From Listeria welshimeri serovar 6b str. SLCC5334 (GTDB lineage: Bacteria > Bacillota > Bacilli > Lactobacillales > Listeriaceae), in NCBI RefSeq assembly GCF_000060285.1, contig NC_008555.1, positions 1,426,001 through 1,490,000 of the forward strand: 64,000 nt of DNA, written 5' to 3'. The position numbers and the translations under genes are program-made. The notes beneath the pieces were generated by a model. The model ran no database searches and was not told the origin of the DNA. It was given only the letters and a program-made list of their open reading frames with translations. Numbering within the stretch: position 1 is the stretch's first letter; each line of letters begins with the position of its first letter. Positions 1 to 64,000 of this stretch are shown one piece after another.

Positions 1-52
1 CAAATTTTCCAATTGGTGTTCGAGCGGCATCTATTATAACTACTTCTTTCAT
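1..52 (-). CDS. acetyl-CoA C-acetyltransferase (thiolase), N-terminal fragment
   Basis: Only the first 17 codons are inside the window; the gene runs off the left edge. The reverse strand reads MKEVVIIDAARTPIGKF, the characteristic thiolase N-terminus. An AAAGGAG ribosome site lies 6-7 bases before the ATG. Enzymes of this family condense two acetyl-CoA into acetoacetyl-CoA, the substrate for the HMG-CoA synthase encoded divergently next door, so the pair probably supplies the mevalonate pathway (inference). The fragment is too short to tell a biosynthetic from a degradative thiolase by sequence alone. Confidence 0.85.
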   Translation of the reverse strand, partial: MKEVVIIDAARTPIGKF

Positions 53-82
53 AGCAATCTCCTTTAAATGTAATCTACTCGT

Positions 83-91
83 ATTATATCA
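83..91 (-). promoter_or_regulatory. extended -10 promoter of the thiolase gene
   Basis: On the minus strand TATAAT is preceded by TGA, an extended -10 element, about 30 bases upstream of the thiolase start. The -35 region is weak. Confidence 0.5.
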
Positions 92-130
92 TGAAACTTA
101 CTAAAAACTCACTAGATTAAGCCCAATGTA

Positions 131-159
131 TTGTATTTTAAGCATTTTTCTACTAAAAT
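131..159 (+). promoter_or_regulatory. sigma-A promoter of mvaS
   Basis: TTGTAT (131-136) and TAAAAT (154-159) are separated by exactly 17 bases, and the -10 lies about 43 bases before the mvaS start. It is divergent from the thiolase promoter in the same 150-bp gap. Confidence 0.6.
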
Positions 160-201
160 TGAAGTACTTACAAATAAAATATAAAGGACTTGAGACTACA
201 A

Positions 202-1368
202 ATGAAAATTGGAATTGATAAAATAGGTTTTTATACTCCTTCGTTTTATGTTGATATGACAGAACTTGCTGAAGCTAGAAATATTGACCCAAATAAATTT
301 ACCATTGGAATTGGTCAAGATAAAATGGCTTTTGCCCCTATCAGCCAAGATTCCGTAACAATGGGCGCTAATGCAGCGTTACAAATTTTAAATGAAGAAG
401 ATTTGAAAAAAATTGATTTAGTTATTTTAGCAACAGAATCGGGAATTGACGAATCAAAAGCTGGAGCGGTTTATATTCATCGTTTACTAGGCATTCAACC
501 ATTCTCACGTGCCATTGAAATAAAAGAAGCTTGTTACGGAGCTACAGCTGGTATTAATTTAGCCAAAGATTACGTAGCAAAACATCCTGAAAGTAAAGTG
601 CTTGTAATCGGCTCTGATATTGCTCGTTATGGCCTTGAGACTGGCGGTGAAGCAACACAAGGAGCTGGAGCAGTTGCGATGGTTATTTCGGCTAATCCAC
701 GTTGCATTACACTAGAAGATGATAATGTGTTTTATACGGAAGATATTATGGATTTCTGGCGTCCAGTCTATTCTGAGTATGCATGTGTAGAAGGTAAATA
801 CTCAACTGAACAATATATCCATTTCTTTCAAACCATTTGGGAGAAATATCGAGAGAAATTCGGTAAGAAATTAGATGATTTTGCAGCTATCTGTTTCCAT
901 TTACCTTATACAAAAATGGGGAAAAAAGCACTAGATACCATTATTGAAACTGCTCCGAGTGATGTACAAGAAAGATTGCTAGAAAATTATCGCTTAAGTA
1001 CCTTATATAGCCGTAGTGTTGGTAATATTTATACGGGTTCCTTATATTTAAGTTTTATTTCTTTACTAGAAAATCAAGCGAATTTACAAGCAAATGATAA
1101 GATTGGATTCTTTAGTTATGGTTCCGGAGCTGTTGGCGAATTTTTCCATGGAACGCTTCAACCAGATTTTAAAAAGTATATTCGTACAGAGGAACATGCT
1201 GAATTATTAGCAAATCGTACGAAACTCTCTATTTCAGACTACGAAACGAAATTTAAACAACAACTACCAAAAGATGGCTCTACTTTTGAAATTGATCCTT
1301 CGAGCGACCCTGCACCAATTGTTTTAACAGGTATTCAAGATCATAAACGTCAATATATAAAAAAATAA
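202..1368 (+). CDS. mvaS: hydroxymethylglutaryl-CoA synthase
   Basis: Cytosolic enzyme of the mevalonate pathway that condenses acetyl-CoA with acetoacetyl-CoA to give HMG-CoA. The 388-residue product has the usual bacterial length. The catalytic Glu79 (ATESG) and nucleophilic Cys111 (EACYGA) are present at the positions known from Gram-positive enzymes, and the conserved FHLPYTKMGKKA segment carries the active-site His. The ATG at 202 is preferred over an in-frame TTG at 190 because AAAGGA at 183-188 is almost touching the TTG; the spacing to the ATG (13) is somewhat long. It is monocistronic, ending in a terminator. Since the late MEP-pathway genes are missing from this window, this is probably the committed route to isoprenoids in this strain. 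Confidence 0.96.
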   Translation: MKIGIDKIGFYTPSFYVDMTELAEARNIDPNKFTIGIGQDKMAFAPISQDSVTMGANAALQILNEEDLKKIDLVILATESGIDESKAGAVYIHRLLGIQPFSRAIEIKEACYGATAGINLAKDYVAKHPESKVLVIGSDIARYGLETGGEATQGAGAVAMVISANPRCITLEDDNVFYTEDIMDFWRPVYSEYACVEGKYSTEQYIHFFQTIWEKYREKFGKKLDDFAAICFHLPYTKMGKKALDTIIETAPSDVQERLLENYRLSTLYSRSVGNIYTGSLYLSFISLLENQANLQANDKIGFFSYGSGAVGEFFHGTLQPDFKKYIRTEEHAELLANRTKLSISDYETKFKQQLPKDGSTFEIDPSSDPAPIVLTGIQDHKRQYIKK

Positions 1369-1372
1369 CACT

Positions 1373-1409
1373 AAAAAACCGACTAAGCTAAATCAGCTAG
1401 TCGGTTTTA
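1373..1409. terminator. bidirectional terminator between mvaS and the VanZ-like gene
   Basis: Hairpin with arms AACCGACTA / TAGTCGGTT flanked by A and T runs, lying between two convergent genes. The VanZ-like stop codon is inside it. Confidence 0.85.
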
Positions 1410-1992
1410 CTTTGAGTTGTTTGAATTTTCCCTTGGAGAAAACCCTGATGATAATATATCCAAGCATTATACCACAAACATTGAGGAAAACATCTCCGGT
1501 ATCAAAGAATCCCACATGCATAATATACTGTGCTCCTTCTACTGCAAAAATTAACATTCCGGCTGCTAGTAACGCAGTGAAAAATCCTCGTTTCTGTAAT
1601 AAAAAACCAATAGGTACAAAAGCTAGTACATTTCCGACTATAATAACACGTAAATTCCCAGATAAGAATGTGTCAATAAAACCAAACGTATCGCTTGAAA
1701 ACCCTTGAGTCCCCGATGCTTTCCCGAATAATAAACAAAATAGAATACTGAAATAAATAATATAGCAAAAAACGAGCAATGCCTTATTTATTTTCCAGTT
1801 TACTAATTGAACTGCAACTAGATAGAGTAATATTGCTATGATACCAACTGTAATGTAGCCCATATGACTAACTGTGGCCATTACGTGCTTTAAGTAAAAA
1901 TATAGCCAGCCTTGGAACCAGGAAAAATACATGATTACTGAAGCGAAAATGGAAACGATTGGTAAAACTAGAATGATAAAGTATTTTTTCAT
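1393..1992 (-). CDS. VanZ-like family integral membrane protein
   Basis: A 199-residue membrane protein with about five hydrophobic segments. The C-terminal half carries the VanZ signatures: GNVLAFVPIGF around residues 120-130, an acidic residue in VEGAQYIM near 152 and FDTGDVFLNVCG at 163-174. VanZ proteins lower teicoplanin susceptibility by an unclear route, and most chromosomal relatives have no known function, so no resistance role is claimed. The start has a GGAGGGC ribosome site. It seems monocistronic and converges on mvaS. It corresponds by position to lmo1416 of L. monocytogenes. Confidence 0.8.
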   Translation of the reverse strand: MKKYFIILVLPIVSIFASVIMYFSWFQGWLYFYLKHVMATVSHMGYITVGIIAILLYLVAVQLVNWKINKALLVFCYIIYFSILFCLLFGKASGTQGFSSDTFGFIDTFLSGNLRVIIVGNVLAFVPIGFLLQKRGFFTALLAAGMLIFAVEGAQYIMHVGFFDTGDVFLNVCGIMLGYIIIRVFSKGKFKQLKVKPTS

Positions 1993-2061
1993 CCTGGTGC
2001 CCTCCTTTTCATTTGTTAAAACAAGATTAACATACGAAAATAAGGACTTTCTTAAAAGGAT

Positions 2062-3306
2062 TTAAAGATTTTCTAAGTTTTTCTCTTTTACAAACAAAAA
2101 TAAAATACCGCCAACGAGGAAAAGAACAATCAAGCTAGCTACCCCGTATTGCGTTTTACCCGTAATTTGTGTAATCACACCCATAAGCGCTGGGCCCATA
2201 ATTGCTGAAAACTTTCCAAAAATATTATAAAAACCATAGAACTCATTAGAACGTTTTTTAGGAATGATTTTTCCGAAAAAGGATCTACTCAATGCTTGTA
2301 TACCACCTTGTGAGGTACCAACCAACATCGCTAACATCCAAAAGTCGAGCGCTGTTTTCATAAATACGGCATAAACACAAATAATAATATAGACAAATAT
2401 TGCTGTAAAAATGAGCGGTTTAGCACTAAAACGTTTAGCTAAATATCCATATAACAAAGTAAACGGAAAGGCAACTAATTGCGTCATTAATAGAATTAAT
2501 ATCAATGTCGTTTGTGATATACCAAGATCAATTCCATAGGATGTTGCCATGCGGAAAATTGTATCTACTCCATCAATATAGAAGAAATACGCAATTAAAA
2601 AAATAACAATATTTTTATGTTCACTAATATGACTCACTGTATGAAATAAACGTTTGAAGCTAGTTTTTACAGGGTTTTTTACCGCAGGAATATAGTGGAT
2701 TTGATGAACATTTTTCCACATTGGAATTGTGAAGAACAGCCACCAAAGGGCAGTCATAACAAAACCAATGTTTACGAGAGCCGCATCACTAATAGGTAAA
2801 ATCCCTGTTGCTTGAAAAATAATGAAAATAATAAACGGAATACAACTCCCTAGGTACCCATAGGCATATCCAGCAGATGATACTTTGTCCATTCGATCAT
2901 TCGTTGTGACATCAATTAAAAAAGCATCATAAAAAATATTTGCACCCGAGAAGCCAATTAATGATAGTACGTAAAACCCTAGTAGTAACAACCAAGCATC
3001 TGTAGGAATAAAAATTAATAAAAATGTAAAAGCAATACCAATTGTTGTAAATAGACCAAAAAATCGTTTCTTGAAAAATTGGTAATCAGCAATCGTACCA
3101 AGTATTGGTGCAAGTAAAGAGATAAGTAAAGTACCAATAGAGTTAGCATAGCCCCAGTAAGCAGTCGATGTTGTATCGGCAATTCCTGCATTAGCAGCTA
3201 CCCCTTTAAAATATATTGGTAAAATGGCGGTGGTAATCATAATGGAATAGGCAGAGTTCGCCCAATCTTGAAAAATCCAACTTTTTTCTTCTTTTGTATA
3301 TGCCAA
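2062..3306 (-). CDS. MFS transporter, UMF1/Atg22-like
   Basis: A 414-residue polytopic protein with about 12 predicted membrane segments. Its N-terminal WIFQDWANSAYSIMITTAILPIYF and the ADYQFFKKRFF loop match the UMF1/Atg22-like branch of the major facilitator superfamily. Substrates of bacterial members are mostly unknown; Atg22 in yeast exports amino acids from the vacuole. It starts 19 bases after the stop of the phosphodiesterase-like gene on the same strand, so it is probably the last gene of a murB-led transcription unit. A transport role is secure; the substrate cannot be read from the sequence. Confidence 0.8.
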   Translation of the reverse strand: MAYTKEEKSWIFQDWANSAYSIMITTAILPIYFKGVAANAGIADTTSTAYWGYANSIGTLLISLLAPILGTIADYQFFKKRFFGLFTTIGIAFTFLLIFIPTDAWLLLLGFYVLSLIGFSGANIFYDAFLIDVTTNDRMDKVSSAGYAYGYLGSCIPFIIFIIFQATGILPISDAALVNIGFVMTALWWLFFTIPMWKNVHQIHYIPAVKNPVKTSFKRLFHTVSHISEHKNIVIFLIAYFFYIDGVDTIFRMATSYGIDLGISQTTLILILLMTQLVAFPFTLLYGYLAKRFSAKPLIFTAIFVYIIICVYAVFMKTALDFWMLAMLVGTSQGGIQALSRSFFGKIIPKKRSNEFYGFYNIFGKFSAIMGPALMGVITQITGKTQYGVASLIVLFLVGGILFLFVKEKNLENL

Positions 3307-3324
3307 ATATGTTTCTCCCCTTTT

Positions 3325-4593
3325 CTATTCAAATAGCGCTTCTATCACTGTACCTGCTGTATTTGGAAATTGTAATCCTAAAATTTTGGCAAATATTGGA
3401 GCTTCATCTACTAAGTGCGCACTGGCTATTTTTTTGCCTTGGTTAATACCTGGTCCATTAAAAATAATCGTGGTTTTGTAATCTGGTTTATTAGGAGAAT
3501 AGCCATGTACTGCTTTGTAATAGCCGGGTTTCCCAAGCATTTCTTCCGTTACTTCTTCGTAAAGTGGCCCATATAAATCATCCATAAAGTAGTAACCCGA
3601 TTTTCCTTCTACCATAAAAGTAGCACCAGTGTCTGCGCCGCGATGCGCTATTTCATCAGAAGTTAAAATTTGTTCCAATTCGGACATATCTTGAAGTAAA
3701 AGTTCGATTTCTTGATTATATTTAGTATTTTTCGTGTAAATATAACAGGAACCATCACAGCTTTTAGCATATACTTCCCAGTTAATAATCTTCTTATCTT
3801 CCACTGTCACCCAACCTTTTTCAGCAAAAAGGATATTTAGACGAATTGCATGTGTTACATTGATTTGATAATGGTCACCTAAAATAGCAAAAACGGTATT
3901 TTCATAAATTCCAGCTTCTTTTGTAGCTTGAATAATTTCAGCTAATCGCTTATCGTGTCTTTTTAAAGCAGCTTTTGCTTCTGCTGAATGGACTCCGTGT
4001 GCATGTCGCATACTATCCATATCGACTAAATGTGCTAGGAGCAATGTTGGTCTTTTGGTTTTAATCGTATCCATTACGCTCGCAGTTAAAAATATATCTA
4101 GTTCTGGTTGATTAATCCCTTTTCGTAACTGCCCGAATTTCCGTTCCATATCAATTAAAAATAATGGTGAACTACCATGTAAAGAGACCATTATTTGTGT
4201 TAACCAAAAACGATTTGGAAAAATTTCGGCAATATTATAATCAATGCCACTTTTTGCTGCCACTGGCCATAAAAAAGCTGCAGTTGTCATACCTTGTTCT
4301 TTTGCTAAATCATATAATGTAGGTACTTGAATTGCTATTTTATACCAAAACCAGTCTGGTGAATCCTTATCGGGCTGGACTTTGGTATTATTAATAATAC
4401 CGTGAGTCGCTGGATAATGCCCAGTAATTATACTAGTATGAGCTGGATATGTAAGTGATGGATAGATTGTCTCTACTTCTTGAATATGTGTGCCAGACTG
4501 GATTAATTCATGCAATACTGGTAAATCAGATGTATCTTTTAAATCTACTGCTCCCAGTGCATCTAATGAAATAACAATGAGGTGTTTTTCCAC
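3325..4593 (-). CDS. type I phosphodiesterase / nucleotide pyrophosphatase-like (alkaline phosphatase superfamily)
   Basis: A 422-residue enzyme of the PF01663 family. Visible metal-site features are SLDALG (Asp11), YPSLTYPAHTS with the likely nucleophile Thr48, LVDMDSMRHAHG and LGDHYQINV. Relatives hydrolyse phosphodiester or pyrophosphate bonds of nucleotides or phospholipid head groups; the substrate here is unknown. I chose the GTG at 4593 because a strong GAAGGGGG ribosome site sits 8-9 bases upstream. An ATG further upstream would overlap the AI-2E-family gene by over 50 bp and lacks a ribosome site. No signal peptide is evident, so the protein is probably cytosolic. Confidence 0.8.
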   Translation of the reverse strand: MEKHLIVISLDALGAVDLKDTSDLPVLHELIQSGTHIQEVETIYPSLTYPAHTSIITGHYPATHGIINNTKVQPDKDSPDWFWYKIAIQVPTLYDLAKEQGMTTAAFLWPVAAKSGIDYNIAEIFPNRFWLTQIMVSLHGSSPLFLIDMERKFGQLRKGINQPELDIFLTASVMDTIKTKRPTLLLAHLVDMDSMRHAHGVHSAEAKAALKRHDKRLAEIIQATKEAGIYENTVFAILGDHYQINVTHAIRLNILFAEKGWVTVEDKKIINWEVYAKSCDGSCYIYTKNTKYNQEIELLLQDMSELEQILTSDEIAHRGADTGATFMVEGKSGYYFMDDLYGPLYEEVTEEMLGKPGYYKAVHGYSPNKPDYKTTIIFNGPGINQGKKIASAHLVDEAPIFAKILGLQFPNTAGTVIEALFE

Positions 4594-4651
4594 TATTCGT
4601 TCCCCCTTCAAAAAAAGGGTTTCCAATAAATCTGGAAGACCCCCGCGTAAA

Positions 4652-5689
4652 TTACGTATGACTAATTGTGTCTTTAAGCTGTTCATCTTCTTCTTGATTC
4701 GTAACACCTAGCACATCTAAGAAGAACATTACAACCGGAATACCAACGATTAATCCCCAAATACCGAAGAAATGCTCTCCAAAAATAAGGATAATAAAAG
4801 TATAGAATACTGGTAGATTCGTTTTTGCTGACATAAGTTTTGGATTAAGAACATAAGATTCTAAGGCATGAATAATAATCACGACTATGAGAATGTAGAA
4901 AATATATTCTAATCCTCCTATAGAATAACCAATGATAGTTAATGGTACGAGCGAAATAATCACCCCTGCTACAGGGATTAACCCAAGCAAGAAAACCATT
5001 ATTGATAGCGTCATTAATTGAGGGAAACCTAAAATCCATAGTGCAATAGTGGTTAAAACAGCATTAACGAGCGCAATAATAAATTGTGCTTCAATCACTT
5101 TACCAAAAGTCGCAACAAATTTTGAACCAAAGAATTTTACTTCTTCATAAATAAAAGCAATTTTACTTGTTGAAAATTGATTGGTAAAAGAAATTAAATG
5201 TTCTTTTCCAAGTGAGAAAAACAAACTTAACATGAGCGCAATAAACACATTCATTAATACTGTGCCGACATTAGTTAAATAAGTAAGAATCATTGAAACG
5301 CCTTGCTCGGTATACTTCATAATATCAAATTGATTAGCTAAACCAATAATATAGTTAATGAAATCATTATTGCTATCCGTTGTTAAAAAATGATTACCAA
5401 ATTTAACTAATTGATTTATTTGATCAGCTAAGACAGGAATATACTTTACAAAAACAAATACAATTACTGCTGCAATAACTACATACAAAAGTAACACAAT
5501 AATTTGTCGATAAATGGAAATTCTCCGCAATATAAAATTTTCTAAGCGGGTAATGAGATAAGAAAAAATGAATGTTAGTAAAATAATATTCATTTGACTT
5601 CTTAATAAATATAAAACGAATGCAATTAAAAGAAAAACACCAACACGACGTACACTTCTATTCTGTAAAAATGAATTAAGTTCTTTCAA
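4652..5689 (-). CDS. AI-2E family (PF01594) membrane protein
   Basis: A 345-residue protein with about eight membrane helices. Two N-terminal segments are followed by a long extracytoplasmic-type region (about residues 80-140) and a C-terminal block with LGLIPVAGVIISLVPL and ALESYVLNPKLMS, both typical of the family. Members include TqsA (autoinducer-2 export) and Na+/H+ antiporters, so the family name does not fix a substrate. It starts 31 bases after murB on the same strand and is probably co-transcribed. The acidic tail (QEEDEQLKD) is cytoplasmic. Confidence 0.8.
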   Translation of the reverse strand: MKELNSFLQNRSVRRVGVFLLIAFVLYLLRSQMNIILLTFIFSYLITRLENFILRRISIYRQIIVLLLYVVIAAVIVFVFVKYIPVLADQINQLVKFGNHFLTTDSNNDFINYIIGLANQFDIMKYTEQGVSMILTYLTNVGTVLMNVFIALMLSLFFSLGKEHLISFTNQFSTSKIAFIYEEVKFFGSKFVATFGKVIEAQFIIALVNAVLTTIALWILGFPQLMTLSIMVFLLGLIPVAGVIISLVPLTIIGYSIGGLEYIFYILIVVIIIHALESYVLNPKLMSAKTNLPVFYTFIILIFGEHFFGIWGLIVGIPVVMFFLDVLGVTNQEEDEQLKDTISHT

Positions 5690-5720
5690 AAATGGAAAAC
5701 CTCCTAAACTAAATCTCTTA

Positions 5721-6614
5721 CTAATCTTCCCCTATTATTTTAACTTCTGTTTCCAACTCCACATCAAATTTTTCACGGACCGTTTGTTGCACATGAGCAA
5801 TTAAATTCATATAATCAGTAGCTGTTGCATTACCTATATTAACAATAAAACCAGCATGTTTTAAGGAAACTTGTGCTCCTCCGATTATATGTCCTTGTAA
5901 TCCGCTATCCTGAATCAATTTACCAGCAAAATGACCTGGTGGGCGTTTAAAAACACTACCACAAGAAGGATATTCTAAAGGTTGTTTTGATTCTCTTGCA
6001 GCTGTAAGTTCGTCCATTTTTGCTTGAATAATGTTTTTATCTTCTAGTTCTAAGGAAAAAGTGGCATCTAAAACGATATAATTTTTTTCTGCAATAGTAC
6101 TAAAACGATAAGCTGCTTTTAACTCTGAACGTTTGAGTTTCTTTAATTCTCCATATGGAGTTAAAACTGTTGCTGCTTCAAGCACGTCACTAATTTCTCC
6201 ACCGTAAGCTCCTGCATTCATATGTAATGCTCCTCCAATAGAACCAGGAATACCACAAGCAAATTCAAGACCACTCAAACTTTCACCAAGCGCAAATTTT
6301 GCCGTATCTATTAATTTAGCACCACTCATTGCAATTATTTGTGTGTTTTTCCGTTCAATAGTTTGGAGTAAGTCAAGATGGACAATCACACCACGAATAC
6401 CACCATCTTTAATAATTAAGTTAGAGCCATTACCAAGAACAGTAAGAGGAATAGTATTTTGATAACAATAAGAGACGATTTCTTGTGTCTCTTCTATTGA
6501 TTTTGGCATAACGAATATATCCGCGTTTCCACCTGTTTTTGTATAGGTATATTTAGATAAGGGTTCATTTAATTTAATCGAAATATGAGGAAATTGTTTT
6601 TGTAAGTTGTTCAT
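5721..6614 (-). CDS. murB: UDP-N-acetylenolpyruvoylglucosamine reductase
   Basis: FAD enzyme that reduces UDP-GlcNAc-enolpyruvate with NADPH to UDP-MurNAc, the second committed step of peptidoglycan precursor synthesis, in the cytoplasm. The 297-residue product has GNGSNLIIKDGGIRG (61-75, FAD binding), GIPGSIGGALHMNAGAYGG (121-139), and SCGSVFKRP with the proton-donating Ser220 near the C-terminus plus the terminal ETEVKIIG glutamate. Length and motifs fit the short type II MurB of Gram-positives. A GAAAGG ribosome site precedes the start. It leads the run murB, AI-2E-family, phosphodiesterase-like and MFS. Confidence 0.96.
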   Translation of the reverse strand: MNNLQKQFPHISIKLNEPLSKYTYTKTGGNADIFVMPKSIEETQEIVSYCYQNTIPLTVLGNGSNLIIKDGGIRGVIVHLDLLQTIERKNTQIIAMSGAKLIDTAKFALGESLSGLEFACGIPGSIGGALHMNAGAYGGEISDVLEAATVLTPYGELKKLKRSELKAAYRFSTIAEKNYIVLDATFSLELEDKNIIQAKMDELTAARESKQPLEYPSCGSVFKRPPGHFAGKLIQDSGLQGHIIGGAQVSLKHAGFIVNIGNATATDYMNLIAHVQQTVREKFDVELETEVKIIGED

Positions 6615-6664
6615 TATTTATTTCAAACCTTTCATGGATGTAATTTTAAAAAATCATTTCCTTT

Positions 6665-6692
6665 ATTTTATCATGGAACCTCTCTTTTACAA
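6665..6692 (-). promoter_or_regulatory. sigma-A promoter of murB
   Basis: Minus strand: TTGTAA (6692-6687), 16-base spacer, TAAAAT (6670-6665) preceded by TGA, an extended -10. It is about 50 bases upstream of murB. Confidence 0.55.
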
Positions 6693-6753
6693 AGAAATCC
6701 TGAGTTTTTTTATCAAATTAGGAATATTTAGTAAGAATTTAGGGTAATTGGAT

Positions 6754-6803
6754 TGTATGTTCTTGAGATTTAAAATTAATAATGTTATTATTTAGAACAT
6801 ACA
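6754..6803 (+). promoter_or_regulatory. bilE promoter bracketed by a 10-bp inverted repeat
   Basis: TTGAGA (6763-6768), a 17-base spacer and TATTAT (6786-6791) form a good sigma-A promoter about 35 bases before bilEA. The perfect arms TGTATGTTCT (6754-6763) and AGAACATACA (6794-6803) flank it, the left one touching the -35 and the right one covering the expected start point. A GGGTAA at 6742-6747 could belong to a sigma-B promoter, but no convincing GTTT partner is present. Confidence 0.65.
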
Positions 6804-6831
6804 TTCGATTAAATAGGAAAGGGATGAAAAA

Positions 6832-7815
6832 ATGATTCGTTTTGATAATGTATCCAAAAAATATGATGCCGATAAAACAGCTGTAAATAATGTGACATTG
6901 GACATAAAAGATGGTGAATTTTTCGTTTTCATCGGACCAAGTGGTTGCGGGAAAACAACAACTTTAAAAATGATTAATCGCTTGATTCCTCTTACAACAG
7001 GAACCATTTATATTAATGAAAAGCGAATTAGTGATTATGATATTCATGAACTACGTTGGGATATCGGTTATGTTTTACAGCAAATTGCACTTTTTCCACA
7101 TATGACAATTGAAGAAAATATTGCCATCGTACCAGAACTAAAGAAATGGAGCAAAGAAAAAATTCATGACCGTATCACAGAATTATTAGATAGTGTTGGA
7201 TTAGATCCAGAAAGCTATCGTAATCGTAAACCAGCTGAGCTTTCAGGTGGAGAACAACAACGTGTTGGTGTAGTTCGCGCCCTTGCAGCTGATCCAGGTA
7301 TTATTCTTATGGATGAACCTTTTAGTGCACTTGACCCTATTTCCCGTCAACGATTGCAGCAAGATATCTCTTCGCTTCAAAAGAAAATCAAAAAAACAAT
7401 TGTGTTTGTTACACATGATATGCAAGAAGCTCTAGCCTTAGGAGACCGCATTTGTGTGATGCAAGGTGGAGAAATTGTCCAAGTAGCAACACCTCAAGAA
7501 ATTATTAAAAATCCTGAAAATGATTTTGTTAAAGACTTTTTAGCTTCCGGACATGCGTTTAATACACCAATTTTAGAATCAAACTTTATAGTTAATGATT
7601 TAATTAAAGCTGATTTGTTTTATGGTTATCAAACGAGTGATGGTACTCTAGGGATTTCTTCCAAAGAACCTGTTGAAAATCTCGTACGCCGAATTGCCGA
7701 AGAACAGTCTATACCTGTGATGGATGAAAATGGGAATTTCATTGGCACGATTACTAATAAACATGTCATGCAATTTTTAGCGCGTCATTTAGAAAGTTCG
7801 GGTGAGCTTGTATGA
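6832..7815 (+). CDS. bilEA: BilE/OpuB-type ABC transporter ATP-binding protein
   Basis: Cytoplasmic ATPase of a quaternary-amine-type ABC importer. In L. monocytogenes the orthologous system (lmo1421-1422) was described as the bile exclusion system BilE. The 327-residue protein has Walker [10 protein letters not shown] (35-43), signature LSGGEQQR (137-144), Walker B ILMDEP (158-163) and a C-terminal region with one recognisable CBS-like half ([21 protein letters not shown]), shorter than the full CBS pair of OpuCA at 15.2 kb. GGAAAGGG lies just upstream of the ATG. The ATGA overlap with bilEB shows translational coupling. Substrate remains uncertain: the architecture is osmolyte-like, the reported phenotype is bile tolerance. 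Confidence 0.88.
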
Positions 7816-9326
7816 ATACAATACTAGATACATTTGCCGTCCGTAAAGATGAACTGTTCACTGCTTTAGTACAGCATATTCAAATTTCGTTTGTATCACT
7901 GTTTATTGCTGTGTTAATTGCCCTACCTCTTGGAATTTATTTAACAAGACATAAGCGACTTGCTGAACCAATTATTCAAGTAGCTGCTATTTTCCAAACA
8001 ATACCGTCCCTTGCTCTACTAGGATTATTAATTCCTTTAGTTGGTATTGGAATAGTTCCAGCGATTATCGCGCTTGTTATTTATGCTCTTTTACCTATTT
8101 TAAGAAATACATATACTGGGATAAAAGAAGTCGATCCGGCCCTTGTGGAAGCTTCACGTGCAATGGGAATGAACAAATGGAAAAGATTATATAAAGTACA
8201 ACTACCCTTAGCAATGCCAGTTATTATGGCAGGTATACGTACGGCGATGGTTTTAATTATCGGAACTGCGACACTTGCTGCACTAATTGGCGCTGGAGGT
8301 CTTGGGGACTTAATTTTACTAGGAATTGACCGAAACGATAATAGTTTAATTTTACTTGGTGCTATTCCAGCAGCTTTATTAGCTATTTTGTTTGATTTTC
8401 TGTTACGCTTTCTTGAAAAAGCATCATTTAAAAGTACGATTATCACCATTTCTGCGGGGATTTTACTAACTGCAGCAATCATTGTTGTTCCTTATTTTGC
8501 TTCTGATAAAAAAGAAATTACGATTGCAGGGAAATTAGGAGCAGAACCAGAAATTTTAATTAATATGTACAAGTTGGTTATTGAAGATGAAACAGATTTA
8601 AAAGTCAATGTGAAACCTAATATGGGTAAAACGAGTTTTGTATTTAATGCTTTAAAATCAGGTGATATCGATATTTACCCAGAATTCACTGGAACTGTAT
8701 TAGAAACCTTCTTAAAAGAAAATGCAAAAACTCATGATCCAGAAAAAGTTTATAACCAAGCGCGTGACGGTCTTGCAAAAGATTTTGATATGACGTTCTT
8801 GAAACCGATGAAATATAACAACACCTATGCACTTGCTGTTTCTCCTGAATTTGCCAAAGAAAATAATTTAGAGAAAATATCTGATTTAGGTCCATTAGCA
8901 GATCAAGTAAAAGCTGGGTTCACACTTGAGTTTAAAGACCGTTCAGATGGTTATAAAGGTATCCAAGATAAATATGGACTTACATTCTCGAACTTGAAGA
9001 CGATGGAACCTAAACTTCGCTATAATGCGATTAAATCTGGAGATATCAATTTGTTAGATGCTTATTCTACAGATAGTGAATTGGCCCAATACAAATTGAA
9101 AGTACTTGAAGATGATCAACAACTCTTCCCTCCTTATCAAGGCGCACCTCTTATGTTGACGAAGACATTAGATAAATATCCTGAGCTGAAAAAACCATTA
9201 AATAAACTTGCTGGGAAAATTACTGATGACGAAATGCGTAAATTAAACTATGAAGTAAATGTAAATGGTAAATCAGCTTATACTGTTGCTAAAGATTATT
9301 TACAGGATCAAGGAATCATTAAATAA
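7812..9326 (+). CDS. bilEB: BilE/OpuB-type permease fused to substrate-binding domain
   Basis: A 504-residue fusion. Residues 1 to about 205 form the membrane permease with the EAA-type loop [21 protein letters not shown] further membrane helix follows (about 210-228), then an extracellular substrate-binding domain beginning around [14 protein letters not shown]. The binding domain is thus anchored by the permease itself, whereas the OpuC system nearby uses separate permeases and a lipoprotein. It pairs with bilEA (4-bp overlap) and ends in a terminator. The family normally imports betaine, carnitine or choline; the L. monocytogenes ortholog was linked to bile exclusion rather than osmolyte uptake. 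Confidence 0.88.
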
Positions 9327-9370
9327 AGAAGAAGCTAGGTGGTGTATAAACCACTTAGCTTCTTTTTTAT
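9327..9370. terminator. bidirectional terminator between bilEB and the 276-aa hypothetical gene
   Basis: Arms AAGAAGCTA and TTAGCTTCTT around an inner GTGGT/ACCAC pairing, ending in a T run, between convergent genes. Confidence 0.85.
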
Positions 9371-10197
9371 TGTCTGATTAAATTTTTAACTTTATTAATG
9401 TTAGGTTTGTAGAAGCGACAATGTGTTTCAAACTCTTTGTTGAATTCATTAGCTCGTTGGGTTAATGATTGCTCATGATCAAGCATTAAGCCTTCTTCTA
9501 GAAGTGGTCTAAGAGATATGATTTGGTCAAAAACGAGACCAGCATTTGTATCACTGAGAACAGATACTATTTTCCCAAGTGCTTTTTGTTTTTCTGTCGG
9601 CAATTCTTTTTGATGTAGATGGAACCACTTCGCTAATTGTTTGCGGTTTTTTCTAGTAGCTTCTAAATAAATGCTTTGTGCATAAGCTGCTTTTGCAAAT
9701 GCAATAGATAGAGCTTCAGCAGATTCCCAATCCTCTTCCAAAATCTCTCCTTGCATTTTGATTTTTTGGTTGAGCAAAGTAATATCTTCTTGATAAACAT
9801 CCATTTTGCGCTGTTGTTGTTTATAAACCTCCATCGCTAAATTAAGTTCATCAATAGTTGGCTGCATTTTTTCACCGAAAATGGTGTTATCATTTAAAAT
9901 TAATTGAGTTTGTTCGATTTTTTCCGCAATAATGCTATCGCGTTCTTTCACTACATGCGCACGTTTTCCTAAGTATTCAAAATAAAAATTATATTTTTGA
10001 ATAAGATTAACTACCGCTTCTGCTTCTTTCATAGTGGCCGATTCTTCATTTGACTTTAATACTGTTACGCCAGCTACTTTACTTAATTTCGTATAAATAA
10101 TAATTGTGAAAACTTCTCCGTCTAAATTGATTGTGTACGGGAGTGTATGTTGCTGTTCTAAAAGCCTTTTATGTTGTTTTAATAGTTTATCCGTCAT
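9367..10197 (-). CDS. hypothetical protein, helical/coiled-coil
   Basis: I do not recognise the family. The 276-residue product is highly charged, has no signal peptide or membrane segment, and is predicted by eye to be mostly helical, with long Glu/Lys/Gln-rich stretches (about residues 85-160) that could form coiled coils. An N-terminal segment (YTINLDGEVFTIIIYTKLSKVAGVTV) looks like a small beta-rich fold. The stop overlaps the terminator shared with bilEB. Upstream is an AT-rich 19-bp palindrome. It corresponds by position to lmo1423 of L. monocytogenes, an uncharacterised gene. Confidence 0.75.
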   Translation of the reverse strand: MTDKLLKQHKRLLEQQHTLPYTINLDGEVFTIIIYTKLSKVAGVTVLKSNEESATMKEAEAVVNLIQKYNFYFEYLGKRAHVVKERDSIIAEKIEQTQLILNDNTIFGEKMQPTIDELNLAMEVYKQQQRKMDVYQEDITLLNQKIKMQGEILEEDWESAEALSIAFAKAAYAQSIYLEATRKNRKQLAKWFHLHQKELPTEKQKALGKIVSVLSDTNAGLVFDQIISLRPLLEEGLMLDHEQSLTQRANEFNKEFETHCRFYKPNINKVKNLIRQ

Positions 10198-10230
10198 CGT
10201 TAATCAACACCTTTACTACGCCATTAGTAT

Positions 10231-10249
10231 TATATAATTCAATTATATA
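10231..10249. repeat. AT-only palindrome upstream of the hypothetical gene
   Basis: TATATAATTCAATTATATA: perfect 9-bp arms around one central base, 34-52 bases upstream of the 276-aa gene. It contains overlapping TATAAT-like -10 sequences, so it may be promoter, operator or both. Confidence 0.5.
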
Positions 10250-10334
10250 GTATAAAGATGAAAATTTCGAGGGAAAGAAATGAGAAAATTATTTTTAATT
10301 GTTTACATAATATAATTATTGTCCTCTTAGGATT

Positions 10335-11681
10335 TTATAATGTGGTGATTGTATAAAATAGCAAATAAATATTTAGTATTGCAATGAAAATAGCGACCGC
10401 CCAAGAGATGATTTTCAACCATGATGGGTTAACAAATTCGCCCATTTTTTCCTTATCACTTGTGAACATAACTAATGGAATAACCGCAAAGGATAATTGC
10501 ATGGAAAGAATAACTTGGCTAAAAATAAGAAGTTCATTTATTCCATTTGCTCCATATAAGGCTGTAATGATTACTGCTGGAACAATTGCTAATACACGCG
10601 TTAACAAACGTCTTACTACTGGTTTTAAACGGATATTTAAAAATCCTTCCATAACAATTTGTCCGGCAAGTGTGCCTGTTAAGGTTGAGTTTTGACCAGA
10701 AGCAAGTAGTGCTACCGCGAATACTGTGCTGGCAATGCTACTCCCAAGTGTTGGGTTAAGTAATTTATAGGCATCTTCAATCCCGGCTACATTATGCTGT
10801 CCTGTCGTATAAAAAGCCGCAGCTGCTAAAATTAAAATGGATGCATTAATTAGTAGAGCAATAGTTAAAGAAAAAGTAGAATCGATAAATGAAAAACGAA
10901 TCGCCTCTTTCTTCCCTTCTTTTGTTCGAGCATATTGCCTTGTTTGAACGATGGAAGAATGCAAATATAAATTATGAGGCATTACTGTCGCCCCAAGAAT
11001 ACCAAGCGCGATATAAAGCATTGCTGGATTAGTTACGATTTCTGATTGTGGAATGAATCCTTTGGCAATGGCTTGCATATCAGGATGGGACATCACCATT
11101 TCTGCTCCAAAACATACGAGAATTGTAACCATTAGTGTAATGACAATAACTTCTATGTAGCGGAAACCCTTATGCTGTAAGAATAACACGAGAAAAATAT
11201 CTAATGCTGTAATACAAACGCCCCAAATTAACGGAATTCCAAATAGTAAATTAAGCGCAATTGCACTACCTATCACTTCAGCAATGTCTGTTGCAATAAT
11301 TGCCAATTCAGCCAAAATCCATAGAACAAAGCCAAATGGTTTTGAAAAATGGTCACTTGATGCTTGAGCTAAATCGCGACCTGTAACGATACCTAATTTT
11401 GATGCAAGTGATTGTAATAACACAGCTAAAATATTAGAAATTAAAATAACCGATAATAATGTATAACCGAACTCTGATCCCCCAGCAATAGATGTTGCCC
11501 AGTTTCCTGGATCGACATACCCTACTGCAATCAGTGCACCTGGCCCCATAAAGGCAAATAATTTCCGGAAGAATTTTGCGTTTTTAGGAATAGCTACTGA
11601 ATTATTTACTTCACTTAAGCTGGGAGCATTTTGTGCTTTTCTCCAGCTTTGTTTTGTGCGTTCTGTTTTTTCCTTTTTCAT
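10335..11681 (-). CDS. mntH: Nramp-family divalent metal (Mn2+) transporter
   Basis: Proton-coupled importer of Mn2+ in the cytoplasmic membrane. The 448-residue product has about 11 membrane segments after a charged N-terminus, with the Nramp signatures DPGNW (57-61, helix 1) and MPHNLYLHSS (234-243, helix 6), whose Asp, Asn and Met residues bind the metal. The ATG at 11681 is preferred to an upstream in-frame ATG because AGAAGG lies 9 bases before it and the longer form would span the promoter. It is monocistronic, downstream of the opuC terminator, with its own promoter carrying a possible MntR dyad. Length and motifs are normal. Confidence 0.93.
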   Translation of the reverse strand: MKKEKTERTKQSWRKAQNAPSLSEVNNSVAIPKNAKFFRKLFAFMGPGALIAVGYVDPGNWATSIAGGSEFGYTLLSVILISNILAVLLQSLASKLGIVTGRDLAQASSDHFSKPFGFVLWILAELAIIATDIAEVIGSAIALNLLFGIPLIWGVCITALDIFLVLFLQHKGFRYIEVIVITLMVTILVCFGAEMVMSHPDMQAIAKGFIPQSEIVTNPAMLYIALGILGATVMPHNLYLHSSIVQTRQYARTKEGKKEAIRFSFIDSTFSLTIALLINASILILAAAAFYTTGQHNVAGIEDAYKLLNPTLGSSIASTVFAVALLASGQNSTLTGTLAGQIVMEGFLNIRLKPVVRRLLTRVLAIVPAVIITALYGANGINELLIFSQVILSMQLSFAVIPLVMFTSDKEKMGEFVNPSWLKIISWAVAIFIAILNIYLLFYTITTL

Positions 11682-11712
11682 GCTCCCTGACCTTCTTTCG
11701 TTTATGGTAAAA

Positions 11713-11741
11713 AGTTTACTACGGGAAACATTCTTTGTCAA
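11713..11741 (-). promoter_or_regulatory. mntH promoter with a possible MntR operator
   Basis: Minus strand TTGACA (11741-11736), 17-base spacer, TAAACT (11718-11713). The spacer and -10 are covered by a dyad, AGTTTACTACGGGAAACAT (11713-11731), resembling MntR boxes with GTTT/AAAC ends. The MntR assignment is inference. Confidence 0.6.
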
Positions 11742-11744
11742 ATG

Positions 11745-11784
11745 AAAAACACAACCATTTTGTGAAGATAATTGGTTGTGTTTT
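11745..11784 (-). terminator. terminator of the opuC operon
   Basis: Arms AAAACACAACCA and TGGTTGTGTTTT with a T run on the minus strand, 10 bases after opuCD. The mntH promoter begins immediately beyond it. Confidence 0.85.
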
Positions 11785-11793
11785 CAAAGATTA

Positions 11794-12465
11794 TTATAAA
11801 GCTTCGGTAAGTGTTTTTCTTTTGTTTTTAACTGGATTTAACGTACGTTCGACCCAACCTAGTAATACATCTGCTAGAATAGCCATGACTGCTGTTGGGA
11901 TTGCACCAGCTAGAATGATTGCAGTACCATTAGTTGCATTGGTTCCGCGGACAATAATATCTCCCAGCCCCCCTGCACCAACGAATGTACCTATTGCAGC
12001 AACACCAATAGCAATAACAAGGGCATTTCGAATTCCTGCCATAATAACTGATAATGCAAGTGGCATTTCGATTAAACGAAGAACTTGCCATTTTGTCATT
12101 CCCATTGCTTTGCCAGATTCAAGGAGTGCTCCATCGACGTTTCTAATACCTGTGTAGGTGTTTTTAAGAATTGGTAATAAAGAATACAGGAATAACGATA
12201 AAACGACTGTATTCGTCCCTAAGCCCATAATAAGCATAAGTACAGCTAACATAGCTAGTGCTGGAATGGTTTGTATAATATTAGCGATTTGAATTACCCA
12301 ACCAGCTAAGCGTTTTTTCCTAGCAATGTATACTCCGAGTGGTATTGCGATGATTGCAGCGAAGATTACTCCATAAGCGCTCATCAAGAAATGCCGCCAG
12401 AACTCTTCCATGACATAACTTCCATTTGTTTGATAATAATCAATTAACTGTTTTAATGTGTCCAT
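11794..12465 (-). CDS. opuCD: carnitine/betaine ABC transporter permease
   Basis: Second membrane permease of the OpuC osmolyte importer, 223 residues with five to six helices and the EAA-loop region ESGKAMGMTKWQVLRLIEMP that contacts the ATPase. It is the last gene of opuCA-opuCB-opuCC-opuCD, 14 bases after opuCC. In Listeria OpuC is the main carnitine uptake system and contributes to salt and gut survival. Its sequence is clearly paralogous to OpuCB and to the permease half of BilEB. Confidence 0.92.
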   Translation of the reverse strand: MDTLKQLIDYYQTNGSYVMEEFWRHFLMSAYGVIFAAIIAIPLGVYIARKKRLAGWVIQIANIIQTIPALAMLAVLMLIMGLGTNTVVLSLFLYSLLPILKNTYTGIRNVDGALLESGKAMGMTKWQVLRLIEMPLALSVIMAGIRNALVIAIGVAAIGTFVGAGGLGDIIVRGTNATNGTAIILAGAIPTAVMAILADVLLGWVERTLNPVKNKRKTLTEAL

Positions 12466-12479
12466 CTTTTGGCACCTCC

Positions 12480-13406
12480 TTAGTTTTTACCTTCAAAGTA
12501 ATTATTTTTTTCTAGGAATTCTTGCGCTACAATGGATGGTTCTTTTAACTCGCCATCTGATTGATAATTAAGTTTTTGCATTTCTTCTGTAGAAATTTTA
12601 CCTTTTAATTTATTGATAGTTGTTTTTAATTCAGGATGTTTCTTTAAAATTTCATCTGTTGCTAAAGCAGAAGCATCATATGGTGGGAAGAATTTTTTAT
12701 CGTCTTTTAATAATTTTAAATTATAAGTTGGAATACGACCATCTGTAGAATAACCAAGCGCCACATCCATTTGATTATTTTTAAGTGCGGTATAAATTAA
12801 GCCAATTTGCATTGGGAAGATTTTTTTGAACTCGATATCATATGCTTTTGAGAATGCTTTGTAGCCATCTCCTTCGCGTTCCATCCAAGAATTATCCACT
12901 CCAGCAGTAAGCTCGTTTTCCACTTTTCTCATATCACTAACAGTATTTAAATTGTATTTTTTAGCAGTATCTTGTCGTACCATAAATACATAAGTGTTAG
13001 CAAAGCCGTAAGAATCAAACCAGGTTTGATGGAAACGTTCTTCAAAGCCTTTTTTAACTGCTGCTAATGCTTTTTCTGGATCTTTAATAGCTTCTTCACC
13101 TAGTGGCCCAACTAAGTCAGTTCCAGTGTATCTTGTCGCAGTAATATCTACATCACCATTTAACATAGCTTGGTGTTGTACAATAGTCGATCCAAGATTA
13201 TTAACGATTTCTACTTTTAAACCGGTATCATGTTCGATTAATTGTTTTAAAATATTAGAAACGATCTGTGATTCCGTTGTGGCCATTGCACCTATGCGGA
13301 TTGTATCTTTGGAACTCCCTCCAAGTCCTGGTAAAGAACAACTAGACAAGAAAAGAGAACTAGTTAGTAGTAATACGCTGAATAAAGCGATAAATTTTTT
13401 CTTCAT
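12480..13406 (-). CDS. opuCC: OpuC substrate-binding lipoprotein
   Basis: Extracellular substrate-binding protein for carnitine and related trimethylammonium compounds, 308 residues. The lipoprotein signal ends in FLSSC, giving a lipidated Cys23 after cleavage. The mature part has the glycine-betaine-binding fold seen also in the C-terminal half of BilEB: a GAMATTESQIV segment near the start of the first lobe and YSTDGRIPTYNLKLL toward the end. It lies between the two permease genes, one base from the end of opuCB, so expression is probably coupled. The family assignment is firm; the exact ligand range comes from work on L. monocytogenes. Confidence 0.92.
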   Translation of the reverse strand: MKKKFIALFSVLLLTSSLFLSSCSLPGLGGSSKDTIRIGAMATTESQIVSNILKQLIEHDTGLKVEIVNNLGSTIVQHQAMLNGDVDITATRYTGTDLVGPLGEEAIKDPEKALAAVKKGFEERFHQTWFDSYGFANTYVFMVRQDTAKKYNLNTVSDMRKVENELTAGVDNSWMEREGDGYKAFSKAYDIEFKKIFPMQIGLIYTALKNNQMDVALGYSTDGRIPTYNLKLLKDDKKFFPPYDASALATDEILKKHPELKTTINKLKGKISTEEMQKLNYQSDGELKEPSIVAQEFLEKNNYFEGKN

Positions 13407-13407
13407 G

Positions 13408-14064
13408 CTATTCTCCCCCTTCCCGAGCTTCGCGGATGGCTTTTGGAGTTAAGCGATATTCTAATTTTCCAAGCGCGAATTCTACTATAAGGGCTAAAAT
13501 GGTTACTGGAATTGCTCCCCCGAGAATTAAATCAGGGCGGTATAAGTTTAAGCCGTTAAAAATAAAGTCTCCAAGTCCCCCAGCTCCAATGTAAGAAGCA
13601 AGCGTTGCCCAAGCGATAACATATACTGCTGATAAACGAATACCAGCCATAATAACTGATATGGAGTTAGGAATTTCCACATTAACTATGAGTTGCCAAT
13701 TCGTCATTCCCATGCCTCTACCAGATTCAATTAAATTTTTATCGACCCCTCTAACACCAATAAAAGTGTTACGTAAGATTGGTAAAAGTGCATAAATAAA
13801 TAGCGCTATAATTGCCGGTAACGTACCAACGCCAAGTAATGGAATAATAAACGCCAAAATGGCAAGTGACGGAACCGTTTGAAGCACACTCACTACGCCA
13901 ATGACAAAATTTGCCACTTTAGGTGAACGTGTCAGTAAAATTCCGGCGGGTACAGCAACTGCGATACCTAAAATAACAGCAGATAAGGAGATGAAAAGAT
14001 GTTGCCATGTTTGAACAAGCAAGTTATGGCCGTTTTCTTGAAAAAATGTAACTATTGCGTCCAT
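13408..14064 (-). CDS. opuCB: carnitine/betaine ABC transporter permease
   Basis: First permease of the OpuC importer, 218 residues, with membrane helices from about residue 20 on and the EAA-loop [20 protein letters not shown]. It starts 3 bases after opuCA and nearly abuts opuCC, so the four genes form one operon. OpuCB and OpuCD presumably form the heterodimeric channel, with OpuCA supplying ATP hydrolysis and OpuCC capturing ligand outside. Confidence 0.92.
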
Positions 14065-14067
14065 AAC

Positions 14068-15261
14068 TTATCCCTCCTGCTTCATTTCTGGTTCTGTCAT
14101 TTCGGAATCCGCTTGTTCCTCCTGGTTTTCTGTCACATCATCTACAGTGCCCCAAATGGAATCATAAACGATATCTACCAAACTGGCACGGGTTACAATC
14201 CCGACAAGACGTTTATCCTTATCAACTACAGGAATATATTTATAACCACGTTTTAAAATACGTTGTACTGTATCTCGCAGTAACGTATCTTCATACACAT
14301 AAAAGACATTTTTCTCAATAATATCCATTACAGAAGTTGCAGTACGACGATTTAAATCTATTTGTTCTACGTCAATAAAGCCTTTTAATACATTCCCTTC
14401 GTCGACTACAAGTAATGTATCCACTCGTTTTTCTTTCATGACGGTAATAGCTGCTTGAAGTGATTTGTCGGCTGTAATAGAAACCGGGTTGGTATTCATG
14501 ATTTGAGCTACCTGCGTTACATCCGGTTTCGCTTCAATTAAACGATCTTTACCGATAAAATCTTCAACAAACGAATTCGCTGGATTACGCAAAATTTCAT
14601 CTGGTGTATCAAATTGAACGATTTCACCAGCTTTCATAATAACAATACGATCTGCAAGTTTTATTGCTTCATCCATATCATGAGTAACGAAAATGATAGT
14701 TTTGCCAAGTTCTTTTTGTAAATTTTTGAATTCTTCTTGAAGTGAGTCACGCGTGATTGGATCTAATGCTCCGAATGGTTCATCCATTAAAATCAAATTT
14801 TGTTCTGCGGCAAGCGCCCTAAGAACTCCAATACGTTGTTGTTGTCCACCACTTAATTCATATGGATAGCGATCTAAGAATTCTTCTGGTAAATCAACTA
14901 ATTTAATTAATTCTTTAGCGCGTTCTTGTTTTTTCTCTTCAGACCATTTAAGTAATTTTGGTACGAGGACGATATTTTCTCGAATCGTCATATGTGGCAT
15001 TAAGCCAATTTGTTGAATGACATATCCAATAGAGCGTCTTAATTTTACAGGATCTTCCGCCATGATGTCTTTATCATTAATAAATATTTTTCCTTCTGTT
15101 GGCTCAATAAGTCGGTTAATCATCTTCATTGTTGTAGTTTTCCCACAACCACTTGGACCGATAAAACAAACAAATTCCCCTTTATCGATGTTAAGAGTTA
15201 GATCATTAACGGCTTTTTTGCCCCCTTTATAAGTCTTCGTTACGTGTTCAAATTTTAACAC
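14068..15261 (-). CDS. opuCA: carnitine/betaine ABC transporter ATP-binding protein with CBS pair
   Basis: ATPase of OpuC, 397 residues. Walker [10 protein letters not shown] (35-43), signature LSGGQQQR, Walker B LILMDEPFGALDP, then two CBS domains (about 255-370), which in this family sense ionic strength or bind nucleotide, and an acidic C-terminal tail. The GTG at 15261 is chosen because GGAGGTG precedes it by seven bases; the longer in-frame ATG at 15357 would overlap the promoter and adds sequence that other OpuCA proteins lack. A sigma-B-type promoter lies 58-83 bases upstream, consistent with the known osmotic and general-stress induction in Listeria. Confidence 0.94.
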   Translation of the reverse strand: MLKFEHVTKTYKGGKKAVNDLTLNIDKGEFVCFIGPSGCGKTTTMKMINRLIEPTEGKIFINDKDIMAEDPVKLRRSIGYVIQQIGLMPHMTIRENIVLVPKLLKWSEEKKQERAKELIKLVDLPEEFLDRYPYELSGGQQQRIGVLRALAAEQNLILMDEPFGALDPITRDSLQEEFKNLQKELGKTIIFVTHDMDEAIKLADRIVIMKAGEIVQFDTPDEILRNPANSFVEDFIGKDRLIEAKPDVTQVAQIMNTNPVSITADKSLQAAITVMKEKRVDTLLVVDEGNVLKGFIDVEQIDLNRRTATSVMDIIEKNVFYVYEDTLLRDTVQRILKRGYKYIPVVDKDKRLVGIVTRASLVDIVYDSIWGTVDDVTENQEEQADSEMTEPEMKQEG

Positions 15262-15290
15262 GCTTATACACCTCCATTTTTCTTTACCAC

Positions 15291-15306
15291 TGTCAAAAAA
15301 TTGACA
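15291..15306. repeat. inverted repeat in the opuCA leader
   Basis: TGTCAAAAAATTGACA: 6-bp arms around AAAA, between the sigma-B-type promoter and the opuCA ribosome site. Its role is unknown; it could be an operator or a weak hairpin. Confidence 0.4.
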
Positions 15307-15318
15307 ATCGATAAATCT

Positions 15319-15344
15319 TTTCCCTAACCAGTAAAGTTTTAAAC
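15319..15344 (-). promoter_or_regulatory. sigma-B-type promoter of opuC
   Basis: Minus strand GTTT (15344-15341), 16-base spacer, GGGAAA (15324-15319), fitting the GTTT/GGGWAW general-stress pattern. opuC is known to depend on sigma-B in L. monocytogenes. The rest of the 290-bp gap between opuCA and thiT holds the thiT terminator and nothing else I recognise. Confidence 0.7.
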
Positions 15345-15512
15345 TTTTTAAATACAAAAAAACAGCCTAAAGACAGTGTTGCATTCAAACGGAAGTTACT
15401 AAACAAGATGGTTTCGTACTTATGGCACGTGTGACATCGATGCTAAACTTGTAATCGTGAAAATGAGCATTGTAATAAGCTGCAATATAGTATTTATTTC
15501 ATTATAACACAC

Positions 15513-15547
15513 TTAAAAAGGCCCAAAAGCAATTGCTTCTGGACCTT
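15513..15547 (-). terminator. terminator of thiT
   Basis: Hairpin of about 13 bp with G-U pairs (AAGGTCCAGAAGC pairing with GCTTTTGGGCCTT) and a minus-strand T run, directly after thiT. Confidence 0.8.
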
Positions 15548-15551
15548 GTGG

Positions 15552-16112
15552 TTATTTTGGTAAGAATAATTTTGGTGAGGTTTTCAGTAATATCGAAATG
15601 ATAATACCCGAAACAACGACAGTACCAAGACAGCTTGCCCCGTTCATCACAATGGAGAATAATTGAGCGCCCCAACCTTTGAAAGCATATGCGCCCCAGA
15701 ATAACACACCTGCAACATAATGCCAAAAATATCTAGCTACTCCTCCAATAATCATAGTCCCCCATGCCCACTGAATCGCTTCTTTTAGTTTGTTTGCAGC
15801 TAAATTAATTCGAACCTGTTTACTAAATACACCACTAAATGCAATGAAACTGAATGCTAAAATATATTCAATAATTGCTTGAGATGGCATTAGAATATAA
15901 GCTTTACCTGTTAAAAAATGTAACAATCCCCATAAAAGCCCCGCGAATCCAGCCGCCCAAAAGCCTCGTCTAATAGCAATAACATACATTGGAATCATTC
16001 CAAGTGAAATGGAGAAACTGGATCCAATGTCTAACGGGATAAAACTTAGTACCATTGCAACTGCTGCAAAAATAGCACATTCTAGTAAAATAATTAATCG
16101 TTTGTTTTGCAT
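15552..16112 (-). CDS. thiT: ECF-type thiamine transporter S component
   Basis: Membrane protein that binds thiamine and works with the shared ECF module (EcfA, EcfA', EcfT, encoded elsewhere). The 186-residue product has six predicted helices. It shows the ThiT pattern of an aromatic-rich substrate loop (WGLLHFLTGKAYIL, WHYVAGVLFWGAYAFKGWGAQ) whose Trp, His and Tyr residues stack on thiamine. A GGGGAG ribosome site precedes the start. The gene is monocistronic and follows a TPP riboswitch, which independently supports the substrate. Confidence 0.93.
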   Translation of the reverse strand: MQNKRLIILLECAIFAAVAMVLSFIPLDIGSSFSISLGMIPMYVIAIRRGFWAAGFAGLLWGLLHFLTGKAYILMPSQAIIEYILAFSFIAFSGVFSKQVRINLAANKLKEAIQWAWGTMIIGGVARYFWHYVAGVLFWGAYAFKGWGAQLFSIVMNGASCLGTVVVSGIIISILLKTSPKLFLPK

Positions 16113-16189
16113 AAAAAATAAACTCCCCTCTTCTTTTTGGTCAAAAACGTACCCCAGAAGAAAGCAGTTTCTATCGTTAGAAATGCAAT

Positions 16190-16287
16190 CGCCACAATCC
16201 CTACGCTCGTATTAACGAACAGGTTCAAAGGGTCAGAATCCAAAAACATACGGATTCAATCTCAGCTAAGAAGCCCCCCCTGTGGTA
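16190..16287 (-). promoter_or_regulatory. TPP (THI-box) riboswitch upstream of thiT
   Basis: On the minus strand the thi-box core is clear: GGGGGGGC near the 5' side, GCTGAGAT, then ACCCTTTGAACCTG and GCGTAGGGA, closed by the CCACA/TGTGG P1 stem (16285-16281 with 16195-16191). The core ends about 80 bases before the thiT start. No U-rich terminator follows, so control is more likely at translation (inference). TPP binding is expected to shut thiT off. Confidence 0.93.
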
Positions 16288-16359
16288 ACGTCTATGAAAT
16301 TATCGTACATCAATTATTATAGCATGAGATGATTTTTTGTAAAGAATTATTTGTTTTCA

Positions 16360-16743
16360 TTAGTCATTAGTGGAAAATTTAACGGTATATTGTGCTTTTT
16401 TTGGAAGTTTGTCAAAAATGAGCTGATAACTATTTTGAATTAACGCCATTTCTATTTTAGGTTCCACATCATATTTTTCGTTTATCACTAAAGTTATCCA
16501 ATGTTTTTTATTCAAATGATATCCAGGTATTATACTCTGATATTCATCGCGTAATTGATCAATTTTTTCTGGTTGGCATTTAACACTTACGAATAAATCA
16601 CCATGATACATATGAATAAGCGCAAAAATTTTACCACCAATAGTTAAAGCGTGCATTTTATTGTCAAAAGGAAAAGTTTCTTTAGCACCTTGTAAAGTTA
16701 GACAAAGCGCGACTTTTTCTTGTAAAGTTTGCTCGTAATTCAT
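16360..16743 (-). CDS. MmcQ/YjbR family protein
   Basis: A 127-residue protein of the MmcQ/YjbR (double-wing) family. Supporting segments are KETFPFDNKMHALTIGGKIFALI near the N-terminus, VSVKCQPEKIDQLRDEY in the middle and GYHLNKKHWITLVIN, the latter typical of the family. Members are small proteins with a fold suggesting DNA or nucleotide binding, but no function is established. There is no signal peptide. It corresponds by position to lmo1430 and is divergent from the ABC-F gene. Confidence 0.85.
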   Translation of the reverse strand: MNYEQTLQEKVALCLTLQGAKETFPFDNKMHALTIGGKIFALIHMYHGDLFVSVKCQPEKIDQLRDEYQSIIPGYHLNKKHWITLVINEKYDVEPKIEMALIQNSYQLIFDKLPKKAQYTVKFSTND

Positions 16744-16814
16744 CGGTTTCTCCCCCTTATCTTCCTATTATAACATTTATTTATGCGTGTATGCTTTCTT
16801 TGCTACACTAACCA

Positions 16815-16823
16815 TGTTAAAAT
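16815..16823 (+). promoter_or_regulatory. extended -10 promoter of the ABC-F gene
   Basis: TGT followed by TAAAAT (16818-16823), about 60 bases before the start at 16883. The -35 is weak. Confidence 0.45.
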
Positions 16824-16882
16824 AGTAGTAATTGTGCTTTTTCTGATTTCAAGAAGAAGTAACTTAGTATTGGAGGAAGAAA

Positions 16883-18484
16883 ATGTTAACTGTAAATAAT
16901 GTTGGCTTACGCTACGGCGATAAAAAGCTATTTGAAGATGTTTCGATTAAATTTTTACCAGGGAACTGTTATGGGCTTATTGGAGCAAACGGTGCTGGTA
17001 AATCAACGTTCCTAAAAGTGCTTTCTGGCGAGCTTGATTCACAAAGTGGTAATGTGCATATTGGTTCAGGTGAGCGTCTAGCTGTCCTTCGCCAAGATCA
17101 TTTCCAGTATGATGATGAACTCGTACTCAACACGGTAATTATGGGACATGAACGTCTATATAAAATTATGGACGAAAAAAATGCCATTTATATGAAAGAA
17201 GATTTTAGTGATGCAGATGGTATTCGTGCTGCCGAACTAGAAGGTGAATTTGCTGAATTAGATGGTTGGGAAGCAGAATCAGACGCTGCTGTTTTATTAA
17301 ACGGTTTAGGTATCCCTACTGACTTGCACGGAAAACTAATGAAAGATTTAACTGGTGGAGAAAAAGTAAAAGTGCTACTTGCGCAAGCTTTATTCGGTAA
17401 ACCAGATATCTTACTTCTGGATGAGCCTACTAACCACCTTGACATTCGTGCCATTCATTGGTTAGAAGAATTTTTAATTAACTTTGATAATACTGTTATC
17501 GTTGTATCCCATGATCGTCATTTCTTGAATAAAGTATGTACTCATATTGCGGATCTTGATTTTAGTAAAATTAAATTATATGTTGGTAACTATGATTTCT
17601 GGTATGAATCTAGTCAATTAGCTCAAACAATGATGGGCGATCGTAATAAGAAAAAAGAAGAAAAAATGAAAGAACTACAAGACTTTATTGCCAGATTTAG
17701 TGCGAACGCATCAAAATCTAAACAAGCAACAAGTCGTAAAAAAATGCTCGAAAAAATCACACTGGAAGATATTCAACCTTCTAGTCGTCGTTACCCTTTT
17801 ATTCAGTTTAAACCGGATCGTGAAGTTGGGAATGACCTTCTGACAGTGACCAATTTGTCAAAAACAATTGATGGCGTGAAGATACTTGATAATCTTTCTT
17901 TCTCTATTAATCGTAATGACAAAGTTGCTTTAGTTGGCGATGATGAAGTTGCTAAAACAGTTCTTTTCCAAATTTTGGCTGGTGAAATGGAACCTGATGA
18001 AGGTAGTTATAAATGGGGTATCACAACAAGCCAAAGTTATTTCCCTAAAGATAACTCAGAATTCTTTGAGGAAAACGACATGAGTCTTGTAGAATGGTTA
18101 CGTCAATTCTCTCCAGAAGATGATAGTGAAGCATTCTTACGCGGATTCCTTGGCCGTATGCTATTCAGTGGTGATGAAGTACTTAAAAAAGTACGCGTCC
18201 TATCTGGTGGAGAGAAAGTTCGTTGTATGTTATCAAAAATGATGCTTTCTGGTTCTAACGTCCTTTTACTAGATGAACCTACTAACCACTTGGATTTAGA
18301 GTCTATCACAGCCTTAAATAACGGTCTTGAATCATTTAAAGGTGCCATGATTTTTGCTTCTCATGACCATCAGTTACTACAAACAATTGCAACTCGTATT
18401 ATTAACTTATCTAAAGATCAATTTTATAATAAAGAAATTTCTTATGATGAATATCTAAAAGAAGTTATGAATGTTGCTGAATAA
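16883..18484 (+). CDS. ABC-F family ATPase (YkpA/EttA-like)
   Basis: A 533-residue soluble protein with two ABC cassettes and no membrane domain, the ABC-F layout of ribosome-associated translation factors. The first cassette has a normal Walker A GANGAGKST (34-42), signature LTGGEK and Walker B LLLDEPTNHLD. A charged linker of about 60 residues (RNKKKEEKMKELQDFIARFS onward) precedes the second cassette, which has signature LSGGEK and Walker B LLLDEPTNHLD. Its Walker A, however, reads GDDEVAKT, with Ala replacing the last glycine. A GGAGG ribosome site precedes the start. It is probably a housekeeping factor rather than an antibiotic-resistance ABC-F, though this cannot be proven here. Confidence 0.88.
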   Translation: MLTVNNVGLRYGDKKLFEDVSIKFLPGNCYGLIGANGAGKSTFLKVLSGELDSQSGNVHIGSGERLAVLRQDHFQYDDELVLNTVIMGHERLYKIMDEKNAIYMKEDFSDADGIRAAELEGEFAELDGWEAESDAAVLLNGLGIPTDLHGKLMKDLTGGEKVKVLLAQALFGKPDILLLDEPTNHLDIRAIHWLEEFLINFDNTVIVVSHDRHFLNKVCTHIADLDFSKIKLYVGNYDFWYESSQLAQTMMGDRNKKKEEKMKELQDFIARFSANASKSKQATSRKKMLEKITLEDIQPSSRRYPFIQFKPDREVGNDLLTVTNLSKTIDGVKILDNLSFSINRNDKVALVGDDEVAKTVLFQILAGEMEPDEGSYKWGITTSQSYFPKDNSEFFEENDMSLVEWLRQFSPEDDSEAFLRGFLGRMLFSGDEVLKKVRVLSGGEKVRCMLSKMMLSGSNVLLLDEPTNHLDLESITALNNGLESFKGAMIFASHDHQLLQTIATRIINLSKDQFYNKEISYDEYLKEVMNVAE

Positions 18485-18486
18485 GC

Positions 18487-18525
18487 AAAAAAACAATATC
18501 CCATTAGCGGGATATTGTTTTTTTA
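18487..18525. terminator. bidirectional terminator after the ABC-F gene
   Basis: Arms ACAATATCCC and GGGATATTGT with flanking A and T runs between convergent genes. Confidence 0.88.
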
Positions 18526-19173
18526 TTTAAGTTCGATTTTGCCTGTTTCAGTTGTGATTGGTGTGGAAGAATCTGTTAAATAACTTAGGAAGCTATAAGA
18601 AATCCATGTAATATCAGAGGCTTTATCTAATTTTTCAACAGGAAAAACGATTTTTCCTTTGGCTGTTTCACCTGGCTTGATGGTCGTCGTTTCAAAATCT
18701 GATAAAACAGCATCTCCTCCATTTATATCAATTTTATTTGCTTCAAGTTGTCCTTGATTTGGATAAGTTTCAAGGTCTTTAGTGGCGTTATTAGTGATTT
18801 CGAGTTCTAACGTAATACTTCCAGGAACTGACTTACGTTCTAATGTAGAATAAGTATCTTTCTTTTCGACCGTGACAGAGGTGATTTTTTTCTTAATATT
18901 ATCTGAGGAATCTTCATATTTTACTTGGTACTTTTTTGTTTCTTCAGCAGATGCTGGACTTGCATTTTTAGAAGAATAATTGAAGATATCATTTTGGACT
19001 TGTTGATAATGAACAAAACTAACGATGATACCAATAATAGAACCAACCAATAATAACATTCCAGCGCTTGTCAAAATTGCGCCGATTTTTCGTTTGGCTG
19101 GAAAAAATAAAATAACGATACCAGCGATAAAAATTAAGAAAGCACATATTCCGGCAATAATCCAAATTTCCAT
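18523..19173 (-). CDS. membrane-anchored hypothetical protein, DUF4352-like C-terminal domain
   Basis: A 216-residue protein with two N-terminal membrane helices (about 4-24 and 32-54), a short low-complexity linker (SSKNASPASAEE) and an extracellular beta-rich domain. That domain has the immunoglobulin-like pattern of DUF4352 proteins: SITLELEITNNATKDLETYP followed by IKPGETAKGKIVFPV. The function is unknown. A similarly built protein lies at 48.1 kb. It is 52 bases downstream of the glutathione-reductase-like gene on the same strand and has its own possible extended -10 (TGTTATAGT) in that gap. Confidence 0.65.
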   Translation of the reverse strand: MEIWIIAGICAFLIFIAGIVILFFPAKRKIGAILTSAGMLLLVGSIIGIIVSFVHYQQVQNDIFNYSSKNASPASAEETKKYQVKYEDSSDNIKKKITSVTVEKKDTYSTLERKSVPGSITLELEITNNATKDLETYPNQGQLEANKIDINGGDAVLSDFETTTIKPGETAKGKIVFPVEKLDKASDITWISYSFLSYLTDSSTPITTETGKIELK

Positions 19174-19225
19174 CTAATTTGCTCCTTTTATGCGAATTTC
19201 TACCCAACTATAACATATTTAGCAT

Positions 19226-20566
19226 TTAGTTCAAAGCAGTTAAGTCACTTGCTGGGGAAGGATAAGCAAATATAACAGAATTTAAATCAGCTAAAGTTAA
19301 GCTTGCTTTCATTAATATAGCGATATAATTTATCATATAATCTGCTTCTTCACTAAGAAAGTGAGCACCTCTTATTTGACCAGTTTCTCTATCCTCAATT
19401 ATTTTTGCGAGTGCTAATTGTTCGTTTGTGCGTTTATAAGTATACCAATTAGTTGTGTCATGGCTTTTAATTTGATATTTCTCAGGATTAGCTTTGGCTT
19501 CCTCCATACTAATACCTATACTTGCAAGTTTTGGACTTGTAAAAACAACACTTGGAATGGCAGGATAATTAATTTTTTCATCTTTACCTAAAATATTCTT
19601 CGCGACCAGAAGAGCTTCCATACTGACAACTGGTGTTAGAGGAGCACCTTTTGAAGCAGCGACGTCTCCACAAGCATATATATGCTCATTATTAACTGTT
19701 TGCATTTTTTCATTCACAGTGATGCCTTTTTTAGTATAGTCAATATTAGCTTTTTCTAATGCTAAATGTGCAATATTTGGAGTTCTTCCTGTCGCGCCTA
19801 TAATTAAATCCGTGTTTAAAGAGAAATTGTTTTTTCCATCAATATGAAGTTTTCCATTATTTTTTACAATTTTAGTAATATCTATATCGAAATGAAAATG
19901 AACTCCTTCTTCTTTCATGTTAGAAACTAATGCAGCGACAAAGTCAGGATCGAATTTCTTTAACGGCTCACTGTTGTGATGGATTATATGCACCTCTCTT
20001 CCGGCTGCTAAAGCAATTGAAGCAAATTCAAAGGAAATATAACCACCGCCAATAAAAACAACAGATTCAGGTAACTCTTTAAGCGATAAAAAATCATCAC
20101 TGTTTTGAATATATTCTTGACCTTCTACTTTTAAGCTACTTGGAACCGCGCCCGTTGCGATGACAATTTTTTCTGCATTAAGTAAATCCTTTCCAACTTG
20201 CAAAGTATGTGAATCTTGAAAAATTGCTTGACCGAAAAAAGTTTCGATTCCAGCTTCTTGAAAACTTTCTAAACGACTTTCAGGTACATCCTCTACAAAT
20301 GTTTCTTTAAAAGCCATTAAATCTTGCCAGCTGATTGATGCAGCTTGTTTAATTCCTTTGCCGCGTAGTCTTGTTGAGAGATTTCTAGCTTCAGCTGCAC
20401 CGATAAGTACTTTTTTTGGATCACAGCCTCTTAGGACACATGTTCCACCCCAACTACGTTCCTCTATAATGGCTACTTTTAATCCAGCAGCCTGTGCTTC
20501 AAAAGCAACAGTTGTTCCGCTTGCACCACTTCCGATTATAACAACATCATATGTATATTCTGTCAT
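19226..20566 (-). CDS. glutathione-reductase-like pyridine nucleotide-disulfide oxidoreductase
   Basis: FAD/NAD(P)H flavoprotein of 446 residues. Visible are the FAD-binding GSGASG (12-17), the redox-active pair Cys43/Cys48 (GGTCVLRGC), the NADPH-binding GGGYISFEFAS segment and the second FAD motif YACGDVAAS. The ortholog lmo1433 is annotated as glutathione reductase and belongs to the sigma-B regulon. One oddity: the C-terminal HPTxxE motif that supplies the catalytic His in classical glutathione reductases is replaced by YPSPASD (Tyr435). The ATG at 20566 has AAGGAG eight bases upstream, better than the in-frame GTG at 20575. Substrate is therefore probable, not certain. Confidence 0.85.
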   Translation of the reverse strand: MTEYTYDVVIIGSGASGTTVAFEAQAAGLKVAIIEERSWGGTCVLRGCDPKKVLIGAAEARNLSTRLRGKGIKQAASISWQDLMAFKETFVEDVPESRLESFQEAGIETFFGQAIFQDSHTLQVGKDLLNAEKIVIATGAVPSSLKVEGQEYIQNSDDFLSLKELPESVVFIGGGYISFEFASIALAAGREVHIIHHNSEPLKKFDPDFVAALVSNMKEEGVHFHFDIDITKIVKNNGKLHIDGKNNFSLNTDLIIGATGRTPNIAHLALEKANIDYTKKGITVNEKMQTVNNEHIYACGDVAASKGAPLTPVVSMEALLVAKNILGKDEKINYPAIPSVVFTSPKLASIGISMEEAKANPEKYQIKSHDTTNWYTYKRTNEQLALAKIIEDRETGQIRGAHFLSEEADYMINYIAILMKASLTLADLNSVIFAYPSPASDLTALN

Positions 20567-20590
20567 TTGAATCACTCCTTCCTAGCTTGT

Positions 20591-20615
20591 TTTCCCGTCT
20601 ATTTTACTTTTAAAC
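20591..20615 (-). promoter_or_regulatory. sigma-B-type promoter of the glutathione-reductase-like gene
   Basis: Minus strand GTTT (20615-20612), 15-base spacer, GGGAAA (20596-20591), about 25 bases upstream of the start. It begins at the T run of the rnjB terminator. Confidence 0.72.
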
Positions 20616-20616
20616 G

Positions 20617-20649
20617 AAAAAACTGCCACACAAATGTGCAGCAGTTCAT
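20617..20649 (-). terminator. terminator of rnjB / dap operon
   Basis: Arms AACTGC and GCAGTT with inner TGCACA/TGTG(T) pairing and a T run on the minus strand, immediately after rnjB. Confidence 0.85.
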
Positions 20650-20653
20650 TTTT

Positions 20654-22321
20654 TTATACTTCCATAATAATTGGTAATATCATTGGACGACGTTTTGTTT
20701 GTTCAAATAAGTAACGATTTAATTGATCCCGAATGTCTTGTTTTAATTTCGCCCATTCAAAACCTGTTTCTTGTAGATTTTTTTCCACGATTTTTGTGAC
20801 AACTTTGGACGATTCTTCAATTAAATGCTCTGATTCACGAACATAGATAAATCCACGTGAAATGATTTCAGGGCCGGAAGTAATTGTTTTAGTTTTACGA
20901 TTAAGTGTAACCACTACGATAAAAATACCATCTTCTGAAAGTAATTTACGGTCGCGAAGTACGATGTTTCCAACGTCTCCTACCCCTAAACCGTCAATTA
21001 AAGTATTTCCCGAATAAACACGATTTCCAGCTGTCATTTTATCATTTTTAAATTCTAAAATTTCGCCTTTACCAACGATGAATACTTCTGATTTTGCCAT
21101 TCCAACTTCATGTGCTAATTTAGCATGGCTAATTAACATCCGGTATTCCCCGTGAACTGGCACGAAGTATCTTGGTTTTAATAAGTTAATCATTAATTTC
21201 AAGTCTTCTTGGCTTGCGTGCCCAGAAATGAAAAGATTATTGCTCATTGTTAATACTTTTGCACCAGCTTTATAGAGCATATCAATGGTTTTCGCCATCA
21301 TCGTTTCAAGTGATGGCGATGGCGTTGTTGTAATATAAACTGTGTCGCCAGGTTTGATATTAAGTTGTGGATGATTACCTTTTGTCATTAATTGAAGTGA
21401 CTGGATTGGTTCACCCAGATTTCCCGTTTCGATAATTGTAATTTCATCATCGTTATATTTTTTAAGGTCTTTTAATGGCACCATTAAATCTTCTTCAATC
21501 TCGATTTTTCCTAAACTACCCGCAATTTCAAATACACGTTCTAGTTCTTTACCAACTATAGCTACTTTTCGCTTCGTTGCTACGGAGGCATCGAGCACTT
21601 GTTGTAGACGAATTAAATTAGATGCAACACAAGCAACAATTATTCTACCATCTGCCATTCTAAAAGCATGTCTAATTTCTTCTTCAATTAAGCTATCACT
21701 AGAGGTAGTTCCAGGATGCTCAGCTTCTGAACTATCAGAAAGTAATGCTAATACTCCTTTTTCGCCAAATTCAGCAATATGACTTAAATCAGAAGCGTAT
21801 CCATCTTTTGCTGATTGGTCGAATTTAAAATCACCCGTATAAATGATAGATCCTTCACTTGTTTCAAGTACAATCCCTACAGAATCAGGAATAGTGTGTG
21901 TTGTACGGAAGAAAGAGACATCAATTTTAGAAAATGATAAAGTTGTATCGGAATCTACTATATGGAAATTTTTAAAGCGTAGTTTGCGATGCTCTTTAAG
22001 CGCTGATTTGGCTAGCGCGATGGTTAATTCTGTACCATAAACAGGCGCTTTAATTTTTTGAAGTAAATAAGGCAGTGCGCCGATTGCATCTTCATGACCA
22101 TGTGTTAAGAAAATTGCTTTTACCCGGTCTTTGTTTTCCTCTAAATATTTAAAATCTGGAATAACGATATCAATTCCTAATAATTCGTTTTCTGGAAACA
22201 TTAAGCCCGCATCTAAAATAAAAATATCTTCGTCTATTTCTACTACATATAAATTTTTACCACTTTCATCGACACCGCCGAGTGGAATGATTTTTATGTT
22301 TTTCGCTTTTTTTATTGTCAA
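20654..22321 (-). CDS. rnjB: ribonuclease J2
   Basis: Metallo-beta-lactamase/beta-CASP RNase of 555 residues, subunit of the RNase J1/J2 complex in mRNA decay and rRNA maturation. The metal motif reads THGHEDAIGA (73-82): the usual HxHxDH has Ala79 instead of the last His, the degeneration typical of J2, which has weak nuclease activity of its own. The beta-CASP and C-terminal blocks (SGHASQEDLKLMINLLKP, VHGEYRML) are intact. The start is a TTG with AAAGGAGG eight bases upstream. Gene order asd-dapG-dapA-rnjB matches B. subtilis, which supports J2 over J1. Confidence 0.88.
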   Translation of the reverse strand: MTIKKAKNIKIIPLGGVDESGKNLYVVEIDEDIFILDAGLMFPENELLGIDIVIPDFKYLEENKDRVKAIFLTHGHEDAIGALPYLLQKIKAPVYGTELTIALAKSALKEHRKLRFKNFHIVDSDTTLSFSKIDVSFFRTTHTIPDSVGIVLETSEGSIIYTGDFKFDQSAKDGYASDLSHIAEFGEKGVLALLSDSSEAEHPGTTSSDSLIEEEIRHAFRMADGRIIVACVASNLIRLQQVLDASVATKRKVAIVGKELERVFEIAGSLGKIEIEEDLMVPLKDLKKYNDDEITIIETGNLGEPIQSLQLMTKGNHPQLNIKPGDTVYITTTPSPSLETMMAKTIDMLYKAGAKVLTMSNNLFISGHASQEDLKLMINLLKPRYFVPVHGEYRMLISHAKLAHEVGMAKSEVFIVGKGEILEFKNDKMTAGNRVYSGNTLIDGLGVGDVGNIVLRDRKLLSEDGIFIVVVTLNRKTKTITSGPEIISRGFIYVRESEHLIEESSKVVTKIVEKNLQETGFEWAKLKQDIRDQLNRYLFEQTKRRPMILPIIMEV

Positions 22322-22340
22322 AGCGTAGACCTCCTTTGAA

Positions 22341-23222
22341 CTATTTAGAAAGTCCTTCTAATATAGCTTGTAATTTCGTTCCTTGTTCAGCATTTAAATC
22401 AACTAGTGGCAGCCGTACAGGTCCAACACTAATTCCTTGCTGATTTAATAAATATTTCGTAGGTGCTGGGTTTGGTACAGCGAAAAGTCCATTCATAATT
22501 GGAAGTAACGAACGATGTATGCTTGCTGCTTTTTGAACCTCTCCACGCGCAAATGCTTGAATCATCTCTTGCATTTCTTTTCCTACTACATGACTTGCAA
22601 CGGAAATAACTCCATCTCCCCCAACAGCCAAAATTGGTAAAGTCAAACTGTCATCCCCACTGTAAACGAGAAAATCTTCTGGAGTTTCAGCGATAATTTT
22701 ACTTATATTATCTAGGTTGCCACTTGATTCTTTGACACCAACAATATTCGGTAGTTTTGCTAGACGAATAATTGTTTCTGGTTCGATGTTGACAACACTA
22801 CGCCCAGGAATATTGTAAATAACTACTGGTAAATCAGAAGCTTCTGCAACAGCAACAAAGTGAGCATATAAACCATCTTGATTAGGTTTATTGTAATACG
22901 GGGCTACGACAAGGACTGCATCAATGCCACCGAGTTCTGCCACTTCTTTAGTAAATGCGATTGTTTCTGCGGTATTATTAGAACCAGTGCCTGCGATTAA
23001 TTTAGCGCGTCCTGCATTAGTTTCTATTACTTGACGGAATAATTTTATTTTTTCATCATGTGACAAAGTGGGAGATTCGCCAGTAGTACCAGCGACAACT
23101 AGACCATCTGAGCCATTTGCTATTAAGTGATTCACGAGATGGTGAATTCTTTTTTTGCATACTTTATCTTTTTCTGGGTGAATTGGCGTCACCATTGCTG
23201 TAATTACTTTCCCTAAATCCAT
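22341..23222 (-). CDS. dapA: 4-hydroxy-tetrahydrodipicolinate synthase
   Basis: Condenses pyruvate with aspartate semialdehyde, the branch point to diaminopimelate and lysine. The 293-residue TIM barrel has the pyruvate-binding GTTGES (45-50), the catalytic Tyr136 in YNIPGR and the Schiff-base Lys164 in GVKESSGN. It follows dapG by 14 bases and precedes rnjB by 19, so the unit is asd-dapG-dapA-rnjB. Its product feeds peptidoglycan cross-linking. Length and all key residues are normal. Confidence 0.95.
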   Translation of the reverse strand: MDLGKVITAMVTPIHPEKDKVCKKRIHHLVNHLIANGSDGLVVAGTTGESPTLSHDEKIKLFRQVIETNAGRAKLIAGTGSNNTAETIAFTKEVAELGGIDAVLVVAPYYNKPNQDGLYAHFVAVAEASDLPVVIYNIPGRSVVNIEPETIIRLAKLPNIVGVKESSGNLDNISKIIAETPEDFLVYSGDDSLTLPILAVGGDGVISVASHVVGKEMQEMIQAFARGEVQKAASIHRSLLPIMNGLFAVPNPAPTKYLLNQQGISVGPVRLPLVDLNAEQGTKLQAILEGLSK

Positions 23223-23236
23223 CTTTCATTTCCTCC

Positions 23237-24448
23237 TTACTTAATTTCCAAACAAAATACGTCATGTAGAGCATTCACTGCTGAAATTAAGTCTTCTTCT
23301 CTTACTAATACCCAAATAGTTGTATGACTATCCGCTGATTGTAAAATTGGTATATTTTTTTCGGATAAAGCTCCTACGATTTTAGCTGTTACACCAGGAA
23401 CTCCGGTAATTCCAGCGCCAACTATAGAAACTTTTGCACAATTTTCTCGTACATTGGTTTGTAAATCAGCTTCTTCTAAAAGTAGTTTAACAACGAGACG
23501 TTTTTCTTCTGGAACTGTAAAAATTACAGAATCGGTTAAAATATTGATAAAATCAAGGCTAATTCCAGCATCTGCTAAAATTTTAAAAGCTTGTTGTTGC
23601 GCTTTTACAGTATCTGTTTTGACAGAAATTTGTGTTAAATTTGTAACGTGCGCAACTCCGGTCACCATGCGCTCTTTTACATCAAAATGACCTAATTCAT
23701 CTGCTACTGATGTAACAAGTGTTCCAGTACTTTCTAAATAAGTGGAACGAATTCGCATTGGTATTTTGGCAGTCATAGCAATTTCAACTGCGCGCGGATG
23801 AATGACTTTGGCTCCTTGGTAAGCCATGTTGCTTACTTCATTATAACTAACTCGTGGAAGTGAACGTGCATGTTCCACAATACGTGGATCTGCAGTCATC
23901 ATACCATCTACATCGGTAAAGATATCGATATAATCTGCTTGTAATGATACACCAAGAGCCGCAGCTGAGGTATCACTACCACCGCGACCAAGTGTAGTGA
24001 TATCGCCATTTTTAGCCTTACCTTGAAATCCTGCTACAACAGCCACATCAAGCGTTTTAAGTGCTGTTTTTAAACGACTTGTGTCGACTTCAGTGATTTT
24101 TGCATTTAAATGATGGTTAGACGTAATAATTCCTGCTTGACCGCCTGAAAATGCTTCTGCTTTAATATCTGCTTCTTTCAACATATTGGTAAATACGGAA
24201 GCAGATATTGTTTCACCTACAGAAAGCAACGTATCTTGCTCTCTAGGAGTTAATTTAGTGTCCTTAGCACCTATGAGTTCTAAAAGAGTATCTGTTGCAT
24301 ATGGGTCGCCGTAACGTCCGATAGCAGATACAACTACAACTACTTTATAGCCATCTTTAAGTGCATGTTTGATATGGTTAAATGCCATTAAACGAATTTT
24401 TTCATTTTGGACGGATGTACCGCCGAATTTTTGAACGATGATTTTCAT
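23237..24448 (-). CDS. dapG: aspartate kinase (diaminopimelate-type)
   Basis: Phosphorylates aspartate, the first step of the aspartate family pathway. The 403-residue protein starts with the kinase signature KFGGTS (7-12). It carries the TLGRGGSDTSAAALG nucleotide/aspartate site and IFTDVDGMMTADPRIV in the catalytic domain, then two ACT regulatory domains (about 265-403). Position between asd and dapA matches B. subtilis dapG, the DAP-sensitive isoenzyme, so that symbol is used; the feedback ligand itself cannot be read from the sequence. It is 11 bases downstream of asd. Confidence 0.88.
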   Translation of the reverse strand: MKIIVQKFGGTSVQNEKIRLMAFNHIKHALKDGYKVVVVVSAIGRYGDPYATDTLLELIGAKDTKLTPREQDTLLSVGETISASVFTNMLKEADIKAEAFSGGQAGIITSNHHLNAKITEVDTSRLKTALKTLDVAVVAGFQGKAKNGDITTLGRGGSDTSAAALGVSLQADYIDIFTDVDGMMTADPRIVEHARSLPRVSYNEVSNMAYQGAKVIHPRAVEIAMTAKIPMRIRSTYLESTGTLVTSVADELGHFDVKERMVTGVAHVTNLTQISVKTDTVKAQQQAFKILADAGISLDFINILTDSVIFTVPEEKRLVVKLLLEEADLQTNVRENCAKVSIVGAGITGVPGVTAKIVGALSEKNIPILQSADSHTTIWVLVREEDLISAVNALHDVFCLEIK

Positions 24449-24459
24449 TTCTTACACCT

Positions 24460-25503
24460 CTAAATAATTGCTAGTTTGACTAAGCTTTCAGCAATTTGAA
24501 TCGAATTCCATGCAGCACCTTTGAGTAGATTATCAGATACAATCCACATGTGGAAACCTTTGGAATCGTCAATGTCAGAACGAACTCGGCCGACAAATAC
24601 TTCTTTTTTGCCAGCTGCTTGGATAGCTTGCGGATAAATCTGATTTGCTGGATCATCTTCAAGAATAACCCCAGGAGCTTTTTTTAAGACGTTTTGAATG
24701 TCTTTAGCTTGGACTCCTTCTTTATCAATTTCCACGTAAACACTTTCAGAATGTCCACTCACTACCGGAATCCGTACACAAGTAGCAGAAACTTTGATTG
24801 TATCATCTTCCATGATTTTTTTCGTTTCATTGATCATTTTCATCTCTTCATATGTATAATCATTTTCTGTGAAAACATCAATTTGTGGTAAAGCATTAAA
24901 TGCAATTGGATAGTGTTTTTTATCGCCTTTTACTGGCATAATTTCTGGAGTAAATTCTTTGTTATCTAAAACAGCTCTGCTACCATCTTGCAATTCTTTG
25001 ATAGCACTAACACCTGAACCTGAAACGGCTTGATAAGTAGATACAATAATACGGTTTAAACCATAAGCTTCTCGAATCGGTTCGAGTGCTGCAACCATTT
25101 GAATGGTAGAGCAGTTTGGATTAGCGATAATCCCCTTATGTGAAAAGAGTGCTTTTTCATTTACTTCTGGGACAACGAGTGGAACTGTAGGATCCATCCG
25201 ATAAGCACTGGTATTATCTATTACAATAGCTCCACGTTTTACTGCTTCTTTAGCGAGCGCTTTGGAAACAGATCCTCCTGCACTAAACAATGCAATATCT
25301 ACTCCTTCAAAACTTTCCGGTGTAGCTTCTTGGATAGTAATTTCTTCACCACGGAAGGATAATTTTTTTCCAGCAGAACGGATAGAAGACAAGAATGAAA
25401 CTTGCTTTATCTTAAAAGTCGCCGCCTCTTCTAGTAATTCAATCATTTGGGTACCAACAGCACCAGTAGCACCTACAACTGCGACATGATAGCTTTTTGT
25501 CAT
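24460..25503 (-). CDS. asd: aspartate-semialdehyde dehydrogenase
   Basis: NADPH enzyme reducing aspartyl phosphate to aspartate semialdehyde, common precursor of DAP/lysine, methionine and threonine. The 347-residue protein has the nucleotide-binding GATGAVG (11-17), nucleophile Cys131 in [10 protein letters not shown] and the downstream Gln in [10 protein letters not shown]. It is the first gene of the asd-dapG-dapA-rnjB unit and has an AAGGAGG ribosome site. The 160-bp leader has an extended -10 promoter; I do not see a lysine riboswitch. Confidence 0.95.
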
Positions 25504-25581
25504 AGTTTACAATTCCTCCTTCAATTTAATCCTCGTCTCTCTGCTTTAAAACAGAAATCTGGTTAATTTTACACTTACTTT

Positions 25582-25590
25582 ATCATACCA
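25582..25590 (-). promoter_or_regulatory. extended -10 promoter of the asd operon
   Basis: Minus strand TGG followed by TATGAT, about 80 bases upstream of asd. No good -35 is visible. Confidence 0.5.
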
Positions 25591-25663
25591 TAAACTAAGT
25601 CATTTCGCAGTTTTTTATATGTATTAATAACCATTTTTTAAATTGTTTATTAGTTAGAAATAC

Positions 25664-25699
25664 AAAAACCCACATTCTTATGAAAGAATGTGGGTTTTT
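25664..25699 (-). terminator. terminator of the class B PBP gene
   Basis: Strong hairpin with 16-bp arms (AAAAACCCACATTCTT and complement) and TGAA-type loop just after the PBP stop codon. Confidence 0.9.
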
Positions 25700-25701
25700 G
25701 G

Positions 25702-27867
25702 TTAATTTTTTGTTTGCTCAGATTGAGCTTTAGCTGCTGCATCTTTATTGTTTATGGGTTGCTCTACTTTAGAAGCATCTTTATTGGATTTTGCACGTTC
25801 TTTTTTTAGCTCAAAATATTTATCGAATACTTCTTTAGAAATATTCATATTTGTTTTATGGTCAGTTCCATACGGACGATAAGCCCATGGAACAACAACT
25901 GATATGGCGATTTCAGGTTTCTTGACTGGAGCGTAACCTACGAAAGTTGTATTCCAAACGCTAGCCATTTTATTACCTTCTTTTGGACCGTCATAAAAGG
26001 CATCGGCAGTACCAGTTTTCCCAGCTACATCATATTCACTGGAAGTAAATACTGTTCTAGCTGTACCGGTTGAACCATGTGTTACTTCATAAAATCCTTG
26101 TTGAACGGTTTTCATATCACTTTCAGAAACGCCGATTTTATTTAGTACTTTCGGTTTGTTTGCTGTAGCTAATGTGCCTACAGAGTCTCCGTTCGTACTT
26201 GGATTTCTTATTTCTTTTACCATACTTGGTGCAATTCTAGAACCACCATTAGCAATTGTAGAAGCATATTGCGCCATTTGAAGAGGTGTATATGAATCAT
26301 ATTGGCCAATCGCGAAATCGAGAATTTTACCGATTGTTTGGTCGTCACCTTTATATCCAACTTGTTCTCCTGGAAGGTCAATACCAGTTTTAACGCCAAG
26401 ACCAAATTGATTATAGTAGTAACGCATATCATCAAAAGTGCTAAGTGGTGCTCTCAGTGGACCATTTGGTACGTATTTCGCGCCACCCATTTTCATAGCT
26501 ACTTGATACATGTAAGAGTTAGAAGAAATTTCTAATGCGCCAACCGGGTCAAGTGGTCTGTTACCAGCTCCGGTTCTATTAAACCAAGAACTTTTTGCTT
26601 GAGTACCTTTAAATTTAATTGGTTGGTCGGTTAAAACAGTGCTATTAGTTATAGCCCCGTCCATAATACCACCAAGAATAGTAGATCCTTTGACAGCAGA
26701 GCCCATAGCATAAGCTGTTGTGAAAGTTCCTAAAGAGTAATCTTCAAACTTTCCTTTATTATTTAATTTCTGACCAGCAAGTGCAAGGACTTCTCCCGAA
26801 TAAGGATCCATAGCAACAACAAAGGCACGGTCAAATAAATCAGAACCACCATATTGTTTTCCTTGAGAAATATTTTTACGTAAAATTTCTTCGACAGCTT
26901 TTTGGAATTCAACATCTACGGAAAGAACTAAATCTTTTCCTTTCGAACCTTCGTATTTGCTAACTGTTTCAATGATGTTCCCTTTAGAATCAAGTACACT
27001 TTCTGATTGAGATTTTGATCCTGCTAGAACGCTTTCGTATTGTGCTTCTAAATAACTTTTACCAACACGGTCATTTCGGCTATAGCCTTGTGATAAATAA
27101 TACTCGGCTTTGTCTTTTGGAAGACCTTCTTTTGCACTTGAAACGGAACCTAAAATCGAACGTAAAGTTTCATCATAAGTATAATAGCGATTCCAGTCCG
27201 TTGTTGTATCAACACCTGGTAGGCTATCCATATTTTCACTTACACGAGCGATTTCTTCATCTGTCACATCTTTATTTTTGATAACAGATTCCGTCATAGC
27301 ATACCCAGTTGTCATTTTTTTATAGATAGTTGCTACTTTTAAGTCCTCTTTTGATAGACTTGCGATGTCTTCTTTTGTTACTTTATCCACTTGGATTTTG
27401 TATGCTTTAGAAGAATCAAGTGCTTGTTCTTTAGCTGAAAGACGACTTAAAGATTCTGTTTGATGGGTTAAGATCCAGTAATCTTTTAAATCTCTATCTG
27501 TTAGTTTTTCTGGCTCAACGGTGATTAATTTTTCTAAAGTTTGCGCTACATGAAGTGTTTCAGAAGTTTCGGTTTGTTGACTTCTAGTGTAAGTAATAGA
27601 TTTAACAGCTGAATTGCCAACTAACAAATTATAATTACGATCATAAATACTACCACGTGGTACATTCTTCGAGACAGTAACATTATCTGTTTCTTCTAAT
27701 TGACGTTTGTACGTATCCCCTTGCACGATTTGAACAATTCCAAGGCGCAAAATTAACACGGAAAATAGTATGAAAATAATAAAGAATAAAATATTTAAAC
27801 GTAGTGGAATGATGGCGCGTTTCTTCTTAGTGGAATCTTTTTTCTTTTTTCTAAAATTTAGTTTCAC
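25702..27867 (-). CDS. pbpB1: class B penicillin-binding protein (transpeptidase)
   Basis: Membrane-anchored D,D-transpeptidase of peptidoglycan, 721 residues. A Lys-rich cytoplasmic tail and one helix (about 25-46) are followed by the dimerisation domain (RGSIYDRN near 75) and the transpeptidase domain, with SAVK (Ser390 nucleophile, Lys393), SSN (448-450) and KTG (617-619). A Lys-rich C-terminal tail follows. By position it equals lmo1438, which I recall as PBP B1, related to the B. subtilis elongation PBPs PbpA/PbpH; the symbol rests on that memory. The start is a GTG with GAGGT eight bases upstream. The gene is monocistronic. Confidence 0.87.
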   Translation of the reverse strand: MKLNFRKKKKDSTKKKRAIIPLRLNILFFIIFILFSVLILRLGIVQIVQGDTYKRQLEETDNVTVSKNVPRGSIYDRNYNLLVGNSAVKSITYTRSQQTETSETLHVAQTLEKLITVEPEKLTDRDLKDYWILTHQTESLSRLSAKEQALDSSKAYKIQVDKVTKEDIASLSKEDLKVATIYKKMTTGYAMTESVIKNKDVTDEEIARVSENMDSLPGVDTTTDWNRYYTYDETLRSILGSVSSAKEGLPKDKAEYYLSQGYSRNDRVGKSYLEAQYESVLAGSKSQSESVLDSKGNIIETVSKYEGSKGKDLVLSVDVEFQKAVEEILRKNISQGKQYGGSDLFDRAFVVAMDPYSGEVLALAGQKLNNKGKFEDYSLGTFTTAYAMGSAVKGSTILGGIMDGAITNSTVLTDQPIKFKGTQAKSSWFNRTGAGNRPLDPVGALEISSNSYMYQVAMKMGGAKYVPNGPLRAPLSTFDDMRYYYNQFGLGVKTGIDLPGEQVGYKGDDQTIGKILDFAIGQYDSYTPLQMAQYASTIANGGSRIAPSMVKEIRNPSTNGDSVGTLATANKPKVLNKIGVSESDMKTVQQGFYEVTHGSTGTARTVFTSSEYDVAGKTGTADAFYDGPKEGNKMASVWNTTFVGYAPVKKPEIAISVVVPWAYRPYGTDHKTNMNISKEVFDKYFELKKERAKSNKDASKVEQPINNKDAAAKAQSEQTKN

Positions 27868-27903
27868 GCATAGTTACCTCACTTTTCAATAATACCTTTC
27901 CTT

Positions 27904-27932
27904 ATTGTAGCTGAAAAAACATCATTTTTCCA
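27904..27932 (-). promoter_or_regulatory. putative promoter of the class B PBP gene
   Basis: Minus strand TGGAAA (27932-27927), 17-base spacer, TACAAT (27909-27904), 37 bases upstream of the start. Confidence 0.5.
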
Positions 27933-27962
27933 CTGTAAGTTGATTAGAAATTCATTAGAAAT

Positions 27963-27992
27963 AAAAAAAGACCCACCTCAGTGAGTCTTTTT
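27963..27992 (-). terminator. terminator of sodA
   Basis: Arms AGACTCAC and GTGGGTCT (one G-U pair) followed by seven T on the minus strand, five bases after sodA. Confidence 0.85.
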
Positions 27993-27996
27993 GTTA

Positions 27997-28605
27997 TTAT
28001 TTAGCTGCGTCAAAGCGTTTGTTAGCTTCATCCCAGTTAATTACATTCCAAAATGTGTCGATGTATTCAGGACGACGGTTTTGGAATTTTAGGTAGTAAG
28101 CATGTTCCCAAACATCTAGACCTAATACAGGCGTTTTGCCATCACTAAGTGGAGAATCTTGGTTTGCTGTAGAAACGATTTCTAATTTACCGTTGTTTAC
28201 TACTAGCCAAGCCCAACCAGAACCGAAACGTGCTGCAGCTGCAGCGTTAAATTTTTCTTTGAATTCGTCAAATGTGCCAAATTCGCTTTCAATTGCTGCT
28301 TTTAAGTTACCAGTTGGAGCACCGCCACCATTTGGGCTAAGGATAGACCAGAATAAAGTATGGTTAGCATGACCGCCACCGTGATTACGGACAGCGCCGC
28401 GAATATCTTCAGGAACGCTATCTAAGTTAGCAACTAACTCTTCGACAGGTTTGCTTGCTAATTCTGGATGGTTAGCAACTGCTTCATTTAATTTAGTTAC
28501 ATAAGTATTGTGGTGCTTTGTATAGTGAATTTCCATTGTTTCTTTATCAAAATTCGGCTCCAAAGCATCATAAGTATAAGGTAATTTAGGTAATTCGTAA
28601 GTCAT
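27997..28605 (-). CDS. sodA: superoxide dismutase, Mn/Fe family
   Basis: Converts superoxide to oxygen and hydrogen peroxide in the cytoplasm. The 202-residue protein has the metal ligands of the family: His27 in MEIHYTKHH, the second His in NHTLFW, and Asp/His in the signature DVWEHAYY. The GGGGAPTG and GSGWAWLV segments fit Mn-type enzymes of Bacilli. It is monocistronic with AGGAGG before the ATG. The nearby mntH supplies the likely cofactor, although it is 16 kb away and not co-regulated by visible sites. Confidence 0.95.
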
Positions 28606-28911
28606 TAAAAATTCCTCCTTGAATTGGTTTTATTTTATGTGAAAAGAAATTACGTATAAGGCAAAAGTTTCATGTCCTATTTCAATAGAACTAAAATTCA
28701 CCTTAAAAAAAGTTTCTCTTTACACCATTTAGCCTACCACGCCCTAGAAAAGCTTGCAATTTTTCTGCTCAGTGATGTTTCAATATTGATTTTGCAATCA
28801 TTTCAAGCTATGATTAAGTCTAAGTGGAAAAAGTGCTCTCTTTTACACATACATGTATCTTTTTCCCGAAAATGAATAAGTTAAACCATTAGGTGAGGTG
28901 TTGAAAAAAGA
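28606..28911. other. divergent intergenic region sodA / DUF1189 gene
   Basis: This 306-bp gap holds the sodA ribosome site and upstream region (no convincing -35/-10 found), the plus-strand promoter at 28786-28814, and an approximately 90-base leader of the DUF1189 gene. A 67-codon open frame at 28672 has no ribosome site and is not called. Confidence 0.5.
28786..28814 (+). promoter_or_regulatory. sigma-A promoter of the DUF1189 gene
   Basis: TTGATT (28786-28791), 17-base spacer, TATGAT (28809-28814), about 98 bases upstream of the start codon. Confidence 0.55.
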
Positions 28912-29712
28912 ATGAATATTTTTAAACGCTTCTGGAAGAGCCTATATTCCCCTGCGGATATAGCATCGTTTCGAAATGATAAAATCAGAAAAAGTATTGT
29001 TTACATTATTGTTTTATCATTTGTAACCTTTCTTCCATTGGCATACTTTACAAACGTTACTACAAAAAATGCGCTTAAAGTTGGCGAAGAAACAATCACA
29101 AAAGAAATTCCTGATTTTAATGTGAAGGATGGCAAATTAGTTCTAACAGATGATTCAGTGAAAAACATTCCTATCTCTATTGATCAAGATCAACTACATA
29201 TTTACTTTGATGCTTCTGGGACTCTTGATAAAGATGATGTAGATAATAAAATAGCTTCTTATGATAGTGCAGTAGCTTTTCTTTCTGATAGTATTTACTT
29301 CACTGCTGCAGGCGTATCACAGTCCATTAGTTATGACACTGCTGGAATTAGTAATAAAGCAGATTTAGTTGATTTATATACATCGATTGAGTCACTGGCT
29401 AAATACTTTATTCCAATTGCGTTACTTATACTTTTCCTCTTTACTCTTGGGTCTATTTTCTTCCGAGTAGCGCTTTATTCATTATTTGGATTTATCCTTT
29501 CTGGTTTTGGACGCACTGGCATTTCTTTCCGTCAAAACTGGATGATGGCTTCCTACAGTATTACACTTGCTGCTGTTTTTACAATGGTAATGGAAGCACT
29601 TCAAGTAGTTGTACCGTTTGGAATGGAAATAAATATGGTTGTTAGTATGATCTTTGTTTTCCTTGCGATACGAACTATTCCACCAAGCGAACCCACTATT
29701 TTAGAAAAATAA
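28912..29712 (+). CDS. DUF1189 family membrane protein
   Basis: A 266-residue protein. A helix near residues 30-48 is followed by an extracellular region of about 110 residues rich in Asp/Lys, then three or four membrane helices from about 155 to the C-terminus (FIPIALLILFLFTLGSIFFRVALYSLFGFIL onward). The N-terminal FKRFWKSLYSPADIASFRNDKI is typical of DUF1189 proteins. Function is unknown. A GAGGTG ribosome site lies 11 bases before the ATG, slightly long. It equals lmo1440 by position. In L. monocytogenes the next gene is ispG, which is missing here. Confidence 0.75.
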   Translation: MNIFKRFWKSLYSPADIASFRNDKIRKSIVYIIVLSFVTFLPLAYFTNVTTKNALKVGEETITKEIPDFNVKDGKLVLTDDSVKNIPISIDQDQLHIYFDASGTLDKDDVDNKIASYDSAVAFLSDSIYFTAAGVSQSISYDTAGISNKADLVDLYTSIESLAKYFIPIALLILFLFTLGSIFFRVALYSLFGFILSGFGRTGISFRQNWMMASYSITLAAVFTMVMEALQVVVPFGMEINMVVSMIFVFLAIRTIPPSEPTILEK

Positions 29713-29718
29713 AACTGA

Positions 29719-29749
29719 ACCACTTGTACTCTTTGCAAGTGGTTTTTTT
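29719..29749 (+). terminator. terminator of the DUF1189 gene
   Basis: Arms ACCACTTG and CAAGTGGT followed by seven T. Confidence 0.88.
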
Positions 29750-29781
29750 GCATAAATTCAAGTGATTTTACGAGGGAAAAA

Positions 29782-29790
29782 TGGTATGAT
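29782..29790 (+). promoter_or_regulatory. extended -10 promoter of azlCD
   Basis: TGG followed by TATGAT (29785-29790), about 73 bases before azlC. The -35 is weak. Confidence 0.45.
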
Positions 29791-29828
29791 AAAAAAATAT
29801 TATTCTTTGATTGCTCGTGTTTTAGATT

Positions 29829-29853
29829 GGAGTATGGACTCCTAATAAGGAGG
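29829..29853 (+). promoter_or_regulatory. azlC leader: competing hairpins and mini-ORF over the ribosome site
   Basis: GGAGT (29829-29833) can pair with ACTCC (29838-29842), while CTCCT (29839-29843) can pair with AGGAG (29848-29852), part of the azlC ribosome site. The two hairpins are mutually exclusive. The tiny frame ATG GAC TCC TAA TAA (29834-29848) ends at the ribosome site. Confidence 0.4.
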
Positions 29854-29862
29854 AATTTTCTT

Positions 29863-30570
29863 ATGGAAAAGAAAGTAGAGCTAAGTTTTTATGATGGAGT
29901 TAAAGCATGTTTACCAACTGTGCTTGGCTATGTTGGTATTGGAATTGCTGCTGGTGTTGTGAGCAAAGCTTCTCATTTAAGTGTCTTAGAAGTTACACTG
30001 CTTGCAATTATTGTCTATGCAGGAGCTGCCCAATTTATTATTTCTGGATTATTACTTTTACAGAGTCCGATTTCAGCTATTATTTTTACTACTTTCTTAA
30101 TTAATTCTAGGCATTTTTTGATGAGTATGGCGGAAGCTCCTTATTTTAAGAAATACTCACTTTGGAATAATATTGGGATTGGCGCCCTTCTTACAGATGA
30201 AACATTTGGTGTATCAATGAATCAGATTGGTAATAAAAAACCAGTTAGTGCGAAATGGATGCATGGTATTAATGTGACCGCTTATTTGGCTTGGATTATA
30301 GCTTGCATCATTGGCGCATTTGTTGGCAATTGGTTGCCTAATCCTGAACAATTCGGGCTTGACTTCGCTCTAACAGCGATGTTTATTGGTTTGCTTTATT
30401 TGCAAGTTGTGAGTGATAAAAGTAAAAGAATCGCTACAAGTTTATTTGTTATGTTGATGGTAGCTATATTTTTAATTCTATTTATGCGTGTGATGACACC
30501 TGAACTTGCTATATTGGTTTCGACGTTACTTGGATGTCTGATGGGAGTGATAGTAGAAAAATGGCGATAA
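29863..30570 (+). CDS. azlC: AzlC family branched-chain amino acid exporter subunit
   Basis: Large subunit of the AzlCD-type (LIV-E) exporter, which in relatives exports branched-chain amino acids or analogues. The 235-residue protein has about seven to eight membrane helices and the PF03591 N-terminal core YDGVKACLPTVLGYVGIGIAAGVV followed by GAAQFIISGLLLL and FLINSRHFLMSMAEAPYF. The ATG at 29863 is chosen because AAGGAGG sits 9 bases upstream; the in-frame ATG at 29827 has no ribosome site. It overlaps azlD by 10 bases, confirming co-translation. The natural substrate in Listeria is not known. Confidence 0.88.
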   Translation: MEKKVELSFYDGVKACLPTVLGYVGIGIAAGVVSKASHLSVLEVTLLAIIVYAGAAQFIISGLLLLQSPISAIIFTTFLINSRHFLMSMAEAPYFKKYSLWNNIGIGALLTDETFGVSMNQIGNKKPVSAKWMHGINVTAYLAWIIACIIGAFVGNWLPNPEQFGLDFALTAMFIGLLYLQVVSDKSKRIATSLFVMLMVAIFLILFMRVMTPELAILVSTLLGCLMGVIVEKWR

Positions 30571-30887
30571 GTACTTATACATTACTCGTAATTCTAGGGT
30601 GTGGCCTAGTCACATTCATACCACGTATCTTACCATTTATTTTCGTTCGCAAATTGCAGTTACCGGATATCGTGATTCGTTATTTGTCTTATGTCCCTCT
30701 TTGTATATTAACTGCACTGTTTGTTCAAAGTCTTTTAATCACTCGCACTAATGACTTTCCAACCGTTAACATAGAAAATTTGCTGGCTTCATTACCAACT
30801 ATTTTAACAGCCATTTTAACTAAAAATTTAATGTGGATTGTTATTGTTGGGATTATTTCAATGGCTTTAATACGCTTCATCGCATAG
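30561..30887 (+). CDS. azlD: AzlD family branched-chain amino acid exporter subunit
   Basis: Small subunit partnering AzlC: 108 residues with about four membrane helices. The PF05437 pattern is visible in CGLVTFIPRILPFIFVRKLQLPDIVIRYLSYVP at residues 11-43. The start is the ATG at 30561, inside the last codons of azlC (ATGGCGATAA shared). GGGAGTG lies 11 bases before it; longer in-frame starts would lie deep inside azlC. Confidence 0.88.
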   Translation: MAISTYTLLVILGCGLVTFIPRILPFIFVRKLQLPDIVIRYLSYVPLCILTALFVQSLLITRTNDFPTVNIENLLASLPTILTAILTKNLMWIVIVGIISMALIRFIA

Positions 30888-30945
30888 AAAAGCCCTTTAC
30901 TGGAGTGTGTTTTTGACGGGAATCAAAACCAGTAAAGGGCTTTTT
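30888..30945. terminator. bidirectional terminator azlD / prsA1
   Basis: Arms AAAAGCCCTTTACTGG and CCAGTAAAGGGCTTTTT enclose a 24-base loop between convergent genes. Confidence 0.88.
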
Positions 30946-30970
30946 AATTATGGATAACTCCGAAGTAATA

Positions 30971-31855
30971 TTAATTAGATGTTGAAGTTGTACTAGTTGA
31001 TGAAGTGCTGGTGTAATCTGCAAACGCATCTTTTAAATCACTATCTTTAATATCAATATTAGCTGCTTTTAATTCTTTTTTAAGGGCAGCTGTCATGTTT
31101 TCAGAAGTTAATTGAGATTTAATATAGGCTTTTTTAACGTTTGCTTTTTCTTTTTCGTATGAGCCTTTTTCCGTTTTCTTTACTAATTGAATCAAGTGAT
31201 ATCCGTAAGTAGATTTAACAATTCCACTTATATCATCTTTGTTTTCTAGAGCATAGGCTGCTTTTTCAAATGTTTCGTCCATTTCACCAGGGCCAAATGG
31301 ATCTAAAAGTCCACCATTTGTTTTTGTTGCAGTATCTGTAGAGTATTCTTTTGCTAAGTCAGAAAATTTTTCACCATTTTTTAATTTGGTTTGGATTTCT
31401 TTTGCTGTTGCTTCATCATCTACCAAGATATGGCGAACAGTGATATCAGGTTCCCATGTTTTATAATAAGTTTTTAGCTTACTATCACTAACTTTCATAT
31501 TTGCTTCTGTTGCTTTTTGAACTAATAGATTATACTCTAAGTTTTCTTTGAAAGAAGTTTTGGTTAAATTATTAGATGATAATGTCGATTCAAAAGAGTC
31601 ACCATATTGTTCTTCATATTTTTTGTATTCTGCATTTAATTCTTTTTCTGTTACGGTGTATTTATCTTCCAATATTTTTTTGAAAGTAAGTTGTTGCACG
31701 ACTTCATTGCCATATGTTGTTTTCATTGCCTCATACAGCTCATCTTGTGTGACACTTCCTGCATCTGTTTTCACCACCGCACTACTTCCACAGCCTGCAA
31801 GTAATAGTAATGTGGCTGCTATTACGGAAATCATCACTTTTTTTAATTTTGTCAA
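30971..31855 (-). CDS. prsA1: PrsA-type foldase lipoprotein (peptidyl-prolyl isomerase)
   Basis: Lipoprotein on the outer face of the membrane that helps secreted proteins fold. The 294-residue product has a lipobox LLLAGC (Cys22), a helical N-terminal chaperone region, and a parvulin domain from about 134 to 225 (VRHILVDDEATA, GGLLDPFGPGEM, YGYHLIQL). A Ser/Thr-rich tail (STSSTSTTSTSN) closes it. Start is TTG with AAGGAGAGG upstream. By position it is lmo1444, PrsA1, the paralogue of the virulence-linked PrsA2 encoded elsewhere. Its own substrates are poorly known. Confidence 0.9.
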   Translation of the reverse strand: MTKLKKVMISVIAATLLLLAGCGSSAVVKTDAGSVTQDELYEAMKTTYGNEVVQQLTFKKILEDKYTVTEKELNAEYKKYEEQYGDSFESTLSSNNLTKTSFKENLEYNLLVQKATEANMKVSDSKLKTYYKTWEPDITVRHILVDDEATAKEIQTKLKNGEKFSDLAKEYSTDTATKTNGGLLDPFGPGEMDETFEKAAYALENKDDISGIVKSTYGYHLIQLVKKTEKGSYEKEKANVKKAYIKSQLTSENMTAALKKELKAANIDIKDSDLKDAFADYTSTSSTSTTSTSN

Positions 31856-31956
31856 ATGGTTCCTCTCCTTCTTCTTTCGGATACTTATTACTTTAACGAT
31901 AAAAAGTGTCCAGAGTGAGAAACAAATATGAAATAATTATGAACATTATATAGAAA

Positions 31957-31987
31957 ATAAAAAAAGGCCCATATTATGGACCTTTTT
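31957..31987 (-). terminator. terminator of the zur operon
   Basis: Arms AAAAAGGTCC and GGGCCTTTTT (G-U allowed) with a minus-strand T run, five bases after zurR. Confidence 0.85.
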
Positions 31988-31991
31988 GCTA

Positions 31992-33250
<1,259 letters not shown>

Positions 33251-33276
<26 letters not shown>

Positions 33277-34024
33277 GACAAGCATCCTCCTTTCTCCGCT
33301 GTTCTGCTAATATTTCAAGTTCGCGGTCAGCCAAATAATGTTGATATTCATGTGCTGAACCATCAAAAATAATTCGCTTATTAATACTAATAACATGATT
33401 GACGTACGTATTTACAGCCATCAAATCATGTGTTACAAGTAAAAGAGTCATTTCTTCTGTCCGATTTAATTCGGCTAGTAATTCATAAAATGCTTTTACA
33501 TTTTCTACATCCACACCAACAGTTGGTTCGTCTAAAACCAACAATTCTGGTCTACTTACTAATGCACGTGCAATAAAAACACGTTGCTGTTGCCCACCAG
33601 AAAGCTCACCGATATTGCGATGCAAATAATCGGTCATTTCCACTCGTTTCAAAGCATAATCAATATCTGCTTTATCTTTGTTATCCCATGTTTTAAATAA
33701 ACCTTTTTTCTTGGTTAAGCCACTTGCGACAACTTCTTTTACAGTGGCCGGAAATGCAGAATTAAAAGCATTTGATTTTTGAGAAACAAATCCGATTTTA
33801 ACCCAATCTTTAAAATCCGCTTGTTTTTCTCCAAATAAAGAGATATTACCTTGTTGTTTTTTTAGTACGCCAAGTATTAGCTTTAGCATGGTTGATTTCC
33901 CTGAACCATTAGGACCAATTAAACCTGTAAAACTGCCTTTTTCTACTTGAAAATGAATGTTTTCTAGGGCATGTTCTTTGTCATAATGATAACTTACATT
34001 ATTTACTTCTATGATATTGTGCAT
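33251..34024 (-). CDS. zurA: zinc ABC transporter ATP-binding protein
   Basis: ATPase of the zinc importer, 257 residues, with Walker A GPNGSGKST (about 37-45), signature LSGGQQQR, Walker B LLVLDEPTVGVD and the switch His in LVTHDL. The C-terminus ends in a short Cys-containing tail (EDACLDCDASPV) that may bind metal (inference). First gene of zurA-zurM-zurR. The upstream promoter overlaps a Zur box, so expression should rise when zinc is scarce. Confidence 0.93.
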
Positions 34025-34065
34025 TCATCTTTCTCCTTTAACAGCATTTGCTAGCCGCTTTTACT

Positions 34066-34094
34066 AGTATATAAAATAATGATCAAAATGTAAA
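34066..34094 (-). promoter_or_regulatory. sigma-A promoter of the zur operon
   Basis: Minus strand TTTACA (34094-34089), 17-base spacer, TATACT (34071-34066), about 42 bases upstream of zurA. Confidence 0.68.
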
Positions 34095-34112
34095 TCGTAA
34101 TTACTTCGAATT
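34092..34112. promoter_or_regulatory. Zur box upstream of zurA
   Basis: The left half AAATCGTAAT matches the B. subtilis-type Zur consensus exactly and the right half ACTTCGAATT at 7 of 10 positions. It overlaps the -35 by three bases. Confidence 0.7.
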
Positions 34113-34124
34113 AAAAATTGGGAT

Positions 34125-34161
34125 AAAAAAACCTGGAAAAGTGGTTCGACCTTTCCAGGTT
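34125..34161 (-). terminator. terminator of ppaC
   Basis: Arms AACCTGGAAAG and CTTTTCCAGGTT with a minus-strand T run, eight bases after ppaC. Confidence 0.88.
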
Positions 34162-34168
34162 AGAATTA

Positions 34169-35095
34169 TTATTTAGCAAATGTATCTGTTAAAATTGGCA
34201 CAACTTGTTTTTTACGGGATACAACACCTTTTAAAGGCGCTTGATTTTCAACGAATTTAATACCATATGCTTCTTCAACAACAGAAGTTTTTGAACCTAT
34301 AGAAATTCCTATAGAGTCGTTAGTAAGAATATTAGTGATAACGAACAAGTATAAATCAAGACCTTTATCAACTACATTCTGTGTCATAAGAGCCTCTACT
34401 TCACTGCGACGGTTTAGTACATCGTTCACATCCACTACATTAATTTGAGCGATTTCTACTTTGTTCCCGTTCATGTTGAATTCTTTAGCATCTAGTAATA
34501 GCTCAGCAACTGTTTTTTTGCTAACATCTGCTCCTGCTTTTAACATTTCCATGCCATATGTTTGAATATCAACGTCTGCAATAACTGCTAACTTTTCAGC
34601 TGCTACTTTATCTTCTTCTGTACATGTTGGTGATTGGAAAAGAAGTGTATCAGAAATAATGGCGGATAGCATTAAGCCTGCGACTGTTTTACTTATTTCT
34701 ACCTCGTTTTCGCGGAACATTTTTAGAAGAATGGTTGTTGTACATCCGACTGGCTCAGCACGATAATAAAGTGGATCAGAGGTTTCAAAATTAGCGATAC
34801 GATGATGGTCAACTACAGCTGTAACCGTTACTTCATCAATATCATTCGCGCTTTGTTGGCGCTCATTGTGATCAACAAGTGCAACTTCAGAAACTTCATT
34901 TGCAACAGTTTGAACTAAACGAGGAGCGGTTGCTTGGAAATAATCAAGTACAAAAGTTGTTTCACTATTAAGCTCTCCTAAACGAACTGCTTCAATATCT
35001 GCCCCTTGTGCTTTTTTTAATTCTGCATAACTAATGGCAGAACAAATCGTATCTGTATCTGGATTTTTATGACCGAATACAAGTGTTTTTGTCAT
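34169..35095 (-). CDS. ppaC: manganese-dependent inorganic pyrophosphatase
   Basis: Family II (DHH) pyrophosphatase, 308 residues, hydrolysing PPi from biosynthesis and so driving those reactions. Metal-site motifs are [14 protein letters not shown] (about 7-20), LVDHNE, VVDHHR and, in the C-terminal domain, the substrate-binding SRKKQVVP. There is no CBS insertion, so it is the short, constitutive form. It follows nfo by 15 bases; the unit is cshB-nfo-ppaC. Confidence 0.95.
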
Positions 35096-35110
35096 TATTT
35101 TCGTCTCCTT

Positions 35111-36004
35111 TTAGCTGTTTTGAATTTTATTTAATAAATCTGGATCAAATTCGCCATTTTTCAGCATAGCAATTTCCCATTTATATGGCGCTTTTTTAGA
35201 TGCTTTATCTTCACCAACATATGGCGTTTCAAGTATTTTTGGAACGTTAGCTAATTGTGGATGGTGCACAACATAATGAAGTGCGTCAAAACCGATATGA
35301 CCAAAGCCGATATTAGCATGACGGTCTTTATGTGCTCCTCGCTCGTTTTTACTGTCATTAATATGTAAGACTTTTAAACGATCAATACCAATTATCTTAT
35401 CAAATTCATTTAATACACCGTCAAAATCATTAACAATATCGTAACCAGCATCATGTGTGTGGCATGTATCAAAAGTGACCGATAATAATTCATTGTGTGT
35501 GACTCCATCAATAATTTGTGCAAGTTCTTCAAAAGTACGACCACATTCAGAGCCTTTTCCAGCCATTGTTTCTAAAGCGATTTGTACATCTTGATCATGA
35601 ATTAATGCTTCATTAAGACCTTGGATGATTTGTTTAATTCCTTTGTCTGCTCCTTCGCCAACGTGAGCGCCAGGATGTAGTACAATTTGCTTGGCACCAA
35701 GCGCACGTGTACGTTCAATTTCAGATTGTAAGAAATTAACACCTAGTTCAAATGTCTCCGGCTTAACGGAATTGCCAATGTTAATAATATAAGGGGCATG
35801 GACAACAATATCATCCATATCATGAGCTTTCATGTGTTCTAAACCTGCTTCAATATTTAATTCTTCAATTGGCTTTCTACGCGTATTTTGCGGAGCGCCA
35901 GTATAAATCATAAACGTATTAGATCCGTAAGAAGCAGCTTCTTCACTTGCGCCAAGAAGCATTTTCTTTCCGCTCATTGATACATGAGAACCTAGTCTTA
36001 GCAT
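35111..36004 (-). CDS. nfo: endonuclease IV (AP endonuclease)
   Basis: Cleaves DNA 5' of abasic sites in base excision repair. The 297-residue TIM barrel has the tri-zinc ligands in [62 protein letters not shown] and ILETPY. The ATG at 36004 has AGGA eight bases upstream; the longer frame begins at a GTG overlapping that site. It sits 15 bases after cshB, as in B. subtilis (cshB-nfo). Confidence 0.95.
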
Positions 36005-36019
36005 AAATTCATTCCTCAC

Positions 36020-37327
36020 TTATCGTTTTTTCCGTCTTTCACGACGTTTAATTTCATTCATTTTGTAATTAATTTTCTTTTTATAGTTTGGTTTGCCTTT
36101 TTGTTTTGCTTTTTTACGCATACCAATCTCACGTGGATCAGCTGTTTCTCGTTTAGCTTCACGTTTTGCACGACGATTTCGATCTTCTAGCGTAACGAAT
36201 TCTTTATTTTTCCAGTCAACATGCTTAAATTCAATACCCATTTTTTCTAACTGGTTTAGACGATCTTCGTCTGCTGGTTCAAATAAAGTCAGTGCTATAC
36301 CAGAATGTCCGGCACGACCTGTTCGACCAGTACGGTGAATGTAGAAATCGAGGTCATCTGGTAACTCATAGTTTACAACATGACTAATTCCTTGAATATC
36401 AATACCACGAGCAGCTAAATCTGTCGCAACCACATATTGATAATCTAAGTTTTCGATTTGTTTCATAGTCCGTTTACGTTCACGAGGATTTACGTCACCA
36501 TGAATTTTGGCTACTTTTAGACCACGTTCAGTTAAGCCGTTTGCTACTTCATCAGCCGTTGTTTTTGTATTTGTAAAAACAATCGCTAAATAAGGTTGCG
36601 AACCAACTAGCACATTTTTAAGTAAATCTAATTTATCTCGGCTACGAGTTGCCATAATACGGTGTTCCACTGTTTTTGAAGCAGCAACTTTTGGTTGAAT
36701 ATGTTCATAACGCGGATTTTCCATATATTTGCTTAAAAATGGTTTTAATTTTTGTGGGATGGTTGCGGAAAAAACAAGCATTTGTAGATTAGCTGGCATT
36801 TTTCCAGCAATATGGTCGACATCGTTTAAGAAGCCCATATCAAGTGTCATGTCTGCTTCATCAATAACTAATGTTTTAGCAGTATGCACAAATAAGGCTT
36901 GCTCACGAATTAAGTCATTAATACGACCAGGCGTTCCAACAATGATTTGTGGTTGTTTTTTTAGTTTATCAATCGCACGTTGTTTATCCGTACCACCAAT
37001 AACAAGTTGCACAGCGATTTCTTTTTCGCTGAATTTTGTCACTTTGCGAATTTCATTATAAATTTGAGTAGCAAGCTCACGACTTGGTGCCGTAATAACT
37101 GCTTGTACTGCATCTTTTTCAGGATTCACATTGTTAATAATTGGCAAAATAAAAGTATGGGTTTTCCCTGTACCTGTTTGCGATTGGCCAATGATACTTT
37201 CCCCTTTTAAAATGCCTGGTATTAGCTTTTGTTGTACTTCTGTTGGCTCATAGAATCCTAATTTATCTATTGCAAGTCCAATAAAAGGTTGAAAGCCAAA
37301 TTGGTCAAACCTTGATTTCTTCGTCAT
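36020..37327 (-). CDS. cshB: DEAD-box RNA helicase CshB
   Basis: ATP-dependent RNA helicase, 435 residues. Motifs in order: Q motif region FGFQPFIGLAIDKLGFYEPTEVQ, Walker A SQTGTGKT (49-56), PSRELA, DEAD (156-159), SAT, and HRTGRTGRAG, then a very basic C-terminal tail rich in Arg and Lys. Neighbourhood (trmK-nif3 upstream, nfo downstream) identifies it as CshB, linked in relatives to growth in the cold and mRNA turnover. I use the ATG at 37327 (GGAGTGG upstream); a frame open for another 69 codons upstream spans the promoter and is rejected. Confidence 0.92.
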   Translation of the reverse strand: MTKKSRFDQFGFQPFIGLAIDKLGFYEPTEVQQKLIPGILKGESIIGQSQTGTGKTHTFILPIINNVNPEKDAVQAVITAPSRELATQIYNEIRKVTKFSEKEIAVQLVIGGTDKQRAIDKLKKQPQIIVGTPGRINDLIREQALFVHTAKTLVIDEADMTLDMGFLNDVDHIAGKMPANLQMLVFSATIPQKLKPFLSKYMENPRYEHIQPKVAASKTVEHRIMATRSRDKLDLLKNVLVGSQPYLAIVFTNTKTTADEVANGLTERGLKVAKIHGDVNPRERKRTMKQIENLDYQYVVATDLAARGIDIQGISHVVNYELPDDLDFYIHRTGRTGRAGHSGIALTLFEPADEDRLNQLEKMGIEFKHVDWKNKEFVTLEDRNRRAKREAKRETADPREIGMRKKAKQKGKPNYKKKINYKMNEIKRRERRKKR

Positions 37328-37361
37328 AAAATATTTCCACTCCGTTCTATACCTAGTAGCC

Positions 37362-37370
37362 ATTATAGCA
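37362..37370 (-). promoter_or_regulatory. extended -10 promoter of cshB
   Basis: Minus strand TGC directly before TATAAT, about 35 bases upstream of the cshB start. The -35 is weak. Confidence 0.55.
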
Positions 37371-37432
37371 CATATTAGGTCATTCGTGCGCGCTATAAGA
37401 CAACTTTGTTGAAACAATCCATTATACTCATT

Positions 37433-37474
37433 AAAAAACCGACTATCCTCATTTTTAAAAGAATTGTCGGTTTT
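37433..37474 (-). terminator. terminator of trmK-nif3
   Basis: Arms AACCGAC and GTCGGTT with AT-rich inner pairing and a minus-strand T run, immediately after nif3. Confidence 0.78.
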
Positions 37475-37478
37475 GTTA

Positions 37479-38600
37479 TTAACAAAATTGGAAAGGATCT
37501 GTATTGACTTCAGAAACAATAAATTCTGCTTCATAGTCTAAAATTTTTGCTTGTTCTTCCATTTTGTTTTTCAAGTAGCCCTTCATTACTTTCTCAATGT
37601 TATGTCCAGCATCAATTGTTGGTAAGTTGATGGCTAGTAAATCATGTGCAGTGTGATAATACACATCTCCAGTAATAAAAACATCTGCTCCGGTTGCTTT
37701 TGCTTGATGAATAAATTTATTTCCATCCCCACCAATAATTGCTACTTTTTGTACATTTGCTTTTAAATCACCAACATAACGTACATTATCAATTGCAAAA
37801 GCCGTTTTTAATTTGTCGATAAAGGAAACCATATTAATTTTTTTGGGTAAATTGCCTACACGACCAAGACCTTCTTTATAAGTCTGTGTTTCTAGCGTGT
37901 AAACATCCATTGCTGGTTCTTCATAAGGATGAGCAATTTTAACTGCTTTTGTAATGATTTCTGTTAAATATTCTGGAAAAATTGCTTCTATTTTCACTTC
38001 AGGAATAGAGGTCAGTGTTTCTTTTTCTCCGATAGTTGGATTCGCATCAGCACCTGGTTTAAAAGAACCCATCCCGGTTGTGTGGAAAGTACATTCTGTG
38101 TAATTTTCTCCAATTTGTCCTGCACCATTATTTACAAGTGCTAAACGCACAGATTCTAATTCGTTTTCAGGCACATAGACAGCAATTTTACAATATGGTT
38201 CTGAGTATGTTTCTTCAATCATTGTCGTATCTTGCAGTTGGAGTAAATCTGCCAATATGTCATTTACTCCACCTTTTGCAACATCCAAATTTGTATGTGC
38301 AGCAAACACGGTAATATCATGTTTAATCAACTTTTTGATCATTTTACCTTGTTTTGTTGTTGTATCAATATGTTGTGTTGGGTGGTATAAAAATGGATGA
38401 TGCGCAATAATTAAATCCACCTTTTTTTCGATGGCTTCATCAACGACTTCTTCTAAAACATCTAAGGTAAACATAACTTTTCTTACCTTTTTGGATAAAT
38501 CACCTACTTGGAGTCCGATGGGATCATTTTTCATTGCTAATTTTTTAGGAGCAATTTTTTCCATTATTGCTGTGTATTCATAACCATTTGCGACTTTCAT
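37479..38600 (-). CDS. Nif3-like dinuclear metal centre hexameric protein
   Basis: A 373-residue YqfO-type member of the Nif3 family (GTP cyclohydrolase 1 type 2-like). Metal-binding His residues are in LIIAHHPFLYHPTQH near residues 62-76 and in DAGHNIEK near the C-terminus. Between the two halves is an insertion of about 100 residues (YCKIAVYVPENELESVRLALV to YEEPAMDVYTLE) resembling a PII/CutA-like domain, which distinguishes Bacillota YqfO from short Nif3. Biochemical role is uncertain; some relatives were linked to cell wall or metabolic phenotypes. It overlaps trmK by four bases (ATGA). Confidence 0.88.
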   Translation of the reverse strand: MKVANGYEYTAIMEKIAPKKLAMKNDPIGLQVGDLSKKVRKVMFTLDVLEEVVDEAIEKKVDLIIAHHPFLYHPTQHIDTTTKQGKMIKKLIKHDITVFAAHTNLDVAKGGVNDILADLLQLQDTTMIEETYSEPYCKIAVYVPENELESVRLALVNNGAGQIGENYTECTFHTTGMGSFKPGADANPTIGEKETLTSIPEVKIEAIFPEYLTEIITKAVKIAHPYEEPAMDVYTLETQTYKEGLGRVGNLPKKINMVSFIDKLKTAFAIDNVRYVGDLKANVQKVAIIGGDGNKFIHQAKATGADVFITGDVYYHTAHDLLAINLPTIDAGHNIEKVMKGYLKNKMEEQAKILDYEAEFIVSEVNTDPFQFC

Positions 38601-39301
38601 TTCAACACATCCTCTACTAATGCAATTTTATGTTCTAATTCGCGGATTTTTGCTTGATTTTCATCTGATATTGGTTGGTTGCTGGAAATAGTTTGAATAA
38701 TATTTTGCCATGTTTTTGCTTCATGATGCCATTTGCTTTTGAAAATAGCACTTTGTTCTTTTATTAAACACGGGCCAAAAAACACTTCTTGCTTTGTCCA
38801 TACAACCGGTTTTTCAGAAGGTTCGAGAACGATAATTTCATAAATTTTGTTATCTTCTCGTAAAATGGCTTCTGAAGTAATCAACCAGTTGTTTTTTTCA
38901 GACCATTCTCTTAACTGCCAAGTAGCGATATTCGGTTGCAAAATCAACTTAGATACACCACTTAGCTTAGTCGCACCTTCTTCTAAAATAGTACGAATTA
39001 ATGTGCCGCCCATCCCTGCTATCACAATTGTATCAATAGCATCTTCTTTTTCAATAATAGCTAAACCATTTCCTTTTCGGACATCAATTTGTTCTGTTAA
39101 TCCTAGAGAGCGTACTTGTTTTTGTGCCGATTTAAAAGGACCATCCACTACTTCACCAGCAATGGCAAAGGAAGCTGTTTTATTTTTGATAGCAAAGCAT
39201 GGTAAATAAGCGTGATCACTACCAATATCAGCAATTCGTTCGTTATTTGTTATGTAAGAAGCTACTTTTTCAAGTCGCTTAGAAAGTTGTTCTTCGTTCA
39301 T
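38597..39301 (-). CDS. trmK: tRNA (adenine(22)-N(1))-methyltransferase
   Basis: SAM-dependent enzyme that methylates A22 in the D-arm region of tRNAs, 234 residues. The Rossmann fold begins with IADIGSDHAYLP (about 24-35), the SAM loop, followed by VIAGMGGTLIRTIL (catalytic NAGMGG-type motif in this family) and LILQPN. A coiled-coil C-terminal part follows. The ATG at 39301 has GTGGTGG upstream. Upstream is the sigA terminator, and its own promoter is not obvious, so read-through is possible. Order sigA-trmK-nif3 matches other Bacillota. Confidence 0.88.
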   Translation of the reverse strand: MNEEQLSKRLEKVASYITNNERIADIGSDHAYLPCFAIKNKTASFAIAGEVVDGPFKSAQKQVRSLGLTEQIDVRKGNGLAIIEKEDAIDTIVIAGMGGTLIRTILEEGATKLSGVSKLILQPNIATWQLREWSEKNNWLITSEAILREDNKIYEIIVLEPSEKPVVWTKQEVFFGPCLIKEQSAIFKSKWHHEAKTWQNIIQTISSNQPISDENQAKIRELEHKIALVEDVLK

Positions 39302-39326
39302 TGGGTCCACCACTTTCATTATCATT

Positions 39327-39359
39327 AAAAAGGCAGGAGAACGATTTGTCCTCCTGCCC
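39327..39359 (-). terminator. terminator of the dnaG-sigA operon
   Basis: Arms GGCAGGAG and CTCCTGCC with minus-strand T run, nine bases after sigA. Confidence 0.9.
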
Positions 39360-39368
39360 GGTCGTTCA

Positions 39369-40493
39369 TTATTCCAGGAAGTCTTTTAATTGTTTACTAC
39401 GACTTGGATGACGTAATTTCCGTAGAGCTTTGGCTTCAATTTGACGAATACGTTCACGCGTTACGCCAAATACTCGACCAACTTCTTCTAATGTACGCGT
39501 ACGACCATCATCTAGACCAAAACGTAAACGAAGAACATTTTCTTCACGGTCTGTTAGAGTATCAAGCACATCTTCAAGTTGTTCTTTTAGTAATTCATAA
39601 GCTGCATGATCAGATGGTGAAGTGGCATCTTGGTCTTCAATAAAATCGCCAAGGTGTGAATCGTCTTCTTCTCCGATTGGTGTTTCAAGAGAAACTGGTT
39701 CTTGAGCAATTTTTAAGATTTCCCGAACTTTTTCAGTTGGTAAATCCATTTCTTCTCCAATTTCTTCTGGTGATGGATCACGACCTAAATCTTGTAACAA
39801 CGAACGTTGCACTCGGATTAGTTTATTAATTGTTTCAACCATATGCACCGGAATACGGATAGTTCTTGCTTGGTCCGCAATTGCACGGGTTATCGCTTGA
39901 CGAATCCACCAAGTTGCATAGGTACTGAATTTAAATCCTTTATTAAAGTCGAATTTTTCAACGGCTTTCATTAATCCCATATTTCCTTCTTGGATTAAAT
40001 CAAGGAATAACATACCACGACCAACATAACGTTTCGCAATACTAACTACAAGACGAAGATTGGCTTCTGCAAGACGTCCTTTTGCTTCAATATCACCAGC
40101 TTCAATACGTTTCGCCAAAGCAATTTCTTCATCCGCTGTTAATAAGTCTACTCGACCAATTTCTTTTAGATACATGCGAACAGGATCGTTAATTTTTACG
40201 CCAGGTGGCACACTCATATCTGTTAAATCAAAGGATTCGGTTTCTTCTTTTACAAGTTCTGTTTCATCTGGATCTTCATCATCTGCATCATCAGAAACTT
40301 CAATTCCTGCTTCACCTACATGCTCTAAATATTCATCCATTTGATCGGAATCCAAAGTGAATGGAGCTAATCTGGCAGCGATTTTTGCGTAAGTTAAAAT
40401 CCCCTTTTTCTTACCTTCTTCTATCAGGGCTTCTTTTACTTGCTCAACATTTAGTTCAGCAACTGGTTTTGTGTTTTGTGTTTTATCACTCAT
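39369..40493 (-). CDS. sigA: primary sigma factor SigA (RpoD)
   Basis: Housekeeping sigma-70 factor, 374 residues. An acidic N-terminal region 1 ([17 protein letters not shown]) is followed by region 1.2/2 ([66 protein letters not shown]), region 3 and region 4.2 ([28 protein letters not shown]). The ATG at 40493 is chosen; AGGAGG is 13 bases upstream, a long spacing, while a longer in-frame ATG at 40529 would put the ribosome site inside the gene. Third gene of yqxD-dnaG-sigA. Many promoters in this window fit its consensus. Confidence 0.97.
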
Positions 40494-40587
40494 AACTGCC
40501 TGTATTCCTCCTTCCAAAATGCCGCTCACCTCATTAAAAGGCTTCTCTTAGGTAATAATACCATCATTTCGCGGTTTTAAAACGTTA

Positions 40588-42468
40588 TTAATCCAATTGA
40601 CCGCTATTTAACTGGCGATTGAGTTGGACGATTTCGAGCATGACGCGAATTTCGTTTTCTTTATCGTTTTCACGATTGAAAGCCGCGAGTTGTTGCTCAA
40701 GTTTTCTCTTTGTTTGTTCTAATTTAAACCGTTTGAGACTTCTAATATAGTCTTCAAACTGTGTTTTACCTTGTTCATCAGGACTAATTACCATTTCAAG
40801 ACTGCTAATAAGACCTTTCATTGCAGCATCAGGTACGCTATCCATGAATTTATTCGGATCGGCTTCATTACCTTCAGCAAAGTAGCCAATTAAATAAGTG
40901 TATAGTGCTTGATAATTATCATGATAAAATTCTGTCTCTCCAAGAAGTTGTTTAATCAAAAGAAAACTATCTCGATTTTCCATCATTGCTTTCATTAGTT
41001 GTTGTTCTGCTGTTGTATGTGCAGATAATTTCTGTGTTGGTTGCTCAAATGAAAATAGCATTTCTGAATCTTCTTGTGGAATCATTCCCATAAAAGAATC
41101 ATCTATTGGTGGTTCATTATAGCTTGTTATTTGTCGTGATTTTTGCGCATTTTTTAGTGATTGTTGGAGTTGCTGTTTTAATGTTTCGATAGTTAATTCA
41201 AATTCATCTGCTAGTTGTTTTAAGTATAATTCTCGTTCTACGGCTTGATCAAGTTTTGCAATTTCACGTAAACAGTCATCAATATAGGCGATTTGATCCG
41301 TTTCATTTTGTAAATTACGTTCTTTGCGTAAATAATTGATTTTAAAAGCTGTCCATGTCATGCGCTGCTGTTTGTAGATTTCTTTGAATTTATCTGCTCC
41401 GCTTGCTCTAATAAAGTCATCTGGATCTTTTCCTGCTGGGAGTTGCAAAACAAAAACATCTAAACGATTGCGTTCTACTAGAAGTGTTCCTGCTTTATAG
41501 GCAGCTTCAATTCCAGCTCGGTCGCCATCATAACAAATAATTGCCCGATTTGTAAGTCGTTTAATTAAATCTGCATGTTCTTCTGTTAAGCTTGTCCCCA
41601 TTGAAGCAACGGCATTTTGAACACCTGCTTCTTCAGCGGAAATGACATCCATAAAACCTTCCATTAGTGTTATTTCTTCTTGTTTTCTAATAGCTTGTCT
41701 TGCTTCTGAAAAATGAAATAACGTGCGCCTTTTATTAAAAATTGGTGTTTCAGGACTATTTAAATACTTTGGTCCGTCATCCCGGTCAAATAAACGACCA
41801 GAAAAAGCAATAATTTGACCTCGATCGTTTGTAATTGGGAACATAATTCTATTACGAAAACGATCAACCATTTGCCCATCGTCGCGTTCAGACAAAAGTC
41901 CAGCCATACCAGCCAGTTGCAAGTCCATTCCTCTTTTTTCTAGAAAAGAGGTTATTGTTGCATGGTGATTCGGTGCAAAGCCGATTTGGAAAGACGCCAT
42001 CATGTGTTCAGACATGCCTCGTTCCTTCAAATACGTTAAAGCGGCTGCCCCTTCTTCTGTTTCCATCAAGATATAATGATAGAGTTTAGCTGTAAGTTGA
42101 TGCATTTCAATCATTTTAGCAGTTTCAGAAGTTTCTTTAGGCAAATTGCTTGTATCACGTTCTTCGGGAAGTTCGATATCCACGTCTAAATGACTCATAT
42201 CCGCGACTTTTTTGACAGATTCTACGAAAGTTAGTCCGTCATGCTCCATTAGAAATGAAAATACATTGCCACCTTTACCACAACCAAAACAATGGAAAAT
42301 TTGTTTCTCTGGTGATACAGAAAAAGATGGTGTTTTTTCGCCATGGAAAGGGCATAGACCAGAGTAGTTTCGGCCTTGTTTTTTTAATTGGACATAATTA
42401 CCAATAATATCGACTATATCCGCTTGATTCCGGACTTGATCAATTACTTCTTCAGGAATCCGCGCCAT
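40588..42468 (-). CDS. dnaG: DNA primase
   Basis: Makes RNA primers at the replication fork. The 626-residue protein has the N-terminal zinc ribbon Cys39/His42/Cys60/Cys63 (LCPFHGEKTPSFS...FHCFGCGKGG), the TOPRIM core around residues 255-345 (LMEGFMDVISAEEAG, IICYDGDRAGIEAA) and a C-terminal helicase-interaction domain. The ATG at 42468 is preferred; an in-frame TTG at 42480 touches the ribosome site. It follows yqxD and precedes sigA by about 95 bases, the classical macromolecular-synthesis arrangement. Confidence 0.97.
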   Translation of the reverse strand: MARIPEEVIDQVRNQADIVDIIGNYVQLKKQGRNYSGLCPFHGEKTPSFSVSPEKQIFHCFGCGKGGNVFSFLMEHDGLTFVESVKKVADMSHLDVDIELPEERDTSNLPKETSETAKMIEMHQLTAKLYHYILMETEEGAAALTYLKERGMSEHMMASFQIGFAPNHHATITSFLEKRGMDLQLAGMAGLLSERDDGQMVDRFRNRIMFPITNDRGQIIAFSGRLFDRDDGPKYLNSPETPIFNKRRTLFHFSEARQAIRKQEEITLMEGFMDVISAEEAGVQNAVASMGTSLTEEHADLIKRLTNRAIICYDGDRAGIEAAYKAGTLLVERNRLDVFVLQLPAGKDPDDFIRASGADKFKEIYKQQRMTWTAFKINYLRKERNLQNETDQIAYIDDCLREIAKLDQAVERELYLKQLADEFELTIETLKQQLQQSLKNAQKSRQITSYNEPPIDDSFMGMIPQEDSEMLFSFEQPTQKLSAHTTAEQQLMKAMMENRDSFLLIKQLLGETEFYHDNYQALYTYLIGYFAEGNEADPNKFMDSVPDAAMKGLISSLEMVISPDEQGKTQFEDYIRSLKRFKLEQTKRKLEQQLAAFNRENDKENEIRVMLEIVQLNRQLNSGQLD

Positions 42469-42487
42469 CTTGACAGTCAACTCCTAT

Positions 42488-42937
42488 TTACTTATTTTGC
42501 AAAAATGTAGTTATTCGGTCTTTAAAAAGGGAACGATCTTGATCGCTCATTGCTTTAGGACCTTTGCTATATTTGCCTTGCTGTCTTTCTTTGGCATGTC
42601 TATAGCGAATATCTAACATTAATGACATTTCTTCTTCTCGGTAAAGTTCGCCGCGATTAGAAAATACATACGTACCTTTTGCAAGTAGAATGCTAGCAAG
42701 ACCAATATCTTGAGTAACAATAATATCACCTTTGTTTGCTATATTCATCATTCGCATATCCGCTGATTCTTTTCCAGTATCAACAAAAATCCAGTTTTCT
42801 CCGTTTGTGTTGACAGAGTAATGGTTAAAAGAAGCCACAAAAATAACTTCTAATTGAAATTGTTCGGCGACTTGTTTTATTTCTGCTTTTACCGGGCAGG
42901 CATCGGCATCAACTAAAATTTTTGGCACATATTCCAT
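42488..42937 (-). CDS. UPF0178 / DUF188 family protein (YaiI/YqxD)
   Basis: A 149-residue protein with the PIN-like core of the YaiI/YqxD family: KILVDADACPVKAEI near the start, WIFVDTGKESADMRM, GDIIVTQDIGLASILLAKGTYV and RGELYREEEMSLML. The acidic residues suggest a metal-dependent nuclease fold, but activity has not been shown to my knowledge. First gene of the dnaG-sigA operon. GAGAGG touches the ATG at 42937, so the GTG at 42928 (146 residues) with nine-base spacing may be the true start. Confidence 0.85.
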   Translation of the reverse strand: MEYVPKILVDADACPVKAEIKQVAEQFQLEVIFVASFNHYSVNTNGENWIFVDTGKESADMRMMNIANKGDIIVTQDIGLASILLAKGTYVFSNRGELYREEEMSLMLDIRYRHAKERQQGKYSKGPKAMSDQDRSLFKDRITTFLQNK

Positions 42938-42964
42938 CCTCTCTCAAAACCTATGAATGCAACT

Positions 42965-42993
42965 TAAAAAACGAGTTTTTAACCCGTTTTTTT
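42965..42993 (-). terminator. terminator-like hairpin in the yqxD-dnaG-sigA leader
   Basis: Minus strand AAAAAACGGG, TTAAAAA loop, CTCGTTTTTT: about ten pairs with one G-U, ending in six T. It lies between the promoter at 43035-43063 and yqxD. Confidence 0.5.
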
Positions 42994-43034
42994 AATATTA
43001 TTCGTAGATTTAGCTTTTTTAAGCGCGAAATTAG

Positions 43035-43063
43035 ATTATACGGGAAGAACCTAACTTTTACAA
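43035..43063 (-). promoter_or_regulatory. sigma-A promoter of the yqxD-dnaG-sigA operon
   Basis: Minus strand TTGTAA (43063-43058), 17-base spacer, TATAAT (43040-43035), about 98 bases upstream of yqxD. Confidence 0.65.
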
Positions 43064-43082
43064 GCAGTTTTCCCCGTATAAT
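43035..43082. repeat. inverted repeat over the sigA-operon promoter
   Basis: Perfect 10-bp arms ATTATACGGG (43035-43044) and CCCGTATAAT (43073-43082), extended inward by partly matching AAGAAC / GTTTTC, with a 28-base centre. The left arm contains the -10; the -35 is in the centre. Confidence 0.7.
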
Positions 43083-43115
43083 ATATATATTCGACACAAA
43101 AAGCAAAAGTCCTTC

Positions 43116-43940
43116 TTATAATTCTAAATTTTCATCAACAATTTCACCAATGTGGATTAAAATCTCATTTGCAGTCTCTTCAATCGCTTTATTTGTCACA
43201 TCCAAAACAAAACAATTCAATTTACTAGCTAATTTATCAAAAATCGCTAATTCTTCATCAATTCGTTGATTACTTGCATACGTTCCAGCACCAGGTAAAC
43301 CAATTGATATTAATCGTTCTTGTCTGATTTTCGTAAGTTTCTGTTTACTAATTTTTAGACCAATTATTTTTTGGGGATCAATTTCAAAAAGTTCGTCTGG
43401 TATTTGTGCTTCTGGAACGATTGGAATATTAACGATTTTCAAGCCTTTGAGAGCTAAATATTGTGACAAAGGTGTTTTAGACGTTCTTGAAATACCGATT
43501 AACACATAATCAGCTTGCAAAATACCTCTTGGATTTCGACCATCATCATTTTCTACGGCAAATTCAATTGCTGCTACTTTATTGAAATAAGCTTCATCCA
43601 TGGAACGAACACGACCAGGTTCAGAGAGTGGTTTAATCTTATAAGTTTCTTCTAACTGATTTAAAAGCGGGCCAAATAAGTCAATAATCGGTACACCAAA
43701 AGCTTGAGCTGTTTTATTAAGTTCTTCTCGAACGCTTTCAAGTACGATGGTATGCACGATAATTCCGTTGTTCACCGCTACTAAGTCAACAATTTCTTCA
43801 ATCATATGAGATGAATCAACATGGTGAAAACGATGAATAAATTTTGGCGTTTGACCAAATTGACTAAGTGCTGCTCTTGTCACAAGTTCGGCCGTTTCTC
43901 CTGTTGAATCTGAAACCACGTATACGGCTGGTTGAGTCAT
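43116..43940 (-). CDS. pyruvate, phosphate dikinase regulatory protein (PDRP/YqfL)
   Basis: DUF299-family bifunctional kinase/phosphorylase that uses ADP to inactivate, and phosphate to reactivate, pyruvate phosphate dikinase. The 274-residue protein has the P-loop-like GISRTSKTP (about 152-160) followed by [20 protein letters not shown], both diagnostic, and the N-terminal [16 protein letters not shown] 43940 has GAGGAGG upstream. It is 34 bases after glyS and probably part of glyQ-glyS-yqfL. In B. subtilis the repressor gene ccpN sits between glyS and this gene; it is absent here. Confidence 0.9.
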
Positions 43941-43974
43941 ACAAACTTCCTCCTCTTTGCTCAAAATCTTACTT

Positions 43975-46041
43975 TTATTTTACATTAATTTCGTCCATTT
44001 GAGCAAATTCTTTAATAAAGCTTGCAAGTTCGAATAGAAGTGCCAGACGATTATTTTTAAGTTCAATATTTTCACTCATAACAAGTGTATTATCAAAATA
44101 ATCATCAATAGTCGTTCTCAAAGCAGCAAAGGCTCTTAATCGATCGACAATTGTTAAATTAGCATAATCATATTTTAATTTTTCTATTTCATCAAAAAGC
44201 GCTTGCTCATATTTGTTTTCAAACAAGGAAGGATCCACTTCTACGTTTCCTTCGTGTTTTTTGGAAATATTCATAACACGTGTCAAAGCTTCAACCGTTG
44301 GACGGAACCAGTCCGATTCAACATGTTTATTTAAAATTTGCGCACGATCAACTAATTGTGGAATAGTATTAGGATCTCCACCAATAACCGCATCAATAAT
44401 ATCATGACGAATATGGTGATTCTGTAATACAACTCTTAAACGGTTTTTTAGGAAAGTCTGAACTTCTTTTTTGACATCGTCACTTGGTAGTTCAACGGCT
44501 CCTTCTGCACGTTCCATATCAACAATACGAGAAAGTAATTCTAGTACAGGGATGTCCCAACCATTTGCTTGAATAATACGCATTGCTCCAAAAGCACTTC
44601 TACGTAAACCAAATGGATCAGCAGAACCAGTCGGTACGATATTAACACAAAAGAAACCAACTAAAGTTTCTAATTTATCAGCAATAGCAATAATTGATCC
44701 TAAATCTGTTTGTGGTAAAGCGCCTTCTGCTGAACTTGGTAAATAATGTTCGCGAATAGCTATGGCAATTGCAGGCTTTTCACCTTGTAATAAGGCATAT
44801 TTTTCTCCCATTAAACCTTGTAGTTCTGGGAATTCGCCAACAATATTTGTTACTAAATCAAATTTATAAATATTTGTTAATCGAATAATATCTTGTTTAT
44901 CTTCTTCTTGCCAATCTAAATAATCCGCAAGCATTAACGCCACTTTTTGAACTCGTTTCATTTTTTCTGTTAATGTGCCTAGTTTTTCATGGAAAACAAT
45001 ATTTTGTAGTTTAGCAACTGCTTCATCAATGGTTATTTTTAAGTCTTCTTGATAGAAGAAATCAGCGTCTGATAAACGAGCGCGCAATACTTTTTCGTTA
45101 CCGCGTGCAACTGTATCTAAGTTTTCATGGTTTCCGTTACGAACAGTAACAAAGTGAGGCAATAATTCCTCGTCTTTACTAAACACTGGGAAATAGCGCT
45201 GGTGTTCTTTCATTGTTGTAATTAAAACTTCTTCTGGTAATTCCAAATATTCTTTCTCAAAATTACCAGCTAAAACAGTTGGATATTCTACAAGATTAGT
45301 CACTTCTTCTAGCAAATCTTCGTCTTCTTTGATTTGCCAGTTTTCCATAGATTCTAGTTCACGTAGTTGTTCTACAATAGCTTGTTTACGTTCTTCAGCA
45401 TTAACGACAACGAATTGTTCTAATAACGCATTTGGATAGTCACTTGGTTGTTTGATGGTTGCTGTTTTACCTAAGAAACGGTGTCCACGTGAAGTATTAC
45501 TTGTTGAAACACCAGTGATTTCAAATGGAATAATTTCTTCACCAAACATTGCGATAAGCCATTTAATAGGACGAATATAACGCAAATCATTGCTACCCCA
45601 GTGCATGCTTACAGGAAAAGTCATACTTGTTACTACTTTTTCTAAACTCGGAAGTAACGCTGTTGTTTTTTCGCCAATTACTTCTTTTTTAATGTAGATG
45701 TATTCAACGCCTTTAATTTCACGGAAAGTCAGGTCAGCAGGCTCTACTTTTTGGCTTCTTGCAAAACCTAATGCTGCTTTTGACCAATTACCTTCATCAT
45801 CTAAGGCAATTTTTTTCGCTGGACCTTTTGCTTCTTCCACGCGATTTGCTTGCTCTTCTGCCATCGCTTCCACAAGAACAGTTAAGCGTCTTGGTGTTGA
45901 ATAAGTTTTTATTTTCTCAAACGTTATTTGATTTTCATTTAACCAGTCACTCACACGCTTTTCTAATTGTGCAACAGAACTAGTCACATATTGTGCAGGC
46001 ATTTCTTCTAAGCCGATTTCTAAAAGAAAATCTTTACTCAT
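43975..46041 (-). CDS. glyS: glycyl-tRNA synthetase beta subunit
   Basis: Large subunit of the alpha2beta2-type GlyRS, 688 residues. It starts with the typical [15 protein letters not shown] and has a central HD-like domain ([68 protein letters not shown]) followed by [14 protein letters not shown] and a C-terminal anticodon-binding helical part. It overlaps the end of glyQ by eight bases, so the subunits are translationally coupled. Full length, no anomalies. Confidence 0.96.
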
Positions 46042-46924
46042 GACGTTTTCCTCCCTCTTCTTTGACTAATGGGAAGCCAAGTTTTTCTCGTGATTCATAA
46101 AATGTTTTAGCGACACGTCTTGCTAAATTCCTAATACGACCGATATACTGTGCGCGTTCTGTAACAGAAACAACCCCACGCGCATCTAATAAGTTAAATG
46201 TATGCGAACATTTTAATACATAATCGTACGCTGGGAAAACAAGTCCTTCTTGCATTTGGCGAGCGGCCTCTCTTTCATATGTGTCAAAAAGAGTTAAGAG
46301 CATATCTGTATTAGACGTTTCAAAAGCGTAAGTGGAGTTTTCAAATTCTGCTTGGAAGAAAATATCACGATAACTAATTCCTTCTGTCCACTCTAAATCG
46401 AATACATTTTCTTTATCTTGAATATAACTCGCTAAACGTTCCACTCCATAAGTGATTTCTGATGTAACAGGGAAACATTCTAAGCCACCAACTTGTTGAA
46501 AATAGGTAAATTGAGTAATTTCCATACCATCTAACCAAACTTCCCAACCAAGACCAGCACAGCCAAGTGAAGGGTTTTCCCAGTTATCTTCTACAAAACG
46601 AATATCATGTTCTAGTGGATTAATTCCTAATTTTTCTAAAGAACCAAGATAAAGTTCTTGAATATTATCAGGAGAAGGTTTCATCACTACTTGGAATTGA
46701 TGATGCTGGAATAATCTATTTGGATTTTCTCCGTAACGACCGTCAGCTGGGCGGCGAGATGGCTCTATGTAACCAGCTTTCCACGGTTCTGGACCAATTG
46801 CTTTTAGGAAAGTGTAAGGGCTCATTGTACCGGCACCTTTTTCCACGTCATACGATTGCAACATGATACAACCTTGTTCGGACCAATAATCTTGTAATGT
46901 TCTAATCATTGTTTGTAAATTCAT
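46034..46924 (-). CDS. glyQ: glycyl-tRNA synthetase alpha subunit
   Basis: Catalytic small subunit of GlyRS, 296 residues, class II. Family sequence is plain: [18 protein letters not shown] at the start, [42 protein letters not shown] and [23 protein letters not shown]. The ATG at 46924 has GGAGGTGG upstream; the longer frame begins before the ribosome site and runs into the T-box terminator. Expression is controlled by a T-box leader specific for glycine. Confidence 0.97.
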
Positions 46925-46954
46925 TTTTTCCACCTCCAAGAATATTTCAGACAA

Positions 46955-47180
46955 TATAAAAACTCTCGTCCCTATATGCTGATTTAAAGCATATAGGGAC
47001 GAGAGTTAGCTCGCGGTTCCACCCTATTTGGAATTCAAATAATTCCCACCTTGATTTCGCTGTACTCCAGAACGCCTTCACAAAAAGTTAAATACCCGGC
47101 TCCCACCAAACCCGGACTCGCTAAAAGTAGAGCTTTTTGTTACTATTTTCCTTCTACGTACCTATTAGTTGATATATTAA
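46955..47180 (-). promoter_or_regulatory. glycine T-box leader of glyQS
   Basis: The minus strand carries the T-box core TGGAACCGCG (47021-47012), whose TGGA can pair with a tRNA-Gly UCCA end. A GGC glycine specifier codon lies at 47076-47074 in GAAGGCGTTC. Stem I sequences precede it and a terminator hairpin follows. Uncharged tRNA-Gly should stabilise the antiterminator and switch glyQS on. Confidence 0.94.
46963..47005 (-). terminator. T-box terminator hairpin
   Basis: Long perfect arms CTCTCGTCCCTATATGCT (46963-46980) and its complement (46988-47005), loop of seven, then T5 on the minus strand. It competes with the T-box antiterminator. Confidence 0.93.
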
Positions 47181-47209
47181 AAGATACTGTATTTTTACTA
47201 AAAAGTCAA
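47181..47209 (-). promoter_or_regulatory. sigma-A promoter of glyQS
   Basis: Minus strand TTGACT (47209-47204), 17-base spacer, TATCTT (47186-47181). The -35 overlaps the recO stop codon. Confidence 0.65.
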
Positions 47210-47973
47210 TCATCGCTATCTTTTTTTAACATATTTTCCCATTTATCCATATCGCGTAAAAATTTTCTGCTTTTCAAATACAAACCAGAATTCTCGTCGT
47301 AATAAGTATCAATTGCTTTTTGAAGCCAATCTTTTGTTTCTTGTTTCACATCAATATTTCCTAATCGATCTAATTGAAAAATAAAAAATAGCCGTAACAG
47401 TTTTACTACATTTTCCGGCAAATGCATCCGGTAACGGTCTTTTTCAAAGCAGCGATGGCAAATTATCCCGTTACTTCTTGTTGAAAAATCAAAATGCCCT
47501 GTCGTTTCACCGCAGATAGCGCATTTGTCCATGGTTGGATAAAGCCCTAGCACAGGAAGCATTTTCATTTCGTATATTTGTGTTAATATTTGCGGATCAT
47601 ATCCTTCATCAATATCGCGCAAAATTTGAAAAGTTAGTTCATATAAATAAGGATTTGGTTGACGTTCTTCTGTCGCTTTATCTAATAATTCGCAAACATA
47701 CGTAGCATAAGCTGTCATAAAAATATCTTGTTGAATAGAAGAAAAATTTTCGATAACTTCCCCTTGTTGAAGCGTTCCAAGCCCATTTCCCCCGAAAAAA
47801 GTGAAGTAGCCGTTTGTAAACAATTGGGTTACAGCAGCTAATCTACTTTTTGTTTTTTTTGCCCCACGAGCAACCACACCAATTTTTCCGAATTCACGTG
47901 TATACATGCGTACTATTTTATCAGATTCGCGGTAACTCGTCTGGCGTATCACGATTCCTTCGCATTTTTCCAT
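47206..47973 (-). CDS. recO: DNA repair protein RecO
   Basis: Recombination mediator that loads RecA on SSB-coated DNA together with RecR. The 255-residue protein has an N-terminal OB fold (GIVIRQTSYRESDKIVRMYTREFGKIGVVARGAKK) and a helical C-terminal part with a four-cysteine zinc motif (CAICG and CHRC, near residues 145-170). The ATG at 47973 has AAAGGAGG upstream; the longer frame includes that site. It lies between the convergent-side hypothetical gene and glyQS, the order era/recO/glyQS known from Bacilli, but is separated from era by an inserted plus-strand gene. Confidence 0.94.
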   Translation of the reverse strand: MEKCEGIVIRQTSYRESDKIVRMYTREFGKIGVVARGAKKTKSRLAAVTQLFTNGYFTFFGGNGLGTLQQGEVIENFSSIQQDIFMTAYATYVCELLDKATEERQPNPYLYELTFQILRDIDEGYDPQILTQIYEMKMLPVLGLYPTMDKCAICGETTGHFDFSTRSNGIICHRCFEKDRYRMHLPENVVKLLRLFFIFQLDRLGNIDVKQETKDWLQKAIDTYYDENSGLYLKSRKFLRDMDKWENMLKKDSDD

Positions 47974-48110
47974 GCGGCACTCCTCCTTTTTCATTCTTTT
48001 TATTATAACATTTTCTAAATGAAAATGTCTTTTTATATTTATTGCTATCTTTCCTTCCTCACCTATTGTAAAATAAAGAAAAAGACGAGATGGAAGGGAA
48101 TTTTGTTGCT

Positions 48111-48731
48111 ATGAATATGTTAATTGCATTATTAGTTGGCTTATTTCTACTCACATTCATAGGTGTAGTTGTGGGGATTGTATTACTTATTGTAAGAAAG
48201 GAAAAATGGGCCGGTATTATTGTTGCCGGATTATCGCTTGGCATTGGATTTTGCATTATGATAGCTGGTTTAAACTTAGTAACGACAAACTTGCTTCAAA
48301 CATTCAGTAATCCATTTTCTTTTTCGAGTTATGGAAATGGTTTAGATAACTATTCTGATGATTACTCACAAGGTGATGATACAGAGAGTTTAGATGATTA
48401 TATAGACGTTAGTTACGGTGAAGAAGTAATCTTAGAGGATGAAAGTTCTATCACTATCTCCAAACCGGAAATGTATCGTGAAAAAGCTGATTATGATGTT
48501 TATAAAGTACGAGTTAAATTTGAAAATACGAGTAATGACACAGTTTCATTTTCTTCTGATGATGTTAGCTTATATGATAATGCAGACGAAGAATACGGGG
48601 AACAAATAACTGAAAAAAGTTTTTCAGGAGATGTTCAACCTGGCGAAACAAAAGAACTTGTACTCTATTATGAAGTTTATAATTTTGGACCATATGATGT
48701 AGAGTATGATAATTATAACTGGACAGAATAA
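48111..48731 (+). CDS. membrane-anchored hypothetical protein, DUF4352-like C-terminal domain
   Basis: A 206-residue protein with two N-terminal membrane helices (ALLVGLFLLTFIGVVVGIVLLIV and AGIIVAGLSLGIGFCIMIAGLNLV). An Asp/Ser/Tyr-rich acidic linker (NYSDDYSQGDDTESLDDYID) leads to an extracellular domain with VKFENTSNDTVSFSSDDVSLYD and VQPGETKELVLYYEV, the immunoglobulin-like DUF4352 pattern. Function unknown. It is the only plus-strand gene between recO and era and resembles the 18.5-kb protein in layout. The start could also be the ATG at 48090; AGGGA is 11 bases before 48111. Confidence 0.65.
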   Translation: MNMLIALLVGLFLLTFIGVVVGIVLLIVRKEKWAGIIVAGLSLGIGFCIMIAGLNLVTTNLLQTFSNPFSFSSYGNGLDNYSDDYSQGDDTESLDDYIDVSYGEEVILEDESSITISKPEMYREKADYDVYKVRVKFENTSNDTVSFSSDDVSLYDNADEEYGEQITEKSFSGDVQPGETKELVLYYEVYNFGPYDVEYDNYNWTE

Positions 48732-48733
48732 TG

Positions 48734-48763
48734 AAAAGCATCTGGCGTTTGCCAGATGCTTTT
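48734..48763. terminator. bidirectional terminator before era's 3' end
   Basis: Arms AAAAGCATCTGGC and GCCAGATGCTTTT around a TTT-type loop, between convergent genes. Confidence 0.9.
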
Positions 48764-48764
48764 C

Positions 48765-50062
<1,298 letters not shown>

Positions 50063-50086
50063 TTACCAAATCACAATCCCTTCTTT

Positions 50087-50476
50087 TTATAAAAACATCT
50101 GGCAAAAATATGGTATGAATATGATGAGACCAATAAAACTAGCTACTATTGCTGCAAGTAAAACTGCCCCAGCAGCCACATCTTTCGCTTTTTTCGCCTC
50201 ATCAATATATTGTTCTGTTGCTACATCTACTGCTCGTTCAATTGCCGTATTGACCATTTCTAAAGTTAAGACGCCAAAAATAGATAAAATTAATAAAATC
50301 CATTCGGACCTAGTTACATGAAAGAAAAAGCCACAAATTACAACAGCAAGAGCCGCAAATGTATGGAATCGCATATTTCGCTCTTCTAAAAAAGCAGTTT
50401 TTAGTCCAGTAAAAGCATGCTGAAAAGATTCTGCATAATTTTTACTACGTTTATACTTTCTATCTTTCGAGTCCAT
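50087..50476 (-). CDS. dgkA: undecaprenol kinase / DgkA family
   Basis: Small membrane kinase of 129 residues with three helices. In Gram-positives the DgkA family phosphorylates undecaprenol to undecaprenyl phosphate, the wall-lipid carrier. The signature [12 protein letters not shown] (helix 2) and [10 protein letters not shown] are present. The start is uncertain by two codons (ATG 50476 or 50482); both lie inside the end of ybeY, so translation is coupled. The symbol follows the family name; lipid substrate is inferred from relatives. Confidence 0.9.
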
Positions 50477-50945
50477 AAGCATCCAACACTTCTTTTTGTA
50501 AGCCAAACATTATTTTTTCCTCGTCAGGCTCCATATGATCATACCCTAGCAAATGCAGTAATCCGTGAACTGCCAGAAAACCTAATTCTCTTGCTTTTGT
50601 ATGTCCGTAATCTTTTGCTTGTTCTTCTGCCTTTTCAGTAGAAATGATAATATCACCAAGCATTTTTGGCGTCTCAAGATCGAAGTCGGCCCAGTCGATT
50701 TCCGTTTCTCCTTCACCCATTTCTTCAAGAGCAAAGGAAATAACGTCCGTCGCTTGGTCTTTATTTCGATATTCACGATTAATTTCTCTTATGCCTTCGT
50801 TAGTTGTAAAAGTAAGAGAGAGTTCTGTGCCTTCATCAATTTTTAAATAGCCTGCTGCGAATTGTAGAATGTTTTCAACTAGTTGTTTATCTTCATCTAG
50901 CAATTTATTTGTTTCATCTAGTAAATCTATTTCTAAGACCGGCAT
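50460..50945 (-). CDS. ybeY: endoribonuclease YbeY
   Basis: Zinc-dependent RNase for 16S 3'-end maturation and ribosome quality control, 161 residues. The metal motif [11 protein letters not shown] (HxxxHxxxxxH) is near residue 127, preceded by [11 protein letters not shown] and [19 protein letters not shown] at 50945 has GGAGG seven bases upstream. It overlaps dgkA by about 17 bases and follows pgpH by 17. Its neighbours era and phoH are functionally linked to it in many bacteria. Confidence 0.95.
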
Positions 50946-50962
50946 CTTTTGTCCTCCTATTT

Positions 50963-53119
50963 TCAATCTTTGTCATCAGGATATTGTATTCGTTGATGAT
51001 ATATTCCGTTCAATGTGGCAATTAATGTATCACGTATAATTTTAATTTCCTTTATCGTAATATCACACTCGGTAAATTGTCCATCGAGGAAGCGATCTTT
51101 AATAATCCCATCGATAATTTCTGTTATTTTAGCCATTGTTGGTTCCGTTGAAGATCTAACAGCAGCCTCAACACTATCGGAAATGTTAATTATTGCAATT
51201 TCTTTCGTTTGTGGTTTTGGCCCACTATAACGGTAATCAGCTTCTTTTATATCAGGGTTTGTTTCTTTCGCTTTGTAATAAAAATATTTGAGTAAAGTTG
51301 TACCATGATGTTGCAATGCGATGTCAATAATCGGTTGTGGCATATGATTTTCTTTTAATATCTCTGCGCCATCTTTCGTATGCGCAAGAATTATATCACG
51401 ACTTTGTTCTGGTGTCAGCCTATCATGCGGATTAATTCCTTGAAGCTGGTTTTCTACAAAATATGGTGGACGTAATGTTTTACCGATATCATGGTAAAAA
51501 CAGCCAACGCGAACGAGTAGACTATTTGCGCCAATTTTATCTGCACAAGCTTCCGCTAAATTAGCTACCATCATACTATGATGATACGTACCAGGCGCTT
51601 TCATCAATATTTTTTTAAGTAACGGATGATTTGGATTAGCAAGCTCCACTAAACGACTCGTTGTTAATAAGCCAAACATCGTTTCAAAAAGCGGAATAAC
51701 GCCGACTCCTAGAATGAATGCGCCAAATCCTCCTAAAAAGGCATAACCTATCGCCATTAATGTGGATATTTGGAGAATCGTACTATTATTAATTAATAAT
51801 AAAATAAACACATAACCCATATTAATTAAGCCAACCATAAATCCAGAAAGCATGATGGCAGAACGTCTACTATAATCACGTAAAACCACAATGCTTGTTA
51901 TACCACTTAATAAAATAAATATAGTAACCCCGCTAGTAGAATCATTTTGAAATGCGAATAAGCTAGTTACAGCGATATAAATGACGCTTAAAAAGGCATA
52001 CTTCTCATTAAGTAAGATTTTGAGTATCATTGGGGCAAAAGCGGCTGGGAATAAAAAGGCGATATTCGATACATTCTGATTTTCTAAGAACAAAATAATC
52101 ATTAGCATAAATAAAGAAATGATATAAACCGAAGAAAAAATCAACATTTTTTGTAATTTTTTCGCTTTGGATACAGTTTGTTTTTTTGTATAGAAGAAAA
52201 GAATAGCAGCAAGCGCAATAATAAAAATGGCGAAACCAGCATATTGTTTCACGGGCATTTTTTGGTCTAGCAGATGTAACATATTTAATTGGCGATAAGT
52301 TTCCCTATCCACAATTTGCCCTTCTTGCACAATGACTTGCCCTTGCAAAATTTTCACTGGAACAACAGCTTGAGCAGCATCTTTACGATGTTCATCCGTT
52401 TGTTCTTCATTATAAATTTCATTTGGAACAATCGCATAGGAAACAAGTGCTTTCGATACATTTTTATAATAGCTAGATATAGCCGATAGTTCGATATCAT
52501 CTCGAGCTCTAATTTTTGCAGCATTTAGATTTTCATCTCGGATTTTATTTTCCATTGTTTTAGCTACTTCTGTTGTAATCACATCTTCCATCACATTAAA
52601 ATCTTTACTATCTGCTTCAATTAAAGTAGTAAAAATTTCATCAGATATAGTGGAAGTGATTTTTTCAGACACATTACTGGACAATTTACTCTTTAAACTT
52701 TTTAGTTTGGTTTCGCTTGAAGTCGGAGCAGGTATAGGTTTTTTGTCTTTTTGGGCTTTTTCTTTATTTTTCTTGTCATTTTCTTCTGCTTCTGAATTTA
52801 CTTCACCTACATATGCAAATAAGCTTTTAATTAAGGCGACTCGATTTTGACCTGTTTCGCGATTATAAACATACACGTCTTCTACAGCATCACTTGCTTT
52901 GGTACGTTCTTCTTTTGTTTTTTCTGTATCTTCTACAGTCTGAGGTGAACGAATGGTTTTTTCGGCTACTTGAAATAGCTTAACATTGTATGACTCTGGT
53001 TTTGTCATTTGACAGACAAGGAAATAGGCTACGACAGCAAAACAAATAAGGAGAAATGGAAAAAGGTATTTTTTTCCACTTTCGATGTACCAATCTCTCC
53101 ATTTCTTGGCTAGCTTCAC
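50963..53119 (-). CDS. pgpH: cyclic-di-AMP phosphodiesterase PgpH (7TM-HD family)
   Basis: Membrane HD-domain phosphodiesterase that hydrolyses c-di-AMP to pApA, 718 residues. One N-terminal helix is followed by a large extracellular 7TMR-HD region (about 45-285), then seven membrane helices (about 290-475) and a cytoplasmic HD domain with [34 protein letters not shown] and [16 protein letters not shown]. The ortholog lmo1466 is the characterised Listeria enzyme of this activity. GTG start with GGAGACAAAGAT upstream. It lies between phoH and ybeY. Confidence 0.93.
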
Positions 53120-53137
53120 ATCTTTGTCTCCTCTCTA

Positions 53138-54097
53138 CTAATTTTGTTTTCCTTCGTATGCTTTAATAATTTCAGCTACTAGAGGATGTCTAACCACATC
53201 ATGGTGTTCAAAGTAAACAAAACCGATATCTTTGACGTCTTTTAAAACTTGTTCTGCATTTACAAGACCACTTGTTGCACCTTTTGGCAAATCAATTTGT
53301 GTCATATCTCCATTAACTATCATTTTAGAATCGTAACCTAGACGAGTTAAAAACATTTTCATTTGGGCAATCGTCGTATTTTGTGCTTCATCCAATATAA
53401 CAAAAGCATGGTCTAGTGTACGGCCTCTCATATAAGCCAGAGGAGCTATCTCAATGACGCCTCTGTCCATTAGTCTTGTTGTATGCTCTGTCCCGAAAAT
53501 GTCATACAGCGCGTCGTATACAGGGCGCAAATAAGGATCTACTTTTTCTTTTAAATCTCCTGGTAGAAATCCTAAACTTTCCCCAGCCTCCACAGCAGGT
53601 CTAGTTAAGATGATTTTGCTGACGTTACCTTTTTTCCAAGCATCTACTGCCATAACGACAGCGAGGTAAGTTTTTCCTGTTCCAGCCGGGCCGACTCCAA
53701 ATACGATATCATGTTTTTTGATCATTTGTATGTATGTTCTTTGTCCAAATGTTTTAGGTCGTATAGGTGTTCCTTTTGCATTTTTAGTGATTTCTTCTTC
53801 AAATAAAGTGTGGAAGTATATAAGAGTTCCATTTCTTTGCATTTTTACGGCTTGTGCAATATCACGTCCATCAATATGGATACCTCGTTTTACGGTCAAA
53901 ATCAGTTCATTTAAAACAGCAATAGTATGTTGAACTGCTTCTTCTTCTCCTGTAATAGAGAGTGCTTCACCCCGGGTAATAATTTTCACTTGAAGCAATT
54001 CTTCTAACAGTTCGATATTCTTATTATTATTGCCGAATAAATCTTGGATATTTGTATCATCAGATAATTCGACTACTTCATTAAATTCATTTAGCAT
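53138..54097 (-). CDS. phoH: PhoH-like ATPase
   Basis: Predicted RNA-associated P-loop ATPase, 319 residues. An N-terminal KH-like/linker segment precedes the PhoH domain with Walker A GPAGTGKT (about 131-138), ILTRPAVEAGESLGFLPGDLKEKVDPYLRP and Walker B AFVILDEAQNTT. It is the first gene of phoH-pgpH-ybeY-dgkA-cdd-era; the constant pairing with YbeY suggests a shared role in RNA metabolism. The name comes from the phosphate-starvation gene of E. coli and does not imply phosphate control here. Confidence 0.92.
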   Translation of the reverse strand: MLNEFNEVVELSDDTNIQDLFGNNNKNIELLEELLQVKIITRGEALSITGEEEAVQHTIAVLNELILTVKRGIHIDGRDIAQAVKMQRNGTLIYFHTLFEEEITKNAKGTPIRPKTFGQRTYIQMIKKHDIVFGVGPAGTGKTYLAVVMAVDAWKKGNVSKIILTRPAVEAGESLGFLPGDLKEKVDPYLRPVYDALYDIFGTEHTTRLMDRGVIEIAPLAYMRGRTLDHAFVILDEAQNTTIAQMKMFLTRLGYDSKMIVNGDMTQIDLPKGATSGLVNAEQVLKDVKDIGFVYFEHHDVVRHPLVAEIIKAYEGKQN

Positions 54098-54139
54098 TGG
54101 CTAACCCCTTCACCTGTTATAAGTGCCTTGATTAGTTAT

Positions 54140-54168
54140 ATTATACACGAAATTCCCTTGGTTGAAAA
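54140..54168 (-). promoter_or_regulatory. putative promoter of the phoH-era operon
   Basis: Minus strand TTTTCA (54168-54163), 17-base spacer, TATAAT (54145-54140), about 43 bases upstream of phoH. The -35 is poor. Confidence 0.5.
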
Positions 54169-54210
54169 ACGAAGCGATAGTAATAACTATTTTCTGGCAA
54201 AAATAAGCAC

Positions 54211-54256
54211 AAAAAAACAGGATATCCTTCATATAATACGAAGGAACCCTGTTTCT
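54211..54256 (-). terminator. terminator of rpsU-yqeY
   Basis: Arms AACAGGGTTCCTTC and GAAGGATATCCTGTT (imperfect) with T7 on the minus strand. Confidence 0.85.
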
Positions 54257-54284
54257 TATTGTTTCAAAACTAGTTTGAATTAGT

Positions 54285-54740
54285 TTATGAAAGATATTTT
54301 TTTACGAATTGGTTAACAGCACCGCCGTCAGCTTTGCCTTTTACTTTAGGCATAATCGCGGACATTACTTTGCCGAAATCAGCTTTACTAGATGCGCCAA
54401 CTTCTTCGATAGTTGCTTTCACAATGTTCTCAAGCTCTTCAGGAGTCAATTGTTTTGGCGCATAGTCCTCAACAATGACAATCTCGGAACGGACTTTATC
54501 AGAAAGGTCGCTACGTCCTGCTTTATCAAACTCAGCTAGAGAGTCTCTGCGCTGTTTGAGTTCACGGGAAATCACGGTTACTTCATCATCCGGAGTAAGA
54601 TCTTTCACACCTTGGTGAATTGCTTCGTTTTGTAAAGCTGCTTTTAACATGCGAATAACGGAAAGTTTTTCTTTCTCTTTATCGCGCATCGCTTGTTTCA
54701 TATCTTCATTTAACTTGTCAAGCAGTGTCAACGAAATCAT
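54285..54740 (-). CDS. yqeY: GatB/YqeY domain-containing protein
   Basis: A 151-residue protein of the YqeY family, related to the tRNA-binding tail domain of GatB. Supporting segments: [65 protein letters not shown] and the C-terminal [28 protein letters not shown]. It may help amidotransferase or tRNA handling, but no activity is established. It follows rpsU by 10 bases. The ribosome site AAAAGG is only two bases from the ATG, so the TTG four codons in is an alternative. Confidence 0.9.
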
Positions 54741-54750
54741 CGCCTTTTAA

Positions 54751-54924
54751 TTAGAATTTGCGTTTTCTTGCTGCTTCGGATTTTTTCTTACGTTTTACGC
54801 TTGGTTTTTCATAAAATTCGCGCTTTCTGGATTCTTGCAAAGTTCCACTTTTGGAAACAGTACGTTTAAAGCGACGAAGAGCATCTTCAAGCGATTCGTT
54901 TTTACGAACTACTGTTTTTGACAT
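54751..54924 (-). CDS. rpsU: 30S ribosomal protein S21
   Basis: Small basic ribosomal protein of 57 residues: [20 protein letters not shown] then a Lys/Arg-rich C-terminus ([25 protein letters not shown]). ATG 54924 has GGAGGG upstream; the longer frame starts before the ribosome site. Arg17, the position where a substitution in L. monocytogenes yields stress-resistant variants, is the normal Arg here. It has a strong promoter and a leader hairpin. Confidence 0.97.
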
Positions 54925-54959
54925 CTCTCTTTCCCTCCCTCCGGCACTTACATGCACTC

Positions 54960-54980
54960 ACTTAAATCCTTCATTTAAGT
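54960..54980 (-). other. hairpin in the rpsU leader
   Basis: Perfect 8-bp stem ACTTAAAT / ATTTAAGT with a five-base loop, 36-56 bases upstream of rpsU and inside the transcribed leader. No T run follows, so it is not a terminator. Confidence 0.6.
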
Positions 54981-55055
54981 TCCAGAATAGGACATAACGG
55001 AAAATAAATTATGAATTATTCTGAAGTAATGCAGATAAGCATTCACTCATTAAAA

Positions 55056-55084
55056 ATTATATACGAAACATCGGGCATCGTCAA
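55056..55084 (-). promoter_or_regulatory. sigma-A promoter of rpsU-yqeY
   Basis: Minus strand TTGACG (55084-55079), 17-base spacer, TATAAT (55061-55056): close to consensus. It gives a leader of about 125 bases. Confidence 0.75.
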
Positions 55085-55121
55085 CATGAAATCGTTAACT
55101 TTCGTATAAAACTTTGAAATG

Positions 55122-55889
55122 TTAGCTATTTTTATTTTTGAATAGATCAAAATAGAAAGAAGCAGCAGATAAAACATAAAGTGGAGCAGTTTCTGTTCTT
55201 AAAATTCTTGGGCCGAGTCCAGCAAGTGTTGTATTAGCATCTTGAAGAAGTATGAGTTCTTTTTCGCTAATACCGCCTTCTGGTCCAAAAATACATAAAA
55301 CAGACTGTCCTTTCTTCATTGTTTGAAATAAACTAGGAAGTGCACTGTCTTCGCCTTCTCGAGCGCTTTCTTCATAAGCTGCGATTACATAGTCATAATG
55401 AACATGATTAAGCATTAACTCTTTAAAACTAGCCGCGTACTGTACTTCTGGAATAACAGTTCGATGTGATTGTTCAGCAGCTTCTTGTGCAATTTTTTGA
55501 AGGCGTTCGATTTTTTTGATGACTTTTTTATCGTCCCACTTTGCCACAGATCGTTCTGCTTTATAAGGAATGAATTTATGCGCACCAAGTTCTGTGCTTT
55601 TTTGAATAATAAGTTCTAGTTTGTCACCTTTTGGTAAGCCGCTAGCAATGGTTATTTCAATGGGTAACTCGGTATTTTCTTCTAGCCATTTGACTAAATT
55701 TAATACTACTTCCTCATCATTAATAGCTGTAATTGTAGCGACACAAGTTTTTTTACTCGGAAAAACAATAAAAACTTGATCTGCTTCTTTCATACGCATA
55801 ACACGAGTGATATGATGGAAGTTTTCTCCAGTGATAAAAATCGTATCATGGTCATTTTCCAGCTCATTTGTTACGAAATAACGCTGCAT
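55122..55889 (-). CDS. rsmE: 16S rRNA (uracil(1498)-N(3))-methyltransferase
   Basis: SPOUT-family enzyme methylating U1498 of 16S rRNA, 255 residues. It has an N-terminal PUA-like domain (MQRYFVTNE, HHITRVMRMKEADQVFIV) and the trefoil-knot C-terminus with IQKSTELGAHKFIPYKAERSVA, IFGPEGGISEKEL and LGPRILRTETAPLYVLSAA. It is directly after prmA (stop and start adjoin), so it is the last gene of hrcA-grpE-dnaK-dnaJ-prmA-rsmE. Confidence 0.94.
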   Translation of the reverse strand: MQRYFVTNELENDHDTIFITGENFHHITRVMRMKEADQVFIVFPSKKTCVATITAINDEEVVLNLVKWLEENTELPIEITIASGLPKGDKLELIIQKSTELGAHKFIPYKAERSVAKWDDKKVIKKIERLQKIAQEAAEQSHRTVIPEVQYAASFKELMLNHVHYDYVIAAYEESAREGEDSALPSLFQTMKKGQSVLCIFGPEGGISEKELILLQDANTTLAGLGPRILRTETAPLYVLSAASFYFDLFKNKNS

Positions 55890-56834
55890 TTATTCCACTC
55901 CTCGTTTGGAAATAATCGCAACCCAGTCTCCTTGTTGCTCGATTTTTTCGATAACAAGTCCTGCGTTTTTCAGTGCTTCTTCAACTACTTTCGCTTTATC
56001 TTCAATAATTCCTGAAGCAATAAAAATCCCGCCTGGTTTTAATGCTCTATAAACATCCTCAGGGAAAAGTAAAATAACTTCTGCTAAAATGTTTGCAACC
56101 ACAATATCCACGTTTGTTTTATTGATATCTTGGAGCAAGTTATTTTGTTTTACCGTAATAATATGTTCTGTTTTATTTAAAATAATATTTTCTTCTGCTG
56201 CACGAGTAGCGATTTCATCAAGATCAGTTGCTAGAACAGATTTTGCGCCTAGTTTAGCACTGGCGATACTGAGTACACCTGACCCTGTTCCTACATCAAT
56301 AATTTCATCATTTGGTTGCAAATAATCACTCAAAGCACGGATACATAATTGTGTTGTTGGGTGTGTGCCTGTTCCAAAAGCCATCCCTGGATCGAGTTCA
56401 ATGATTATTTCGTTGGCAGATGGTGTATAGGATTCCCAACTAGGTACGATAGTAATCCGGTCAGTTATTTGAACCGGATGGTAATATTTTTTCCAAGCTG
56501 TAGCCCATTCCTCATCGTCTACATCATTAACAACAAACTGGAATTTTCCTAACGGGATATCAAAAGTCGTCAAATTCTTTAAAGTTTTTTCGATTTCTGG
56601 GATTTGTTCAACAAATTCTGCTGTTTTCAGAAAATAAGCTTTAATAATCACGCCATCTTCTGGATAATCTTCACGTTTTAATGCGTAAATTTCACCGAAT
56701 TTATCTTCTCGTTCGCGTAAAAAATCTGCTACATCTTCAATTGAAACTCCTGCTGCACCGAATTCTGTCAAAACATTTGCAACTGGCTCTACTGCTTCAT
56801 TTGTTGTATGGACTTCCACTTCTGACCATTCCAT
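55890..56834 (-). CDS. prmA: ribosomal protein L11 methyltransferase
   Basis: SAM-dependent methylation of ribosomal protein L11, 314 residues. A substrate-binding N-terminal domain is followed by a Rossmann domain with [15 protein letters not shown] (about 140-154), [20 protein letters not shown] and [12 protein letters not shown] 56834 has AAAGGAG upstream; the longer frame starts upstream of a terminator-like hairpin. It sits in the heat-shock operon after dnaJ, the arrangement seen in B. subtilis. Confidence 0.94.
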
Positions 56835-56856
56835 TTTTAACACTCCTTTACTATGT

Positions 56857-56896
56857 AGAAAAGGTCGATGGTTGCTTCTCGCACAACTATCGACCT
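56857..56896 (-). terminator. terminator-like hairpin between dnaJ and prmA
   Basis: Minus strand arms GGTCGATAGTTG and CAACCATCGACC (one mismatch) followed by TTTTC. The weak T tract suggests partial termination, separating the chaperone genes from prmA-rsmE. Confidence 0.65.
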
Positions 56897-56905
56897 CATC
56901 AATCA

Positions 56906-58036
56906 TCAATCGCCTTTAAAAGCTCGTTTCATTTTGTCAAAAAAACCGGATGTTTGTTCGTCTACTCTGTCTCCAGTAGTGGAAGCAAATTCACGTAAAA
57001 TTTCTTTTTGTTTGTCATCTAGCTTTTTCGGAACGATTACTTTGACTATGACATGTTGATCACCTGTTCCATTTCCTCGTAGATGCGGAACACCTTTGCC
57101 ACGCAAGCGGAAAGTTGTTCCTGTTTGTGTACCACTTGGAATTTTCAAACGAACTTTCCCGTGAACAGTCGGCACATCGATTTCATCTCCTAATGTAGCT
57201 TGAACGAAGGTGATTGGAACTTCCACATAAATGTCGTCTGCTTCTCGTTCGAAAAATTCATCAGGAATTACGACAAATACAACATATAAATCACCGTTTG
57301 GTCCGCCGTTAATACCCGCTTCTCCTTCACCAGAAACGCGCATTTGTTGTCCGTCATTTACACCAGCTGGAACTTTCACTTTGATTTTTTTCGTTTTAGT
57401 TACGCGACCTTTACCATGACATGTTGAACATTTTTCTTTAATTTCTTTACCAGTACCATTGCAGTATTGACAAGTGCGTTTGTTAACTACACGGCCAAAT
57501 GGAGTGTTTTGTTCCACGTTAATAGAACCTTTACCACCACAATGACTACATTTTTCTGGAGTAGTTCCTGGTTTCGCGCCAGAACCGTGACAAGTATCAC
57601 AGTTTTCTTCGCGCGGAATTTCAATTTCTGCATCTTTACCAAAAACGGCTTCTTTAAATTTCAGACGCATTGTATATTGTAAATCGCTACCTTGTCTTGG
57701 TGCATTAGGATCTTGTTGACGTCCTCCACCACCGAAGAATGTGTCAAAGATGTCTTCAAATCCAGAGAATCCTCCGCCGCTAAATCCGCCACCAGCACCG
57801 CCGCCGAAACCTTGGTTTGGATCTACATGACCATATTGATCGTATTGAGCACGTTTTTGCGAGTCACTTAATACTTCATAAGCCTCTGATATTTCTTTGA
57901 ATTTTTCATCAGCGCCTGCTTCTTTATTTATGTCCGGATGATACTGTTTGGACAGTTTCCGGTAAGCTTTTTTTATTTCGTCCGCTGAGGCGCTTTTGGA
58001 AATACCAAGCACTTCATAATAATCTCGTTTTGCCAT
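56906..58036 (-). CDS. dnaJ: chaperone DnaJ
   Basis: Hsp40 co-chaperone that stimulates DnaK ATPase and delivers clients. The 376-residue type I protein has the J domain with HPD near residue 33-35 (QYHPDINK), a Gly/Phe-rich linker ([20 protein letters not shown]), four CxxCxGxG zinc repeats ([32 protein letters not shown]) and C-terminal substrate domains. It is separated from dnaK by 142 bases that contain a hairpin with a T run. Confidence 0.97.
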
Positions 58037-58122
58037 CCGCCATCACTCCTGTCCATGATATATTTTTATAGTCCTAACGTATTGTAACATTTGAAAGAGA
58101 TGTTGTAAAAACTTTATTTCAG

Positions 58123-58153
58123 ATAAAAAGCCAAAGCCACAGTAGACTTTGAC
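58123..58153 (-). terminator. partial terminator between dnaK and dnaJ
   Basis: Minus strand CAAAGTC, six-base loop TACTGT, GGCTTTG, then GCTTTTT: 7-bp stem with one G-U. It is probably an attenuator lowering dnaJ relative to dnaK (inference). Confidence 0.6.
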
Positions 58154-58178
58154 TCATTATCCTTACCTTTTAAAAAGA

Positions 58179-60020
58179 TTATTTGTTTTCTTTGTCGTCG
58201 TCATTTACTTCTTCAAATTCAGCGTCTACTACATCGTCGTTTTGAGGAGCTTCTTGACCTTCTGCACCACCTGCTGCTTGTTGCTCTGCTGCAGCTTGTT
58301 CGTATAATTTAACAGATAAGTTTTGAACGATTTCGTTTAAGCTTTCTGTTTTTTCTTTAATTGCATCGAAATCTTCACCTTTAAGCGCTTCTTGTAATTC
58401 ATCACGCGCTGCTTCTGCTTTTTTCACTTCTTCTTCGTCTATTTTGCCTTCTAATTCTTTCAATGTTTTATCTACAGTGAATACTAATTGGTCAGCATTG
58501 TTACGAAGTTCTGCGTTTTCTTTGTTCTTTTTATCTTCTTCTGCATTCGCTTCTGCATCTTGAACCATTTTTTCGATTTCTTCATCTGTTAAACCTGAAG
58601 AAGATTTAATAACGATGTTTTGTTCTTTACCAGTTCCAAGATCTTTCGCGCGAACTGTTACGATACCATTTTTGTCAATATCAAATAATACTTCGATTTG
58701 TGGAATACCACGTGGAGCTGGTGGAATATCCGCTAATTGGAAACGTCCTAATGTTTTATTGTCTTTAGCCATTGGACGTTCACCTTGAAGTACATGGATA
58801 TCAACGGCTGGTTGGTTGTCAGCTGCTGTAGAGAATGTTTGTGATTTAGATGTTGGAATAGTTGTATTACGTTCGATTAACGGTGTCATAACGCCACCCA
58901 TAGTTTCAATGCCAAGAGATAAAGGAGTTACATCAAGTAATACAACGTCTTTTACATCACCAGTAATTACGCCACCTTGAATAGCCGCACCCATTGCTAC
59001 AACTTCATCTGGGTTTACACCTTTATGAGGTTCTTTGCCTAATTCTTTTTTGATTGTTTCTTGAACTGCAGGAATACGAGTAGATCCACCAACTAAAATT
59101 ACTTGGTCAATATCACTTGCAGAAAGGTTCGCATCTTTTAATGCTTGACGAGTTGGCGCAATCGTACGTTCCACTAAGTCATGTGTTAATTCATCAAATT
59201 TAGCACGAGTAAGCGTTACTTCTAAGTGAAGTGGGCCAGCTTCTCCAGCTGTGATAAATGGTAAAGAGATTTGTGTACTTGTCACGCCAGAAAGATCTTT
59301 TTTCGCTTTTTCAGCTGCATCTTTCAAACGTTGAAGCGCCATTTTGTCTTGGCTTAAATCAACACCATTGTCTTTTTTGAATTCAGCTACTAGATAATCG
59401 ATAATTTTTTTATCGAAGTCGTCTCCACCTAGTTCGTTGTCACCAGCAGTAGAATGTACTTCGAATACGCCGTCGCCTAGTTCAAGGATTGAAACGTCAA
59501 AAGTACCACCACCAAGGTCAAATACAAGGATTGTTTGGTCTGTTTCTGTTTTGTCCATACCGTAAGCAAGTGCTGCTGCAGTTGGTTCGTTAATAATACG
59601 TTCTACTTCAAGTCCAGCGATTTTACCAGCATCTTTTGTTGCTTGACGTTGGGCATCGTTGAAATAAGCTGGAACTGTGATTACTGCTTTATCTACAGTT
59701 TCACCAAGGTAATCTTCTGCATAACTTTTTAGGTATTGCAAAATGATTGCACTAATTTCTTGTGGAGAATAATCTTTTCCTTCAATTGTTTCTTTATGGT
59801 TAGTACCCATGTAACGTTTGATAGAACTAATTGTATTTGGGTTGGTGATTGCAGCACGTTTCGCTACTTCACCTACTTGGCGTTCACCGTTTTTGAAACC
59901 AACTACGGAAGGTGTTGTACGTGCGCCTTCTGGGTTAGGGATGATTTTAGCTTCTCCGCCTTCTAATACTGCTACTGCTGAGTTTGTTGTTCCTAAGTCA
60001 ATACCGATAATTTTGCTCAT
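58179..60020 (-). CDS. dnaK: chaperone DnaK (Hsp70)
   Basis: ATP-dependent Hsp70, 613 residues. The N-terminal ATPase domain shows [35 protein letters not shown] and [14 protein letters not shown]. The linker [14 protein letters not shown] leads to the substrate domain and an Ala/Glu/Gln-rich lid ending in [11 protein letters not shown]. It lacks the 24-residue segment near position 80 that Gram-negative DnaK has, as usual in Firmicutes. An AGGAGG ribosome site precedes the start. Regulation is through CIRCE/HrcA at 61.7 kb. Confidence 0.98.
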
Positions 60021-60052
60021 TGTTATTTCCTCCTGTTATTCAGTAATTATTT

Positions 60053-60628
60053 TTATTGATTTACTTTTACCATAGATGGGCGTATAACCCGGTCTTTTAA
60101 TTTATAACCTTTTTGAAGTTCTGCAGTGATTTCATTGCTTGCCGCATTTTCGTCACTATCTTGCATAACCGCTTGATGAAAATTCGGATCGAACTGCTCA
60201 CCAACTGCCGGAATTACTTCAATACCTTCTTTTTCAAAAGCAACAAGAATTTGGTTATACACCATTTCCATTCCTTTTAAAATTTGTTTCACTTCTTCTT
60301 GGTCAGAAGTTGTAGCAAGTGCTTTTTCAAAACTGTCTAGCGCAGGAAGTAAATCTTCCGCTAAGCTTTGCGAACGATATTTCTGACTTGCATCGCGATC
60401 TGCAATATGTCTTTTTTTGACATTTTCAAAGTCTGCTTGCATACGAAGATAGCGATTTTCTACTTCATCAAGTTTGTTTTCAAGCTCCAAAATTTTCGCT
60501 TGTTCTTCTGTTAAAGCATCTGCCGTAGCTTCTTCTTCAACAGTTTCTTCTGATTCATCTAAAATGTTTAATTCTTCTTGTTCGATTTCATCAGCTAGTC
60601 TTTCTTTTTTGTTCTTTTTCTCAGACAC
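60053..60628 (-). CDS. grpE: nucleotide exchange factor GrpE
   Basis: Releases ADP from DnaK and acts as thermosensor, 191 residues. A charged disordered N-terminus ([18 protein letters not shown]) leads to a long coiled coil (about 50-90) and the beta domain with [21 protein letters not shown] and [18 protein letters not shown], the family signature. The GTG at 60628 has AGGAGG eight bases upstream; the in-frame GTG at 60637 is adjacent to that site and rejected. Confidence 0.96.
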
Positions 60629-60669
60629 TTTAGCCACCTCCTGAAAAAACTTATGCTTTTTCAGCCTTC

Positions 60670-61707
60670 CTAATTTTGGTTATCACGATAAAGTTTGGTT
60701 AACACATCGGTTAAATCTCGACTCATTACATCAACTAACCCCATCATTCTGTTATATTCCATCCTTGTTGGACCTAGGAGCACAATACCACCGACACGTT
60801 CGCCAGCAATGTTGTATGTTGCTGTAATAATACTACAATCTTCCATAAGACTATTATTGTTTTCTCGGCCTATTTTCACTTGAAGTCCATCGGGAATATC
60901 CCTAAACAATTCATAAACATCTTGTTCTTCTTCCATCAAATGAAGCATCTCACGGACCTTATTAATATCGTGAAATTCCGGTTGATTGAGGATATTCGTT
61001 TTTCCACCAAAATACACTTTTTGTTGACTTGCTTGGGCGAAAGAATCTGAAAACACATGCATAAAACTTTCATAATTTCTAACATGCTTTCCAAGAAGTT
61101 CTTTCACTTCCATTGGTATTTGTACTTTTAAATCATCCAGCGAAAGCCCTACTAACCGTTCATTTAAAATGTTGACCATTCGTTCGATATCAGAAAGCGT
61201 TGTGCCCTCAGGTATCGTCACTAGATGGTTATCAACATGCCCTTGATCGGTAATTAAAATGAGCATTGCTTGAAAGTTATTAATTGGTACAAATCTAAAG
61301 CCACTTAAATGATTTTTCGTTGCTTCAGGACCGAGCAAGATGGACGTGTAATTGGTTAAATCGGATAACATTAATGCTGAATTTTGGATAAGTCCTTCCA
61401 TTTCATAATAATTCTCTGAAAAGAAAGAACGAATCATTTGTCTGTCGGATTTATCTAACTTTTTGAGCTGGAGTAAATAATCGACATAAAAGCGATATCC
61501 TTTTTCAGAAGGAACTCGTCCAGACGAAGAATGTGTTTTTTCAATAAAGCCATATTCTTCGAGGACGCCCATCTCATTACGGATAGTCGCTGAACTATAA
61601 GGCAAACCTTTTTCTTTCAGCAAATTTTTCGAACCAACCGGCTGAATAGTCCACGTGAAATGATCGATGATGGCACGGAAAATTAAAAGTTGTCTTTCTG
61701 TTAACAT
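60670..61707 (-). CDS. hrcA: heat-inducible transcription repressor HrcA
   Basis: Repressor binding CIRCE, whose activity depends on GroEL; 345 residues. The N-terminal winged helix has [66 protein letters not shown]. The dimerisation region and C-terminal [20 protein letters not shown] complete the family pattern. ATG 61707 has GAGGTG upstream. It is the first gene of the operon and represses itself via the CIRCE in its leader. Confidence 0.97.
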
Positions 61708-61721
61708 ATCTATCACCTCTT

Positions 61722-61748
61722 TTAGCACTCAATAACATCAAGTGCTAA
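61722..61748. promoter_or_regulatory. CIRCE operator
   Basis: TTAGCACTC (61722-61730), nine-base spacer, AAGTGCTAA (61740-61748): one mismatch from the consensus inverted repeat. It is 15-41 bases upstream of hrcA, just after the expected transcription start, the classic HrcA position. Confidence 0.97.
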
Positions 61749-61759
61749 ATACAAGTATA

Positions 61760-61788
61760 AATTTACCAAACAATTCCACCTTAGTCAA
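61760..61788 (-). promoter_or_regulatory. sigma-A promoter of the hrcA-dnaK operon
   Basis: Minus strand TTGACT (61788-61783), 17-base spacer, TAAATT (61765-61760), directly upstream of CIRCE. Confidence 0.7.
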
Positions 61789-61828
61789 CCGAAAACACTC
61801 GATTTCAGACTAAAGTAGGATTGTTTGG
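61766..61828. repeat. long imperfect inverted repeat between hemW and hrcA
   Basis: Two 21-bp arms (61766-61786 and 61808-61828) differ at three positions, all of which become G-U pairs in RNA of the minus strand. The centre is 21 bases. It is downstream of hemW and covers the spacer and most of the -35 of the hrcA promoter. It may be the hemW terminator, with AAATTTAT as poor U tract. Confidence 0.65.
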
Positions 61829-61843
61829 TCAAAAAAGGTCAGA
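61827..61843. promoter_or_regulatory. CtsR-like heptad direct repeat
   Basis: GGTCAAA AAA GGTCAGA on the plus strand: one mismatch from the CtsR operator pattern RGTCAAA-NAN-RGTCAAA. It lies 11 bases after hemW and about 40 bases upstream of the hrcA -35. Confidence 0.5.
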
Positions 61844-61853
61844 TAGAGCGATT

Positions 61854-63011
61854 TTAGAGAAATTCTTGAAAAACATTATTTCCTAAAAATCTTCCACTTC
61901 TAGTTAGTGCTACATTTTCTTGATTGTTTTCGAGCCAACCTTTTGCAGTTGTTTTTTCAATAGCTTTTGCAAAAGTAGTATCCAAGTTCTGACCGAATTT
62001 TTGTTTGAAATGAATCTTATTCACACCATCTACTTTTCTAAGCCCTAGAAACATCTCTTCTTCCATTTTTTCTTTTAAAGTCAGTTCTTTTTGTTGGAAT
62101 GTAGGTAGTTGATTTTCCTGTAATGGTTCCATGTATTTTTTTATTGGACCGAAATTACTATAACGTGTGTCGCCAATGTAACCATGTGCGCCGGCGCCAA
62201 AACCATAATAGTGTTCGTTGCTCCAGTAAGTAATATTGTGTTTACTTTGAAATCCTTCTTTTGCAAAATTACTAATTTCATATTGCTTGCGATTATTTTT
62301 TTCCATTTCATTTAATAGTAAATCATACATGTTTGCTTCTGCATCTTGGCCGGGTAAGAATAATTTCCCTTTTTGCATAAGATTATAAAAAATCGTTTTG
62401 GGCTCAATAATTAGCGAATAAGCTGAGTAGTGCGGTAAATCGAGATCAATTGCTTGTTTTAGGGTATCTTTAAAGTCTGCTTCTTTTTGACCAGGCAAGC
62501 TAAAAATCAAGTCAATACTTACATTTTCGAACCCGATTTTGCGCATATTTTCAACTGATTGATAGACATCTTTTACAGTATGAATGCGACCAATTTTTTT
62601 GAGAAGTTCATTGTTGAAGCTTTGAACTCCCATACTGATACGATTAACGCCATGATCTTGCATGGTTTGTACTTTGGATAATGAAAGATCACCTGGATTT
62701 GCTTCAAAGGAAAATTCGATATCTTTTTTTAGAGGTAGTATGTCTTGAATAGCCGTGCAAAGTCTCGCAATTTGGGCTTCATTCAAGGTTGTCGGTGTCC
62801 CGCCGCCAACAAAGACAGTATCGACTGGCGCAATAGGTCCCTTTGCAGCAGTTAATTCCATTTCTTTAATTAGTAAATCTACGTATTCGTCGACCGGTTG
62901 TCCCTCTAAGAATACTTTATTAAAATCGCAGTAATAGCAAATATGTTCGCAAAACGGAATATGGATATATACCGCCGAACTTTCATTACTCGATTGATTC
63001 ATATTTATCAT
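61854..63011 (-). CDS. hemW: radical SAM heme chaperone HemW (HemN-like)
   Basis: Radical SAM protein of 385 residues. The iron-sulfur motif CEHICYYCDFNK is near residues 21-32, followed by FVGGGTPTTL and the SAM-binding and barrel segments (EANPGDLS, NRISMGVQSFN). It lacks the extra N-terminal cysteine context of true oxygen-independent coproporphyrinogen oxidase HemN, fitting HemW, a heme-trafficking protein. The ATG at 63011 has AAGGA ten bases upstream; a TTG at 63020 touches that site. It lies between lepA and the hrcA operon on the same strand. Confidence 0.88.
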   Translation of the reverse strand: MINMNQSSNESSAVYIHIPFCEHICYYCDFNKVFLEGQPVDEYVDLLIKEMELTAAKGPIAPVDTVFVGGGTPTTLNEAQIARLCTAIQDILPLKKDIEFSFEANPGDLSLSKVQTMQDHGVNRISMGVQSFNNELLKKIGRIHTVKDVYQSVENMRKIGFENVSIDLIFSLPGQKEADFKDTLKQAIDLDLPHYSAYSLIIEPKTIFYNLMQKGKLFLPGQDAEANMYDLLLNEMEKNNRKQYEISNFAKEGFQSKHNITYWSNEHYYGFGAGAHGYIGDTRYSNFGPIKKYMEPLQENQLPTFQQKELTLKEKMEEEMFLGLRKVDGVNKIHFKQKFGQNLDTTFAKAIEKTTAKGWLENNQENVALTRSGRFLGNNVFQEFL

Positions 63012-63206
63012 TATTATCAATTCCTTGCACTAAAAATTGGCTTCTTTGTCCATTAGCCAGTTTAACATATTTTTAAGTATTTATGTGGGAGATTCACTTA
63101 TCGAGCTAATAATCTTATCATCAATAATTAGAATGTTCCTTTTTGTTTCAATACATTATTTTATAGGTTATATCAGTATAGATTTTAAATAAGCTGTATT
63201 CTATAT

Positions 63207-63248
63207 AAAAAAGTTGTGCTGAAAATATAAAATCTCCGCACAACTTTT
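63207..63248 (-). terminator. terminator of lepA
   Basis: Minus strand AAAAGTTGTGC and GCACAACTTTT around a 16-17-base loop, followed by a T run, a few bases after lepA. Confidence 0.87.
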
Positions 63249-63252
63249 GTTA

Positions 63253-64000
63253 TTATTTTGATTCATCCATTTTTAAGATTGCCATGAAGGCTTCTTGAGG
63301 AACTTCAACTGACCCAATTTGTTTCATTCGTTTTTTACCTTCTTTTTGTTTCTCTAAAAGTTTTCTTTTACGCGATACATCCCCACCATAGCATTTTGCA
63401 AGTACGTTTTTACGAAGTGCTTTAATAGTGGAACGAGAAACAATTTTTGTTGCAATTGCTGCTTGAATTGGGACTTCAAATTGTTGTCTAGGAATAAGTT
63501 CTTTTAGTTTTTCTACGATAATTTTTCCACGCTCGTAAGCAAAATCACGATGAACAATAAAGCTTAAAGCATCGACTTTTTCTGCGTTCAATAGAATATC
63601 CATTTTCACAAGTTTAGAAGCTTTATAGCCAATTAATTCATAATCAAAAGAAGCATAGCCTTTTGTAGATGATTTTAATTGGTCGAAGAAGTCGTATACT
63701 ATTTCAGATAGTGGAATTTCGTACACAATACTTACTCGAATATCATCCAGGTACTCCATCGTAATGAAGTTACCCCGTTTGTTTTGTGCAAGTTCCATTA
63801 CCGCACCAACATAATCATTTGGCACCATAACAGTTGCTTTTACATAAGGCTCTTCTACACTTTCAATGACACCAGGTTCAGGCATGTCTGCTGGATTATC
63901 AACCACAATATTAGATCCATCTGTCAAATTCACATGATAGATTACGCTTGGTGCAGTAGTAATTAAGTCTATATTAAATTCGCGCTCGATTCTTTCTTGA
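63253..64000 (-). CDS. lepA: elongation factor 4 (LepA), C-terminal part
   Basis: The last 249 codons of a back-translocating ribosomal GTPase, running off the right edge. The visible part starts in [28 protein letters not shown] and includes the EF-G-like domain ([27 protein letters not shown]). It ends with the LepA-specific C-terminal domain containing [27 protein letters not shown] and [29 protein letters not shown], diagnostic for LepA. The GTPase domain is outside the window. Confidence 0.96.

What the first reader, a model, noticed from the sequence alone, without database searches (positions are those of the whole stretch)
37328..37478. ispH (lytB) missing between nif3 and cshB
Both L. 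monocytogenes (lmo1451) and B. subtilis have ispH between the nif3-like gene and cshB. Here cshB has its own extended -10 promoter in a 150-bp gap ending at the nif3 terminator, with no ispH remnant. Loss of the second late MEP gene, about 8 kb from the first loss, shows two independent, pathway-directed deletions rather than one event. The pattern matches what is known for L. innocua and helps identify the organism.
Basis: partly seen in the sequence, partly recalled or inferred. Interest (0 to 1): 0.75.

Follow-up and report, generated by a model that had tools for sequence, protein, structure and literature searches.

The report
Tail-first loss of isoprenoid pathway
This Listeria genome has lost the genes for the last three steps of one isoprenoid (MEP) pathway but keeps the first four intact, so those four enzymes likely do another job that is still unknown.

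Summary
ispH is absent between nif3 and cshB and from the whole 2.81-Mb genome; ispG is absent 7.5 kb away. The genome, probably L. welshimeri SLCC5334, keeps dxs, dxr, ispD and ispE and has a complete mevalonate gene set. So it is not the L. innocua pattern, which keeps ispF. Of 25 Listeria genomes, 9 lack ispG and ispH, always both; 5 of those 9 also lack ispF; none lacks the first four genes. Promoter debris of ispH and ispG remains in the gaps. Scars differ between lineages, so the losses are largely parallel. In one genome ispG decayed in place while its ispH scar matches another lineage, as if imported by recombination. In four ispF-less genomes the four remaining genes have omega 0.04-0.09, no more relaxed than nine control genes. 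That argues against the published view that Listeria keeps the partial pathway to make MEcDP, at least for these five genomes. ispG/ispH loss in some Listeria is already known; the ispF loss, the constrained stub and the imported scar look new as far as I could search.

The parts
37328..37478 (.). Deletion interval where relatives carry ispH (on the + strand)
   Evidence: 151 bp here (154 by the measure); 1189-1190 bp between cshB and nif3 in seven ispH-bearing sensu stricto relatives
37362..37370 (-). cshB extended -10 promoter element TGCTATAAT, older than the deletion
   Evidence: identical in 15 of 15 sensu stricto genomes, with or without ispH
37406..37428 (+). Debris of the ispH promoter (TTGTTG-11 nt-TATACT; relatives TTGTCA-17 nt-TATACT)
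   Evidence: direct comparison with 7 ispH-bearing relatives
37433..37475 (-). nif3 terminator hairpin; in relatives it directly follows the ispH stop codon
   Evidence: fold -17.9 kcal/mol, z -4.4; position in relatives; not reported by the simple scanner
36020..37327 (-). cshB, DEAD-box helicase
   Evidence: PF00270 and PF00271
37479..38600 (-). nif3-like gene
   Evidence: PF01784
29713..29862 (.). Deletion interval where relatives carry ispG (+ strand), between the DUF1189 gene and azlC
   Evidence: about 150 bp here, 1256-1258 bp in six of seven ispG-bearing sensu stricto relatives (1547 in G016, which holds runs of N); PF04551 absent from the genome
29782..29790 (+). Retained ispG extended -10 element TGGTATGAT, now upstream of azlC
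   Evidence: same element upstream of ispG in relatives; position read
28912..29712 (+). DUF1189 gene, left neighbour of the ispG site; terminator-like hairpin at 29717-29745
   Evidence: PF06691; hairpin
29863..30570 (+). azlC, right neighbour of the ispG site
   Evidence: PF03591
190..1368 (+). mvaS, HMG-CoA synthase of the mevalonate pathway
   Evidence: TIGR01835, 553 bits against cut-off 360

Best explanation
This genome carries no recognisable ispH, ispG or ispF gene, keeps intact dxs, dxr, ispD and ispE, carries a complete mevalonate gene set, and likely makes its isoprenoids by the mevalonate route alone. At the ispH site a deletion removed everything from just after the ispH -10 box to the terminator shared with nif3, leaving the promoter debris and the older cshB promoter (shown by comparison with relatives). 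ispG and ispF were lost at their own, separate sites (shown). Across Listeria the erosion is nested and runs from the end of the pathway inward: ispG and ispH always go together, ispF is lost only where both are gone, and the first four genes are never lost (shown for 25 genomes). The likely cause is redundancy with mevalonate (inferred): constraint on ispG and ispH is already relaxed in relatives that still have them (shown as elevated omega). The four-gene stub is kept by purifying selection (shown for the ispF-less clade), so it likely still makes a phosphorylated methylerythritol product, at most CDP-ME 2-phosphate, that has a non-isoprenoid use (inferred, identity unknown).
For: Absence: PF02401, PF04551 and PF02542 have no match at E 0.001 in G000; dxs, dxr, ispD, ispE are present, each over an NCBIfam cut-off. 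Mevalonate: mvaS, mvaA, mvaK1, mvaD, mvaK2 and idi-2 over cut-offs; a strong mvaS match (68-88 bits) in 18 of 25 genomes, including 9 of 9 that lack ispG/ispH, while 7 of 7 without it keep ispG/ispH. Nesting: ispG and ispH absent in the same 9 of 25; ispF absent in 5 of 25, all within those 9. Scars. Relaxation before loss: omega in six full-pathway relatives of this genome divided by omega in distant Listeria is 4.2 for ispG and 1.93 for ispH, against 0.12-0.81 for nine control genes; PMC13001223 (passage) calls IspG of L. monocytogenes defective. Stub constraint: omega 0.080, 0.042, 0.087, 0.038 for dxs, dxr, ispD, ispE in four ispF-less genomes; ratio to the full-pathway group 1.04-1.50, control median 1.52, range 0.9-2.0. 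Residues invariant in eight distant Listeria are changed about as often in five ispF-less as in full-pathway genomes: ispE 6-7 against 6-7, dxr 11-13 against 11-13, ispD 2-4 against 2-3, dxs 27-39 against 28-45, the last inflated by a deletion. In 198 genomes of the order, 42 have dxr over cut-off and 37 of these have ispF; the five exceptions are these five Listeria.
Against: No metabolite, transcript or growth data; the stub's product and use are inference. One genome per species was seen. omega in the ispF-less group is above the full-pathway group for all four genes (1.04-1.50 by ML; 1.3-2.2 by counting), though the controls rise as well. The full-pathway/distant ratios of the other MEP genes (ispF 1.62, dxs 1.45, ispE 1.12, ispD 1.06, dxr 0.82) also lie above the control range, so the relaxation is a gradient along the pathway and not confined to ispG/ispH. 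A non-homologous IspF, IspG or IspH cannot be excluded. The age of the ispF loss in the ispF-less clade rests on parsimony and a partly shared scar; in G021 the scar has eroded further. For G000 itself the age of the ispF loss is not known.
Confidence: 0.8

Rival explanations
1. The stub is merely not yet lost: the ispF, ispG and ispH losses are recent and the four upstream genes are decaying or held by their operons.
For: The genes lie beside likely essential neighbours (essentiality is recall): uppS, a cdsA-like gene (below its cut-off), dxr, rseP; a farnesyl-diphosphate synthase gene, dxs, tlyA; ispD, gltX. One genome per species was examined. For G000 alone the loss could be recent.
Against: In the ispF-less clade (mean synonymous divergence 0.7-1.0 in the four genes) all four ORFs are intact in 4 of 4 genomes and omega is 0.04-0.09. 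Operon position explains keeping a stretch of DNA, not keeping residues. A 100-gene clock puts the L. seeligeri/L. ivanovii split near 20 million years (PMC3019230, section read); that these species are among G013, G015 and G021 is recall.
Confidence: 0.15
2. The published MEcDP model holds here too: the partial pathway is kept to make MEcDP as stress signal or antioxidant, and an unrecognised enzyme or spontaneous chemistry replaces IspF.
For: MEcDP is proposed as the reason why L. innocua keeps a partial pathway (PMC11192765, PMC13001223, passages read). Four of the nine ispG/ispH-less genomes do keep ispF, with omega 0.040 in three of them.
Against: ispF is absent from 5 of 25 Listeria genomes, four of them single contigs of 99% or more completeness; first-look candidates there were scored and none reached E 0.001.
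Confidence: 0.2
3. The ancestor of Listeria sensu stricto had lost ispG/ispH, and the clade with L. marthii and L. cossartiae regained them by recombination, so the gap is the ancestral state and not a loss in this lineage.
For: At one site next to cshB eight of eight, and at two more seven of eight, ispH-less sensu stricto genomes share a base that seven of seven with ispH lack. By count of events one loss plus regain would be few steps.
Against: ispG and ispH of that clade are separated from all sampled distant Listeria by a well supported branch and sit inside no sampled donor group; they sit at the same place as in outgroup Bacillaceae; G020 carries an ispG remnant in G019-like flanks; the ispF scars differ.
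Confidence: 0.08

Closest known systems
Listeria innocua truncated MEP pathway (Begley 2004 and 2008, not read; as described in PMC11192765 and PMC13001223, passages read)
   Same: ispG and ispH absent, mevalonate pathway present, early MEP genes kept
   Different: L. innocua is reported to go as far as MEcDP, with IspF; this genome has no ispF, so its pathway can reach at most CDP-ME 2-phosphate
L. monocytogenes lineage III (PMC3556495, passage read): non-mevalonate isoprenoid genes among 45 genes kept in 13 of 14 lineage I and II strains and absent from both lineage III strains
   Same: loss of MEP genes within the genus; G020 may be such a genome, though the tool gives it no name
   Different: the passage does not say which genes; G020 keeps ispF, has an ispG remnant and an ispH scar shared with the farberi group
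Partial MEP pathways beside mevalonate in Enterococcus and Streptococcus (PMC13001223, passages read)
   Same: mevalonate-bearing bacteria with an incomplete MEP pathway
   Different: in the 198 genomes of the order searched, no genome outside Listeria had dxr over cut-off without ispF
L. welshimeri SLCC5334 genome (Hain 2006, not held; title seen in the reference list of PMC3556495)
   Same: most likely the same genome: 2.81 Mb in PMC3019230; exact length from recall
   Different: whether that paper lists these gene losses could not be checked

Membership tests
L. innocua-type partial MEP pathway ending at MEcDP | ispG and ispH absent genome-wide | tested here: met
   no PF04551 or PF02401 match in G000
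L. innocua-type partial MEP pathway ending at MEcDP | ispF present, so MEcDP can be made | tested here: not met
   no PF02542 match in G000; ispD runs straight into gltX
L. innocua-type partial MEP pathway ending at MEcDP | dxs, dxr, ispD, ispE present and intact | tested here: met
L. innocua-type partial MEP pathway ending at MEcDP | MEcDP detected in cells | not testable with these tools
   needs metabolomics
Mevalonate-dependent isoprenoid synthesis | complete mevalonate gene set (mvaS, mvaA, mvaK1, mvaK2, mvaD) plus an IPP isomerase | tested here: met
   six proteins over NCBIfam cut-offs
Gene loss by clean deletion | no coding remnant at the ispH site | tested here: met
   score 23, reached by 18 of 60 shuffles; promoter debris only
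Gene loss by clean deletion | no coding remnant at the ispG site | tested here: inconclusive
   score 27, reached by 1 of 60 shuffles; about 11 nt around the ispG start may survive

The most novel reading that the evidence does not exclude
Five Listeria genomes, this one included, run a four-enzyme MEP stub (Dxs-Dxr-IspD-IspE) that cannot end in MEcDP or isoprenoids and is held by strong purifying selection: a methylerythritol-phosphate nucleotide (CDP-ME or CDP-ME 2-phosphate) is itself the wanted product, a non-isoprenoid use of the pathway for which I found no description. In addition, a gene deletion (the ispH scar) moved between Listeria lineages by homologous recombination, so gene loss itself spread horizontally.
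Probability: 0.4. Interest if true: 0.78.

Novelty: new variant of a known kind. Interest (0 to 1): 0.52.

Why it matters
Two recent articles (PMC11192765, PMC13001223) explain the partial MEP pathway of Listeria by MEcDP signalling. Five Listeria genomes keep the first four enzymes, under undiminished constraint in the four where this could be measured within a clade, although they have no known enzyme for making MEcDP. That makes the question of what the early MEP enzymes do outside isoprenoid synthesis directly testable in a non-pathogenic species by deleting single genes. The nested order of loss and the different scars give a natural series of pathway erosion under redundancy, and one scar that appears to have travelled by recombination.

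Tried and rejected
Tried: a shuffle test for coding remnants; none at the ispH site, borderline at the ispG site. Reading frames: my first extraction ignored the strand of the loci and gave wrong lengths for those on the minus strand; it was redone, and I use only the ispD-gltX stretches of + strand loci. Codon models: the first run (GY2K) printed no omega and a later one used an invalid model name; the values used are (ML; counting). Counting gave larger ratios for dxr and ispE (2.0 and 2.2) than ML; controls in that call ranged from 1.0 to 2.6, except zurR (about 10, from very few changes), which I left out. The mvaS family also rings in E. coli and, weakly, on a second 317-aa gene in Listeria, so I count only matches of 68 bits or more.

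Dropped before counts: G001 and G007 (broken reading frames) from the tree; G016 (runs of N) from the omega groups and from ispD/ispE; G111 (dxr match below cut-off, no ispF) from the order count. The trees leave the place of G000 open (support 90 with G005 and G012 in the protein tree; 40 and 85 for another placement in two nucleotide trees), so losses of ispG/ispH in G000 and in G005/G012 may be one event or two.

Rejected: one single deletion for ispG and ispH (nine genes lie between the sites); a hidden ispH elsewhere; the L. innocua identity (ispF absent; genome size). Species names: only farberi, marthii, cossartiae, immobilis and grayi come from calls (contig lengths; marthii by coordinates, its listed length differs by 100). 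Other names, and the labels sensu stricto and monocytogenes clade (the clade that holds marthii and cossartiae), are recall or inference. Names of neighbouring genes such as nfo, ppaC, zurR, trmK and rpoD come from recall of the L. monocytogenes order; cshB, nif3, azlC, azlD and DUF1189 were checked by Pfam.

Literature: 10 searches (one search listed 20 of 25). No listed title or abstract start, and no passage that I read, concerned ispF loss in Listeria or an imported ispH scar. Begley 2008, Lee 2020 and Hain 2006 are not held; Begley 2004 I did not look up. Novelty is therefore not proven.

Full report
What was checked. The window is bases 1,426,001-1,490,000 of a single 2,814,130-bp contig. 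That size fits L. welshimeri SLCC5334 (2.81 Mb in the strain table of PMC3019230; the exact length is recall). cshB (36020-37327) and nif3 (37479-38600) are 151 bp apart, with no ispH between them. PF02401 has no match in the genome, while the same search rings in 10 of 14 control genomes. ispG (PF04551) is absent as well; its site is 29713-29862, between the DUF1189 gene and azlC, about 7.5 kb from the ispH site.

Relatives. Of 25 Listeria genomes searched, 16 have ispH and 16 have ispG, the same 16 (the G001 ispH match holds three stops). In 16 of these 16 and in 4 of 4 outgroup loci (Alkalibacillus, Salirhabdus) ispH lies between the nif3 and cshB homologues, so presence is ancestral. In ispH-bearing sensu stricto genomes ispH points away from cshB and towards nif3, starts from a TTGTCA-17 nt-TATACT promoter and ends directly at the hairpin it shares with nif3 (7 of 7). 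In this genome the promoter survives as TTGTTG-11 nt-TATACT and the terminator follows within a few bases. The extended -10 of cshB is identical in 15 of 15 sensu stricto genomes, so the loss is predicted to leave cshB transcription as it was.

ispF (PF02542) is also absent. In this genome ispD ends and gltX begins 14 bp later, where relatives have a 157-codon ispF. dxs, dxr, ispD and ispE are matched in 25 of 25 genomes, although some matches in draft genomes are broken by contig ends or frameshifts (G001, G006, G007, G016). The innocua-type state, ispF without ispG/ispH, is in 4 of 25: G005 (L. farberi), G009 (L. grayi), G012 and G020. The published account of a pathway that stops at MEcDP (PMC11192765, PMC13001223, passages read) therefore does not describe this genome.

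Isoprenoid supply. mvaS is in the window at 190-1368. mvaK1, mvaD, mvaK2, mvaA and type 2 IPP isomerase were found in other stretches of G000, and all six proteins score over their NCBIfam cut-offs. A strong mvaS match (68-88 bits) is in 18 of 25 Listeria genomes, including all 9 without ispG/ispH; the 7 genomes without it all keep ispG/ispH. Loss happens only where mevalonate can cover it.

Independent events. The ispF scar of G000 lies after the ispF stop codon, whereas G013 and G015 keep the last bases of ispF and G011 part of the spacer after it, so these look like different deletions. In a published 100-gene study most methods place L. welshimeri outside the seeligeri/ivanovii clade, but only the Bayesian tree with strong support, and parsimony puts it inside (PMC3019230, section read); my trees keep G011, G013, G015 and G021 together without G000 at 98-100% in the two control-gene trees. 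For ispG, G005 and G012 keep a short piece around the start, G000 only the promoter and at most a few bases, and G020 a longer remnant of both ends with in-frame stops. I describe that remnant only.

A travelling scar. G020 and G019 are sisters with 99-100% support in the three multi-gene trees; single-gene trees give 40 (dxr), 83 (ispD) and 99 (ispE). G019 has ispG, ispH and ispF; of these G020 has only ispF. At 766 sites that separate the farberi group (G005, G012) from the G017-G019 group, G020 has the G019-like base almost everywhere: outside 37360-37510 the counts are 707 against 27, with 12 others. Inside that 150-bp stretch over the ispH scar they are 0 against 18, with 2 others. Without the terminator it is 0 against 10, with 1 other. 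Fisher's test gives 2e-24, but sites are linked, so it is only a guide. Three of the sites are shared with most or all other ispH-less genomes and may be ancestral; five are private to G020, G005 and G012. Four of the 18 lie where the alignment against ispH-bearing genomes is uncertain. The best reading is that G020 received the ispH deletion by homologous recombination from the farberi-like lineage, while its ispG decayed in place. Loss of MEP genes in L. monocytogenes lineage III is known (PMC3556495, passage read); that G020 belongs there is my guess.

Selection. ML omega for ispG and ispH in six full-pathway genomes (G002, G003, G017, G018, G019, G023) is 4.2 and 1.93 times that in distant Listeria; nine control genes give 0.12-0.81. 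The other MEP genes lie between (ispF 1.62, dxs 1.45, ispE 1.12, ispD 1.06, dxr 0.82), so the relaxation is a gradient that is steepest at the end of the pathway. For the four-gene stub in the four ispF-less genomes omega is 0.080, 0.042, 0.087 and 0.038, that is 1.04-1.50 times the full-pathway group, against a control median of 1.52 (0.9-2.0). The counting method gives 1.3-2.2. Positions invariant in eight distant Listeria are changed about as often in ispF-less as in full-pathway genomes. The stub shows no sign of decay. In 198 genomes of the order (searched with a completeness floor of 95%), 42 have dxr over cut-off and all but these five Listeria also have ispF.

Mechanism, shown and inferred. 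Shown: absence of ispH, ispG and ispF by profile search; deletion borders; nested order; relaxed terminal genes; constrained stub; full mevalonate gene set. Inferred: mevalonate redundancy as the cause; mevalonate as the sole source of isoprenoids; a product of the stub, at most CDP-ME 2-phosphate, with a use outside isoprenoids. I have no evidence on what that use is.

Novelty. ispG/ispH loss in Listeria is known. In the searches named under Tried and rejected I saw nothing on ispF loss in these species, on constraint of the remaining genes or on an imported ispH scar, but key subscription papers were not readable here.

Noticed in passing
L207-L212 (dxs of G023, G003, G018, G016, G017, G002): dxs in these six genomes gives 625-aa frames and lacks a block around profile positions 203-230; G019 and G020 keep it, and G011 has a smaller gap.
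   Followed up: partly
G020 ispG site (L221, between the DUF1189 gene and azlC): A decayed ispG remnant with both ends and in-frame stops, in flanks like those of its sister G019.
   Followed up: yes
window 29782-29862: The old ispG promoter now lies directly upstream of azlC and may drive azlCD.
   Followed up: no
L213, L214, L215 (G004, G010, G006): A second dxs-like gene of about 590 aa in three distant Listeria genomes; the G006 match holds one stop.
   Followed up: no
order-wide: 14 of 198 genomes have ispF but no PF02670 (DXR-I) match; they may use DXR-II or keep ispF alone.
   Followed up: no
L225 and other G016 loci: Runs of N and extra segments inside ispG and beside ispD in the L. 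marthii draft; probably scaffolding artefacts.
   Followed up: no
Seven of 25 Listeria genomes lack a strong mvaS match and keep ispG and ispH, so the genus splits into MEP-only, both, and mevalonate with a partial MEP pathway.
   Followed up: partly
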